Position numbers and translations under genes: made by a program. 53,188 bases of DNA from Shackletoniella antarctica (lineage in GTDB: Bacteria > Cyanobacteriota > Cyanobacteriia > Phormidesmidales > Phormidesmidaceae), in NCBI GenBank assembly GCA_003241845.1, contig QBMN01000006.1:1-53188 (forward strand), written 5' to 3'. Positions 1 through 53,188 of this stretch are shown in pieces. Below the pieces are notes generated by a model, which was given only the letters and a program-made list of their open reading frames with translations, was not told the origin of the DNA and made no database searches. How positions within the stretch are numbered: the stretch's first letter is position 1; each line of letters begins with the position of its first letter.

Positions 1-162
1 GCTTAAAAAAAACTGGAATTTATCGGTCTGATGGCAGGGGGGAGTGAACCTTTACGACGAAGCAGGCTATTTCGGGCTAGCTCCGGGCAGGTGTTTCTAG
101 CCGCAGGGAGCTGTAGAGCGAGGGCCACAACAGCTAGAAACTCCCGCCGAATTCATGCAGAC

Positions 163-507
163 CTACTGAGAAACCAGGTCAACTCTGACCTCGACCTCGG
201 TGGGGTTGCCCTGGGTAATCACCGGAAATCTGGTGGTGGTGATAAACCGCAGCTGCCCCTCGACAATGATGCGGGCCTGCACCGCGTAGCTAAAGCGCGG
301 GTCGATCTGGCCGGGGTCATACACCAGCTCAAAGGGAATTGGCACCTGGCGATCGCCAAAAATGGCCCCCTGGGAAGCCAGGATAATCGCGGGCGCGTCA
401 GCCCGGCTGACATCCACCAGGGTGACTTCCAGAATGGCGCTGGGAGGCATGGCGATGCGAGGCAGGTAGCTCACGGTGCCAGTGACGCTGGCGGAGTTGG
501 TTTGCAC
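163..507 (-). CDS. YbaY/YscW-family protein
   Basis: 114 aa. The pattern (beta-rich segment starting VTGTVSYL, then LEVTLVDVSRADAPA, IPFELVYDP, YAVQARI and a final VEVRVDLV) matches the YbaY/YscW family (PF09619), a small immunoglobulin-like fold often found as a lipoprotein. No signal peptide or lipobox is visible, so this copy may be cytoplasmic or its start may be misplaced. The family has no well-defined biochemical role. It lies on the same strand as the DUF192 gene upstream, with about 190 bp between, so co-transcription is uncertain. Confidence 0.75.
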   Translation of the reverse strand: MQTNSASVTGTVSYLPRIAMPPSAILEVTLVDVSRADAPAIILASQGAIFGDRQVPIPFELVYDPGQIDPRFSYAVQARIIVEGQLRFITTTRFPVITQGNPTEVEVRVDLVSQ

Positions 508-693
508 AGTGTTGTCTCCGACCTGAAACCACAGACTAGATCTCCCCTCAGTTCTCTAGCAATCTACCAACGAACTGTAAGAAAGCACTCTGGAGTTACG
601 GTTTTAGAAACGTCTTGGGGCCAGCGGCTGTTGTGCCAACCTGATATGAAGATCCCCTCCCTAGAGGATCTTCTGGGCGCTACAGGTCTGGTG

Positions 694-1365
694 CTACAGC
701 GGCGCGATCACCACCTCATCGCCTTCGCTGAGACCCAGCTCGGCAGCGCGCCCGGCCCGCAGCTCAATCACCTGGTCAATCAGCTGGTCGCCGGGGCCAT
801 AGGTGGGGCAGGGGTCGGCGGTGCAGGGGGGCACATCCGCCGCAATGCCCTGCACCGTGCCATTGTAGATAAACACCATATCCAGCGCCACGGGCACGTT
901 TTTCATCCAAAAGCTCACCGGGCGAGGCCGCCCCAGGGGAAACAGCATGCCTCGGTCATCGGGCAGGGCGTCGCGATACATCAGCCCAAGGGCCTGCTGC
1001 TGGGGGGTCGCCGCCACCTCCAAAAAGATTTCTTCGCCTCCTAGGGTGGTGACGGCGGTTACCGCCAGCTGCTGGCCGCGCGGATCAGCCATGGGGGCCT
1101 CGACGGTGGGATTGGGCGACTCAACAGTTTCGGGGGTGATGGTTTCGGGGGTGACGGTTTCGGGGGTGGATGACGGCGCTGACCCACACCCGGCCCCCAG
1201 CACCAGGGCACTCAGCACCAGGCTCCATAGCGCACCTCGCCCTATAGATCGCCGCCAGGGAGCATATCGCCGCCAGGGAAACAGTTGTTGGGGAGCCGCA
1301 TCACTAAAACAATCGGCCATCAGGAAGTTTAGAAGCATCAACGACAGACAACCTATTCTAGTCAC
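694..1365 (-). CDS. DUF192 domain lipoprotein
   Basis: 223 aa from the first ATG. An internal ATG (MADCFSD, 1317) is an alternative start. A hydrophobic stretch ending LVLGAGC looks like a lipoprotein signal whose Cys would be the lipidated residue. A Pro/Glu/Thr linker follows, made of repeated TPETV/TPETI units coded by an imperfect 15-bp repeat (about 1126-1170). The rest is a DUF192 domain, with RDALPDDRGMLF, VSFWMKNV and a final GLSEGDEVV. DUF192 proteins are small, envelope-associated and of unknown biochemical role. Family assignment is firm; lipidation is inferred. Confidence 0.85.
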   Translation of the reverse strand: MTRIGCLSLMLLNFLMADCFSDAAPQQLFPWRRYAPWRRSIGRGALWSLVLSALVLGAGCGSAPSSTPETVTPETITPETVESPNPTVEAPMADPRGQQLAVTAVTTLGGEEIFLEVAATPQQQALGLMYRDALPDDRGMLFPLGRPRPVSFWMKNVPVALDMVFIYNGTVQGIAADVPPCTADPCPTYGPGDQLIDQVIELRAGRAAELGLSEGDEVVIAPL

Positions 1366-1417
1366 TCACCAGCCCGATATCGCCCGTACGGGCGCACTGC
1401 TGTGCGCCCCAACTCCC

Positions 1418-2113
1418 CTAGCTCTCCCGCAGCACATACCCCACCCCCCGCACCGTCTGAATCAGGCGCTTGTCGTCTTCGCCGTCGATTTTGAGCCGCA
1501 GGTAGCGCACGTACACCTCAATCACGTTCGACTCGCCCATGAAGTCGTAGCCCCACACATTCTCGAGAATCTGCTCGCGGGGCAGCACCTCGCGGGGGTG
1601 CTCCATCATGTACTTGAGCAGCTCAAACTCCTTCATGGTCAGGTCAATCGTGCGATCGCCCCGCAGCGCGCGACGGCTCTCCAGATCGAGGGTAAGGTCG
1701 CCAAAGCGCAGGTTTTCGGTCTCCCCAGGGGTCGATTGCAGATAGAGCTGCACAATTTTTAAGAATGCATCGGCCCGGTAGGGCTTGAGAAAATAGTCGT
1801 CAGCGCCGCACTCCAGGCAGGCGACCCGGTCTTCCAGGCTGTCTTTGGCCATCAGCAGCACAATCGGAGCTTTAATGCCCTGGCTGCGCAGGGTTTTGCA
1901 TAGAGCCAGCCCCGACTCGCCCCCCAGCAGCCGGTCAACCACAATCAGCGCCGGAGTGCTTTCGTTGGCCAGCCCCAGCCCCGCCTTAGCGCCGCTGGCT
2001 ACCACCGGATTGTAGCCCGCTTCGTGGAGGTCAAACTCCATCTGGCGAGTTTGACCCTCGTTAGTGCCAATCAATAAAATATGCGGACTTTTGTCGGCGG
2101 CGGCGGTGCCCAT
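1418..2113 (-). CDS. nblR: NblR-like OmpR-family response regulator, atypical receiver
   Basis: 231 aa: receiver at about residues 10-125, winged-helix DNA-binding domain at about 135-230 ending TVRGVGYVL. The phospho-acceptor position (Asp60, VVDRLLGGESG) and the lysine (Lys110, FLKPYR) are kept. The acidic pair that binds Mg is Thr17-Asn18 (IGTNEG), and the switch Thr/Ser is Met88 (VLLMAKD). NblR, the regulator of phycobilisome degradation and stress survival in Synechococcus, is known to work without phosphorylation and also has a divergent pocket; VACLE-GADDYFLKPYR also recalls it. The name is an inference from resemblance; another OmpR-type regulator remains possible. It appears monocistronic. 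Confidence 0.6.
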   Translation of the reverse strand: MGTAAADKSPHILLIGTNEGQTRQMEFDLHEAGYNPVVASGAKAGLGLANESTPALIVVDRLLGGESGLALCKTLRSQGIKAPIVLLMAKDSLEDRVACLECGADDYFLKPYRADAFLKIVQLYLQSTPGETENLRFGDLTLDLESRRALRGDRTIDLTMKEFELLKYMMEHPREVLPREQILENVWGYDFMGESNVIEVYVRYLRLKIDGEDDKRLIQTVRGVGYVLRES

Positions 2114-2226
2114 GGAAATCTCTCAACGCCCTAGGGCGGCTGGTATAAGGGTTCGCAGGGTTACACTTCGCAGGTCAAGCCGGCAAAGTAGAGCAATTAT
2201 AGCGCGGCTTTCCGCTGAGCCATCCC

Positions 2227-2478
2227 CTAGTCTGTAGCGGAGATTACTGGAGCAGCGCTGGGAGGCACTGCTTCAAAGTGCAACACCATTATCTGTTCTG
2301 AACGCAGCCCTAGCGATTCATAGGTGCGGCCCTCGCGATCGCTAAATTCCACCTCAAAAGCTGAACCATGGGCCAAAATCTCAACCACTGTGCCCACTTG
2401 CCCTCGCCACAAGTTGTCCTGAGGCAAATCTACAGCCAAGGCAACAACATCTAATAGTTGAGGTGAGCTATTAACCAT
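2227..2478 (-). CDS. DUF4926 protein
   Basis: 83 aa from the chosen ATG at 2478 (MVNSSPQLLDVV). An upstream ATG at 2496 would add six residues and overlap the preceding stop. The sequence VVALAVDLPQDNLWRGQVGTVVE and FEVEFSDREGRTY is the DUF4926 signature, a small beta-rich domain with an SH3-like look. The DUF6883 gene lies immediately upstream on the same strand and ends about 14 bp away, so the two are almost certainly one transcript. No function is established. The tight two-gene layout resembles toxin-antitoxin pairs, which is inference only. Confidence 0.8.
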   Translation of the reverse strand: MVNSSPQLLDVVALAVDLPQDNLWRGQVGTVVEILAHGSAFEVEFSDREGRTYESLGLRSEQIMVLHFEAVPPSAAPVISATD

Positions 2479-2492
2479 GTCAACTCCACAGG

Positions 2493-2825
2493 TCAAAGGG
2501 GATAGCAGGTGGTCAATCTTGGAATGTATGAGCCATTTTCAATGATCCAACCACTTCGCAGGACTGCTCTTTTATTCTGCCACTCAATTTCAAAGTCTAT
2601 GGTGTATCGTTGACCAAATTCGTCTTTCCTACCGATTTGAGCTGCTTCAGTTTGAATCACTCCCAGCAAAATCTGGCGCAATTCCTCAGCCTGATCACTA
2701 GTCATACCAAGGATTGCTAGGAATAAACGAGCTTTATGCTTGCCATCATCGTGATTCAAATTTAGGCAATAGTCACGAAGTTTTCGAATGTCTACAACAG
2801 CAAATTTAGCATTTGGAACTAGCAT
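2493..2825 (-). CDS. DUF6883 protein
   Basis: 110 aa. MLVPNAKFAVVDIRKLRDYCLN, then HDDGKHKARLFLAILGM and a C-terminal strand-rich part (YTIDFEIEWQNKRAVLRSGWII) match the DUF6883 family. Similar domains occur at the C-terminus of some polymorphic toxins and alone beside DUF4926 genes. The conserved H-DDGKHKA stretch is the best candidate for an active or binding surface. It is the first gene of a two-gene unit with DUF4926. The gene just upstream on this strand is the ABC ATPase, whose stop lies 25 bp away, so read-through is possible. Confidence 0.8.
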   Translation of the reverse strand: MLVPNAKFAVVDIRKLRDYCLNLNHDDGKHKARLFLAILGMTSDQAEELRQILLGVIQTEAAQIGRKDEFGQRYTIDFEIEWQNKRAVLRSGWIIENGSYIPRLTTCYPL

Positions 2826-2850
2826 GTTTCGCTATTGTGATGAGGTTGAC

Positions 2851-3792
2851 TCAGCCTTTTTCCCGACGCTGGCCGATTTTGGCAATGAAAAATTCTTCGA
2901 GGGTGGGCCGGGTTTGTTGCAGGGTGATTAGGTGCCCCCCGGCCAGCGGTATCTGTTGGGCAAAATCGTAGGGGTCGCCCTTGACGTGGCCCTGCCAGAG
3001 GTCGCCCTGCACCGCCATCTGGTCGAGCCAGGGTTCGAGGTCAGCGATGCGCCCGCCGCGACCCTTGGCCAAATATTGGTCGGCGGTGCCCAGCAGCTGG
3101 TCGAGGCTGCCAGTGGCAATCAGCTCGCCCTGGTCGAGAATGGCGATGCGATCGCAGATCACCTCCACATCCGACAAAATGTGGCTGTTGAAAAAAATCG
3201 TCTTGCCCTCTCGCTTTAGGGCCAAAATAATCTCCCGCACCTGAAACCGCCCGGTGGGGTCAAGCCCCGACATCGGCTCATCGAGAAACACCACATCCGG
3301 GTCATTGATCAGCGCCTGGGCCATGCCCACCCGCTGCAACATGCCCTTTGAGTACTGGCGCAGCTGCTTTTTCTTCGCCGCCTCCAGCGGTAGCCCCACC
3401 AGGTCTAGCAGCTCAGTAATCCGGCGCTGCTGAGCCGCCCTAGAGAGGCCAAACAGCCCCGCTGTGTACTGCAAAAACTCCCAGCCGGTTAAAAAGTCGT
3501 AAAAGTAGGCATTTTCGGGCAGGTAGCCAATGCGCTGTTTGACGGCGCTGTCGCCTAGGGGGTGACCCAGCAGCGTGGCCGTGCCTGCGGTAGGGCGAAT
3601 AATGCCCAGCAAAATCTTCAGCAGCGTGGTCTTGCCCGCCCCGTTGGGGCCAAGCAGCCCGAAGGTCTCACCCTGATGAACGGTGAGTGAACAGTCTTTC
3701 AGCGATCGCACCCGCTGGTTAAGCCAAAATCCGGTGCGATAAGCTTTGCTCAGCCCTTCGGTCTGCACAATGGCCGGAGCTTGATCCGGCAT
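2851..3792 (-). CDS. ABC transporter ATP-binding protein
   Basis: 313 aa from the ATG at 3792 (MPDQAPAIVQTEGLSKAY), preferred to the ATG 96 bp further up because homology begins there. It has Walker A (GPNGAGKTT), Q-loop region (IGYLPENAYFYDFLTG), signature (YSKGMLQRVGMAQAL), Walker B (DVVFLDEPMSGLDP) and the switch His (NSHIL). A C-terminal extension of about 80 residues is typical of ATPases paired with an ABC-2 type permease for export or membrane assembly. No permease is adjacent, so the partner must be elsewhere. The substrate cannot be told from the sequence. Confidence 0.9.
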   Translation of the reverse strand: MPDQAPAIVQTEGLSKAYRTGFWLNQRVRSLKDCSLTVHQGETFGLLGPNGAGKTTLLKILLGIIRPTAGTATLLGHPLGDSAVKQRIGYLPENAYFYDFLTGWEFLQYTAGLFGLSRAAQQRRITELLDLVGLPLEAAKKKQLRQYSKGMLQRVGMAQALINDPDVVFLDEPMSGLDPTGRFQVREIILALKREGKTIFFNSHILSDVEVICDRIAILDQGELIATGSLDQLLGTADQYLAKGRGGRIADLEPWLDQMAVQGDLWQGHVKGDPYDFAQQIPLAGGHLITLQQTRPTLEEFFIAKIGQRREKG

Positions 3793-4035
3793 AGTGGTTG
3801 CCCCATCCTGTGAGAATACAGCGCCCATAGAACCCGTTAAGACCTTTAGGTCAACATCAGCCCATCTAGGGTACCCACCCAATGGCACTATAGTACTGAT
3901 CTAGAGGCCTAGATCCAACCCCTGATCAACACCCTACAGCGGCTTTCTCAGATGGCCCCATCGTGATCTGGCAGCATTTTGCCCAGAAATCATCATCGGT
4001 ACGCTACGTTAGAAACTCAGACCCAAGAGGCTGGT

Positions 4036-4224
4036 ATGGATCGCTCTAAACTTGTTGCCATTATTACCGGCGTAATTTCACTGCTGCTCGCGGTTGGTTA
4101 CCTGGTGCTCGTGCAGCTACTCGACTTTCGCGGCGATATGGTGCCCGCCCCACTATCGGCGCTGCCCCAGGGCTGGCCCCACATTTTCAGCCTTAGCTCC
4201 CTGACCCATCCAAGTTTTTTCTAG
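4036..4224 (+). CDS. Small single-pass membrane protein
   Basis: 62 aa from ATG 4036 (MDRSKLVAIITGVISLL). An upstream in-frame ATG at 3979 gives an 81-aa form that I do not favour. One clear transmembrane helix (LVAIITGVISLLLAVGYLVL) is followed by VQLLDFRGDMVPAPL, resembling short conserved cyanobacterial proteins of unknown role. The tail after about residue 45 (GWPHIFSLSSLTHPSFF) looks unrelated and may reflect a shifted stop. The gene is divergent from the ABC ATPase. Confidence 0.6.
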   Translation: MDRSKLVAIITGVISLLLAVGYLVLVQLLDFRGDMVPAPLSALPQGWPHIFSLSSLTHPSFF

Positions 4225-4701
4225 AGCCCATGTGCGCTAAGAAAAGTGCGCTAAGAAATACCCGGTTTTCTACCTTGCCAAACTCAACCTCAAAAGCCGC
4301 AATTCACAAATAAACCCAGGCCCCAAAAAGAGGTCGAAAGCCACTTAAATTCTGAGCCATCAACAATACCTACTTGCCCTCCCAATGACTGCTAGCCGCG
4401 ATGGACTAGCGGCAAAGCCCAAAGATAGAAGTCGAAAGCGGGTGAGTCCGGCGCTGAGCGGGCGTTATCGCCTCATTTTCTGGCTCTAATGCTCTAATTT
4501 ATTCATTAGAAATGCTTATAGACTAATTGACGGCACTCAGGTTTTCTATATACGCCTTGTCGTTTAGCAGCAGACAGGCCTAGGTTGTAGATCAATCCAG
4601 GCTGATTTCCGTCCCCTAGGTGACCTCATAGCCCTCCAACTTTGGCATAGTATTATTGCGATTAACACTATAAACATCCATCCGCTACCCAGCAGGAACT
4701 C
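4225..4701. other. Long intergenic region upstream of ado
   Basis: 477 bp without a convincing gene. It starts with a 13-bp direct repeat (GTGCGCTAAGAAA at 4232-4244 and 4246-4258), followed by ACCCGGTTTTCT, a word that recurs near 9834-9910 and 14030. The AT-rich part at about 4490-4560 and 4640-4680 is the likely promoter region for ado. No hexamers could be assigned with confidence. Confidence 0.5.
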
Positions 4702-5403
4702 ATGGCCATGCAACAGCTTGAGACGACTTCGACCTTTGACTACCAGTCAGAGCACTATAAAGATGCCTACAGCCGCATCAACGCCATTGTGATTGAGGGC
4801 GAGCAGGAGGCCTACGATAACTACCGCAAGCTGGCGGAGTCACTGCCCGACTCCAAGGATGACCTGCTGCGCTTAGCAAAAATGGAAAGCCGCCACATGA
4901 AAGGCTTCCAGGCCTGTGGTAAGAACCTGTCTGTCACCCCCGATATGGCCTTTGCGGCCAAGTTTTTCTCTCAGCTACACGAAAACTTCCAGCGGGCCTG
5001 GGGCGAGGGCAAGATTGTCACCTGTCTGCTGATTCAGTCCTTGATTATCGAGACCTTTGCGATCTCGGCCTACAACATCTATATCCCAGTGGCCGACGAC
5101 TTTGCTCGCAAAATTACCGAGGGCGTAGTCAAAGATGAGTACAGCCACCTCAACTTTGGCGAAGAATGGCTCAAGGCCAACTTTGAGTCAGCCAAAGCTG
5201 AGCTACAGGAGGCCAATCGCCAAAACCTGCCCATTATCTGGGCCATGCTCAACCAAGTGGCCGACGACGCCCGCGTGCTGGGCATGGAAAAAGATGCGCT
5301 AGTAGAAGACTTTATGATCACCTACGGTGAAGCGCTGGCCAATATTGGCTTTTCTAGCCGCGATGTGATGAGGCTCTCTGCTCAGGGGCTAGCCGCTATC
5401 TAA
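4702..5403 (+). CDS. ado: Aldehyde deformylating oxygenase (alkane synthesis)
   Basis: 233 aa, the usual family length. This ferritin-like di-iron enzyme converts C16/C18 fatty aldehydes, with O2 and reductant, to C15/C17 alkanes or alkenes plus formate. Iron-ligand segments are visible in order: [40 protein letters not shown] and [24 protein letters not shown] precedes the ATG as a ribosome site. A second ATG two codons on is possible. A strong hairpin follows the stop, then aar, which makes the aldehyde substrate. Identification is firm. Confidence 0.97.
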
Positions 5404-5406
5404 TCG

Positions 5407-5442
5407 ATTGCGGTGCAGGCTGCTAGCGGCCTGCACCGCAAT
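5407..5442 (+). terminator. Hairpin terminator of ado
   Basis: Perfect 14-bp arms (5407-5420 and 5429-5442, core GCGGTGCAGGC / GCCTGCACCGC) around an 8-nt loop, four bases after the ado stop and followed by a short T stretch. It suggests ado and aar are mostly separate transcripts. Confidence 0.75.
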
Positions 5443-5570
5443 TTGCCTAGGGTTTTGGCCTTGACTGCCAACGGGTGCTGCCCTGGAACGACAGCCACCT
5501 TTCAACCTCCTCCGCTGCCCGGTGCTCTATTCAATCCAGCACTGGGCAGCTTATCGTAAGTAAACGTAAT

Positions 5571-5629
5571 CCAAGTCCAGCAGTGGAATTTTGCCTGTGG
5601 GAAAGCTACAGATCCTGAGCTGAATTTGG
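5571..5629 (+). repeat. 59-bp dispersed repeat, copy A
   Basis: Begins CCAAGTCCAG and ends CTGAATTTGG, a diverged inverted copy of the start. It aligns without gaps to copies at 18019-18077 and 39455-39513 (reverse strand). It lies between the ado terminator and the aar start, 60 bp before the aar ATG, so it would sit in or near the aar leader. Confidence 0.85.
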
Positions 5630-5689
5630 TATAGATTGTCAACCTGCACCAATTTCCCTGGCGCACTATCCCCAGTACCTAGATCCGCG

Positions 5690-6742
5690 ATGTTTGGCCT
5701 AATTGGACATTTGACCAGCCTTGACCACGCCCAGCTTGTAGCCCGCGACCTGGGTTTCCCCGAATACGCCGACCAGGGGCTAGACTTTTGGTGCAGCGCC
5801 CCGCCTCAGATTGTTGACACCATCAAAGTCACTAGCGCCACCGGCCAACAGATCGAAGGTCGCTACGTAGAGTCGTGCTTTTTGCCCGAAATGCTGGCCG
5901 CCAAGCGGATCAAAGCGGCTACGCGCAAAATCATCAACGCCATGGCCCACGCTCAAAAGCACGGCATTGACATTACCGCCCTGGGCGGATTTTCGTCGAT
6001 TATTTTTGAGAATTTCAACCTCAACCAGATTCAGCAGGTGCGCAACGTCACCCTAGAGTTTGAGCGATTTACCACGGGCAATACCCACACCGCCTACATT
6101 ATTTGCCAGCAGGTGGTGGCGGCGGCGGGTCAGCTGGGCATTAACCTCTCCGATGCCACCGTGGCGGTTTGCGGTGCCACTGGCGATATCGGCAGCGCTG
6201 TCTGCCGCTGGCTCACCGCTCGCACTGACATCAAAGAGCTGCTGCTGATTGCTCGCAACCAGGAGCGCATTGAGATCCTCAAAGAAGAACTGGGCTGTGG
6301 TGTGGCGATCGCCCTAGAAGAGGCTCTGCCTAAAGCCGATATTGTGGTGTGGGTGGCCAGCATGGCCAAGGGGGTTGAGGTTGACCCCAAGAGCCTGAAG
6401 CGCCCCTGCCTGATGATCGATGGCGGCTACCCTAAAAACCTCGACCAGCGCTTTAACTACGAGGGCGTGCACGTGCTCAAGGGCGGCATTGTTGAGCATT
6501 CCCTCGACATTGACTGGCGGATCATGCAGATTGTGAATATGGACGTGCCGGGCCGTCAGCTGTTTGCCTGCTTTGCTGAGGCCATGCTGCTGGAATTTGA
6601 GAAGTGGTACACCAACTTTTCGTGGGGGCGCAATCAGATCACCCTCGAAAAAATGGACATGATTGGTCAGTCGTCGCGGCGGCACGGGTTTCGCCCACTG
6701 CTCGACCTCAACGCTGCGCCCCTGGTGGCTAAGTCCTTCTAG
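5690..6742 (+). CDS. aar: Long-chain acyl-ACP reductase
   Basis: 350 aa from ATG 5690 ([15 protein letters not shown]), the conserved family start; an upstream TTG at 5636 is not needed. AAR reduces acyl-ACP with NADPH to the fatty aldehyde used by ADO. A Rossmann motif ([16 protein letters not shown]) lies mid-protein, and the nucleophilic Cys sits in [16 protein letters not shown], where the acyl-enzyme forms. The gene follows ado at about 290 bp and precedes accA, which supplies malonyl-CoA for the acyl chains. The first residues after the ATG are typical, so the start is secure. Confidence 0.97.
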
Positions 6743-6771
6743 GGGGGGATTTCCCCAGGGGAGAATTTCCT

Positions 6772-6796
6772 GGGTTGAGGTTGGGTTGGGGTTGGG
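6772..6796 (+). other. G-run cluster (possible G-quadruplex) after aar
   Basis: Four G runs (6772-6774, 6783-6785, 6788-6791, 6794-6796) with loops of 8, 2 and 2 nt, about 30 bp after the aar stop and followed by a T-rich stretch. It fits the loose G-quadruplex pattern on the coding strand. Folding is inferred. Confidence 0.35.
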
Positions 6797-6987
6797 TTTT
6801 TAACCTTAGGCAGAGGGACGCCGACTTGGTATCCTAGATTGCAGACGGGCGGAGATTTTCTGGGCAACCAGGGCATTCTTAGCTCGCCGTGCCTGCTACG
6901 CCAGGTCTAGCCCGACACTGTAGATTTTCTACGGGCCAAACCTCGTTTCTGGACTTGAGTTTGATTTAATTTGTTTCTTCTTCGGCT

Positions 6988-7968
6988 ATGGCCCCACCTG
7001 AGCGCAAGTCAATTTTGCTTTCCTTTGAAAAGCCCCTGGTTGAGCTAGAGGCCCGCATCGCCCAAATTCGAGACCTGGCCGAAGAAAATGATGTGGATGT
7101 GTCGACCCAGCTGCGGCAGCTAGAGGCCCGCGCCACCCACCTGCGCCAGGAAATTTTTGCTAACCTGACCCCGGCCCAGCGGCTGCAGGTGGCGCGCCAT
7201 CCCCGCCGCCCCAGCACCCTCGACTACATTCAGGCGATTACCGACGAGTGGATTGAGCTGCACGGCGATCGCGGCTCGGGCAAAGATGACCCGGCCCTAG
7301 TGGGCGGGGTGGCCCGCCTCGACGGTCGGCCCGTGGTGATCTTGGGCCACCAGAAGGGGCGCGACACCAAAGACAACGTGGCCCGCAACTTTGGCATGGC
7401 CTCGCCGGGGGGCTATCGCAAGGCCATGCGGCTGATGCGCCACGCCGATCGCTTTGCCATGCCGATCATTACCTTTATCGATACTCCGGGGGCCTACCCT
7501 GGTTTTGAGGCCGAAGAAATGGGCCAGGGGGAGGCGATCGCCGTCAACCTGCGGGAAATGTTTGGCCTGACGGTGCCGATCATCTGCACCATCATTGGCG
7601 AGGGCGGCTCTGGCGGGGCTTTGGGCATAGGCGTGGGCGATCGGCTGATGATGTTTGAGCACTCGGTTTACACCGTGGCCAGCCCTGAGGCCTGTGCCGC
7701 CATTTTGTGGAAAGACGCTGCCCGCGCTGGGGAAGCCGCTGAAGCTCTGAAAATTACCTCTTGGGATCTCAAGCAGTTGGGCATCTTAGATGAGCTGCTG
7801 CCCGAGCCGGTGGGGGGTGCCCATGCTAACCCCATCCAGGCGGCGGAAATGCTCAAACAGGCGCTGGTGCAAAACCTGGCCGAACTGTCGCAGCTGACCC
7901 CGACGGCCCGACAACAGCTGCGCTATCAGAAGTACCGCAAAATTGGAGTCTATACCGAGGCGGCCTAG
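6988..7968 (+). CDS. accA: Acetyl-CoA carboxylase carboxyltransferase subunit alpha
   Basis: 326 aa. With AccD (not in this window) it transfers the carboxyl group from biotin to acetyl-CoA, giving malonyl-CoA for fatty acid synthesis. The N-terminal helical segment ([21 protein letters not shown]) is typical. The crotonase-fold core has [39 protein letters not shown] and [15 protein letters not shown]. Length and motifs are complete. The neighbours upstream (aar) and downstream (SDR, folE) form an arrangement often seen in alkane-producing cyanobacteria. Confidence 0.97.
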
Positions 7969-8235
7969 GGATGGCCTGTCCTTGCTCCAGACCACCCTTG
8001 CCTCTAGAAGATTAATGCTCAATTAATTTGCCTAGCTGGGGCCAGCGCTAGGGTATTGACAGACTCTGCGTTCGACAGCGGCGACTTTGTTAAGGATCTG
8101 TTTACATTTGTTAACATAGACAAGGCGCAGGGCCTCTCCGGGTCATCTGCTAGGCCATCTGTCGGGGTTTCGGCCCTATACCTCGGCCTGTTTGAGCGCC
8201 GCTGATCCACCTCCATTGTTGATTGGTACTCACCA

Positions 8236-8973
8236 TTGCAGAATCCCACCCCTTCTGACCTACCGCGCCGCGCCCTGGTGACGGGCGCCAGCCGTGGCAT
8301 TGGCAGGGCGATCGCCCACGGCCTGGCCCAGGCTGGCTACGACGTGGCCCTGGTCAGCCGTTCCCTAGATACCCTCAAGCCAGTGGAGGAATCCTTGCTC
8401 AGCTATGGCGTGGTAGCCAAAGCCTACGCCGTTGATCTGGCCGAGCAGGAGGGATTGCGCGATCGCCTAGCGGCGGTGCTAGACGATTTCGGCCCCCTCG
8501 GCGTGGTGGTCAACAACGCTGGCATGGGCTACACCGGAGCGCTAGACACGATGCCCCTGGCCGACTGGCAGCGGGTAATGGATTTGAATGTCACCAGCGT
8601 GTTCCAGTGTCTTCAGGCGGTGCTGCCTGTCCTGCGGGCCAGCGGCGGTGGCACCATCGTCAATATTGCCTCCGTTGCAGCCAAGTCTGCCTTCCCCGAC
8701 TGGGGGGCTTACACCGTGAGCAAGGCCGCTCTAGTGGCCCTATCGCGGGTGCTGGCGGTGGAAGAGCGGCCCCACGGCATTCGGGTGGTGACGGTGTCGC
8801 CTGGTGCTGTTAACACCCCCCTTTGGGATACCGATACGGTGCAGGCTGACTTTGATCGCTCGTCTATGCTCACCCCTGAAATCGTGGCACAGACCGTGTT
8901 ATACGCCATTCTTATGCCCCCCCAAGCGGTGATCGAAGATCTCACGCTGATGCCTGCGGGCGGTGCCCTGTAG
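8236..8973 (+). CDS. SDR-family oxidoreductase
   Basis: 245 aa if translation begins at TTG 8236; no ATG is available before the nucleotide-binding motif. The classical short-chain dehydrogenase pattern is complete: TGASRGIG for the cofactor, NNAG, an active-site Ser in NIASVAA, and YTVSK (catalytic Tyr and Lys). The substrate is unknown. Its position between accA and folE suggests a role in lipid or pterin chemistry, but sepiapterin-type reduction or 3-ketoacyl reduction cannot be told apart here. The 267-bp gap before it contains no clear terminator. Confidence 0.9.
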   Translation: MQNPTPSDLPRRALVTGASRGIGRAIAHGLAQAGYDVALVSRSLDTLKPVEESLLSYGVVAKAYAVDLAEQEGLRDRLAAVLDDFGPLGVVVNNAGMGYTGALDTMPLADWQRVMDLNVTSVFQCLQAVLPVLRASGGGTIVNIASVAAKSAFPDWGAYTVSKAALVALSRVLAVEERPHGIRVVTVSPGAVNTPLWDTDTVQADFDRSSMLTPEIVAQTVLYAILMPPQAVIEDLTLMPAGGAL

Positions 8974-9064
8974 CTAGTTTTTACCCCGTCGCGACCTGGC
9001 TAACTCAGGGAGTGGCCCCATTTTTGTTGAATCTCTGTTGAACCTCTAGAGCATTTAGAAACCT

Positions 9065-9802
9065 ATGACTATCGCATCCTCAAACAGCCTCAATGACAAA
9101 ACCACCAACGGCGCTGGCTCTAACGGCGCTGGCTCTAACGGCGCCGTCTCCAAGGGCAAGGCCCATGAAATTCGGCCCGATCGCACCCACAGCGACCGGA
9201 AGGAGGCTGACCAGTACCCCATTCCTGAAACCAGCTTGGAAGACATGAGCGACGCCGTACACACCATGCTGCTGTCGGTGGGCGAAGACCCTGAACGGGA
9301 GGGGTTGCTCAAGACCCCCAAGCGCGTCGCCGAGGCCATGCGGTTTCTCACCAGCGGCTACCAGCAGTCGCTAGAGGAGTTGGTCAACGGGGCGATCTTT
9401 AACGAGGGCCACAACGAAATGGTGCTGGTGCGCGACATCAACCTGTTTAGCCTGTGCGAGCACCACATGCTGCCCTTTATGGGCCGCGCCCACGTGGCCT
9501 ACATCCCCAACCAGCGGGTGGTAGGGCTGAGCAAGCTAGCCCGCATTGTGGAGATGTACTCTCGCCGTCTGCAGGTGCAAGAGCGCCTCAACCGCCAGAT
9601 TGCCGAAGCGGTGCAGGAAATTCTTGACCCCAAAGGGGTGGCTGTGGTGGTGGAGGCTAGCCACATGTGCATGGTCATGCGAGGGGTGCAAAAGCCCGGC
9701 TCTTGGACAGTGACCAGCGCCATGCTGGGGTCTTTCCAAGAAGACCCCAAGACCCGCGAGGAGTTTCTCAGCCTGATTCGCCACCAGCCCTCGTTTTTCT
9801 AA
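9065..9802 (+). CDS. folE: GTP cyclohydrolase I
   Basis: 245 aa. It catalyses GTP to 7,8-dihydroneopterin triphosphate, the first step of folate and pterin synthesis. Zinc and active-site motifs are present: [20 protein letters not shown] and [15 protein letters not shown]. The first 35 or so residues are a low-complexity extension with a repeated NGAGS unit coded by a 15-bp repeat (9107-9121, 9122-9136, diverged third copy 9137-9151); the conserved domain starts near residue 55. It follows the SDR gene by 91 bp and may share its transcript. Confidence 0.96.
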
Positions 9803-10143
9803 GGGTCGGTCTCCTAAGCTGGCTTGATTAGCCTAAAAACCGGGTTTCTCCTCTGGGTAGCTAATAGGTTTAGCGCTCCGACAAGAAATCCGGTTTTTTA
9901 GTGGCCGCGCCCGCGCCCCACCCCATCGACCTAGGCGGCGATCTAGGCGGCGTGGGCGGGTGCTATTTAGGCACACAACCAGGGTATGAGGCTTTGCTTT
10001 GGCAAAAGTGAGCTAATATCTAAGCCAATTCAGCCCTTTGAGCCGTTTAGGCGGTTATTTAGGTGCCGGAGTCAGGGGCGTTAGCTGGGGCAGAGCCCCT
10101 AGGGGAGCTGTTGATCAGGCGGCCTGGCTGAATCCTGTGGTGC
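9803..10143. other. Intergenic region after folE with inverted repeat
   Basis: 341 bp. An imperfect inverted repeat lies at 9834-9849 and 9894-9910 (core AAACCGGGTTTCT / AGAAATCCGGTTT) with a loop of about 44 nt. It could end the folE transcript; the same AAACCCGGTTT word occurs near 4260 and 14030. The rest, up to the amidase start, shows no gene. Confidence 0.5.
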
Positions 10144-11775
10144 GTGGGGAGATCCGCTCGATTGCGGCTAAAGCAGCTGGTGACTGGGGTAGTGGGGATG
10201 GCTGGGGTGTGCCTGTTTGGCAGCCTGCCGGCTAAGGCTACCGCGCGCCTGCAAACCTGGGAGTTTGACACCGGGCAAAATCGGCTTTTATTTACCACCG
10301 AGAGTGAGGTGCAGCCCCAGGTCAGCCTGCTGACTAACCCCCGACGGCTGGTGATCGATCTGCCCGGCATTTTGTCAGAAGAATCTCTAGGCGATCAGTT
10401 TATCGGTGGCGCGGTGACGGCGGTGCGGGTCACCCAGGCTGGTGCCGACACCACTCGCATGGTGCTAGAGCTCAGCCCCGACTACGACCTTGACCCCAAG
10501 CAGGTAAAAGTGTGGGGTCTGACCAGTCAGCAGTGGGTGGTGCAGCTGCCCGGTGCTACCCCGACGATCGCCGCTGGCGGGTTGCAGATGCCAGATTTGT
10601 CGAAGGCGATCGCCCGCCCCCTGGCGATCGCTGGTGATCACCCCATTCCCCAGCCCATCAACCGCAACCAGATCAGCCGCAACCAGATCGGGCACAACCA
10701 GATCGGGCACAACCAGACCGGGCACAACCAGATCGGGCACAACCAGATCAGCCGCAACCAGGTGACTGCGGCGGCGGTGCAGGCTACGGCCACGGTGCTG
10801 CGCGGCGTGCAGGTTACCGCCGAAGGGTTTTTCATTCCCACCGTGGGGGCTGCTCCCCAGGTGCAGGTCTACCGCACCCGCGATGGCAACCAGGCGCGGC
10901 AGCTGGTGATTGACCTGCTCGATGCGGCGATCGCCCCCGGTCTCACCGCCGAGATGCTGCCCCAGGGCCGCTACGGCATCCAGCGCTGGAGCCTGACTCA
11001 GTTTGCCACCTCGCCGCCCGCCATCCGCCTCACCCTCACCCTCGATGGCCATAGCCCCGACTGGCAAATTACCCCCCTGGCCAACGGTGGCATTTGGGTG
11101 ATTCCCATGGGGGTGGCCCCCAGCCAGATTGCCGCCCAGCCCACCACCGTAGTACTGCCGGTGGTCAACACCGCCCCGTCGCCCGTGGCCCAGGGCCCGT
11201 CGCCCGCTGTGGCCCAGGTGCCCGGTCGAGGGCAGGTCTTAGTCATGCTCGACCCCGGCCACGGCGGCGTTGACCCAGGGGCAGTGGGCATTGGCGGCCT
11301 GCAAGAAAAAGGGGTGGTGCTGGCGGTGGCCCAGCATGTGGCGGCAGTGCTGCGCGCCCAGGGCATTGCGGTGCAGATGACTCGCCAGAGCGACCAGACC
11401 GTAGATTTACAGCCCCGCGCCGACGTGGCCACAGCGGCACGGGCAACGGTGTTTGTCAGCATTCACGCCAACGCGGTGAATATGCAGCGCCCCGAGGTGA
11501 ATGGCCTTGAGACCTACTACTACTCAGAGGCGGGGCAGGTGCTGGCCACCGCCCTGCAACGCCAGGTGCTCAGCACCATGGCGATGAACGATCGCGGCGT
11601 GCGCCAGGCAAGGTTTTTGGTGCTGCGCCGCACCGCCATGCCCGCCGCGCTGATTGAGATTGGCTTTGTCACCGGGGCGATCGACGCCCCCAAGCTGCGC
11701 GACCCCCGCTGGCAGGCCCAGATGGGCCAGTCGATCGCCCAGGGAATTTTCAACTATCTGAGCGGGCGACCCTAG
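10144..11775 (+). CDS. N-acetylmuramoyl-L-alanine amidase with AMIN domains
   Basis: 543 aa from GTG 10144, chosen because a typical signal peptide follows (LVTGVVGMAGVCLFGSLPAKA). An AMIN domain spans about residues 35-130 and a second AMIN-like segment about 215-330. Between them lies an Asn/Gln repeat coded by a 15-bp minisatellite. The C-terminal Amidase_3 domain (about 366-540) has the zinc motifs LDPGHGGVDPG, an E in LQEKG, SIHANA and ALIEIGFVTG. Such periplasmic enzymes cut peptidoglycan at septa, and in filamentous cyanobacteria they help form septal channels. ftsW lies about 6 kb downstream. Confidence 0.93.
   Translation: MGRSARLRLKQLVTGVVGMAGVCLFGSLPAKATARLQTWEFDTGQNRLLFTTESEVQPQVSLLTNPRRLVIDLPGILSEESLGDQFIGGAVTAVRVTQAGADTTRMVLELSPDYDLDPKQVKVWGLTSQQWVVQLPGATPTIAAGGLQMPDLSKAIARPLAIAGDHPIPQPINRNQISRNQIGHNQIGHNQTGHNQIGHNQISRNQVTAAAVQATATVLRGVQVTAEGFFIPTVGAAPQVQVYRTRDGNQARQLVIDLLDAAIAPGLTAEMLPQGRYGIQRWSLTQFATSPPAIRLTLTLDGHSPDWQITPLANGGIWVIPMGVAPSQIAAQPTTVVLPVVNTAPSPVAQGPSPAVAQVPGRGQVLVMLDPGHGGVDPGAVGIGGLQEKGVVLAVAQHVAAVLRAQGIAVQMTRQSDQTVDLQPRADVATAARATVFVSIHANAVNMQRPEVNGLETYYYSEAGQVLATALQRQVLSTMAMNDRGVRQARFLVLRRTAMPAALIEIGFVTGAIDAPKLRDPRWQAQMGQSIAQGIFNYLSGRP
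10666..10755 (+). repeat. 15-bp minisatellite in the amidase gene
   Basis: Six head-to-tail 15-bp units, AACCAGATCGGGCAC or AACCAGATCAGCCGC (one AACCAGACCGGGCAC), followed by a partial unit. They encode NQIGH/NQISR pentapeptides in the linker between AMIN domains. Being a multiple of three, copy-number changes would keep the frame. Confidence 0.95.
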
Positions 11776-11791
11776 AGGGGGATGATTGATA

Positions 11792-13879
11792 TCAGCCTCG
11801 CTTGACGGGTGCTGCCGGAAAGTTGACGATGATGATGTTGGTATCCCAGTTGGCGCGGGTAATGGCCTCAGGCTCGCGGCCCACGGCGGGCTGGCCCACG
11901 GTATGGTTGCCGGCGATCAAAATCAGCAGGGTATTGGGCCGAATGGCCTCTGACACGCGCTTAACGGTGTTGCCCTGAATAGGCTCTACCGAGAGCTCTT
12001 TTTCTTGCAGTAGGGCGGTGAGCCTGCGATCGCGCGCCGAGCCAATCGTCATCTGCACCACATGCAGGGGGGCTTTTAGCTCCTCCGCTAGGCTTTGGGC
12101 AATGGTCAGCGAGTTGACCACCTGCCCTAAACTGGCCTGGCGACCGGTAATTGCCAGCACAATCCGCTCGGTGTTTTCAATGGGCTGCGGAAAGCGGCTG
12201 ATCAACACCGGAATGGTGGCCGATCGCACGATGGTGTCAATCACGCTGCCAAAGAAGTTCTCTTGGTAGGTCGAAAACCCCTTCCAGCCGCAGACTAGCA
12301 GGTCGGCGTGGCGCTCTTGCAGAGTGCGCAAAATACCCCAGGCGATCGAGTCATCGATGCGGCCAATCGGCTCCACCGGAATGGCCGCAGCGTGGGCAAT
12401 GGTTTCGGCGGTGTCGAGCAGGCGGTTTTGGCGAGTGCGCTCGGCTTCGGCAATGGGCTGGTTGCGATCGGGCAGCACGTGCAGCGGCAGCAGCGTGCCC
12501 CCCACTCGCTTGGTCAAAATGATCGCCAGCTGAAGCAGGTTGTCTTCGGTGCTGGGGTTGGCCACCGGCACCAGCACCCGCTGTCCCAGGGAGGGGGTGG
12601 GGGATGCGGGATCTTCTGCTGCCTGCTGTGCCTGGCTCGGCTCTACCGGCTGGTTCTGCATCTGAGTGCCCCAGCGGGCCACCACCCAGGGAGACAGCAC
12701 ACAGCTCACCAAAATCATCAAAATGATGGCGTTGACCACCACCTCATCCACCAGGCCAATGTCAAAGGCAATGGTAATGGCCGCCAGGGTAGAGGCCGCC
12801 TGGGCCATTGACAGGCCAAACATCACCATGGCGTTGGGAAACGGCCACTTAAACCAGCGGGCTGACCCCCAGGCGGCCATAAACTTGCTGACCAGCTCAG
12901 CTAGCACAATGATGGCCACTAAAAACAGCGACTGAGGCTCGCGAAAAAGAATCAGCGGGTCCACCAGCATGCCCACCGAAATCAAGAAAATCGGCACAAA
13001 CAGGGTGTTGCCAATAAACTGAATTCGGTTCATCAGCGGGCTGAGGCGGGGAATGATCTGGGTGATGGCGACCCCGGCCAGAAATGCCCCCACAATGGGC
13101 TCAATTTCAATCAGGCTGGCCAGATAAGACGCGACAAACAGCGCCGCCAGCACAAAGGTAAACTCAGCCCCTTCGTCGTGGCCAAATTTCTTAAAAAACC
13201 AGCGCCCCAGTTTGGGCACCCCCCACAGCACCGCAAAGGTATAAATCGCCAGGGCCGGAATCAAAAACAGCCAGAAACTCAAGGTGAGATCGCCCTGGTC
13301 GGCTTTTACCACAACGGCCAACACCAGCAGCGCCAGCACGTTAGTAATCAGCGTGCCGCCCAGGGTAGCAATCGAGGCCGGGTGCCGCATAATGCCTAGC
13401 TTGTTGAGCACCGGCAGCGCCACCAGCGTGTGGGAGGCAAAGCAGGAGGCCACCAGCACCGACGCCCAGAAGCCATAGCCCAGGGCCAGCATCACCCCCG
13501 TGCCCAGCACCATGGGCACCACAAAGGTCGCCAAGCCAAAGATAATCGGTTTATCGGCCTCTTTTTTGAGGTCGTCGAGGCTGGTCTCCAGGCCACCCAA
13601 AAACATCAGAAACAGCAGCCCCACGGTGCCCAGCAGCACGATAGTGGGGTCGCGATCTAAAATGCCGAGACCGTGGGGGCCAACCACCACCCCCGCCAAA
13701 ATCAGGCCGATGATGCCCGGCAGCCGCAGCCGTTCCACCAGCAGCGGCGCTACCAGCATAATGGCCAAAATGGTGAGAAAAATGGCCACCGGGTCGGTAA
13801 TCGGCTCTTGAAACAACTGCCCCAGCGGCAGGGCCAGCGGTTTGCTCAGAGTGTAAACTGCAAGCCCAATGGGAGTCAT
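11792..13879 (-). CDS. Kef-type (CPA2) cation:proton antiporter with USP domains
   Basis: 695 aa. About twelve transmembrane helices lie in residues 30-430 (for example LPGIIGLILAGVVVGPHGLG and EPIVGAFLAGVAITQIIP). A cytoplasmic C-terminal half of about 250 residues resembles two universal stress protein domains (RVLVPVANPS, LLVCGWKGF, then a second half ending near VREPEA). Related antiporters move Na or K against protons. Where many CPA2 members carry a membrane-buried Asp, this one has Thr179-Asn180 (GGTLITNVLALLV), so coupling may be altered. It ends convergently with the amidase gene, 16 bp apart. Confidence 0.85.
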   Translation of the reverse strand: MTPIGLAVYTLSKPLALPLGQLFQEPITDPVAIFLTILAIMLVAPLLVERLRLPGIIGLILAGVVVGPHGLGILDRDPTIVLLGTVGLLFLMFLGGLETSLDDLKKEADKPIIFGLATFVVPMVLGTGVMLALGYGFWASVLVASCFASHTLVALPVLNKLGIMRHPASIATLGGTLITNVLALLVLAVVVKADQGDLTLSFWLFLIPALAIYTFAVLWGVPKLGRWFFKKFGHDEGAEFTFVLAALFVASYLASLIEIEPIVGAFLAGVAITQIIPRLSPLMNRIQFIGNTLFVPIFLISVGMLVDPLILFREPQSLFLVAIIVLAELVSKFMAAWGSARWFKWPFPNAMVMFGLSMAQAASTLAAITIAFDIGLVDEVVVNAIILMILVSCVLSPWVVARWGTQMQNQPVEPSQAQQAAEDPASPTPSLGQRVLVPVANPSTEDNLLQLAIILTKRVGGTLLPLHVLPDRNQPIAEAERTRQNRLLDTAETIAHAAAIPVEPIGRIDDSIAWGILRTLQERHADLLVCGWKGFSTYQENFFGSVIDTIVRSATIPVLISRFPQPIENTERIVLAITGRQASLGQVVNSLTIAQSLAEELKAPLHVVQMTIGSARDRRLTALLQEKELSVEPIQGNTVKRVSEAIRPNTLLILIAGNHTVGQPAVGREPEAITRANWDTNIIIVNFPAAPVKRG

Positions 13880-14092
13880 AGCCGGGTTTGAATAATTTTT
13901 TCAACTCTAACAGCATTGGCTGCAAGGCTTACTCCTGCCTCCTCCCCTAGAGGTAGATGACGGCCAGGTTTACCCCCCCAAACCGGTGTGGGCCACCTGT
14001 GGGTAGCCCACACCAATACCTTTGGCCCAAAAACCCGGTTGCTAGCCCCAGCTACAATTCCAGGGCCAAAGTCGCAAGTCCACAATCGCCCC

Positions 14093-15463
14093 TCACACGT
14101 TGAGCGCCTCCTGGCCCGATCGCTCTGCAACCCCCTCCAGCAGCGCCAGCAGCTCGCGCTCAAAGGCCACCTGGGCGCGGTTTGTGCGCCCCCCCACATA
14201 CACCGTGCCCCCCTGCTCCAGCGCCCACACCTGGGAGTGCGACACATAGCTCATGACCACCCCCAGCATCAGCAGCCCAAAGCCCGCGTACACCAGCGGA
14301 ATCCCTGGATCTGCCTTAATTTGAAGCCCGGTACTGCCCACCACATCCACCAGCGACAGCCGCACCCCATTGACCTCTGCGGCCATGCCCCGGCGCACGG
14401 TGGAAATCAGCTGCCCGGCGTTGTCGTAGATCAGCACTGACCCTTGCAGGTCGCTGGCCAGCAGGGTCACCCCCTCACTCATGTCTGGTTTTGTGGGTAG
14501 CCAGGTGCCCCAGAACCGGGGGCCGTCGTTCTCTAGCTGCTGCATCGGCAGTTGCAGCACCGGGCTGTTGTTCAGCTTTACCTGCACCGCCGCAATGCCC
14601 CAGTCGGCCTGGTAAAGGGTTACGCCTCTGTGGCGCAGCGGTTCGTTTACGTAGATGGTCTTGCGGTCTACCTCATCCCCGGCCAGATTCAGCACCGACA
14701 GGTCCGAGTAAAACTGGTCGATGTTGCCCTCGGGGGTGTAGTCAATCCAAAAACGGTTTACTCGCACCGACCAATCCTTGGGGATTTGCCCCTCAGCCCA
14801 GGGGCCAGAGTCAAAAATATTGCGAATCTGAAAGGTCTCGCCGCTGGGCACGATCTCTTGGGCAAAAAAGCCCGTCATCGCCCCCAAAATCGCCCCCAGC
14901 AAAATCAGCAGCATGCTGGCGTGCACCACAATCGGGCCGATGCGGCCCACAATGCCCTTGCGACCATAGAGCTGAGTACCGTCCTGGAAAACTAGGTAGC
15001 GCTTTTGGGTCAACCCAGTCGCCAGAGTGGCGAGGTCGGTCTCAGACAGCTCAGCGCTTAGGGCCAGCTTTTGAAACTGGCGCGGCTGGGTGTAGTATTT
15101 CCACTTTTGCGCCGCCCCCAAAGCGGGGAACTGGCGGGTAAAGGTGCAGGCCGTCAGGCTGGCCCCAAACACAATCAGCAGGGCCAAAAACCACCAGGTG
15201 CGATACACATGGTCTAGCCCGCTGATCAGAATCACCTTCCAGCTGAGAAACCCAAACAGCGCCGGATCGGCGGGATAGTTGGTTTGGTAAAACTCCAGGG
15301 TTTGGCCCTGCTCGATCACGGTGCCGGTGATGCTAAGAGCGGCGATCGCCAGCAGCAGCACAATCGCCAGCCGCAGATCCGCCAGCAGCGGCAGCAGGTC
15401 TTGCCTAAAATAGTCGCGCACCCCGTCCCAGGGGCCAGAGCGGGGAGCTTCAGACGGAGCCAT
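14093..15463 (-). CDS. ccs1: Cytochrome c biogenesis protein Ccs1/ResB
   Basis: 456 aa, full length. Membrane segments occur at [64 protein letters not shown] and, near the C-terminus, [20 protein letters not shown], framing a large lumenal domain, as in ResB/Ccs1. With CcsA it forms the System II machine that moves haem and attaches it to apocytochromes c in the lumen. ccdA lies just upstream on the same strand and supplies reducing power to the same process. CcsA is not in this window. Confidence 0.95.
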
Positions 15464-15505
15464 AGCAGCCTTTAAATATAGATAGACACGAGTAACTAGC
15501 TAACC

Positions 15506-16249
15506 CTAGACCAGAGTGGCTGGCAGCAGCCGCGACAGCAGCGAAAACACCCCAAACCCCAGCAGCAGCGCTCCGCTGGCCGGAGTCACCCAGCTCGACC
15601 ACTGGCGCAGATCTAGCAGCCGCTTGAGGCTGGCGGTGAAGGTGCCCGCCAGCACCAGGGGGGTCACGTAGCCCACCGCGTAGGCCAGCAGCAGGGCGCT
15701 GCCCAAAACCGGATCTTTGGTGGCCGAAATCCAGGCCAGCAGGGTGGCCAGCACCGGAGTGCTGCACGGCGACGCCACAATGCCAAAGGTGAGGCCCAGG
15801 GCGTAGGCCCGCAGCCAGGGGGGCAGGTTCAAATTCTCAAAGGTGGGGCCAGCCCCGGCGGGCAGCGCCAGCGGCATTACGCCCAACAGGTTTAGCCCCA
15901 TGGCGATCGCCACCAGGCTCACCACTATGGGCAGCCCCCAGGCCACCTGGCCGTAGACCAGGCCAAAGAGTCCGGCGATCAGGCCCAGCAGCGCTAGGGT
16001 GGTGGCTAGACCGAGGGCAAAAGAGAGCGATCGGGCGATCGCCCCGCCGCGACTCTCCGCTTCATAGCCACCCATGTAGCCCACCATAATCGGCAGCATC
16101 GATAGCAGACAGGGCGACAGGCTGGTGAGCAACCCCGCCAGCCCCACCACCGATAGGCTCACCCAGGTGACCTGGGTGAGCTGGCCACTTACCAACTGGT
16201 TAGCCCACTGGGAGATTTCGTACAGATAAAGCTGAAGACTCTGGAGCAT
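15506..16249 (-). CDS. ccdA: Cytochrome c biogenesis protein CcdA
   Basis: 247 aa from ATG 16249 (MLQSLQLYLYEISQ); an ATG 42 bp upstream gives a longer form. CcdA is a small membrane protein of about six helices that passes electrons from stromal/cytoplasmic thioredoxin to the lumen to keep apocytochrome c Cys reduced. The two redox Cys are visible: TSLSPCLLSMLP in the first helix and GIVASPCSTPVLA in the fourth. It precedes ccs1 by 42 bp on the same strand, so they are almost certainly an operon. Confidence 0.95.
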   Translation of the reverse strand: MLQSLQLYLYEISQWANQLVSGQLTQVTWVSLSVVGLAGLLTSLSPCLLSMLPIMVGYMGGYEAESRGGAIARSLSFALGLATTLALLGLIAGLFGLVYGQVAWGLPIVVSLVAIAMGLNLLGVMPLALPAGAGPTFENLNLPPWLRAYALGLTFGIVASPCSTPVLATLLAWISATKDPVLGSALLLAYAVGYVTPLVLAGTFTASLKRLLDLRQWSSWVTPASGALLLGFGVFSLLSRLLPATLV

Positions 16250-16333
16250 GGCTGAAACGGCGAGGTGCAGAAGCATCCACCATTGTAACAATCCTGCAAC
16301 CTGTCCTCAGATTTCTGGGCTCAGATTTCTGGG

Positions 16334-17575
16334 CTAAGAAAAGGCACTGCCGCCGTCTAAAACCCGTAGGGCCGGTGGTTCCTGAGAGCCACCCTTTGAC
16401 CGTCGTCGCCGTAGGGGCACCGGCGTATCCAAATTAATTTCTCTGGCGGCTCGCACCAGTAGAGCTGCGGTAGACAGACTCGCCACCATCGAGCTACCCC
16501 CGTAGCTCAGCAGCGGAAAGGGCAGCCCCGTGGTCGGCAGTACCCCGGTAGCCACACCCATATTCAGCAGCGCTTGGCCCACTAGCAAGGTCATTGCCCC
16601 CACTGCCACCAGTCGATGCAAAGGCTGCTTCAGCCGCAGGGCCACCAGCAGCGCCAGCGAGGCATAGGCACCCAAAAACAGCAGCAGCAGCAGACAGCCG
16701 ACAAAGCCAAACTCTTCAGCAAACACCGAAAAAATAAAGTCGGTGTATTGAATCGGCAGAGAATAAAGCTTTTGCTCAGACAGACCAAACCCCTGTCCCC
16801 AGAATCCACCAGAGCCGATGGCCAGCAAGCTCTGCACCAGCTGATAGCCTTTATCGCCAGGATCAGCCCAGGGATTTAGAAAGGACACAATCCGCTCGCG
16901 CTGGTAAGACTTGAGGCTGATGCTGACCACCGCCGACAGCAGCCCGCCGCCCGCCGTTAGCAGCAGGTATAGATAAGGCAGCCCCGCCGCCAGGGCCATC
17001 AGCCAGAGGGTAAGGCCACAGATTGCCGCCGTGCTCAGGTTGGGCTGCACCAAAATCAGCCCTAGTATGCCAACAAAAATACCCAGCCAGGTCAGGCGCG
17101 TCTGCCAGGTTAACTGGTGCCAGCGGCCAAACAGCCTTGCTCCCTGCAAAACCAGGCAAGGTTTAATCAGTTCCGAAGGCTGAATCATAAACGGCCCCAG
17201 GGGCAGCCAGCGGGTAGCCCCATTCACCGTTACCCCCAGAGATGGCACGAGGGTCAACGCCACTAGCGCCACTAAAATGAGCAGCACGATGCCCGATGCC
17301 TGAATCAGGCGGTCTAGGGAGGTGTGGACGATGCGGTTAAACACCACCAGGCCAATGGCTACCCAGAGCACCTGCACCATCACGTAGTGCAGCCCATAGC
17401 CGTGCTCCACCACGGCTACCGCATAGGAAGCCGAAAATAGCACCAGCAGCCCGCCCCCCAGCCACACAAAGGTGAGCCACCGCAGCCAGCGGGCCTCCGC
17501 TGACCACTGACCTACCGTGGGGTCAACCCATGGAATTAATCGAGCAATATTCACCCTGCTATCCCGCGCGCCCAA
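16334..17575 (-). CDS. ftsW: FtsW-type SEDS glycosyltransferase
   Basis: 413 aa, about ten membrane helices. SEDS-family motifs are clear: NGATRWLPLGPFMIQPSELIK, YTDFIFSVFAEEFGFVG and TTGLPFPLLSYGGSSM. The last two favour FtsW (divisome) over RodA (elongation). It polymerises lipid II into septal peptidoglycan together with a class B PBP. The basic C-terminal tail (LRRRRSKGGS) is cytoplasmic. It is transcribed toward ccdA, with about 80 bp between, so it may head that operon. Confidence 0.9.
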   Translation of the reverse strand: MGARDSRVNIARLIPWVDPTVGQWSAEARWLRWLTFVWLGGGLLVLFSASYAVAVVEHGYGLHYVMVQVLWVAIGLVVFNRIVHTSLDRLIQASGIVLLILVALVALTLVPSLGVTVNGATRWLPLGPFMIQPSELIKPCLVLQGARLFGRWHQLTWQTRLTWLGIFVGILGLILVQPNLSTAAICGLTLWLMALAAGLPYLYLLLTAGGGLLSAVVSISLKSYQRERIVSFLNPWADPGDKGYQLVQSLLAIGSGGFWGQGFGLSEQKLYSLPIQYTDFIFSVFAEEFGFVGCLLLLLFLGAYASLALLVALRLKQPLHRLVAVGAMTLLVGQALLNMGVATGVLPTTGLPFPLLSYGGSSMVASLSTAALLVRAAREINLDTPVPLRRRRSKGGSQEPPALRVLDGGSAFS

Positions 17576-17671
17576 GGGCCAAGTCGTTCAAGGGCCAAGT
17601 ATAGCGGAGGAGACTATTTTTGTGATTTTTAGCCAGTCAAACATCACAAAATAGCCCCCAACAACAAAGCA

Positions 17672-17699
17672 GCAGGGCCAGCCCCTAGGCCAACCCTGC
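17672..17699 (-). terminator. Imperfect hairpin downstream of apcC
   Basis: GCAGGG and CCCTGC form the outer arms with an inner GCC/GGC pairing, about 70 bp below the apcC stop. It is a candidate 3' end for the apc transcript. The pairing is imperfect and the assignment tentative. Confidence 0.4.
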
Positions 17700-17768
17700 A
17701 CACATCGCGAGAACGCAGTAAAAAATTCTATTTCTATTTTTATTGGACGCTCCCCAGGGGCAGAATCT

Positions 17769-17972
17769 CTAAAGCAGGCCAGTGTTCGACCCTTGCCGAC
17801 CCGTAGCTAGTTCAACCTTGACAATTTTGCCGCCCATTTTCTGAATGCGCTGCTGCTCTTTGAACCAGTTGTCGTAGGGGACTAGCTTGGTAAAGAAGGT
17901 ATTTTGTAGTTCCCGCTGGGTGCGAATTCTGGTTTGGCTAGGAACACAAGCTGTGATCTTAAACATGCGCAT
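17769..17972 (-). CDS. apcC: Allophycocyanin core linker ApcC (LC7.8)
   Basis: 67 aa, the exact family length, starting MRMFKITACVPSQ and ending TGRQGSNTGLL (CpcD-like fold). It caps allophycocyanin trimers in the phycobilisome core and tunes their absorption. The ATG at 17972 is supported by homology and by AGGAGAG upstream; a second ATG two codons later is possible. It is the last gene of apcA-apcB-apcC. The 251-bp gap after apcB is long and holds a hairpin and a dispersed repeat, which may lower its expression relative to apcAB. Confidence 0.97.
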   Translation of the reverse strand: MRMFKITACVPSQTRIRTQRELQNTFFTKLVPYDNWFKEQQRIQKMGGKIVKVELATGRQGSNTGLL

Positions 17973-18018
17973 GGCCGAAAGCTCTCCTACGATCTCATTG
18001 GACAGATGTAAACCAAAT

Positions 18019-18077
18019 CCAAGTCCAGAAGTGGAGTTTCGCCGATGGGAAAACAACAGATCCCGAGCTGGACTTGG
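18019..18077 (+). repeat. 59-bp dispersed repeat, copy B
   Basis: Ends are perfect inverted repeats: CCAAGTCCAG (18019-18028) and CTGGACTTGG (18068-18077). It aligns without gaps to copies A and C. It lies inside the apcB-apcC spacer and ends 46 bp from the apcC start, so it is transcribed with the operon and could fold. Confidence 0.9.
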
Positions 18078-18184
18078 TACAAATACTTGAAAGCCAGAGT
18101 CAAAAGCCAATGCTTAGACAACAGGAAGACAATACAGCACAACCCATTGTCCTCAACACTCGCCCCTGACTCTGACCTAGGTTA

Positions 18185-18205
18185 GCTTTGGCCAAGGGCC
18201 AAAGC
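18185..18205 (-). promoter_or_regulatory. Stem-loop just after apcB
   Basis: Perfect 9-bp arms GCTTTGGCC / GGCCAAAGC around a 3-nt loop, 18 nt past the apcB stop. There is no U-tract on the minus strand, so it is more likely an RNA-stability or partial-termination element than a full terminator. Confidence 0.55.
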
Positions 18206-18223
18206 GCAATGGATGAGCCTGAA

Positions 18224-18709
18224 CTAGCTCAAGCCAGAAGAGATGTAGTCAAAGTAAACGCCCATTTCCTTACCAGCGTCAGAACCCACCAGGCTGGCGG
18301 TGACTTCTTTCATGGCTTGGATAGCATTAACGGTAGCCCCAATGGGTACACCGAGGGAGTTGTAGGTTTCCTTAAGGCCGTTCAGCACCCGCTCATCTAG
18401 GATGGAGGGGTCGCCAGCCAGCATGGCGTAGGTGGCGTAGCGCAGGTAGTAGTCGAGGTCGCGGATGCAGGCAGCATAGCGACGGGTGGTGTACATGTTG
18501 CCACCGGGACGGGTGATATCGGAGTACAGCAGGGACTTGGCCACAGCTTCTTTCACGATTTCAGAGGCGTTGGCGCTGATGGTGCTAGCGGCACGCACGC
18601 GCAGTTCGCCAGTTTGGAAATAAGCTTTGAGCTTATCTAGAGCTGAGCTGTCCAGGTACTTGCCCTGTACGTCCGAAGAATTAATTACAGAAGTAATTGC
18701 GTCTTGCAT
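18224..18709 (-). CDS. apcB: Allophycocyanin beta subunit
   Basis: 161 aa, full length. It pairs with ApcA to form the allophycocyanin disks of the phycobilisome core, which pass energy to chlorophyll. Cys81 ([16 protein letters not shown]) binds phycocyanobilin, and Asn71 (PGGNMY) is the residue normally methylated in beta subunits. It starts 53 bp after apcA. The ribosome site is weak (AGGG before ATG). Confidence 0.98.
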
Positions 18710-18762
18710 GGTTTTTCCCTAAATGACCTGAGTTGAATTGACAACGCAACGAAGCATGGGGC

Positions 18763-19248
18763 TTAGAGTAGCCCGCCCACAACATAGTCGAAGTAAGCAG
18801 AAGCCTCAGCTGCATCTTCACCAGAGAGGAGGCCAGCGGCAACAGCTTTGAGAGCGCGGACGCCTTCGGCTACACCGGCTAGGGGGGTGCCTAGGGAGTT
18901 GTACATCTCTTTGACGCCCACTAGGCCGATTTCTTCGATGGGGGTTACGTCACCAGCCACTATGCCGTAGGTCACAAGGCGGAGATAGTAGTCCAAATCC
19001 CGCAGACAGGTGGCGGTCATTTCTTCGCCGTAGGCATTGCCACCGGGAGAAACAACGTCGGGGCGGCGCTGAAAGAGTTGGCTACCAGCTTCTTTAACAA
19101 TCCGCTCGCGAGATTCGGTCAGCACCTGAGCAATGCGCAGGCGACGATCACCAGAAGTAACAAAGCCTTTGATGCGATCTAGCTCACCGGGGCTGAGATA
19201 ACGGGCCTCAGCATCGGCATTCACGATGGATTTCGTGACAATACTCAT
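18763..19248 (-). CDS. apcA: Allophycocyanin alpha subunit
   Basis: 161 aa, full length. Cys81 ([15 protein letters not shown]) is the phycocyanobilin attachment site. [27 protein letters not shown] is the canonical start, with a strong ribosome site (GGAGGAATCCATCA before the ATG). It is the first gene of apcA-apcB-apcC. A 408-bp region separates it from apcE upstream, room for its own promoter, which is the usual cyanobacterial arrangement. Confidence 0.98.
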
Positions 19249-19656
19249 TGATGGATTCCTCCGAAAAATATGACCAGATGATTTGAAACTGGCATTTAAA
19301 GGTTCGGGGCCAGAGCTAACTCTATTAAAGAACCTCAGACCTGGCAGCCTTCCCGACTAATTGTCCGGTATTGCGTCAGCCTTCTTCAAAGCAGCGAAAT
19401 ATTTTGTAATAGTTTTCCTCAGTTTTGCTGAGGCCCGATGGCAACGCCATCCTAGAGGCTGAATCAAAGTGATCCAGGCCCGTAAAAACCACCAATCAGG
19501 GCCCATTTAGAACCTAGATTTAATATTTCGTTACCGAAAAAGCTGGCGACAATTTCAAGACAAACGTTGATCGCCGTTACTCAACCTTAGGGCCAAGCCC
19601 TAACGGCAATATTAAAGGACTGGCCTAGGTCAACCCTTCAATATTGCCGCAGTGAT
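19249..19656. other. apcE-apcA intergenic region
   Basis: 408 bp without a gene. It holds several short hairpins: CCTCAG-TTTTG-CTGAGG and GATGGC-AAC-GCCATC (both about 19415-19455) and TTAGGGC-CAA-GCCCTAA (about 19587-19603). CAATATT and AATATTG flank the first 50 bases after apcE. The part near apcE probably ends its transcript and the part near apcA probably holds the apcA promoter and long leader. Exact sites could not be assigned. Confidence 0.45.
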
Positions 19657-23446
<3,790 letters not shown>

Positions 23447-24682
23447 ATGGACGACTCAACGAAAACCCAGGCGGTCAGCGATGCAGTGGCCAGCCTCTAC
23501 AACACCTATCCATTTCCCCCAGAGCCGTTTCTAGACGAAGCGCCACCGGGCTACAACTGGCGCTGGTACTGGCCGACAGTACACAGCTTTTGCACTGGCT
23601 TTGCCCCCCAGCCAGGAGCGTTGCGGGTGCTAGATGCGGGCTGCGGCACGGGAGTCAGCACTGAATATATTGCTCACCTGAACCCAGGCGCTGAGGTGCT
23701 GGGGATCGATCTGAGTGAGCGGGCGATCGCCACTGCCACCGAGCGCTGCCGCCGGTCCGGGGCCACCAACGTTCAGTTTCGCCAGCTCAGTATTTATGAT
23801 GTCGAACAGATCGAGGGCGAGTTCGACTGGATCAACTGCGTCGGCGTCATTCACCACCTGCCCGACCCCTTTAAGGGGCTGCAAGCTCTGGCCAGCAAAT
23901 TGGCTCCCGGCGGCTTTATTCATTTATTTGTCTATGCCGCCACTGGTCGGTGGGAAATTTCGCTGATGCAGCGGGCGATCGCCCTGGTGCAGGGCAGCCA
24001 GCGGAGCGACTACCGCGACGGGGTGCAGGTGGGGCGGCAAATTTTTGCCGGCCTGCCCGAGGGCAACCGGCTCAAGCAGCGAGAGCGCGATCGCTGGGCC
24101 ATGGAAAACCACCGCGACGAATGCTTCGCCGACATGTACGTGCATCCCCAGGAAGTTGACTACACCCTAGACAGCCTGTTTGAGCTAATTGAGGCCTCAG
24201 GTCTGGAGTTCGTCGGTTTCTCGAACCCCCAGGTGTGGCAGCTCGACCGTCTGCTGGCGGCAGACCCAGCCCTGCTAGAGCGGGCCAAGCAGCTCTCCAA
24301 ACCAGACCAGCATCGCCTGGTGGAGCTGCTCGACCCCGAGATCACCCACTTTGAATGGTTTCTGGCCCGTCCCCCCTATGCCCCTGTGACCTGGGAGAAC
24401 GATGCCGATCTGCTGGCCGCCATCCCCACCCGCAACCCCTGCATGGAGGGCTGGCCCAGCCAGAGCATTTTTGACCACAACTACCAAATCATCTCCCTGG
24501 ATGCGAAGGAGTTTGAGGTGTTGCAGGGGTGCGATCGCAATAACCATCTAGATGCCGGTCAGGTGCCAACCACCGCTGCCGGGCTAATTTCTCAAACCGG
24601 AGTCAACCTAGACACCCTGCGCCAGCTGCACCAGCGGCAGCTGATCCTGTTGCGATCGCCACAGCAAGAACCGCAAATTTAG
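23447..24682 (+). CDS. Class I SAM-dependent methyltransferase
   Basis: 411 aa. The SAM-binding motif I is LRVLDAGCGTGVSTEYIA (about 59-76), with EVLGIDLSE as motif II and FDWINCVGVIHHLPDPFKGL as motif IV. The N-terminus (ASLYNTYPFPPEPFLDEAPPG) and the 160-residue C-terminal extension (containing HFEWFLARPPY) are characteristic of a conserved cyanobacterial family. Many members are annotated only as methyltransferases, and the substrate is unknown. It ends 118 bp before the atp operon, but that gap looks like a promoter region, so linkage is probably positional. Confidence 0.88.
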   Translation: MDDSTKTQAVSDAVASLYNTYPFPPEPFLDEAPPGYNWRWYWPTVHSFCTGFAPQPGALRVLDAGCGTGVSTEYIAHLNPGAEVLGIDLSERAIATATERCRRSGATNVQFRQLSIYDVEQIEGEFDWINCVGVIHHLPDPFKGLQALASKLAPGGFIHLFVYAATGRWEISLMQRAIALVQGSQRSDYRDGVQVGRQIFAGLPEGNRLKQRERDRWAMENHRDECFADMYVHPQEVDYTLDSLFELIEASGLEFVGFSNPQVWQLDRLLAADPALLERAKQLSKPDQHRLVELLDPEITHFEWFLARPPYAPVTWENDADLLAAIPTRNPCMEGWPSQSIFDHNYQIISLDAKEFEVLQGCDRNNHLDAGQVPTTAAGLISQTGVNLDTLRQLHQRQLILLRSPQQEPQI

Positions 24683-24800
24683 GCAGAAGATAGCGAATTT
24701 ACTTTTTGGAAACGTCTATTAAGTATTATTGCCGTGATATGATCTTCAACGGCCTGTTAGCGCAGGCGAAACCCTCTACGGCTAAGGATTAGGCGCTTTC

Positions 24801-25307
24801 GTGGCCCCATTTCCCTCCGAACACATGCCCTCCGAACACACTGACCCTGTTGCCCAGGTTGAGTCAGAGGTAGACCCCGGTCAAGCCGATGGTCAAGACC
24901 TCCCTCCGGCCTCGGTGAACCCGATGGAAGAGTACTATCAGCTTCAGCAAGATCTGCTGCTGACTACCCTGGCATTCGCTGGCGTAATTTTCCCCAGCAC
25001 CTGGATAGCCTACTCTTTACCGATTGCTCTCAGTTATTTAATAGGAGCGTGCGGCGGTGTGGTTTACTTGAGAATGTTGGCAAAAAGCGTGGCCAGCATT
25101 GGGCGCGGAAGCGTCAATTTTGGCAGCGGTCGATTGGCCCTTGTGGTCGGTTTGGTGCTAGTGGCTACTCAGTGGCAGCAGCTTCAGGTCGTACCTGTTT
25201 TTCTTGGGTTTTTGACCTACAAGGGGGCGTTGATTGCCTACACCCTCTGGACTGCGGTGCTGCCAAAATCAACCGCTGAGTCTTCCCAGATACCTGGGTC
25301 GCCTTAG
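24801..25307 (+). CDS. atp1: ATP synthase subunit I (Atp1)
   Basis: 168 aa from GTG 24801; ATG 24825 is an alternative. The acidic, Pro-rich N-terminus (to about residue 40) is followed by four membrane helices (LLLTTLAFAGVIFPSTW, IALSYLIGACGGVVYL, LALVVGLVLVATQW, VVPVFLGFLTYKGALIAYTLW). This is the AtpI/Atp1 pattern: a small membrane protein encoded ahead of subunit a, thought to help assemble the c-ring. It is the first gene of the operon. Confidence 0.88.
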   Translation: MAPFPSEHMPSEHTDPVAQVESEVDPGQADGQDLPPASVNPMEEYYQLQQDLLLTTLAFAGVIFPSTWIAYSLPIALSYLIGACGGVVYLRMLAKSVASIGRGSVNFGSGRLALVVGLVLVATQWQQLQVVPVFLGFLTYKGALIAYTLWTAVLPKSTAESSQIPGSP

Positions 25308-25372
25308 ATTTTTTGGTTTCCCAGCATAGCATGCTTTTTATTGGCAAGTCTTGAGGAAAGTCGATTTAAGAG

Positions 25373-26122
25373 ATGGCGCTCACTATGTTAATGATTCATC
25401 CCTTAGTTCTGGCAAAGCTAGAAGTTGGCGAGCATTTGTACTGGCAGGTCGGTGGCCTTAAGCTCCACGGCCAGGTGTTTCTGACCTCTTGGCTTGTCAT
25501 CGGTGCCCTGCTGCTGGTGTCGTTTTTGGCGACCCGCAACATTCAGCGGGTGCCATCTGGCCTCCAGAACTTTATGGAGTACGCCCTGGAATTCATCCGC
25601 GACATAGCCAAAAACCAGATTGGGGAAAAAGAGTACCGGCCCTGGGTTCCCTTTGTCGGCACCCTATTTCTGTTCATCTTTGTCTCTAACTGGTCTGGAG
25701 CATTGATTCCGTGGAAGCTGATTCATCTGCCGTCGGGTGAACTGGCCGCCCCTACCAATGACATCAATACCACCGTGGCGCTGGCGTTGTTGACCTCCTT
25801 GGCCTACTTCTATGCCGGATTCAGCAAGCGCGGGTTGGGGTACTTTGCCAAGTACATCGAACCCACCCCAATCTTGCTCCCCATCAACATTCTGGAAGAT
25901 TTCACCAAGCCTCTCTCCCTAAGTTTCCGTCTGTTTGGAAACATCCTAGCCGATGAATTGGTGGTCGCTGTGCTGGTTTTGCTGGTACCTCTCTTCGTAC
26001 CGCTGCCGGTTATGGTCTTGGGTTTGTTTACCAGTGCCATTCAGGCGCTGATCTTTGCAACCCTGGCTGCGGCCTACATTGGCGAGGCCATTGAGGGCCA
26101 TGGTGGCGAAGAGCATGGATGA
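25373..26122 (+). CDS. atpB: ATP synthase Fo subunit a
   Basis: 249 aa, called atpI in chloroplast naming. Subunit a forms the two proton half-channels against the c-ring. The essential Arg lies in [22 protein letters not shown]-terminal [19 protein letters not shown] and C-terminal [19 protein letters not shown] are typical. An in-frame ATG at 25385 (MLMIHPLV) is also possible; both are upstream of homology. It lies 65 bp after atp1. Confidence 0.97.
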
Positions 26123-26250
26123 CCCCGAAGTGATTCCTCTTGGGGGCATTCAGTTTGTATTGGCTGGTAGGGCAGGTGCTGCCAGCCGACGTGGTTCTAG
26201 AGCCACATCCACAAGAAACGCTGATCGCGCGTTGTCTACGACCTGATTAA

Positions 26251-26529
<279 letters not shown>

Positions 26530-26536
26530 ATCAACC

Positions 26537-26570
26537 GGGCTAGGGAAAGGCTTAACGCCTTTCCCTGCCC
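26537..26570 (+). promoter_or_regulatory. Stem-loop between atpE and atpG
   Basis: AGGGAAAGGC (26542-26551), loop TTAAC, GCCTTTCCCT (26557-26566), extended by GGGC/GCCC with one bulged T. There is no T-run after it. It probably protects the atpE mRNA 3' end or partly terminates transcription, helping to make more c than b/b' subunits. Confidence 0.7.
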
Positions 26571-26633
26571 ATCGAATTTAGGCTTTTCACTTTGTAGTGC
26601 TGGCCCTGGGCCGATTTAAAGGGCATACCCACC

Positions 26634-27125
26634 ATGACAAATTTTGTTTGGCTATTGGCGGTCGAAGCCGCTGATGCAGTTGAAGAAGGCGGCGGTCTCT
26701 TTGACTTTGACGCCACCCTGCCGCTGATGGCGGTGCAGTTTGTGCTGTTGGCAGTGGCGCTCAACGCCCTGTTTTACAAACCCCTGGGCAAAGTTTTAGA
26801 TGAGCGCGATGGCTACATCAGCTCCAATCGGGTTGATGCGGCAGAACGCTTAGCCAAGGCTGAGAAAATTGCCAAGCAGTATCAGCAGGAGCTAGCCGAA
26901 ACTCGTCGCCAGGCCCAAACGGTGATTGCCGAAGCCCAGGAAGAAGCGCAAAAAATAGCAGCTCAAACCGTTGCCGCTGCTCAGCAAGAGGCTCAGACTC
27001 AGCGAGAGCAGGTGCAGCGGGAGCTAGATGAGCAAAAAAACCAGGCCATGGTCACCCTAGAGCAGCAGGTGGATGGTCTGAGTCAGCAAATTTTAGACAA
27101 GCTGCTGGGCGCTTTAGCGGTTTAG
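26634..27125 (+). CDS. atpG: ATP synthase Fo subunit b'
   Basis: 163 aa. One N-terminal membrane helix ([21 protein letters not shown]) leads to a long charged coiled coil (about 60-150). [20 protein letters not shown] is the characteristic b' start. Cyanobacteria and plastids use a b/b' heterodimer as the peripheral stalk. It lies between atpE and atpF, as expected. Confidence 0.96.
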
Positions 27126-27190
27126 GTGATCGGTAATGAATCGGCGATTTACCCTCAGAGCTGCCCACGTCGTTGACGGAAAGTAGGGAT

Positions 27191-27712
27191 ATGACTATTG
27201 GTTGGTTACTAGCGGTGGAAGAAGGTGGAGTTGGTCTGGATTTCAATATCCTGGAGACTAACCTGATTAATCTGATCATTATTATTGGCGTGCTGTATTA
27301 CTTCGGCGGCAAGTTTTTAGGGAAGACTCTATCGACTCGTCAGGCGGAGATTAAGACAGCGATCGCCGAGGCCGAGCAGCGCAAGCAAGCGGCCGCTGCC
27401 GCCCTGGCAGAGCAGCAGCAAAAGCTGGCTCAGGCCCAGGAAGAAGCTAAAAAGATTTTGGCCGATGCTCACACCACAGCAGAGCGTGCCCGCGAATCTA
27501 TTTTGGCTCAGTCTAAGACTGACGTAGAGCGCATGCGGGCCAGCGCGGCCCAAGACCTCACCTCCCAGGAGGTTCGGGTGATGCGAGAGCTACAGCAGCG
27601 GATTGCGGCCCTGGCCATCGAGCGCAGTGAAGCGGCTCTACCCAGCCAGCTCAACGACGACCTGCAGCGGCGTCTGGTTGACTCCAGCATTGCCCTGCTC
27701 ACAGGAGAATAG
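27191..27712 (+). CDS. atpF: ATP synthase Fo subunit b
   Basis: 173 aa from ATG 27191 ([13 protein letters not shown]); the TTG at 27173 would add six residues. AAGTAGGGAT lies just before the ATG. One helix ([21 protein letters not shown]) is followed by a coiled coil that forms the stator with b'. It overlaps or abuts atpH (gap of 2 bp), indicating coupled translation. Confidence 0.96.
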
Positions 27713-27714
27713 CC

Positions 27715-29891
<2,177 letters not shown>

Positions 29892-29960
29892 CCTCCTGTT
29901 CTAGCCGGGACGCTGCCTAGGGCAGCATCCCGGCCCCCGACGACCCCTTAGGGATCAACT

Positions 29961-30908
29961 ATGCCTAACCTAAAAGCGATTCGAGACCGCATTAAGTCTG
30001 TAAAAAACACCCGCAAGATCACCGAGGCCATGCGTCTGGTGGCCGCAGCGAAGGTGCGCCGCGCCCAGGAGCAGGTGATTGCCACCCGCCCCTTCGCCGA
30101 CCGCCTGGCCCAGGTGCTCTACGGGCTGCAAAGCCGCCTCAAGTTTGAGGAGGCCGACCTGCCGCTGCTAAAACAGCGCGAGGTGAAAACCGTGGCGCTG
30201 CTGGTGATCTCCGGCGATCGCGGCCTCTGCGGTGGCTACAACAACAACATTATTCGTCGAGCCGAGATTCGAGCTAAGGAACTGGCCGCTGAAGGCTTGG
30301 ACTACCGCTTTGTGCTGGTAGGACGCAAGGCCAATCAGTACTTCAAGCGTCGCGAACAGCCCATTGATGCCAGCTTTACCGGCATGGAGCAAATCCCTAC
30401 CGCCGACGAAGCGTCTACCATCGCCGACGAGCTACTCTCGCTGTTTTTATCCGACGAGGTTGATCGGGTCGAGCTGATTTACACCCGCTTTGTGTCTCTA
30501 ATCAGCTCTCGCCCCGTGATTCAGACGCTTCTGCCCCTTGACCCCCAGGGTCTAGAGGTGCCCGACGACGAAATTTTCCGGCTCACCACCAAAGCCGGGG
30601 CCTTTCAGGTGGAGCGAAAGAAAGTGGCTGGGCCAACTCCAGTGGAGTTTCCCCAAGACATGATCTTTGAGCAAGACCCGGTGCAGATTCTAGATGCACT
30701 GTTGCCGTTGTATCTAAACAACCAAATCTTGCGGGCGCTGCAAGAGTCGGCGGCAAGCGAACTGGCGGCCCGGATGACCGCTATGAACAACGCCAGCGAC
30801 AATGCGAAAGAGCTGGCTAAGACCCTCAACCTGACCTACAACAAGGCTCGTCAGGCTGCCATCACTCAAGAAATTCTGGAAGTGGTGGCTGGGGCTAACT
30901 CCTTGTAA
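29961..30908 (+). CDS. atpC: ATP synthase F1 subunit gamma
   Basis: 315 aa. [37 protein letters not shown] is the N-terminal rotor helix and [28 protein letters not shown] the C-terminal one. The cyanobacterial insert (about residues 195-230) is present without the plant-type Cys pair for thiol regulation. It is the last gene of the operon before a strong terminator. Confidence 0.97.
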
Positions 30909-30933
30909 GGCTGAAAAAACCTACATTCACGAT

Positions 30934-30963
30934 AAAAGCCCGCCACGACTGTGGCGGGCTTTT
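30934..30963. terminator. Bidirectional terminator between atpC and galE
   Basis: Perfect 13-bp arms (AAAAGCCCGCCAC / GTGGCGGGCTTTT) around the loop GACT. With A and T runs at either end it works for atpC on the plus strand and galE on the minus strand. Confidence 0.92.
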
Positions 30964-30977
30964 ATGTAGGCAATTGT

Positions 30978-31976
30978 CTAACCGTGGCGGGTTTGGTGCC
31001 AGGCCCAGGCGTGGGTAAGAATAGTCTCGATGTCGGCGTACTGAGGGTGCCAGCCAAGGATGCTGCGGGCGCGATCGCTCCCCCCCACTAGGGCTGGTGG
31101 ATCCCCTGGCCGACGGTCTTCCTCGACAACGGGAATGCTCTTCCCAGTGACTCGTACCGCCGTATCAATCACCTCGCGCACCGAGAAACCAAGGCCGTTG
31201 CCCAGGTTAAACACCGCGCTTTCGCCCCCCTTGAGCAAGTACTCTAGGCCCAGAATGTGGGCATCGGCTAGGTCGCACACGTGGATGTAGTCGCGCACGC
31301 AGGTGCCGTCAGGGGTGGGGTAGTCGGTGCCAAAGACGCTGATCGACTCCCGCTTGCCCAGGGCGGTTTGCAGCACCAAAGGAATCAAGTGGGTTTCGGG
31401 GTTGTGGTCTTCGCCCAGCAGCCCGTTGGGGTGGGCACCAGCGGCGTTGAAGTAGCGAAACCGCACCGATCTAAAGTCGTAGGCTTTGTCGTAGTCGGCC
31501 AAAATCCGCTCCACCATGAGCTTAGTCGCTCCGTAGGGGTTGATCGGGTTCTGGGGATGGGTCTCGGTAATCGGCATTTCCTCGGGCACGCCGTAGGTGG
31601 CACAGGTAGACGAGAAGACGAAATTTTTGATGCCGGCCTCCACCATGGCATCGAGCAGCGATAGGGTGCCGACTACATTGTTTTCGTAGTATTTGCTGGG
31701 GTCACTCACCGACTCACCCACGTAGGCGTAGGCCGAGAAGTGCATGACGGCGCTGATGTCGTAGCGGCTAAAAATATCTTTGAGCAACGCCTTGTCTAGG
31801 GTGCTGCCCTCAATTAATTCAGCTTTGAGTACGGTTTCGGCCAAGTCGCGGTGACCATAGACCAGATTATCTAAAATCACCACCCGATAGCCTGCCTCTT
31901 GCAGGGCCATGACGGCATGGCTACCGATATAGCCCGCCCCGCCGGTCACAAGAATGATTTTGGCGTCAGTTTTCAT
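30978..31976 (-). CDS. galE: UDP-glucose 4-epimerase
   Basis: 332 aa. NAD-binding TGGAGYIGSH at the N-terminus, catalytic Tyr/Lys in INPYGATKLMVE and a Ser/Thr region FSSTCATYGVPEE are all present. It interconverts UDP-glucose and UDP-galactose for glycolipids and cell-surface polysaccharides. Related epimerases such as UDP-GlcNAc epimerase cannot be wholly excluded. It is monocistronic: convergent with the atp operon, divergent from the large phosphoesterase gene. Confidence 0.93.
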   Translation of the reverse strand: MKTDAKIILVTGGAGYIGSHAVMALQEAGYRVVILDNLVYGHRDLAETVLKAELIEGSTLDKALLKDIFSRYDISAVMHFSAYAYVGESVSDPSKYYENNVVGTLSLLDAMVEAGIKNFVFSSTCATYGVPEEMPITETHPQNPINPYGATKLMVERILADYDKAYDFRSVRFRYFNAAGAHPNGLLGEDHNPETHLIPLVLQTALGKRESISVFGTDYPTPDGTCVRDYIHVCDLADAHILGLEYLLKGGESAVFNLGNGLGFSVREVIDTAVRVTGKSIPVVEEDRRPGDPPALVGGSDRARSILGWHPQYADIETILTHAWAWHQTRHG

Positions 31977-32292
31977 ATAAATTTTCTCTGAAATAGTGGC
32001 TAGTGCTAAGACCGTAGGCCTAAGCCAGTTATGGATACTGAGCTATCAAATAGTGTACGGCCTGACCGCCAGGGCCTGACGGTTCTGGCGGCGGGGTCAC
32101 TAACTTCTTACCTTTGCCGATGATGACTTTATAAAACTCCTCAAGGCAGACAGGGGGAAGGTTATTTTCATTAAGCAATTTTTAATCAAAGCTTACCGCT
32201 GGCTTAGTCCTCCCATGAAGTTTCGGTGTGAGTAATGGCCGAAGATGTCTCCGTAGCAATAGCTACATTACTCCAACCCCCAAGTGTTATCT
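31977..32292. other. Divergent intergenic region galE / phosphoesterase
   Basis: 316 bp carrying both promoters. AT-rich stretches lie at about 32125-32200 (CTTTATAAAACTCC, TTAAGCAATTTTTAATC). No clear operator (for example Pho-box direct repeats) was recognised. Confidence 0.35.
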
Positions 32293-35200
32293 ATGGCTGA
32301 CTTCACGCTCCAACTCTTTCACGCCGCCGATCAAGAGGGCAATATCTCTGCCCTAGACGACGCGCCTCGCTTCTCAGCGGTTTTAAATGCCCTTAAAAAC
32401 CAAGATATTGATGCTGACGGGGTAGCTGGCTTTGCCAACACCCTGATTTTGTCCTCTGGGGATGCGTACATTCCTGGGGTATTTTTCAATGCCAGTACCC
32501 CAGCCTTTGGCGGGGCGGGTCGGGGCGATATTTTAATTCAAAATCTATTGGGTTTTCAGGCGATCGCCTTTGGCAACCACGAATTTGACCAGGGTACAAC
32601 CCTGGTGCGCGATCTGATCGCTGGGGATGACACCTTTGCGGGCACGGCCTTTCCCTACCTAAGCAGCAACCTCGACTTCAGCACTGACGCCAACCTGGCT
32701 GGCCTGGTGGTGCCCGATGCTGAGGCTCCGGTGGCCAACAGCATTGCCGCCTCTACGGTGATCGAGGTCAACGGCGAGAGCATCGGCGTTGTCGGGGCCA
32801 CTACCCCCACTATTAGTAACGTCAACGTGCGCATCTCTAGCCCTGGGAATGTGACAGTGCTGCCCCAGCCCTTTGACGGCAACCCGACGTCAGAACAGCT
32901 CGATGCCCTGGCGGCAGAGATTCAGGCCGATGTCGATGCCCTGCTGGCCGCTAACCCCGACATTAATAAGGTAGTGCTGCTAGCTCATATGCAGCAGCTG
33001 ACCATTGAGCAAGAGCTGGCCCAGCGGCTGTCTAACGTAGACATTATTGTGGCCGGTGGCTCTAACACCCGCTTACTAGATGAGACCGATCGCCTCCGGG
33101 CTGGGGATACCAATCAAGGTGTGTATCCCATCGTCCAAACCGGCGCGGATGGTAACCCCGTGGCCGTGGTTAACACCGACGGCAACTACAAGTATGTAGG
33201 CCGGTTGGTGATCGACTTTGACGAAAATGGTGTGCTGCTGCCTGAGAGCTACGACCCCACCATCAGCGGGGCCTACGCTACCGATGACGAAGGTGTAGCA
33301 GCAGTGAGTGGCGGAGGGCTGGCCGACCCTGCGATCATAGCCATTACCGAGGCTCTGCGAGAGATCATCATTGCCACTGAGAGCAATGTGTTTGGAGTTA
33401 GCGATGTCTTTTTAGAAGGTCGCCGTGGCGCAGTGCGTACTGAGGAAACTAACCTGGGCAACCTGACTGCCGACGCTAACCTGGCGGTAGCTAGAGAGGT
33501 TGACACCACCACGGTAATTTCCCTCAAGAATGGCGGCGGCATTCGCAACCCCATTGGGCAAATTATTGTGCCCGCTGGGGGCACTGGCGATGCTGAGCTA
33601 TTGCCCAATGAGGAGATTTTTGGGGTGAAGCCCGCAGGCGGTATCTCTCAAACCGACATTGAAAACACCCTGCAATTTAACAATGACCTCTCGCTGATCA
33701 CAGTCACCGCCGAAGAACTGCTGGCGCTGGTGGAAAACGGGGTTGCTGGTATCGCGGTGGATGACAGCGCTAGTCCTGGAGCATTTCCTCAGATTAGCGG
33801 ATTTGCCTTTAGCTTTAATGCCACCGCCGAGCCGGGCAGCCGAGTTCGCTCCCTTGCGATTGAAGACGCCGAGGGCAACGATATCGACGTAGTGGTGCAA
33901 AACGGTGAGATTGTGGGCGACGCTAGCCGCACCTTCCGCATGGTGACCCTGAGCTTCTTAGCCGACGGCGGCGACGGCTACCCCTTTCCCACTGGCGAAA
34001 CCGCTAATCGGGTAGATCTGGTGGATGAGACCGCTACTCCCACTGGCCGCGCCACCTTTGCGGCTGACTTCTCTGAACAAGATGCGCTGGCAGAATTTTT
34101 GCTGGCTAACTTTGATAGCCCAGACACCCCCTTTGGTGCTGAGGAGGTCGGGCGCGAGCTAGATACCCGGATTCAAAACCTGGCTTTCCGCAGTGACGGT
34201 GTGATTGATACGGCTGGCCCTGTTGATCCCACCCCTGTGGCGCCGTCGCTGCTGGTTCCCCTGGGCACCTATGAGACGGGTATCTTTGATGAGAGCGCCG
34301 CTGAAATCGTGGTTCACGACCCGGTCAGCCAGCGGCTGTTTGTGGTCAATGCCAGCATTCCAGCAGTAGACGTGCTGGATGTTAGCGACCCCAGCAACCC
34401 CACCAAGCTGTTTGAGCTTGACCCCTCTGAGTTTGGCTCTGGCGCTAACAGCGTGGCGATCGCCAATGGCATCGTCGCCGTAGCGGTTCAAGCTGAAGAA
34501 AAGACCGATCCCGGCAGCGTGGTGTTCTTTGACATCGACGGCAACTTCTTGAAGGCCGTCACCGTGGGGGCACTGCCTGACATGGTGACCTTTACCCCCG
34601 ACGGCACTAAAGTGCTGGTGGCCAACGAAGGCGAACCCAACGATGATTACACCGTTGACCCCGAAGGCTCGATCAGCATCATTGATCTGTCTGGAGGCAT
34701 CGAAAACCTCACCCAGGCCAATGTCACCACCGCTGACTTCACCGCCTTTAATGACCAGCGCGAGGCGCTGATTGCCTCTGGGGTGCGGATCTTTGGCCCC
34801 AACGCCATCGTTGCCCAAGATGTCGAGCCTGAGTACATTGTGGTCACCAGTGATTCGAGCACGGCCTACGTGGCGCTGCAAGAAAACAACGCCCTAGCGG
34901 TGGTGGATATCGCCTCTGGCTCTGTCACCGACATTCTGCCCCTGGGGTTTAAGCATCATTCGGTGGTGCCCCTCGATGCCAGCGATCGCGACGGTGGCAT
35001 CAACATCACTGCCTACCCCAACCTGTTTGGCATGTACATGCCCGATGCGATCTCTCTCTACGAAGTCGGTGGCGAAACCTTTATTGTCACCGCCAACGAA
35101 GGGGATGCTCGCGACTACGATGGCTTCTCTGAAGAGGCGCGGGTTAAGGATTTGATGCTAGACCCAATCGCGTTTCCCAACGCGGCAGAACTTCAGGCCG

Positions 35201-36243
35201 ACGAAGCGCTGGGTCGCCTCACCGTGACCACCACCCTGGGCGATGCCAACGGCGACGGGCTCTACGAAGAGCTATACGCCTTTGGTGGTCGCTCATTCTC
35301 GATTTTCGATACCCAGGGCAACCTGGTCTACGACAGCGGTGCAGAGTTTGAGCAGATCACTGCCGCGCTATTCCCTGGCGACTTCAACGCCAACAATGAC
35401 GAAAACGGCACCTTCGACAACCGCAGCGACAACAAAGGGCCTGAGCCTGAGGGCGTTGCGATCGGCGAAATTGATGGGCGCACCTATGCCTTTATCGGCC
35501 TAGAGCGCTTTGGTGGCATCATCACCTATGACATCACTAGCCCCACAGAGGCGTTCTTTGTGGATTTCGTCAACAACCGCAACTTTGCAGGTGATGCTGA
35601 AGCCGGGACTGCTGGGGATCTAGGCCCTGAGGGGCTAGCCTTTATTTCTGCTGCTAACAGCCCCAACGGCAATCCCCTGCTGGTGGTGGGCAATGAGGTG
35701 AGCGGTACGACCACCGTGTTTGATGCCAGCGGGTTAGTCACGGCTGCACCCGAGGAGCCTACCCCCGAGGAATCGCTTTTCCTTGACCTGCGCGACCTCA
35801 CCGGAGATGTGACTGCCTCCTTTACCGTCAATCGCGAGGCGGCTTTTGATAACTTTGTGGGCTTCTACCAGGTTACCGATATCAACGGCGGCATCGATCT
35901 TACCGGCGACGGCATGGCTGATGTAAATCCTGGTGAGTCGGGCTACACAAGCGCGGCCCTGGACGCTCGGGCGATGGATGTAGCTCTGACGACCCCCAAT
36001 GGCAGCGAGTCGGTGTTTGAGTCGACTGTAGCGGGCGGCAGCCTCTACGCGCCCTTCCTGATTGCCAACGGCAATTTGAATAGCTTCAACTCGCGCGAAG
36101 TCTATTTTGCCTTTGGGGCAGCCAATGCCGATGGCGTTGAGCACATCCGCTTTGCCAACGGGGCCATTGAGTTTGAGGATCTGTTTGGCGGCGGCGACAA
36201 TGACTTCAACGACGTGGTCGTGGAGTTTGCGGTAGTCGCTTAA
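32293..36243 (+). CDS. Metallophosphoesterase/5'-nucleotidase-like with choice-of-anchor I and DUF4114 domains
   Basis: 1316 aa from ATG 32293 (GTG 32284 is alternative). Domains in order: calcineurin-like phosphoesterase (about 5-340, with SSGDAYIPG and GNHEFDQG), 5'-nucleotidase C-terminal domain (about 355-610, TNLGNLTADANLAVAR and LKNGGGIRNP), a choice-of-anchor I beta-propeller-like part (about 645-1150, LVANEGEPNDDYTVDP and VTANEGDARDYDGF), and a C-terminal DUF4114 domain ending GGGDNDFNDVVVEFAV. The usual DxH motif is Asp13-Gln-Glu15 (HAADQEG). No signal peptide is seen; an acidic, Asp/Gly-rich C-terminus suggests type I secretion, an inference. The likely role is extracellular phosphate release. 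Confidence 0.88.
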   Translation: MADFTLQLFHAADQEGNISALDDAPRFSAVLNALKNQDIDADGVAGFANTLILSSGDAYIPGVFFNASTPAFGGAGRGDILIQNLLGFQAIAFGNHEFDQGTTLVRDLIAGDDTFAGTAFPYLSSNLDFSTDANLAGLVVPDAEAPVANSIAASTVIEVNGESIGVVGATTPTISNVNVRISSPGNVTVLPQPFDGNPTSEQLDALAAEIQADVDALLAANPDINKVVLLAHMQQLTIEQELAQRLSNVDIIVAGGSNTRLLDETDRLRAGDTNQGVYPIVQTGADGNPVAVVNTDGNYKYVGRLVIDFDENGVLLPESYDPTISGAYATDDEGVAAVSGGGLADPAIIAITEALREIIIATESNVFGVSDVFLEGRRGAVRTEETNLGNLTADANLAVAREVDTTTVISLKNGGGIRNPIGQIIVPAGGTGDAELLPNEEIFGVKPAGGISQTDIENTLQFNNDLSLITVTAEELLALVENGVAGIAVDDSASPGAFPQISGFAFSFNATAEPGSRVRSLAIEDAEGNDIDVVVQNGEIVGDASRTFRMVTLSFLADGGDGYPFPTGETANRVDLVDETATPTGRATFAADFSEQDALAEFLLANFDSPDTPFGAEEVGRELDTRIQNLAFRSDGVIDTAGPVDPTPVAPSLLVPLGTYETGIFDESAAEIVVHDPVSQRLFVVNASIPAVDVLDVSDPSNPTKLFELDPSEFGSGANSVAIANGIVAVAVQAEEKTDPGSVVFFDIDGNFLKAVTVGALPDMVTFTPDGTKVLVANEGEPNDDYTVDPEGSISIIDLSGGIENLTQANVTTADFTAFNDQREALIASGVRIFGPNAIVAQDVEPEYIVVTSDSSTAYVALQENNALAVVDIASGSVTDILPLGFKHHSVVPLDASDRDGGINITAYPNLFGMYMPDAISLYEVGGETFIVTANEGDARDYDGFSEEARVKDLMLDPIAFPNAAELQADEALGRLTVTTTLGDANGDGLYEELYAFGGRSFSIFDTQGNLVYDSGAEFEQITAALFPGDFNANNDENGTFDNRSDNKGPEPEGVAIGEIDGRTYAFIGLERFGGIITYDITSPTEAFFVDFVNNRNFAGDAEAGTAGDLGPEGLAFISAANSPNGNPLLVVGNEVSGTTTVFDASGLVTAAPEEPTPEESLFLDLRDLTGDVTASFTVNREAAFDNFVGFYQVTDINGGIDLTGDGMADVNPGESGYTSAALDARAMDVALTTPNGSESVFESTVAGGSLYAPFLIANGNLNSFNSREVYFAFGAANADGVEHIRFANGAIEFEDLFGGGDNDFNDVVVEFAVVA

Positions 36244-36594
36244 GCTCTGGAAACGTCGGGAGTTGACCTTGTGTAGGGCAACTCCCGGCGATGGGAAGAT
36301 TTCTAACCATTGCGATCGCAGGTCCAGTCACTGGGCCTGCTTTTTTAAATCCGTGGATTGCAGTTGCCGAGCCTGCGATCGCAACCCTAAACCTAGACTT
36401 CTACCAGGTTAAGCCGAGGTCAAGTACTGTTAACGCTAAGGCTGGCCCTGAGCTGGGGAATTTAAGCCTCGCATGAAATACCCCGCCCCATACATCTGTC
36501 TCACTTGAGACTCCCTGCACAGCGACCCTTTCAAGACTTTTCTACACCACTCAGGATAGGCGGCTGTGGATGCGGTGCGATCGCCCCCCAGTAG
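36244..36594. other. Intergenic region after the phosphoesterase gene
   Basis: 351 bp. A hairpin with arms CGGGAGTTG (36257-36265) and CAACTCCCG (36279-36287) follows the stop by 13 bp and probably ends the transcript. Several GCGATCGC-like words occur. Small ORFs here show no homology that I recognise. Confidence 0.55.
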
Positions 36595-36837
36595 CTACCA
36601 GGTGGGGTCTACGTATAGATTAATGACTAGCTTCTCCTGCCCCGGCGGCACCGCCGTAATACAGGCGCAAATGGGGTCTGCCTGTCCCTCTAGCTCGACC
36701 TCGCAGGCGTGGCATGACCCCATCAGGCAGCCGGTCGGGATGCTCACCCCGGCGCGGTCGGCTACGGCCAGCAGCGGCTCTCCGACTTCGGCCTCGACCG
36801 TCACGCCATCGGGCAGAAACTGAATTGATACGCTCAT
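36595..36837 (-). CDS. Small 2Fe-2S ferredoxin-like protein
   Basis: 80 aa. TGCLMGSCHACEVEL gives Cys37-x4-Cys42-x2-Cys45, and Cys57 follows after 11 residues (ICACI, with an extra Cys59). That spacing matches the short CoxS/xanthine-dehydrogenase-type 2Fe-2S fold rather than plant ferredoxin (x29). N-terminal IQFLPDGVTVEAEVGEPLLAVADRAGV is the beta-grasp start. The partner enzyme is unknown. It is followed by a gap of 81 bp upstream from the DUF2470 gene on the same strand. Confidence 0.88.
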   Translation of the reverse strand: MSVSIQFLPDGVTVEAEVGEPLLAVADRAGVSIPTGCLMGSCHACEVELEGQADPICACITAVPPGQEKLVINLYVDPTW

Positions 36838-36918
36838 GGCAATAGGTACGGGGCAATGGGTACGGGCGAACGACCGTTCGCCCCTGCGGTTCCACTGGGC
36901 GGTTGGGGGCAGATCTCT

Positions 36919-37200
36919 CTAGGCCTTGACTCTGGCCTGCTTGAGCATGGCCACCAGGGTGTGGTGGGCGTCTTCGGCCCCCTCTAGGGTGTGGTCAAAG
37001 GGCACTCGCACCGAAGCCGGTGCGCCGTCTACGGTCACCGCCAGGGTCATGCCCTCAGGGTCAACCGCTTGCATCACGGCGGCGGTGGCGGTGGGCTGGT
37101 TGCCGTAGGCGGTGGCGTACAGCAGCACCGCTGCGGCGTGGTCGTCGTTCATGTGCTTGCAGAGGCGATCGCTCACCGCTGGGGTAATTGGCTCAGCCAT
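36919..37200 (-). CDS. DUF2470 protein
   Basis: 93 aa. HMNDDHAAAVLLYA followed by AVDPEGMTLAV and VRVPFDHTLEGAEDAHHTLVAML is the DUF2470 signature, the C-terminal domain of HugZ-like haem-binding proteins. It is here as a single small domain. A haem or tetrapyrrole role is suggested by the family only. It is upstream of the 2Fe-2S gene on the same strand, about 80 bp apart, so both may be co-transcribed. Confidence 0.85.
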   Translation of the reverse strand: MAEPITPAVSDRLCKHMNDDHAAAVLLYATAYGNQPTATAAVMQAVDPEGMTLAVTVDGAPASVRVPFDHTLEGAEDAHHTLVAMLKQARVKA

Positions 37201-37455
37201 AAAAAATCTCGTAGACTACGTCAACACTGGCTATTGGTTACAGCTGTTATGATACCGCCCCTGCCCCCCTGCTCAGAACATCCCTGGCCTTCGGGCCATG
37301 TTTTTCAAAGCCCAGGGGCGCACCTTACCTACCGGGTGGTTGGCCCCTGCTGCCGCCTGTTTGATCGCGAGCAGTTGCCCTGGCCCTGCTGCCGCATTCA
37401 GTGGCGGGGCAAAGAACCCAGCTGGCGGCGCGTGGGCAATCGGTTTGTGCCAGAC

Positions 37456-37617
37456 ATGGCCACCCGCAAATCGCCTTCCTACTGCGTTGCAATTGTTGGC
37501 CAGGGCGATGGCGCTCAGGCCTTTGTCACCACCCTCTACACCGCCAAGCTCGACCGCGACACCCGGTCTTGGTGGCATGCCCGGATCCCCGTGGGCGAGA
37601 GCAAAGCTGCTGAATGA
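37456..37617 (+). CDS. Small unknown protein
   Basis: 53 aa (MATRKSPSYCVAIVGQGDGAQAF... ending VGESKAAE). I do not recognise it. The reading frame is open far upstream, so a longer form cannot be excluded. No clear ribosome site is seen. It is the only plausible coding unit between the DUF2470 gene and psaI, and it may be spurious. Confidence 0.3.
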   Translation: MATRKSPSYCVAIVGQGDGAQAFVTTLYTAKLDRDTRSWWHARIPVGESKAAE

Positions 37618-37718
37618 CCCAGAGTGAGAAAGTTTGTAACGAAATAGACATCTGGATTGCCGATTCGCAGTAGTCTGGTGCTCAACGCTGTGATGTTGCT
37701 CTTGAGGTAGGAAATCCT

Positions 37719-37829
37719 ATGCCAGCTGCCTTTTTACCCTCGATTTTAGTTCCTTTGGTGGGCCTTGTTTTTCCCGCCGTGGCCATGGCCTTTTTGTTCC
37801 TTTACATCGAGCGAGATGACGCTGCCTAG
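37719..37829 (+). CDS. psaI: Photosystem I subunit VIII
   Basis: 36 aa: [18 protein letters not shown], then [16 protein letters not shown] and a short end. One membrane helix with the typical C-terminal YIERD pattern identifies PsaI, which lies near PsaL and supports trimer formation. TTGAGGTAGGAAATCCT before the ATG provides a strong ribosome site. It was found by reading the sequence directly, as it is very short. psaL, sometimes adjacent in cyanobacteria, is not beside it here. Confidence 0.92.
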
Positions 37830-37920
37830 CGCCTAGTTAGAGAAAGCTAAGGCACTGTGTCGGCTCTAGGAAGTCGGCTCCAGGAAATGTAGGCTCTAGG
37901 TAAAGAAGACCAAGACGTTT

Positions 37921-39393
37921 GTGATTCAAGCCCATTCCGCCGAACTGCTTGAGGCCCCCAAGCAAGACTTCAAGCAAGATATTCGGGCCTACTTTGACCA
38001 TATTGCCCCCGAGCTAGATCGCTGGAGTCGTCGCAACCGCTACTACTACAACGATCTAGCTCGGCTTCATCAATTCATTATTCCCCCCGGCTGCCGGGTG
38101 CTAGAAATTGGCTGCGGCACCGGCGACCTGCTGAATGCCACGGCCCCAGCGGTGGGGGTCGGCATAGACTTTGCTCCGGCGGTGGTGGCGATCGCCCGCC
38201 AGAAGCACCCCGACTTGTGTTTCTATACCCTTGATGCCGAGGCCCTAGAGCCAGGTGATCTGGCTCTGGGGCACCGCCAGTTTGACTACATTGTGCTCTC
38301 GGGGTCGCTGGGCTATCTGGGCGATATTCAGGCCGTGCTGCAGCGGCTTCAGCCCTTTTGCCAGCCCCACACCCGCCTGATTTTGACCTTTCACAACTAC
38401 CTGTGGGAGCCGCTGCTGGGGCTGGCCGAGCGCCTGGGCCAGCGCCGCCCCCAGCCGCCCCAAAACTGGCTGAGTATGGATGACGTGGCCAACCTGCTCA
38501 CCGTCACCGGCTACCGCCCCCTGAAGCGGGGCAGTCGATTTTTGTGGCCCAAGTACCTGCCTGGGGTAGCGGGGTTGATCAACCGCTACCTAGCACCGCT
38601 GCCCCTGGTCAGGCACCTGTGCCTGACCACATTTATGGTTGCCCGCCCCCAGGCCACTCCGGCGGTGGCGGCGCCCACCTGCTCAGTCGTCATCCCCGCC
38701 CGCAATGAAGCGGGTAACATTGCGGCCGCCGTAGCCCGGCTACCCCAGCTGGGTGCCCATACCGAGGTGATTTTTGTCGAAGGCCACTCCCACGACCATA
38801 CCTGGGAGACGATTCAAAATCTGGTGCAGACCTACCGGGGGCCGTTTACCCTCAAGGCATTTCAGCAGCGGGGCCGGGGCAAAGCCGATGCGGTGCGGCT
38901 GGGGTTTGACCAGGCCAGCGGCGATATTCTCATGATTCTCGATGCCGATTTAACCGTGCCCCCCGAAGATTTACCCCACTTTGTAGAGGTCTTGGCCTCG
39001 GGGAACGGCGAATTTGCCAACGGCTCGCGGCTGGTCTATCCCCGGTCAAAAATGGCGATGCCCTGGCTAAATACCGTAGCCAACAAGATTTTTGCCCTGC
39101 TGTTTTCGTTTTTGCTAGAGCAGCCCCTCAAAGACACCCTCTGCGGCACCAAGGTGCTGTGGCGACGCGACTACGATCGCCTGGCCGCCGGGCGCAGCTA
39201 CTTTGGCGACTTTGACCCATTTGGCGATTTTGACCTGTTGTTTGGGGCAGCCAAGCTGCATCTACACATTGTCGAGGTGCCGATTCGCTATCAGCCGCGC
39301 ACCTACGGCAGCTCAAACATTGCCCACTTCAAAGAAGGGCTGATTTTGCTGAAGATGTGTCTTTACGCCTCCCGCAAGCTCAAATTTTGGTAA
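37921..39393 (+). CDS. Methyltransferase-glycosyltransferase family 2 fusion
   Basis: 490 aa from GTG 37921. Residues 1-235 are a class I methyltransferase (VLEIGCGTGDLL, then VGIDFAPAVVAIA and YIVLSGSLGYLGD). Residues 250-490 are a GT2 glycosyltransferase (SVVIPARNEAGNI, ILDADLTVPPEDL, GSRLVYPRSKMAMP and TLCGTKVLWRRDY), resembling dolichol-phosphate-mannose-synthase-like enzymes that use polyprenyl phosphate. The short linker (PQATPAVAAP) argues for a genuine fusion rather than a sequencing error. It likely modifies a lipid or surface sugar. The product is unknown. Confidence 0.85.
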   Translation: MIQAHSAELLEAPKQDFKQDIRAYFDHIAPELDRWSRRNRYYYNDLARLHQFIIPPGCRVLEIGCGTGDLLNATAPAVGVGIDFAPAVVAIARQKHPDLCFYTLDAEALEPGDLALGHRQFDYIVLSGSLGYLGDIQAVLQRLQPFCQPHTRLILTFHNYLWEPLLGLAERLGQRRPQPPQNWLSMDDVANLLTVTGYRPLKRGSRFLWPKYLPGVAGLINRYLAPLPLVRHLCLTTFMVARPQATPAVAAPTCSVVIPARNEAGNIAAAVARLPQLGAHTEVIFVEGHSHDHTWETIQNLVQTYRGPFTLKAFQQRGRGKADAVRLGFDQASGDILMILDADLTVPPEDLPHFVEVLASGNGEFANGSRLVYPRSKMAMPWLNTVANKIFALLFSFLLEQPLKDTLCGTKVLWRRDYDRLAAGRSYFGDFDPFGDFDLLFGAAKLHLHIVEVPIRYQPRTYGSSNIAHFKEGLILLKMCLYASRKLKFW

Positions 39394-39454
39394 GTAGGCC
39401 ATTGGTCTCCAGCCTGCCGGGGGCGAGGCCAGAGCCATGGCGGTGATGGCCATA

Positions 39455-39513
39455 CCAAGTCCAGATCGGGATCGGTAGCTCTTCCGCAGACAGAACTCCA
39501 CGGCTGGACTTGG
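39455..39513 (-). repeat. 59-bp dispersed repeat, copy C
   Basis: Perfect ends CCAAGTCCAG (39455-39464) and CTGGACTTGG (39504-39513). The reverse complement aligns gap-free to copies A and B. It lies between the convergent 3' ends of the fusion gene and the beta-barrel-like gene, where it may also serve as a hairpin terminator. Confidence 0.9.
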
Positions 39514-39530
39514 ACGAGGTTTAGATCGGC

Positions 39531-40022
39531 CTAAAACGCATAGTTGATAGTGGCCGTCAACTCGGTGTCGGTGTTGCCAGGCTTAAACAGCACATTTAGG
39601 TTAACGTCTACTACCAGGTTGCGGGCTACGCCAATGTCAATGCCGCCGGTAATTAGGGGATCAACCCTAGAACTGCCTTCGGCGTTGTAGGCGACGCCGG
39701 CGCCGGCGTAGGGGTAGAAGCCGTCGCTAATGCCAATATCTACAGAGATGGGCAGCCGCAGCTCGGTGTCATTGCCAAACAACACCGAGGGTCGTGCAGA
39801 CAGGGTGGCGGCACTGCCGATTTCTAAAAATTTGGCTTTAGAATCAATCACAAAGGATGTGGGGTCATTAAAGCCAGCCCGTACTCCAGCGCCAATGTAG
39901 TAGTCGGGGGGCTGCTGAGCCTGAGCCTTGGGAGCCACGCCAACAGTCGCGCCCAGGGCAATTATGCCCAGAGCAATTGCCCCTGGGGTGAGGACGGGTA
40001 AACGAGCAATGTTCAGTTTCAT
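39531..40022 (-). CDS. Outer-membrane beta-barrel-like protein
   Basis: 163 aa. A signal peptide (LTPGAIALGIIALGATVGVAPKAQA, cut after AQA) precedes a glycine-rich beta-strand pattern (YYIGAGVRAGFND, FYPYAGAGVAYN, DIGVARNLVVDVNLNV) and a final strand ending in Phe (ATINYAF), the usual mark for BAM recognition. It is probably a small eight-strand outer-membrane barrel. I do not recognise the family and the role is unknown. Confidence 0.65.
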   Translation of the reverse strand: MKLNIARLPVLTPGAIALGIIALGATVGVAPKAQAQQPPDYYIGAGVRAGFNDPTSFVIDSKAKFLEIGSAATLSARPSVLFGNDTELRLPISVDIGISDGFYPYAGAGVAYNAEGSSRVDPLITGGIDIGVARNLVVDVNLNVLFKPGNTDTELTATINYAF

Positions 40023-40360
40023 GGGTATTCCTTTGGGTATTCCTTATCGATAACGAACAGATAACGCGATAGATAACGCGATAGATAGCGAGTTCATTAC
40101 AGTCAGCTGCGCCTGTAACTTGGTATACATCAAGTAAATCAAATTCCCAGCAAGATTTTAGGAAATAGGGCAGATTTTAGTGAAATTTTTGTGTTTCCCT
40201 CTGGCTGATCGGGGGGGACTATAGGCTCAGGCAGGCGATCGCAGGCTTAGCTACGTTGAGCACAGACCTGAAAAAGTGCAGCGCGATCGCGTCCTAAAGG
40301 TCTCTTAAATCCCCGACGGTGCGCCCCGTCGTTTCGTCAATCCCTTAGCACATTAGAATA
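40023..40360. other. Divergent intergenic region with short tandem repeats
   Basis: 338 bp between the barrel gene and the helicase. GGGTATTCCTT occurs twice (about 40024-40045). AGATAACGCGAT is tandemly repeated (40059-40070, 40071-40082, then a partial copy). GATCG-containing HIP1-like octamers occur further on. These repeats lie upstream of the barrel gene on its strand and could affect its promoter; no function is shown. Confidence 0.5.
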
Positions 40361-43030
40361 GTGACGCCCCCCCAGAGTGCCAGCCGCGTGCTAGACCTAG
40401 CCGAACTCTTTCCCTTTCCCCTCGACGATTTTCAGCATCAGGCGGCAGCTGCCCTCGACGCCGACAAATCTGTGGTGGTGTGCGCCCCCACCGGCTCGGG
40501 CAAAACCCTGATTGGCGAATACGCCATCTACCGGGCCATGGCCCACGGCAAGCGGGTATTTTACACCACCCCCCTGAAGGCGCTTTCTAACCAAAAGCTG
40601 CGCGACTTTCGCGATCAGTTTGGCTACGACAATGTGGGTTTGCTGACCGGCGATCTCTCCATCAACCGCGATGCCTCGGTTGTGGTGATGACCACCGAAA
40701 TCTTTCGCAACATGCTCTACGGCACCCGCATTGGCGAAACCGGCACCACCCTGCAACAGGTCGAAGCCGTGGTGCTCGACGAGTGCCACTACATGAACGA
40801 TCGCCAGCGCGGCACCGTGTGGGAAGAGTCGATTATTTACTGCCCGCCCGAAATTCAGCTGCTGGCCCTCTCCGCCACGGTAGAAAATTCGGGCCAGCTG
40901 ACCGACTGGCTGCAAAAGGTGCACGGCCCCACGGAGCTAATTTACTCTGACTTTCGCCCGGTGCCGCTCCAGTTTCACTACTGCACCGGCAAGCGCCTGG
41001 TGCCCCTGCTCGATACCTCCCAAAAGGCAATCAACCCCCAGCTCAAAAAGCAGCGCGCCCCCCAGCGCCAGCCCGGTCGGCGGGGCGGCGGGCGAGTGAG
41101 CCTGCCCTTTGTCATGGGGCAGCTGCAAGAGCGCGATATGCTGCCCGCCATCTACTTTATTTTTAGCCGCCGGGGCTGCGACAAATCGGTGGATGAGGTC
41201 AGCCACATGTCGCTGGTGAGTGAAGCCGAAGCCGACGAACTCAAGCTCCGCATTGATACCTTTCTCGCCTACAACCCAGATGCCGGGCGGGCAGGCCAGG
41301 TGGGGCCGCTGTATCGGGGCATTGCCGCCCACCACGCGGGCATTTTGCCCCTGTGGAAGGGGCTGGTGGAAGAACTGTTTCAGGCCGGATTGATCAAGGT
41401 GGTGTTTGCCACCGAGACCCTGGCCGCAGGCATCAACATGCCCGCCCGCACCACGGTGATCGCCAGCCTGTCAAAGCGCACCGACCTGGGCCACCGGCTG
41501 CTGACCTCCTCCGAGTTCCTGCAAATGGCGGGGCGGGCGGGGCGGCGCGGCATGGATGAGCAGGGCCATGTAGTCACCGTCGAAAGCCCCTTTGAGGGGT
41601 CGCGGGAGGCGGTGCACCTGGCCACCTCGGGGGCCGACCCGCTGGTGAGCCAGTTTACCCCCGGCTACGGCATGGTGCTCAACCTGCTGCAAACCCACAG
41701 TCTAAATGAAGCCAAGGATTTGATCGAGCGCAGCTTTGGCCAGTATTTGGCCACCCTGCACCTGGTGCCCCAGCAGCAGGAAATCGACCGCCTAGAGGGG
41801 GCGATCGCCCATCAGCAGGCCCAGCTTGCCGCCTTTGACGAAGCGCTACTGGCCGAATACGCCAAGCTCAAAGAACGCCTCAAGGAAGAGCGCAGACTGC
41901 TCAAAACCCTCCAGCAGCAGGCCGCCCATGTGCTGGCCGACGACGTAGGCAAGATGGTGCCCTTTGCGATCGCCGGCACCCTGCTCTCCCTCAAGGGCAA
42001 GCATCTGCCCGTGGGCGACCCCGTCCCAGCGGTGCTGGTCACCAAGGTGCAGGGGTCGGGGCAGTTTCCCTACCTGGTGTGCCTGACTAAAACCAACCAG
42101 TGGTGTGTGGTCACCGCCGCCGACGTGGTCGGCCTCCACGCCGATATTCCCCGGTTGCAGTCGGTCGACACCCTAGCCCCGCCGACGGAGCTGGTGCCCA
42201 GCCCAGGCAAGCGCTGCCGGGGCGATGACTATACGGCGGCGATCGCCGCCACCATGGCCACACCGCCCGCCCTCGAAATGCTGGCCCCCGAGGTGCAAGA
42301 CCAGCTCGACCGCATGCGCGATGTGGAGCACACCCTGGCCACCCATCCCGCCAGCCAGTGGGAGAACACCAATGGTCTGCTCAAGCGTCAGAAGCGGCTG
42401 CGGGATCTGGAGGACGAACGGCGCGATCGCCAGCAAAAACTCGCCCAGTACACGGGCCGCTACTGGCAAGAATTTCTCAACATCATGGATGTGCTCAAGC
42501 ACTTCAATGGCCTCGAAGACGACCGCCCCACCGAGTTGGGCGAGATGGCCGCCGCCATTCGCGGCGATAACGAGCTGTGGCTGGCCCTGGCCCTGGAGTC
42601 GGGCGAGTTTGACCACCTCGATGCCGCCCAACTGGCCGCCGCCTGCGCCGCCCTCGTCACCGAAAACTCTCGCCCCGATAGCTGGTGCCGCTACAAGCTC
42701 TCTGGCCGGGTAGAAGAAACCTTAGGCGGTCTGCATACCCTGCGCCGCCAGATCTACCAGCAGCAGCACCGCCGCCACATTACCGCCCCCCTCTGGCTAG
42801 AGTACGACCTGGTGGGCATGGTCGAACAGTGGGCGCTACAGGTCGATTGGGTCACCCTGTGCGAAAACACCAGCCTTGATGAAGGCGATATTGTGCGGAT
42901 TTTGCGGCGCACCCTCGATGTGCTGTCGCAGATACCCCACGTGCCCTACATCAGCGACAGTCTCCGCACCGCCGCCCGCGAGGCCAAAGAGCTAATGAAC
43001 CGCTTCCCCGTCAACGAAGAGATTGGCTAA
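40361..43030 (+). CDS. Ski2/Mtr4-like DExH RNA helicase
   Basis: 889 aa from GTG 40361. Helicase motifs are in order: I (APTGSGKT), Ia (TPLKALSNQK), II (DECH), III (SAT), IV-V (TETLAAGINMPARTTV), VI (QMAGRAGRRG). A KOW/arch-like insertion with coiled coil (about 490-540, Gln/Glu rich) and a C-terminal DSHCT domain (about 720-889) follow. This is the family of the plastid helicase ISE2, involved in RNA processing and ribosome maturation. A basic stretch (KKQRAPQRQPGRRGGGR) within the core may bind RNA. Cytoplasmic; its in vivo target is unknown. Confidence 0.93.
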   Translation: MTPPQSASRVLDLAELFPFPLDDFQHQAAAALDADKSVVVCAPTGSGKTLIGEYAIYRAMAHGKRVFYTTPLKALSNQKLRDFRDQFGYDNVGLLTGDLSINRDASVVVMTTEIFRNMLYGTRIGETGTTLQQVEAVVLDECHYMNDRQRGTVWEESIIYCPPEIQLLALSATVENSGQLTDWLQKVHGPTELIYSDFRPVPLQFHYCTGKRLVPLLDTSQKAINPQLKKQRAPQRQPGRRGGGRVSLPFVMGQLQERDMLPAIYFIFSRRGCDKSVDEVSHMSLVSEAEADELKLRIDTFLAYNPDAGRAGQVGPLYRGIAAHHAGILPLWKGLVEELFQAGLIKVVFATETLAAGINMPARTTVIASLSKRTDLGHRLLTSSEFLQMAGRAGRRGMDEQGHVVTVESPFEGSREAVHLATSGADPLVSQFTPGYGMVLNLLQTHSLNEAKDLIERSFGQYLATLHLVPQQQEIDRLEGAIAHQQAQLAAFDEALLAEYAKLKERLKEERRLLKTLQQQAAHVLADDVGKMVPFAIAGTLLSLKGKHLPVGDPVPAVLVTKVQGSGQFPYLVCLTKTNQWCVVTAADVVGLHADIPRLQSVDTLAPPTELVPSPGKRCRGDDYTAAIAATMATPPALEMLAPEVQDQLDRMRDVEHTLATHPASQWENTNGLLKRQKRLRDLEDERRDRQQKLAQYTGRYWQEFLNIMDVLKHFNGLEDDRPTELGEMAAAIRGDNELWLALALESGEFDHLDAAQLAAACAALVTENSRPDSWCRYKLSGRVEETLGGLHTLRRQIYQQQHRRHITAPLWLEYDLVGMVEQWALQVDWVTLCENTSLDEGDIVRILRRTLDVLSQIPHVPYISDSLRTAAREAKELMNRFPVNEEIG

Positions 43031-43163
43031 GACAGCCTATCTCTCTCCAGCGGCAGATGACAGCAGGTCATAATTTCCTCAACTATAGGAGAGAGAAATG
43101 TTCATAGAGCACAACTCTGTGACTCATTGCTCTTTGCAAGCTTTTAGATTCGTTTTCTAGTTT

Positions 43164-43538
43164 ATGAAATTTTTCACAACAGCAATGCTGTTAACCCTCG
43201 GCATCGGGGCTACGTTCCCTGCCCTGGCGGAGATTATACCGATTCAGTCACTGCGTCAGCAGGAGGGCATTACCATTTCGGGTACCGTCGGCATGGTGGT
43301 GGGCAATAGCTTTACGCTCAGCGACGGCAGCGGCGAAATTATTGTCGATGCTGGCCCCCGCTGGTATCAAGACATCACCGTCACCCCAGGGGAGCAGGTT
43401 ACGGTTGTGGGTGAGTACGACAACGGCGATCTAGACGCCTCTCGCATTACCCGCGCCAATGGCGAAGTCATCACCATTCGCAATAGCCCCGGTCGGCCCC
43501 CCTGGGCAGGCGGCCCCAACCGTCCACAGCGGTGGTAA
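43164..43538 (+). CDS. YgiW/YdeI-like (BOF) periplasmic OB-fold protein
   Basis: 124 aa with a signal peptide (MKFFTTAMLLTLGIGATFPALA). The rest (GITISGTVGMVVGNSFTLSDGSGEIIVDAG, QVTVVGEYDNGDLDASRI) resembles the bacterial OB-fold (BOF) family, with the conserved V-G-F-L-D-G-G pattern. Family members in enterobacteria are stress-tolerance proteins. The Pro/Arg-rich tail (GRPPWAGGPNRPQRW) is unusual. It ends 41 bp before a 46-bp palindrome. Confidence 0.7.
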   Translation: MKFFTTAMLLTLGIGATFPALAEIIPIQSLRQQEGITISGTVGMVVGNSFTLSDGSGEIIVDAGPRWYQDITVTPGEQVTVVGEYDNGDLDASRITRANGEVITIRNSPGRPPWAGGPNRPQRW

Positions 43539-43579
43539 AACACTAGCGACCCCGTAGTCAGTCATAGTCATTCAGCCAG

Positions 43580-43625
43580 ACCCCATGCTTCCCCTAGATG
43601 AGCTCATCTAGGGGAAGCATGGGGT
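43580..43625. repeat. Perfect 46-bp palindrome
   Basis: Two 23-bp arms with no spacer; centre GATGAGCTCATC, arms ACCCCATGCTTCCCCTA... and its complement. It lies 41 bp after the BOF-protein stop. It could extrude as a cruciform or act as an RNA hairpin. Confidence 0.97.
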
Positions 43626-43680
43626 ATTCTGCCGTAACTACCAGGCTGATGGTTGTCGCGCTGCCCTTGACCGCAACCTG

Positions 43681-43729
43681 GCTCCACACCTGAGTGCCTT
43701 ATATGAAAAAAGGCACTCAGGTGTGGAGC
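43681..43729. repeat. Perfect inverted repeat, 20-bp arms
   Basis: Arms 43681-43700 and 43710-43729 (CTCCACACCTGAGTGCCTT and complement), loop ATATGAAAA. An additional weak pairing GGTTGTCG / CGCAACC lies just before it (about 43651-43678). Confidence 0.97.
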
Positions 43730-43744
43730 AGCATCGTCAAAAAT

Positions 43745-43776
43745 ACTAAATAGTACCCGCTCGGGTACTGTTTAGT
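43745..43776. repeat. Inverted repeat, 15-bp arms, near-perfect
   Basis: ACTAAATAGTACCCG and CGGGTACTGTTTAGT with a 2-nt loop; the single mismatch would be a G-U pair in RNA on one strand. It lies 54 bp before the next gene. Confidence 0.93.
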
Positions 43777-43830
43777 TGGCGAACGATTGATTTACATTTT
43801 GTATGTCAACCCGTTCAACGAGTTAAAAAA

Positions 43831-44403
43831 ATGACGATTATTTCTACATTTGAAGTACTACTCAAGCCTCAGCTACCGCCAGCAACTCAGCTGCCGCCGG
43901 GTTTCACTACTGTGCAAAATCTAGGTCGCAATCTTATTCAAGGTTACTTTCTCACTATCTCTAACATCAATGCCTTCGATCTGGTGCTATCTTTGGTTTT
44001 TACAACTCGCCTCCCTGCCGGGGTGACCTTAGATAAAATCATTACTTTTTCTGACACTTCTGGCATTAACACTGGTGGTTCTCTAGAGCCAGTCGGCGCC
44101 GGCAATAAGTTCAGATTTTCTCCACTTATTCTCCCAGTTGATGCCACAGCGCTGTTCATCTTGCAGCCCAGCCCCACTGATCAGGCCCTCGTCGATCTAG
44201 ATATTGAGGCTCGCGGCTTTGTGGAGGTGCAGCTGTCTTCATTGGCAGGCAATCTACCCCCAGGGGCACAGATTCAGGTGACAGCAGAACAGCGCGGTAC
44301 TTTCTTCGGCGATGCAACAGCCCCAAATATTGTCGACAGGGCACTTGATCAAATTGTCTACGGTCTCACTGTTCAAAATGGTGGCCTGATTACCCTTAAT
44401 TAG
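43831..44403 (+). CDS. Unknown beta-rich protein
   Basis: 190 aa. I do not recognise the family. It has no signal peptide or membrane helix. It is rich in beta-strand-like alternation (FLTISNINAFDLVLSLVF, VEVQLSSLAG) with Pro-rich turns (KPQLPPATQLPPG), suggesting a beta-sandwich. The TFFGDATAPNIVDRALDQIVYGL segment ends in a short helix. It lies alone downstream of three long inverted repeats, with only a weak ribosome site (GAGTTAAAAAA). Confidence 0.6.
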   Translation: MTIISTFEVLLKPQLPPATQLPPGFTTVQNLGRNLIQGYFLTISNINAFDLVLSLVFTTRLPAGVTLDKIITFSDTSGINTGGSLEPVGAGNKFRFSPLILPVDATALFILQPSPTDQALVDLDIEARGFVEVQLSSLAGNLPPGAQIQVTAEQRGTFFGDATAPNIVDRALDQIVYGLTVQNGGLITLN

Positions 44404-44753
44404 GAGAGCCATGGGCTATTCAACCTTTAGAAATATTTTTTAAGGGTTTTTTTGAGAAATAAGATACCCACTGGTAGGGGCGCAGGCCTGCGCCCTTGAG
44501 GGGAATCAAAATTCTTAGGTATTTTCGTTGTCAGAATTATCCTAAAGATTGTCTTAGTCGATTTAGGGGTTGGGGGCATAGGCTAACCCACCCCTACCCC
44601 TTCTAGGGATAGGACGGTGAGGCTACCTTTCCAAGGGCTTTTCTTATCCCGAACCCAGGTAAAGTAGGAAATCCTAAATATTCGTTTAAAAGGCCATGAC
44701 CTAGCACAACGGTCGCTGCTGTGAAAGTCGTCTTTAAGAAGTAGAGTGCCGCT
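44404..44753. other. Intergenic region with a perfect 18-bp palindrome
   Basis: 350 bp. GGGCGCAGGCCTGCGCCC (44478-44495) is a perfect palindrome in a GTAGGGGCGCAGG context that recurs in many cyanobacterial genomes. A second minor stretch of T-rich DNA (TTTTTTAAGGG, about 44437-44455) follows the preceding gene. No gene seen. Confidence 0.6.
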
Positions 44754-45782
44754 ATGTCTCCAGTTTTTAGATTTTCCCCAGCGAGCTATAGCTGGGTGGC
44801 AATTCACCCTGAGCCTAAGGGGATTATTCAGTTTATTGGCGGCGCTTTTTTTGGCACCTTCCCAACTGTTTTCTATCGTTACTTCTTGCAAACATTGTTC
44901 GAGGAAGGCTATACCATTATTGCGCTACCTTTTAGGTTTAGCTTCCGCCACTGGTCGACTGCGATTGATTTACTCAAAGAGCAAGAGATTTTACAGGGCG
45001 AACTGACAGAGAGAGCCGCTCGCCTAGGCTATAAAAATCAGATATATCAAGAAAAGACGAGCTACTTTTGGCTGGGGCATAGCCTAGGTTGTAAATATAT
45101 TGCGCTACTCGAATTTTTGAGCGGCCCAAAATGGCAGCAGATTGCAGAGTTCTGCATTGAACCCAGTACTTACCGGCAGGTGGAAGCTATTTTGGCCAGA
45201 GCCGACCTAAAGGATGCCTCTATTTTGGGTCAGCCGTCTTTGCTGGTAGCGCCTGATATTAGCGATACAGAGAGCGCTATTCCACTGCGAAGGGTCGCCC
45301 GCTTGCTCGACCGCGTTGGCCTTGGGGTAAAGCCCACCAGAGCCCAAACCAAATGTTTTGTTGAGCGCAGTGGTTTATTTAACCTGACTGCCCTGATTTC
45401 CTTTGATAAAGATACGCTGGCGGGCAGCGAGACTGATGAGTTTAAATCTCAAACAATCCAAGAAAACAGCGATGTGCTGCTGCTGCTCAAGCAGCTAAAG
45501 CAGAGAAGGTTTCCACTGTTGAGTGAGGAGTTAAAGGGCAAACATCTGGAGCCTGTCGGCGTGAGGGTGGGTGAGTTTATAGTCGATCTAAACCCGCTGG
45601 ACAAATTTATTCAGCCGCTCAAACGTAGACGGCTTGAGGGCTTGACGATTGAGCTGCTAGATGAACTGAGGCTGCGGCAGAGCCAACTGGAGAGTGATCT
45701 AGCAGATAGCGGCCATGGCACTCTAGCCATAGCGCGATCGCCTGAACCTGTTGAGGCTAGCCCGCCAGGGCTTCAGCAATAA
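44754..45782 (+). CDS. DUF1350 alpha/beta-hydrolase-like protein
   Basis: 342 aa. GIIQFIGGAFFGTFPTVFYRYFLQTLFEEGYTIIALPF and the nucleophile-like GHSLGCKY match the DUF1350 family found in cyanobacteria and plants. The GxSxG Ser of alpha/beta hydrolases is present as GHSLG. A catalytic Asp/His pair was not placed. The C-terminal 100 residues are charged and helical. The substrate is unknown. Confidence 0.85.
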   Translation: MSPVFRFSPASYSWVAIHPEPKGIIQFIGGAFFGTFPTVFYRYFLQTLFEEGYTIIALPFRFSFRHWSTAIDLLKEQEILQGELTERAARLGYKNQIYQEKTSYFWLGHSLGCKYIALLEFLSGPKWQQIAEFCIEPSTYRQVEAILARADLKDASILGQPSLLVAPDISDTESAIPLRRVARLLDRVGLGVKPTRAQTKCFVERSGLFNLTALISFDKDTLAGSETDEFKSQTIQENSDVLLLLKQLKQRRFPLLSEELKGKHLEPVGVRVGEFIVDLNPLDKFIQPLKRRRLEGLTIELLDELRLRQSQLESDLADSGHGTLAIARSPEPVEASPPGLQQ

Positions 45783-45834
45783 CTTTGGGAAATAACTTTA
45801 GGGCTAACAGCAAATCTGGTTGGCATCATCACCT

Positions 45835-45935
45835 TAGGCAACTTCTGGAAAATAGTTTCCCAATGGTGGGCAGTGCCCACCCTACAACGGCTATAGTCGC
45901 TAGATTAAAGCTGGTGTCTTCTTTCCTAGAAATCT
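45835..45935 (+). repeat. 101-bp repeat, copy 1
   Basis: TAGGCAACTTCTGGAAAATA... to CTTTCCTAGAAATCT, about 90% identical by eye to 47224-47324 without gaps. It contains GGTGGGC-AGT-GCCCACC (45865-45881), then CCTACAACGGCTATAGTCGC. It lies between the DUF1350 gene and the lipoprotein gene. Confidence 0.95.
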
Positions 45936-46113
45936 TCTTATCTATGGGTGCTCTGGGTGGGGATCCAGGCAGCCCAATCTCTTCCTTTCTGTAGCGCTTG
46001 ATCCTTCCGATGGGCGACGTGGCTGGCCGCTCTCGACTGCTAGAACGTTAATCAGTGCCACGGTTGCCAGCATTGGGCCAGCCCAGCATTGAGCTAGCAG
46101 AGAGGAAGAATCC

Positions 46114-46533
46114 ATGACTATTTTGAAATCTATTCGACGCGGGGTGATTGCCCTGTGCCTAGGGGTGGTTTTGTTTACCACCAGTGCCTGTAGTAGTGCC
46201 ACCGAGGTGAGCACAGCCCCCAGCCTAGCGCCGGCCTATAGCCAGCTAGAGCGGGGCGATACCGCCAGCGGCGAAAGCTACGGGCGGTGGGTCATGCAAA
46301 CCGCCAAAGGGTTGGTAAGTGATGCCTTTGTGCGCGACAACGATAAGCTCGGTGTTGTGATCGCGCCTGAGGTCAAGCCCCAGGAGGTCAAGACCCTGGC
46401 CCAGTCTCTGGTGCAGGGATTCCACAAAAAATTTCCCAATCGTGACCTGAGCGTTTTGGTCTATGCCCCTGACAAGGAGCTAATTTTAACCGCCAATTAC
46501 GACGACACGACCCGCCAGGTTGAGTACCGCTAG
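46114..46533 (+). CDS. Small lipoprotein
   Basis: 139 aa. The signal peptide ends FTTSAC, a good lipobox, so Cys26 would carry the lipid. The mature part (LERGDTASGESYGRWVMQTAKGLVSDAFVRDNDKLGVVI and SVLVYAPDKELILTANYD) is a conserved-looking small domain I cannot name. The following gene lies 100 bp downstream on the same strand. Confidence 0.65.
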   Translation: MTILKSIRRGVIALCLGVVLFTTSACSSATEVSTAPSLAPAYSQLERGDTASGESYGRWVMQTAKGLVSDAFVRDNDKLGVVIAPEVKPQEVKTLAQSLVQGFHKKFPNRDLSVLVYAPDKELILTANYDDTTRQVEYR

Positions 46534-46632
46534 GATAAACCCTGGCTCATATAACCTTGGCCTAACCCACCCTGGCCCAGTAATCCTGGCTAAGTGATCC
46601 TGGCCCCGCTAACCCTGTAGGAGACTAACGTG

Positions 46633-47151
46633 ATGACTAGCAGCAACGACTATAAACGCCAGATTATGAATGACCTGGCCGGTGGCAATGTCGAGAACAT
46701 TGACAGCAAAGCCACCCAGCCCGAGAAAGAATACGCCAACTTTGACGATTTTGCCAACCGCTCTTCTCGTGATGAGCGCCGCGAAATGATCGGGCGCGGG
46801 TTTCACCCCGATCGCATTGCTCCCAGCACCATGGAGCCAGAACTGCGCCAGGCGATCGCCCAGGTTAAGCCCCGAGAGCGCGACGATGTGGCCCGCGACC
46901 TGTTTAAGCATCTCAAAGGGCGCGGTCTGAGCGATCGCGATCTAGAGAAGCAGCTGAGTCTGTCTACCCACCACGCCAGCCGCATGAATGAGGATGACGT
47001 GACTAAGCTGGCGGCTTTTACCTACCACAGCCACCCCGACATCTTTCAGGATGTGCTGGCCGATCAGCCGGCGATTATGAAGTTCTTTAGCAACCCGCTG
47101 GTGGGGGCGGCGGTGGGGGCGATCGCCGCCAAGTGGTTTGGCAAGCGCTAG
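46633..47151 (+). CDS. Conserved unknown protein, possible membrane-tethered
   Basis: 172 aa from ATG 46633; a GTG lies directly before it. Charged N-terminal half (QIMNDLAGGNVENIDSK, RSSRDERREMIGRGFHPDRI), a helical middle (RERDDVARDLFKHLKGRGLSDRDLEKQLSLS) and a short hydrophobic end (FFSNPLVGAAVGAIAAKWFGKR) that could be a membrane anchor. I do not recognise its family; there are no catalytic motifs. A CCTGTAGGAGACTAACG stretch gives a good ribosome site. Confidence 0.6.
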   Translation: MTSSNDYKRQIMNDLAGGNVENIDSKATQPEKEYANFDDFANRSSRDERREMIGRGFHPDRIAPSTMEPELRQAIAQVKPRERDDVARDLFKHLKGRGLSDRDLEKQLSLSTHHASRMNEDDVTKLAAFTYHSHPDIFQDVLADQPAIMKFFSNPLVGAAVGAIAAKWFGKR

Positions 47152-47223
47152 GCGCTGCTTGTTTGCTTAAAGACAGCCACCTAGGGCAAAGCAACCGCAT
47201 CCACTACGGGGCTTTGCCCACCC

Positions 47224-47324
47224 TAGGCAACTTCTGGGAAATAGTTTCCCAATGGTGGGCAATGCCCACCCTACAACGGCTATAGTCGCTGGATCAAAAC
47301 TGGTATCTTCTTTCCTAGAAATCT
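47224..47324 (+). repeat. 101-bp repeat, copy 2
   Basis: Same length and order as 45835-45935, including GGTGGGC-AAT-GCCCACC (47254-47270). It sits between convergent genes and stops eight bases before the terminator hairpin at 47332. Confidence 0.95.
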
Positions 47325-47331
47325 CCCTATT

Positions 47332-47369
47332 AAAGAGGGGTTCAGACCGGTTGGTCTGAACCCCTCTTT
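47332..47369. terminator. Bidirectional terminator before the RRM gene
   Basis: Perfect 17-bp arms (AAAGAGGGGTTCAGACC and complement) around the loop GGTT, with A and T runs at the ends. It can end both the upstream plus-strand gene and the minus-strand RRM gene. Confidence 0.93.
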
Positions 47370-47430
47370 TGCTTAACTACAGTTGCTTAGCTGTTGGTGC
47401 TTAGCTAAAGCTGGTCTAGATGACCAAACC

Positions 47431-47778
47431 CTAGTAACCGCCGCCGCCGCCGCCGCGAGAGAAGCTGTCGCCGCCGCCGCCGCCACGACGACCGCCGCCG
47501 CCACCGCCAAAGCTGCCGCCGCCACCGCTACGATCTTCGCGGGGCTTAGCTTTGTTGACTTTAAGGTCGCGACCCATCCACTCTGCGCCGTCGAGGGCTT
47601 CGATAGCTGCAGTCTCTTCAGCATCAGCCGCCATTTCGACGAAACCAAAACCGCGCATGCGGCCGGTCTCACGATCAGTGGGAAGCTGGACGCGCTTAAC
47701 GGAGCCGTACTCTGCAAACACAGAGGTCAGGTCTTCGCTAGTGACGTCATAGGACAGGTTGCCTACATAGATTGACAT
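47431..47778 (-). CDS. RRM RNA-binding protein with Gly-rich tail (Rbp)
   Basis: 115 aa from ATG 47778 (MSIYVGNLSYDV), preferred over an ATG 39 bp upstream; GGAGAAAAGACAAT precedes it. One RRM: RNP2 is IYVGNLSY and RNP1 is RGFGFVEM. The C-terminal 35 residues are Gly/Arg-rich (GGGGGRRGGGGG), coded by GC-rich trinucleotide tracts. These cyanobacterial Rbp proteins are often cold-induced, bind RNA and affect mRNA stability or localisation. Other members of the family may exist elsewhere. Confidence 0.93.
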   Translation of the reverse strand: MSIYVGNLSYDVTSEDLTSVFAEYGSVKRVQLPTDRETGRMRGFGFVEMAADAEETAAIEALDGAEWMGRDLKVNKAKPREDRSGGGGSFGGGGGGRRGGGGGDSFSRGGGGGGY

Positions 47779-48176
47779 ATTGTCTTTTCTCCAAAAATTA
47801 AAGGATGTGTAGAGCAAAATTTCGGAGAGAAGTCTGTTGTCAATGGAAAAACGGAAAAACTCGTTAGTACTAGAAACAATTCTGCTAACCGATCTCTATA
47901 TCTCTGGAGATACCCTAGCATGTTTGAAAAGCTGGTGCGACCTGGGAGTGCAAAATAGCGCTGGGCAACTTGCCCAAGGCGGTCTAGGCCCCTTCAGCAG
48001 AGGCATTAGCGTGGTCAAATCGCTTTTGTAAAGTTTTGTATCTTAAGCCTCCTGCCCCCTCTCACAGGTGGGCAGGGCCTGGGCCGCACTTGTCTACCCT
48101 AGGGGAGGCCGACCCTGGCACCATCGCCGTGGGAGAATGGGTTCTTAGCCAAGATTTATTAGCCGAGATTTAACCT
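47779..48176. other. Divergent intergenic region, rbp / trx
   Basis: 398 bp. The segment next to rbp (about 47779-47830) is a T-rich leader, as in cold-regulated genes. The remainder (about 48040-48170) should hold the thioredoxin promoter. No gene is convincing here. Confidence 0.4.
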
Positions 48177-48515
48177 ATGCCCGCTGCCTATATTGAAAAC
48201 GAAACCGAATTTGATGCGCTTTTAGAGGTCGAGTCAGTCTTTGTAATGGACTGCACCGCAGCCTGGTGCGGCCCCTGCAAGCTGGTGGCCCCTTTGATGG
48301 ATCAGCTGGCCGACGAGTACGGCGATCGCGTCAAAGTCTTTAAGCTCGACCTCGACGCCAACCAGGCGGTGGCGAAGCGCTACGGCATTCGCAGCATTCC
48401 GGCGGTGATGTTCTTTCAGCAGGGCGACGTGGCAGAAACCCTGGTGGGCGTCAAAAAGTATGACGAGTACACCGACACCCTGGGCAAGTATCTGGGCGAG
48501 GGTGCTGATGGGTAG
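48177..48515 (+). CDS. Thioredoxin
   Basis: 112 aa. The active site WCGPC (TAAWCGPCKLVAPL) and cis-Pro (IRSIPAVMFF) are present. The N-terminal FVMDCTAAWCGPC, with an extra Cys three residues before the active-site Trp, is typical of a cyanobacterial thioredoxin class near TrxQ/TrxB. It reduces target disulfides in the cytoplasm. The particular electron donor (ferredoxin- or NADPH-dependent reductase) is not evident. ATG at 48177; ribosome site weak. Confidence 0.9.
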   Translation: MPAAYIENETEFDALLEVESVFVMDCTAAWCGPCKLVAPLMDQLADEYGDRVKVFKLDLDANQAVAKRYGIRSIPAVMFFQQGDVAETLVGVKKYDEYTDTLGKYLGEGADG

Positions 48516-48567
48516 CGCACCATCCCTGCTAACCGCCCCCGCTAGATAACCCCTAGAGATGCTCGCT

Positions 48568-49143
48568 TTACCAAAGCCCAGAGGTCGCCACCGTTAGGTC
48601 TGGCAGAGTCGCTTCCCCAGAGAGGGTTAGGGGCGCATCGAGAGTTTCTGGCTCCCGGTCAGAGCGATAGATCTCGACCTGACGATCTTGTACGTTGATC
48701 AGCCAGCCCAGCCGACAGCCGTTGGCCTGGTATTCTGCCAGCTTGGCCTGGAGGGGCCGGAGGCGATCGCTCTTAGAGCGCAGCTCGATCACAAAGTCGG
48801 GGCACAGGGGCGGAAAGGAGTCTTGCTCGGCCAGGGTGAGGGCGTGCCATCGTTCTAGGCTGACCCAGGCCACATCGGGGGAGCGCTCGGCCCCGTTGGG
48901 CAGGCGAAAGATAGTGGATGAGTCAAACACGACCCCCAGCTTGCTGCGGCGGTTCCAGAGGGTAATGTCTGTAGTCAGGTCGCTGTTGCGGCGGCCTGTG
49001 GTTCCTCCTGTGGGGGGCATAAGCACCAGTTCTCCGGTGGCGGTTAGCTCTAAACGCAGGTCGCGGTTGGCCAGGGCCAGTTGCTCAAACTGCTCATGGG
49101 TGAGGCGAATCACCGAGCTGAGATCGAGGGTAAGGGCAGTCAT
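48568..49143 (-). CDS. Uma2-family putative nuclease (DUF820)
   Basis: 191 aa from ATG 49143 (MTALTLDLSSVIRL); an ATG six codons upstream is possible. It has the PD-(D/E)XK-like Uma2 pattern: LELTATGELVLMPPTGG, a catalytic Asp in RSPDVAWVS, and CPDFVIELRSKSDRL followed by WLINVQDRQVEIY. These proteins are abundant in cyanobacteria and associated with mobile or selfish DNA, but their function is not settled. It is convergent with thioredoxin. Confidence 0.9.
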   Translation of the reverse strand: MTALTLDLSSVIRLTHEQFEQLALANRDLRLELTATGELVLMPPTGGTTGRRNSDLTTDITLWNRRSKLGVVFDSSTIFRLPNGAERSPDVAWVSLERWHALTLAEQDSFPPLCPDFVIELRSKSDRLRPLQAKLAEYQANGCRLGWLINVQDRQVEIYRSDREPETLDAPLTLSGEATLPDLTVATSGLW

Positions 49144-49264
49144 AGGCAAGCCTGAGCGCATACCCCATTATGGAGCATTCCTTAGGGGGTCAAAGATCTA
49201 GGCAGAACGGCCCCGCCCCCGTAGACTGAGGACAACCGAGTGATCCAACAGCAGGGCAGGCAAC

Positions 49265-50746
49265 ATGGAAATTCTTTTTGTGGCGGCGGAAGCGGCTCCC
49301 CTGGCTAAGGTCGGCGGTATGGGCGACGTGGTGGGCTCACTGCCTAAGGTGCTGCGCAGCATGGGGCACGACGTGCGTATCTTTATGCCCTACTACGGTT
49401 TTTTGCCTGACAAGGTAGACATTTCTGCGGAGCCGGTGTGGCAGGGCACCGCTATGTTTAACGACTTCGCGGTCTACGAGACCACCCTGCCCGGCTCTGA
49501 CGTGCCGGTCTATCTCCTTGGTCACCCCGCCTTTGACCCCCGCAAGGTCTACGGCGGCGACGATGAGGCCTGGCGGTTTACCTTCTTTGCCAACGGCGCG
49601 GCTGAGTTTGCCTGGAACTACTGGAAGCCCCAGATCATCCACTGCCACGACTGGCACACGGGCATGATTCCGGTGTGGATGCAACAGTCGCCCGACATCC
49701 GCACGGTGTTTACGATTCACAATCTGGCCTACCAGGGGCCGTGGCGCTGGGAGCTAGAGCGCATCACCTGGTGCCCTTGGTATATGCAGGGGAACAACAC
49801 CATGGCGGCGGCGGTGCAGTCTGCCGATCGCGTCAACACGGTGTCGCCCACCTACGCCCAGCAGATCAAAACCCCCGACTACGGTGAAGATCTGGAGGGG
49901 CTGCTGTCGTTTATCAGCGGCAAGCTGACGGGCATTCTCAACGGTATTGATGTCGAGTCTTACGACCCCGCCACCGACAAATACATCGCCAAAAACTTTA
50001 CCCCCGACAGCCTTGAAAACCGCCGCGTCAACAAGGTGGCGATTCAAGAAGAGCTGGGGCTAGAGGTGAATTCTAAAGCCTTTGTGGTGGGTCTGGTGGG
50101 CCGCCTAGTAGAGCAAAAGGGGCTAGATCTAATTCTGCAAATTTTGGATCGGTTTTTGTCGTACACCGACGCCCAGTTTATTTTGCTGGGCACGGGCGAT
50201 CGCTACTACGAAACCCAGCTCTGGCAGATGGCCAGCCGCTACCGGGGCCGCATGGCCACCTACCTGCTCTATAGCGAGGGGCTGGGTCGCCGCATCTACG
50301 CCGGGGCCGACGCCTTTCTCATGCCCTCGCGGTTTGAGCCCTGCGGCATTAGCCAGATGATCGCCATGCGCTACGGCTGCATTCCGGTGGTGCGGCGCAC
50401 GGGCGGCCTGGTGGATACGGTGCAGCACCACGACCCCGAGCACCAGGCCGGTACTGGCTACTGCTTTGACCGCTACGAGCCGCTCGACCTGTTTACCTGC
50501 CTAATTCGCGCCTGGGAGGGCTACCACTTTAAGGATGCCTGGCGGGCCTTGCAGCGACGGGCCATGGGCCAAGACTTTAGCTGGGACAAATCGGCGGTGG
50601 ATTACGTCAAGCTCTACAGCGAAATGCTGGGGCTAGACTACCGAGATCAGCTGCCTAAGCCCGAGCTGGCCCCGGCATTGGCCAGCCCAGTCACCCAGGC
50701 CTCCCCGCCATCGTCACGGTCTAATCAGTCGCCGCCGTCTAAATAG
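49265..50746 (+). CDS. glgA: Glycogen synthase (GT5)
   Basis: 493 aa. ADP-glucose starch/glycogen synthase of family GT5. [13 protein letters not shown] is the N-terminal ADP-glucose-binding motif; the C-terminal half has [14 protein letters not shown] and [33 protein letters not shown]. Elongates alpha-1,4 glucan chains from ADP-glucose. The last 30 residues ([19 protein letters not shown]) are a low-complexity tail. ATG 49265 follows GGGCAGGCAAC. Confidence 0.96.
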
Positions 50747-50852
50747 GCTGGGGACGCGATCTCCGGTGGGGCAACACCGCTATCTGTCATCCGTGAGCTT
50801 TCCGGGGCAAGGGACTGTGGCAGATTAGTTGTTTCTATTGCGTGAGGCACCT

Positions 50853-52141
<1,289 letters not shown>

Positions 52142-52142
<1 letters not shown>

Positions 52143-53188
52143 TGGCTTCTGGCAACAGTGGGATGGTGGGCGGTGCCCACCCGACGGCGGTTGTGGCTTA
52201 TCTACAGAGTGCGGGGGCGGTGCGCGATCGCACCCGCGCCCTGTTCACATTGGCTGAACGCGATCAGCTCCACCACATTCGCTACCACCCCGAGGCGCTG
52301 CCCGCCGCCGCCGCCTATGTTCTCGACGTGATGCAGCAGCAGTATCCCGACGGCGAGATTCCTTTTCACTCCCGCTGGCGACACTTTGAGGTGGCGGGGC
52401 GATCACGCCTAGACCTTCTAGAGCCAGAGCTATCGGCACTGGATCCACTAGAGCAGGCGCGGCTCAAGGTCGATCTGGCCATTACCAGCGTGCTGCTGGA
52501 TGCCGGGGCCGGGAGCCAGTGGCGGTACCGGGAGCCGGGGACGGGGATGGAGTTTCAAAGGTCGGAGGGGTTGGCGATCGCCAGCTTCCACAGCTTCACC
52601 GCCGGACTCTTTTCCACCCAGCCTGACCAGCCCTGGCAAGCCGATGCTCAGGGATTGATGAACCTGACCCCCGATGGCCTGGGGCAAGCCTTTCAGGTCA
52701 GCAACAATAATCCCCTGCTGGGTTTGGAGGGGCGAGTCTCCCTGCTGCAAAAGCTGGGCCATACTCTGCAACAGCAGCCCGCATTCTTTGGTGCAGACCT
52801 GCCCCGCCCAGGGTATTTGGTGGATTACTGGCTGACGCAAGCGACGGATAATCGCATCTCAGCCACCACGATTCTACAAACCATTCTCCTTGGCATCGGC
52901 CCCATCTGGCCGGGGCGAGTCGAGCTGGCGGGCGTCAACCTGGGCGACGTGTGGCCCCATCCCCAGCTCCCCGACACTGGCCCCGGCAGCAGCCTAGTGC
53001 CCTTCCACAAACTCTCCCAGTGGCTCACCTATTCGCTGCTCGAACCCCTGCAAGACCTGGGCCTCACCATCACCGACCTCGACCAGCTCACCGGATTAGC
53101 CGAATACCGCAACGGCGGCCTATTGATCGACTGCGGAGTGCTGAGCCTAAAAGATCCCGCTGCCGCTGAAATCGCCCACCCCCCCGGG
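52142..53188 (+). CDS. DUF1688 (URC4-like) protein, runs off the window end
   Basis: At least 349 aa, open to the last base. ATG 52142 overlaps the TGA of the preceding gene (TGATG), so translation is coupled. DUF1688 landmarks are visible: NNNPLLGLEGRVSLL, FHKLSQWLTYSLLEPLQDLG and TGLAEYRNGGLLIDCGVLSL. DUF1688 proteins are the URC4 members of the uracil-degradation pathway; their exact reaction is not established. Residues 7-20 (GMVGGAHPTAVVAY) are read through a fragment of the 101-bp repeat element. Confidence 0.9.
52163..52197 (+). repeat. Partial copy of the 101-bp repeat inside a CDS
   Basis: ATGGTGGGCGGTGCCCACC followed by a diverged CCGACGGCGG stretch, corresponding to the palindromic core of the repeats at 45835 and 47224. 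It lies inside the first 20 codons of the DUF1688 gene. Confidence 0.6.

Follow-up and report, generated by a model that had tools for sequence, protein, structure and literature searches.

A cluster of three long inverted repeats in Shackletoniella antarctica, probably a rearrangement scar containing a putative operator

Analysis of a 53,188-nt stretch of the Shackletoniella antarctica genome (contig QBMN01000006.1, positions 1–53,188; referred to below as the window) identified a 292-bp intergenic gap carrying three long inverted repeats (I1, I2 and I3). This gap is probably the scar of rearrangements that left three features of different origin side by side: (i) I1, belonging to the upstream BOF-like gene, (ii) I2, the putative former terminator of an M56 peptidase gene, which would have been remade by a template switch, and (iii) I3, a putative operator in front of a probably foreign gene. 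The last of these contains an apparently undescribed on-switch, located before the same gene family in many cyanobacteria. The features of the region are listed in Table 1.

Table 1. Features of the gap and of the genes adjoining it (window coordinates).
Feature	Position	Strand	Description
BOF-like (bacterial OB fold) gene	43164–43538	+	Pfam BOF match (E = 1.3e-4) below its cut-off
I1	43580–43625		Perfect palindrome; 23-bp arms (43580–43602/43603–43625), 100% paired, spacer 0; terminator-like, without T-run
M56 relic	43643–43693	+	Final 16 codons (RLMVVALPLTATWLHT) plus stop codon from a BlaR1-like M56 peptidase gene
I2 (whole)	43681–43729		20-bp arms (43681–43700/43710–43729), 100% paired, spacer 9; right outer arm (43720–43729) is GGTGTGGAGC
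I2 (core)	43691–43719	+	10-bp stem TGAGTGCCTT/AAGGCACTCA, 9-nt loop; putative former terminator of the M56 gene
I3	43745–43776		15-bp arms (43745–43759/43762–43776), one mismatch (14/15 paired), spacer 2; around the conserved dyad
Conserved dyad	43754–43767	+	TACCC-N4-GGGTA (TACCC-CTCG type); putative operator of the next gene
−10 box	43793–43798	+	TACATT (TAN3T), 26 nt after GGGT; putative promoter
Gene of unknown function	43831–44403	+	190 aa; closest homologues from Stenomitos and from a Cyanobium record

Three separate hairpins in one gap

The gap (43539–43830) extends from the BOF stop codon (43538) to the ATG at position 43831. The three unrelated inverted repeats described there in the first-pass annotation were confirmed, and their occurrence is far above chance expectation: six hairpins scoring at least 13 were detected in the window, compared to 0.05 per window in dinucleotide shuffles (n = 40), and RNA folding of the gap gave z = −13.6. 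Between I1 and I2 there is a fourth, weak pairing; it falls inside the relic coding sequence, and nothing supports it as an element. Two further long hairpins of the window, both intergenic, are located at 47332–47369 (17-bp arms, loop of 4) and 5407–5442 (18-bp arms, one mismatch, no spacer).

The three hairpins are separate elements and do not form a single device. Each of them matched only itself and its own inverted arms in the genome, and a repeat family (REP, MITE) or mobile palindrome was rejected because no second genome copy exists. The suggested replication or recombination site gained no support either, since each of the three hairpins is present only once in the genome. When 59 related genomes were searched at the DNA level, the gap was not conserved as one unit; matches were obtained in four relatives, and these covered only the I1–I2 interval and the start of I2. 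As regards the individual palindromes, which the first-pass annotation had proposed to look for in relatives, none corresponding to I1 was found, a paired stem occupies the place of I2 in one relative (G010), and the I3 core precedes homologues of the next gene.

An Rfam search of the gap yielded no credible family, but only chance miRNA matches far below gathering scores, and a search of the loci in seven relatives gave no match. A known structured RNA family was rejected, as no Rfam match reached the gathering score. The idea of a structured small RNA likewise gained no support, given the lack of a credible Rfam match and of conservation of the gap as a unit.

Long hairpins in the genome and genus

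The host is a cyanobacterium with a 4.7-Mb draft genome in 287 contigs (99.9% complete), and hairpin rates were calculated from a 682-kb sample of this genome. The sample contains 38 hairpins of the I1–I3 class (20 with arms of at least 17 bp), 33 of which are intergenic, and 20 of these 33 lie no more than 100 nt from a stop codon. The two-contig genome of G010 contains 13 hairpins with arms of at least 17 bp in 200 kb, including a palindrome with 25-bp arms and no spacer.

As a control, the 3′ ends of ctaE genes were compared across the genus. In most genomes this gene ends in a hairpin with arms of approximately 13–17 bp, usually followed by T-rich sequence. The stems vary by species yet remain paired (CTAGCGGGGGTATTGCA here, AGAACCCCGGTTT in many others). 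Since the ctaE stems are unrelated but paired, and hairpins are abundant in the genome sample, long perfect hairpins with unrelated arms represent the normal style. The view that spacerless palindromes tend to be lost fails in this genus, as indicated by the 25-bp-arm case of G010 and by the ctaE ends. The abnormality ascribed to the hairpins therefore does not apply to them individually, long perfect hairpins being common in the genome, in G010 and at ctaE ends, but it does apply to their grouping: three hairpins within 200 bp are absent from the 682-kb sample, in which one pair was seen, and only the cluster of three is unusual here.

Two additional observations were made during this comparison. 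A second, broken copy of ctaE with three internal stops (G000:C11:12852–13370; L249) is located about 2 kb from the intact gene. G010 carries a family of zero-spacer palindromes (L095:18212–18245, L095:19292–19325 and L097:14333–14366) that share the core GTTCAAACGTTTGAAC, with flanks that vary yet remain paired; a shorter palindrome of this family is present behind BOF in G015.

I1 and the BOF-like gene

BOF orthologues adjoin the same helicase gene in G015. The gene 3′ of BOF encodes a glycosyltransferase in G008, G015 and G003; here that gene is located on contig C23 instead, which indicates a rearrangement to the right of BOF. The gaps behind BOF in relatives are conserved neither in sequence nor in the downstream neighbour.

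I1 begins 41 nt 3′ of the BOF stop codon and is very stable (MFE −43 kcal/mol). No T-run adjoins it on either strand (the plus strand reads ATTCTGCC). Its core was not found in the other genome contigs searched and is present in a single copy in the genome. Judged from its position, I1 is probably a terminator-like hairpin of the BOF side; position is the basis of this assignment because I1 has neither a T-run nor relatives. It would be a hairpin behind BOF of the long, perfect kind usual in the genus.

I2 and the M56 relic

The matches in relatives correspond to the 3′ ends of BlaR1-like M56 genes located behind a penicillinase-repressor-type gene, the M56 assignment being based on a match below the Pfam cut-off. 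A full M56 copy is present in most genomes of the genus and missing from this one. Compared with the BlaI-BlaR1 (M56) pair, the relic corresponds to the 3′ end of the M56 partner, which stands beside the repressor gene in relatives, although just 16 codons and the stop are left in the window. The left arm of I2 overlaps the relic and contains the end of the M56 coding sequence together with its stop.

G010 also has a relic (C1:280272–280535), in which a hairpin occupies the same position; its loop is 9 nt long, its stem is different but paired, and TTTTT follows. This relic (L137) is independent, has one internal stop and adjoins its own intact terminator; G010 carries a full M56 copy as well.

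The alignment of the window with G010 and G004 continues through the I2 hairpin. After the M56 end, both relatives have GATTTTTGG(G/C), where the window has GGTGTGGAGC, which is exactly the coding tail GCTCCACACC in reverse complement. In this comparison with two relatives only, from which the ancestral state was deduced, every difference in the outer right arm completes the palindrome (5/5 against G004, 6/6 against G010). The G004 sequence does not form the same stem as I2 (MFE −42 kcal/mol), which lies at the stop of the relic. In addition, GGTGTGGAGC stands in place of the T-tract of the relatives, and no T-run is found next to I2 on either strand (the plus strand reads AGCATCGT).

The changes in I2 support a template switch, being the footprint expected of one that perfects a quasipalindrome, and the earlier proposal of a template-switching hotspot gains support for I2 from this comparison. 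The I2 core probably served at first as an intrinsic terminator for the M56 gene, the body of which would then have been deleted. Afterwards, a template switch during replication would have replaced the T-tract with a reversed copy of the final coding bases. The stem would thereby have grown to 20 perfect pairs and probably have lost its function as a canonical terminator; with the T-tract gone, canonical termination is unlikely.

Quasipalindrome-associated template-switch mutations (PMC7202029) and the origin and maintenance of hairpins (PMC8794818) have been described previously. I2 shares with the former a set of clustered changes by which one arm becomes an exact reverse-complement copy of the other (PMC7202029). 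In contrast to those mutations, the event at I2 is deduced from distant relatives rather than observed as a mutation; in addition, it was coding sequence that was copied, and a terminator lost its T-tract to the copy. I2 may be viewed as an example from bacteria of a template switch that apparently made a terminator into a long perfect palindrome from coding sequence.

Both I1 and I2 resemble the intrinsic (Rho-independent) terminators of cyanobacteria (PMC13289151) in having a GC-rich hairpin close behind a stop codon, and the G010 homologue of I2 has the T-tract too; I1 and I2 differ from such terminators in having no T-tract and stems longer than usual.

I3, a putative operator

The core of I3 (AGTACCCGCTCGGGT) recurs 5′ of the genus homologues of the next gene, even though the genes beyond it vary. 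In I3, the outer arms (ACTAAATA/TGTTTAGT) extend past the conserved dyad. The motif ACCC-N4-GGGT was found no more than 220 nt upstream of 18 of the 20 homologues from the order, and ACCC/GGGT with gaps of 1–3 or 5–8 nt upstream of none of the 20; only gap 4 is populated. Phylum-wide, TACCC-N4-GGGTA (at most one mismatch) precedes 24/80 homologues, compared to 0.2 expected in shuffles, with no recognisable dyad in the other 56, which are distant homologues.

The dyad is accompanied by a −10-like sequence at a fixed distance: TAN3T occurs 25–26 nt after GGGT in 20 of the 24 dyad-bearing homologues across the phylum. A search of the genus for the dyad together with the −10 box gave 51 matches (7 for a reversed control), and the same pattern was mildly enriched phylum-wide (36 matches versus 19 in the control, approximately twofold). 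The mean −10 score peaks at a spacing of 25, in a set for which some members had been selected by a pattern of fixed spacing; since this set was in part pre-selected, the two upstream scans (24/80 and 18/20) constitute cleaner tests. A large regulon of GTACCCGNNCGGGT alone was rejected, as its genome counts are not above the control and a signal appears only with the −10 spacing.

Judged from these sequences, the I3 dyad looks like the operator of an activator-dependent promoter, centred in the −40s. It would be bound by a putative dimeric regulator 25–26 nt before the −10 box of the 43831–44403 gene, presumably with activation rather than repression as the outcome. This reading was not among the options of the first-pass annotation. 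In class II promoters activated by NtcA, GTA-N8-TAC lies about 22 nt before TAN3T. I3 shares with them a dyad at a fixed distance before TAN3T, centred in the −40s, but its half-sites are TACCC/GGGTA with 4 nt between them, and it lies approximately 2–3 nt further upstream. Membership of the NtcA regulon was rejected because the half-sites form GTA-N10-TAC, not GTA-N8-TAC, and only gap 4 is populated among gaps 1–8. Literature searches retrieved no description of the operator string TACCC-N4-GGGTA.

I3 has ATTTTT behind it on the minus strand, the only T-run among I1–I3, and may act as a terminator in that direction. This T-run agrees with another explanation, that I1, I2 and I3 are all intrinsic terminators or 3′-end stabilisers accumulated behind BOF, as do the rule in the genus that long hairpins lie behind genes and the stabilisation of 3′ ends in E. 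coli by hairpins without a U-tract (PMC13289151). Such an origin is nevertheless unlikely: the I3 core is conserved 5′ of the next gene and not behind BOF, I2 belongs to the end of another gene (M56), and I1 and I2 have no T-run on either strand. The stacked terminators suggested earlier are thus retained in spirit and history for I1 and I2 (as the BOF hairpin and the former terminator of the relic), but no longer with a T-run.

The I3 core can form a hairpin whose loop has four bases, and the dyad of most genus homologues lies about 130 nt 5′ of the start codon, as would suit an RNA element in the 5′ leader. We regard this as less likely still than terminators throughout, since the −10-like box at a fixed 25–26 nt 3′ of the dyad places the dyad upstream of the start site, and no Rfam match was obtained. 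That one or more of the palindromes arose as an artefact of assembly or amplification is very improbable, and no assembly error is needed. The genome is a 287-contig draft, and an inverted repeat with 46-bp arms is cut by the start of one contig (C5; L057:1–121), a sign that the assembly breaks at some inverted repeats, but comparable palindromes occur in the two-contig genome of G010, other genomes conserve both the I3 core and the left arm of I2, and the arms are short and lie within a continuous 53-kb contig.

The preferred reading remains a scar, in which the order of remains would be (i) the BOF tail with I1, (ii) the tail of the deleted M56 gene with I2 and (iii) the promoter region of the probably foreign gene with I3. 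A striking hairpin cluster can accordingly be a pile-up of unrelated remains.

Candidate targets and the gene downstream of I3

Only two other sites with the I3 operator and −10 spacing were found in the same genome: one (C243:34404–34448; L360) precedes a vanadium-bromoperoxidase-like gene and the other (C208:10221–10264; L361) is near a pentapeptide-repeat ORF. The same architecture is present 5′ of an animal-type haem peroxidase gene in many genomes of the genus (L209, L211, L205 and other loci adjoining carB). We tentatively propose, as a possibility somewhat short of probable, that TACCC-N4-GGGTA with TAN3T at 25–26 nt serves as operator for a cyanobacterial regulator not described before, which would control the gene family downstream of I3 along with genes for vanadium bromoperoxidase and animal-type haem peroxidase, and that this module moves between lineages with its target gene. 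I3 offers a conserved operator-promoter module with candidate targets, and the putative regulator could be caught with a DNA bait.

The protein encoded by the 43831–44403 gene shares 74–76% identity with homologues from Stenomitos frigidus and the Cyanobium record (76% for Stenomitos), compared to about 31–37% with genus homologues, and the GC3 of the gene is 0.45, compared to 0.80 for the helicase gene. Because of this Stenomitos-like identity and low GC3, the gene was probably acquired horizontally. Pfam and NCBIfam searches of the 190-aa protein gave nothing above cut-offs, and a PDB fold search gave nothing below E = 0.001 (the best match, at 0.012, was a pilin; TM 0.31). Its AlphaFold model is beta-rich (pLDDT 84).
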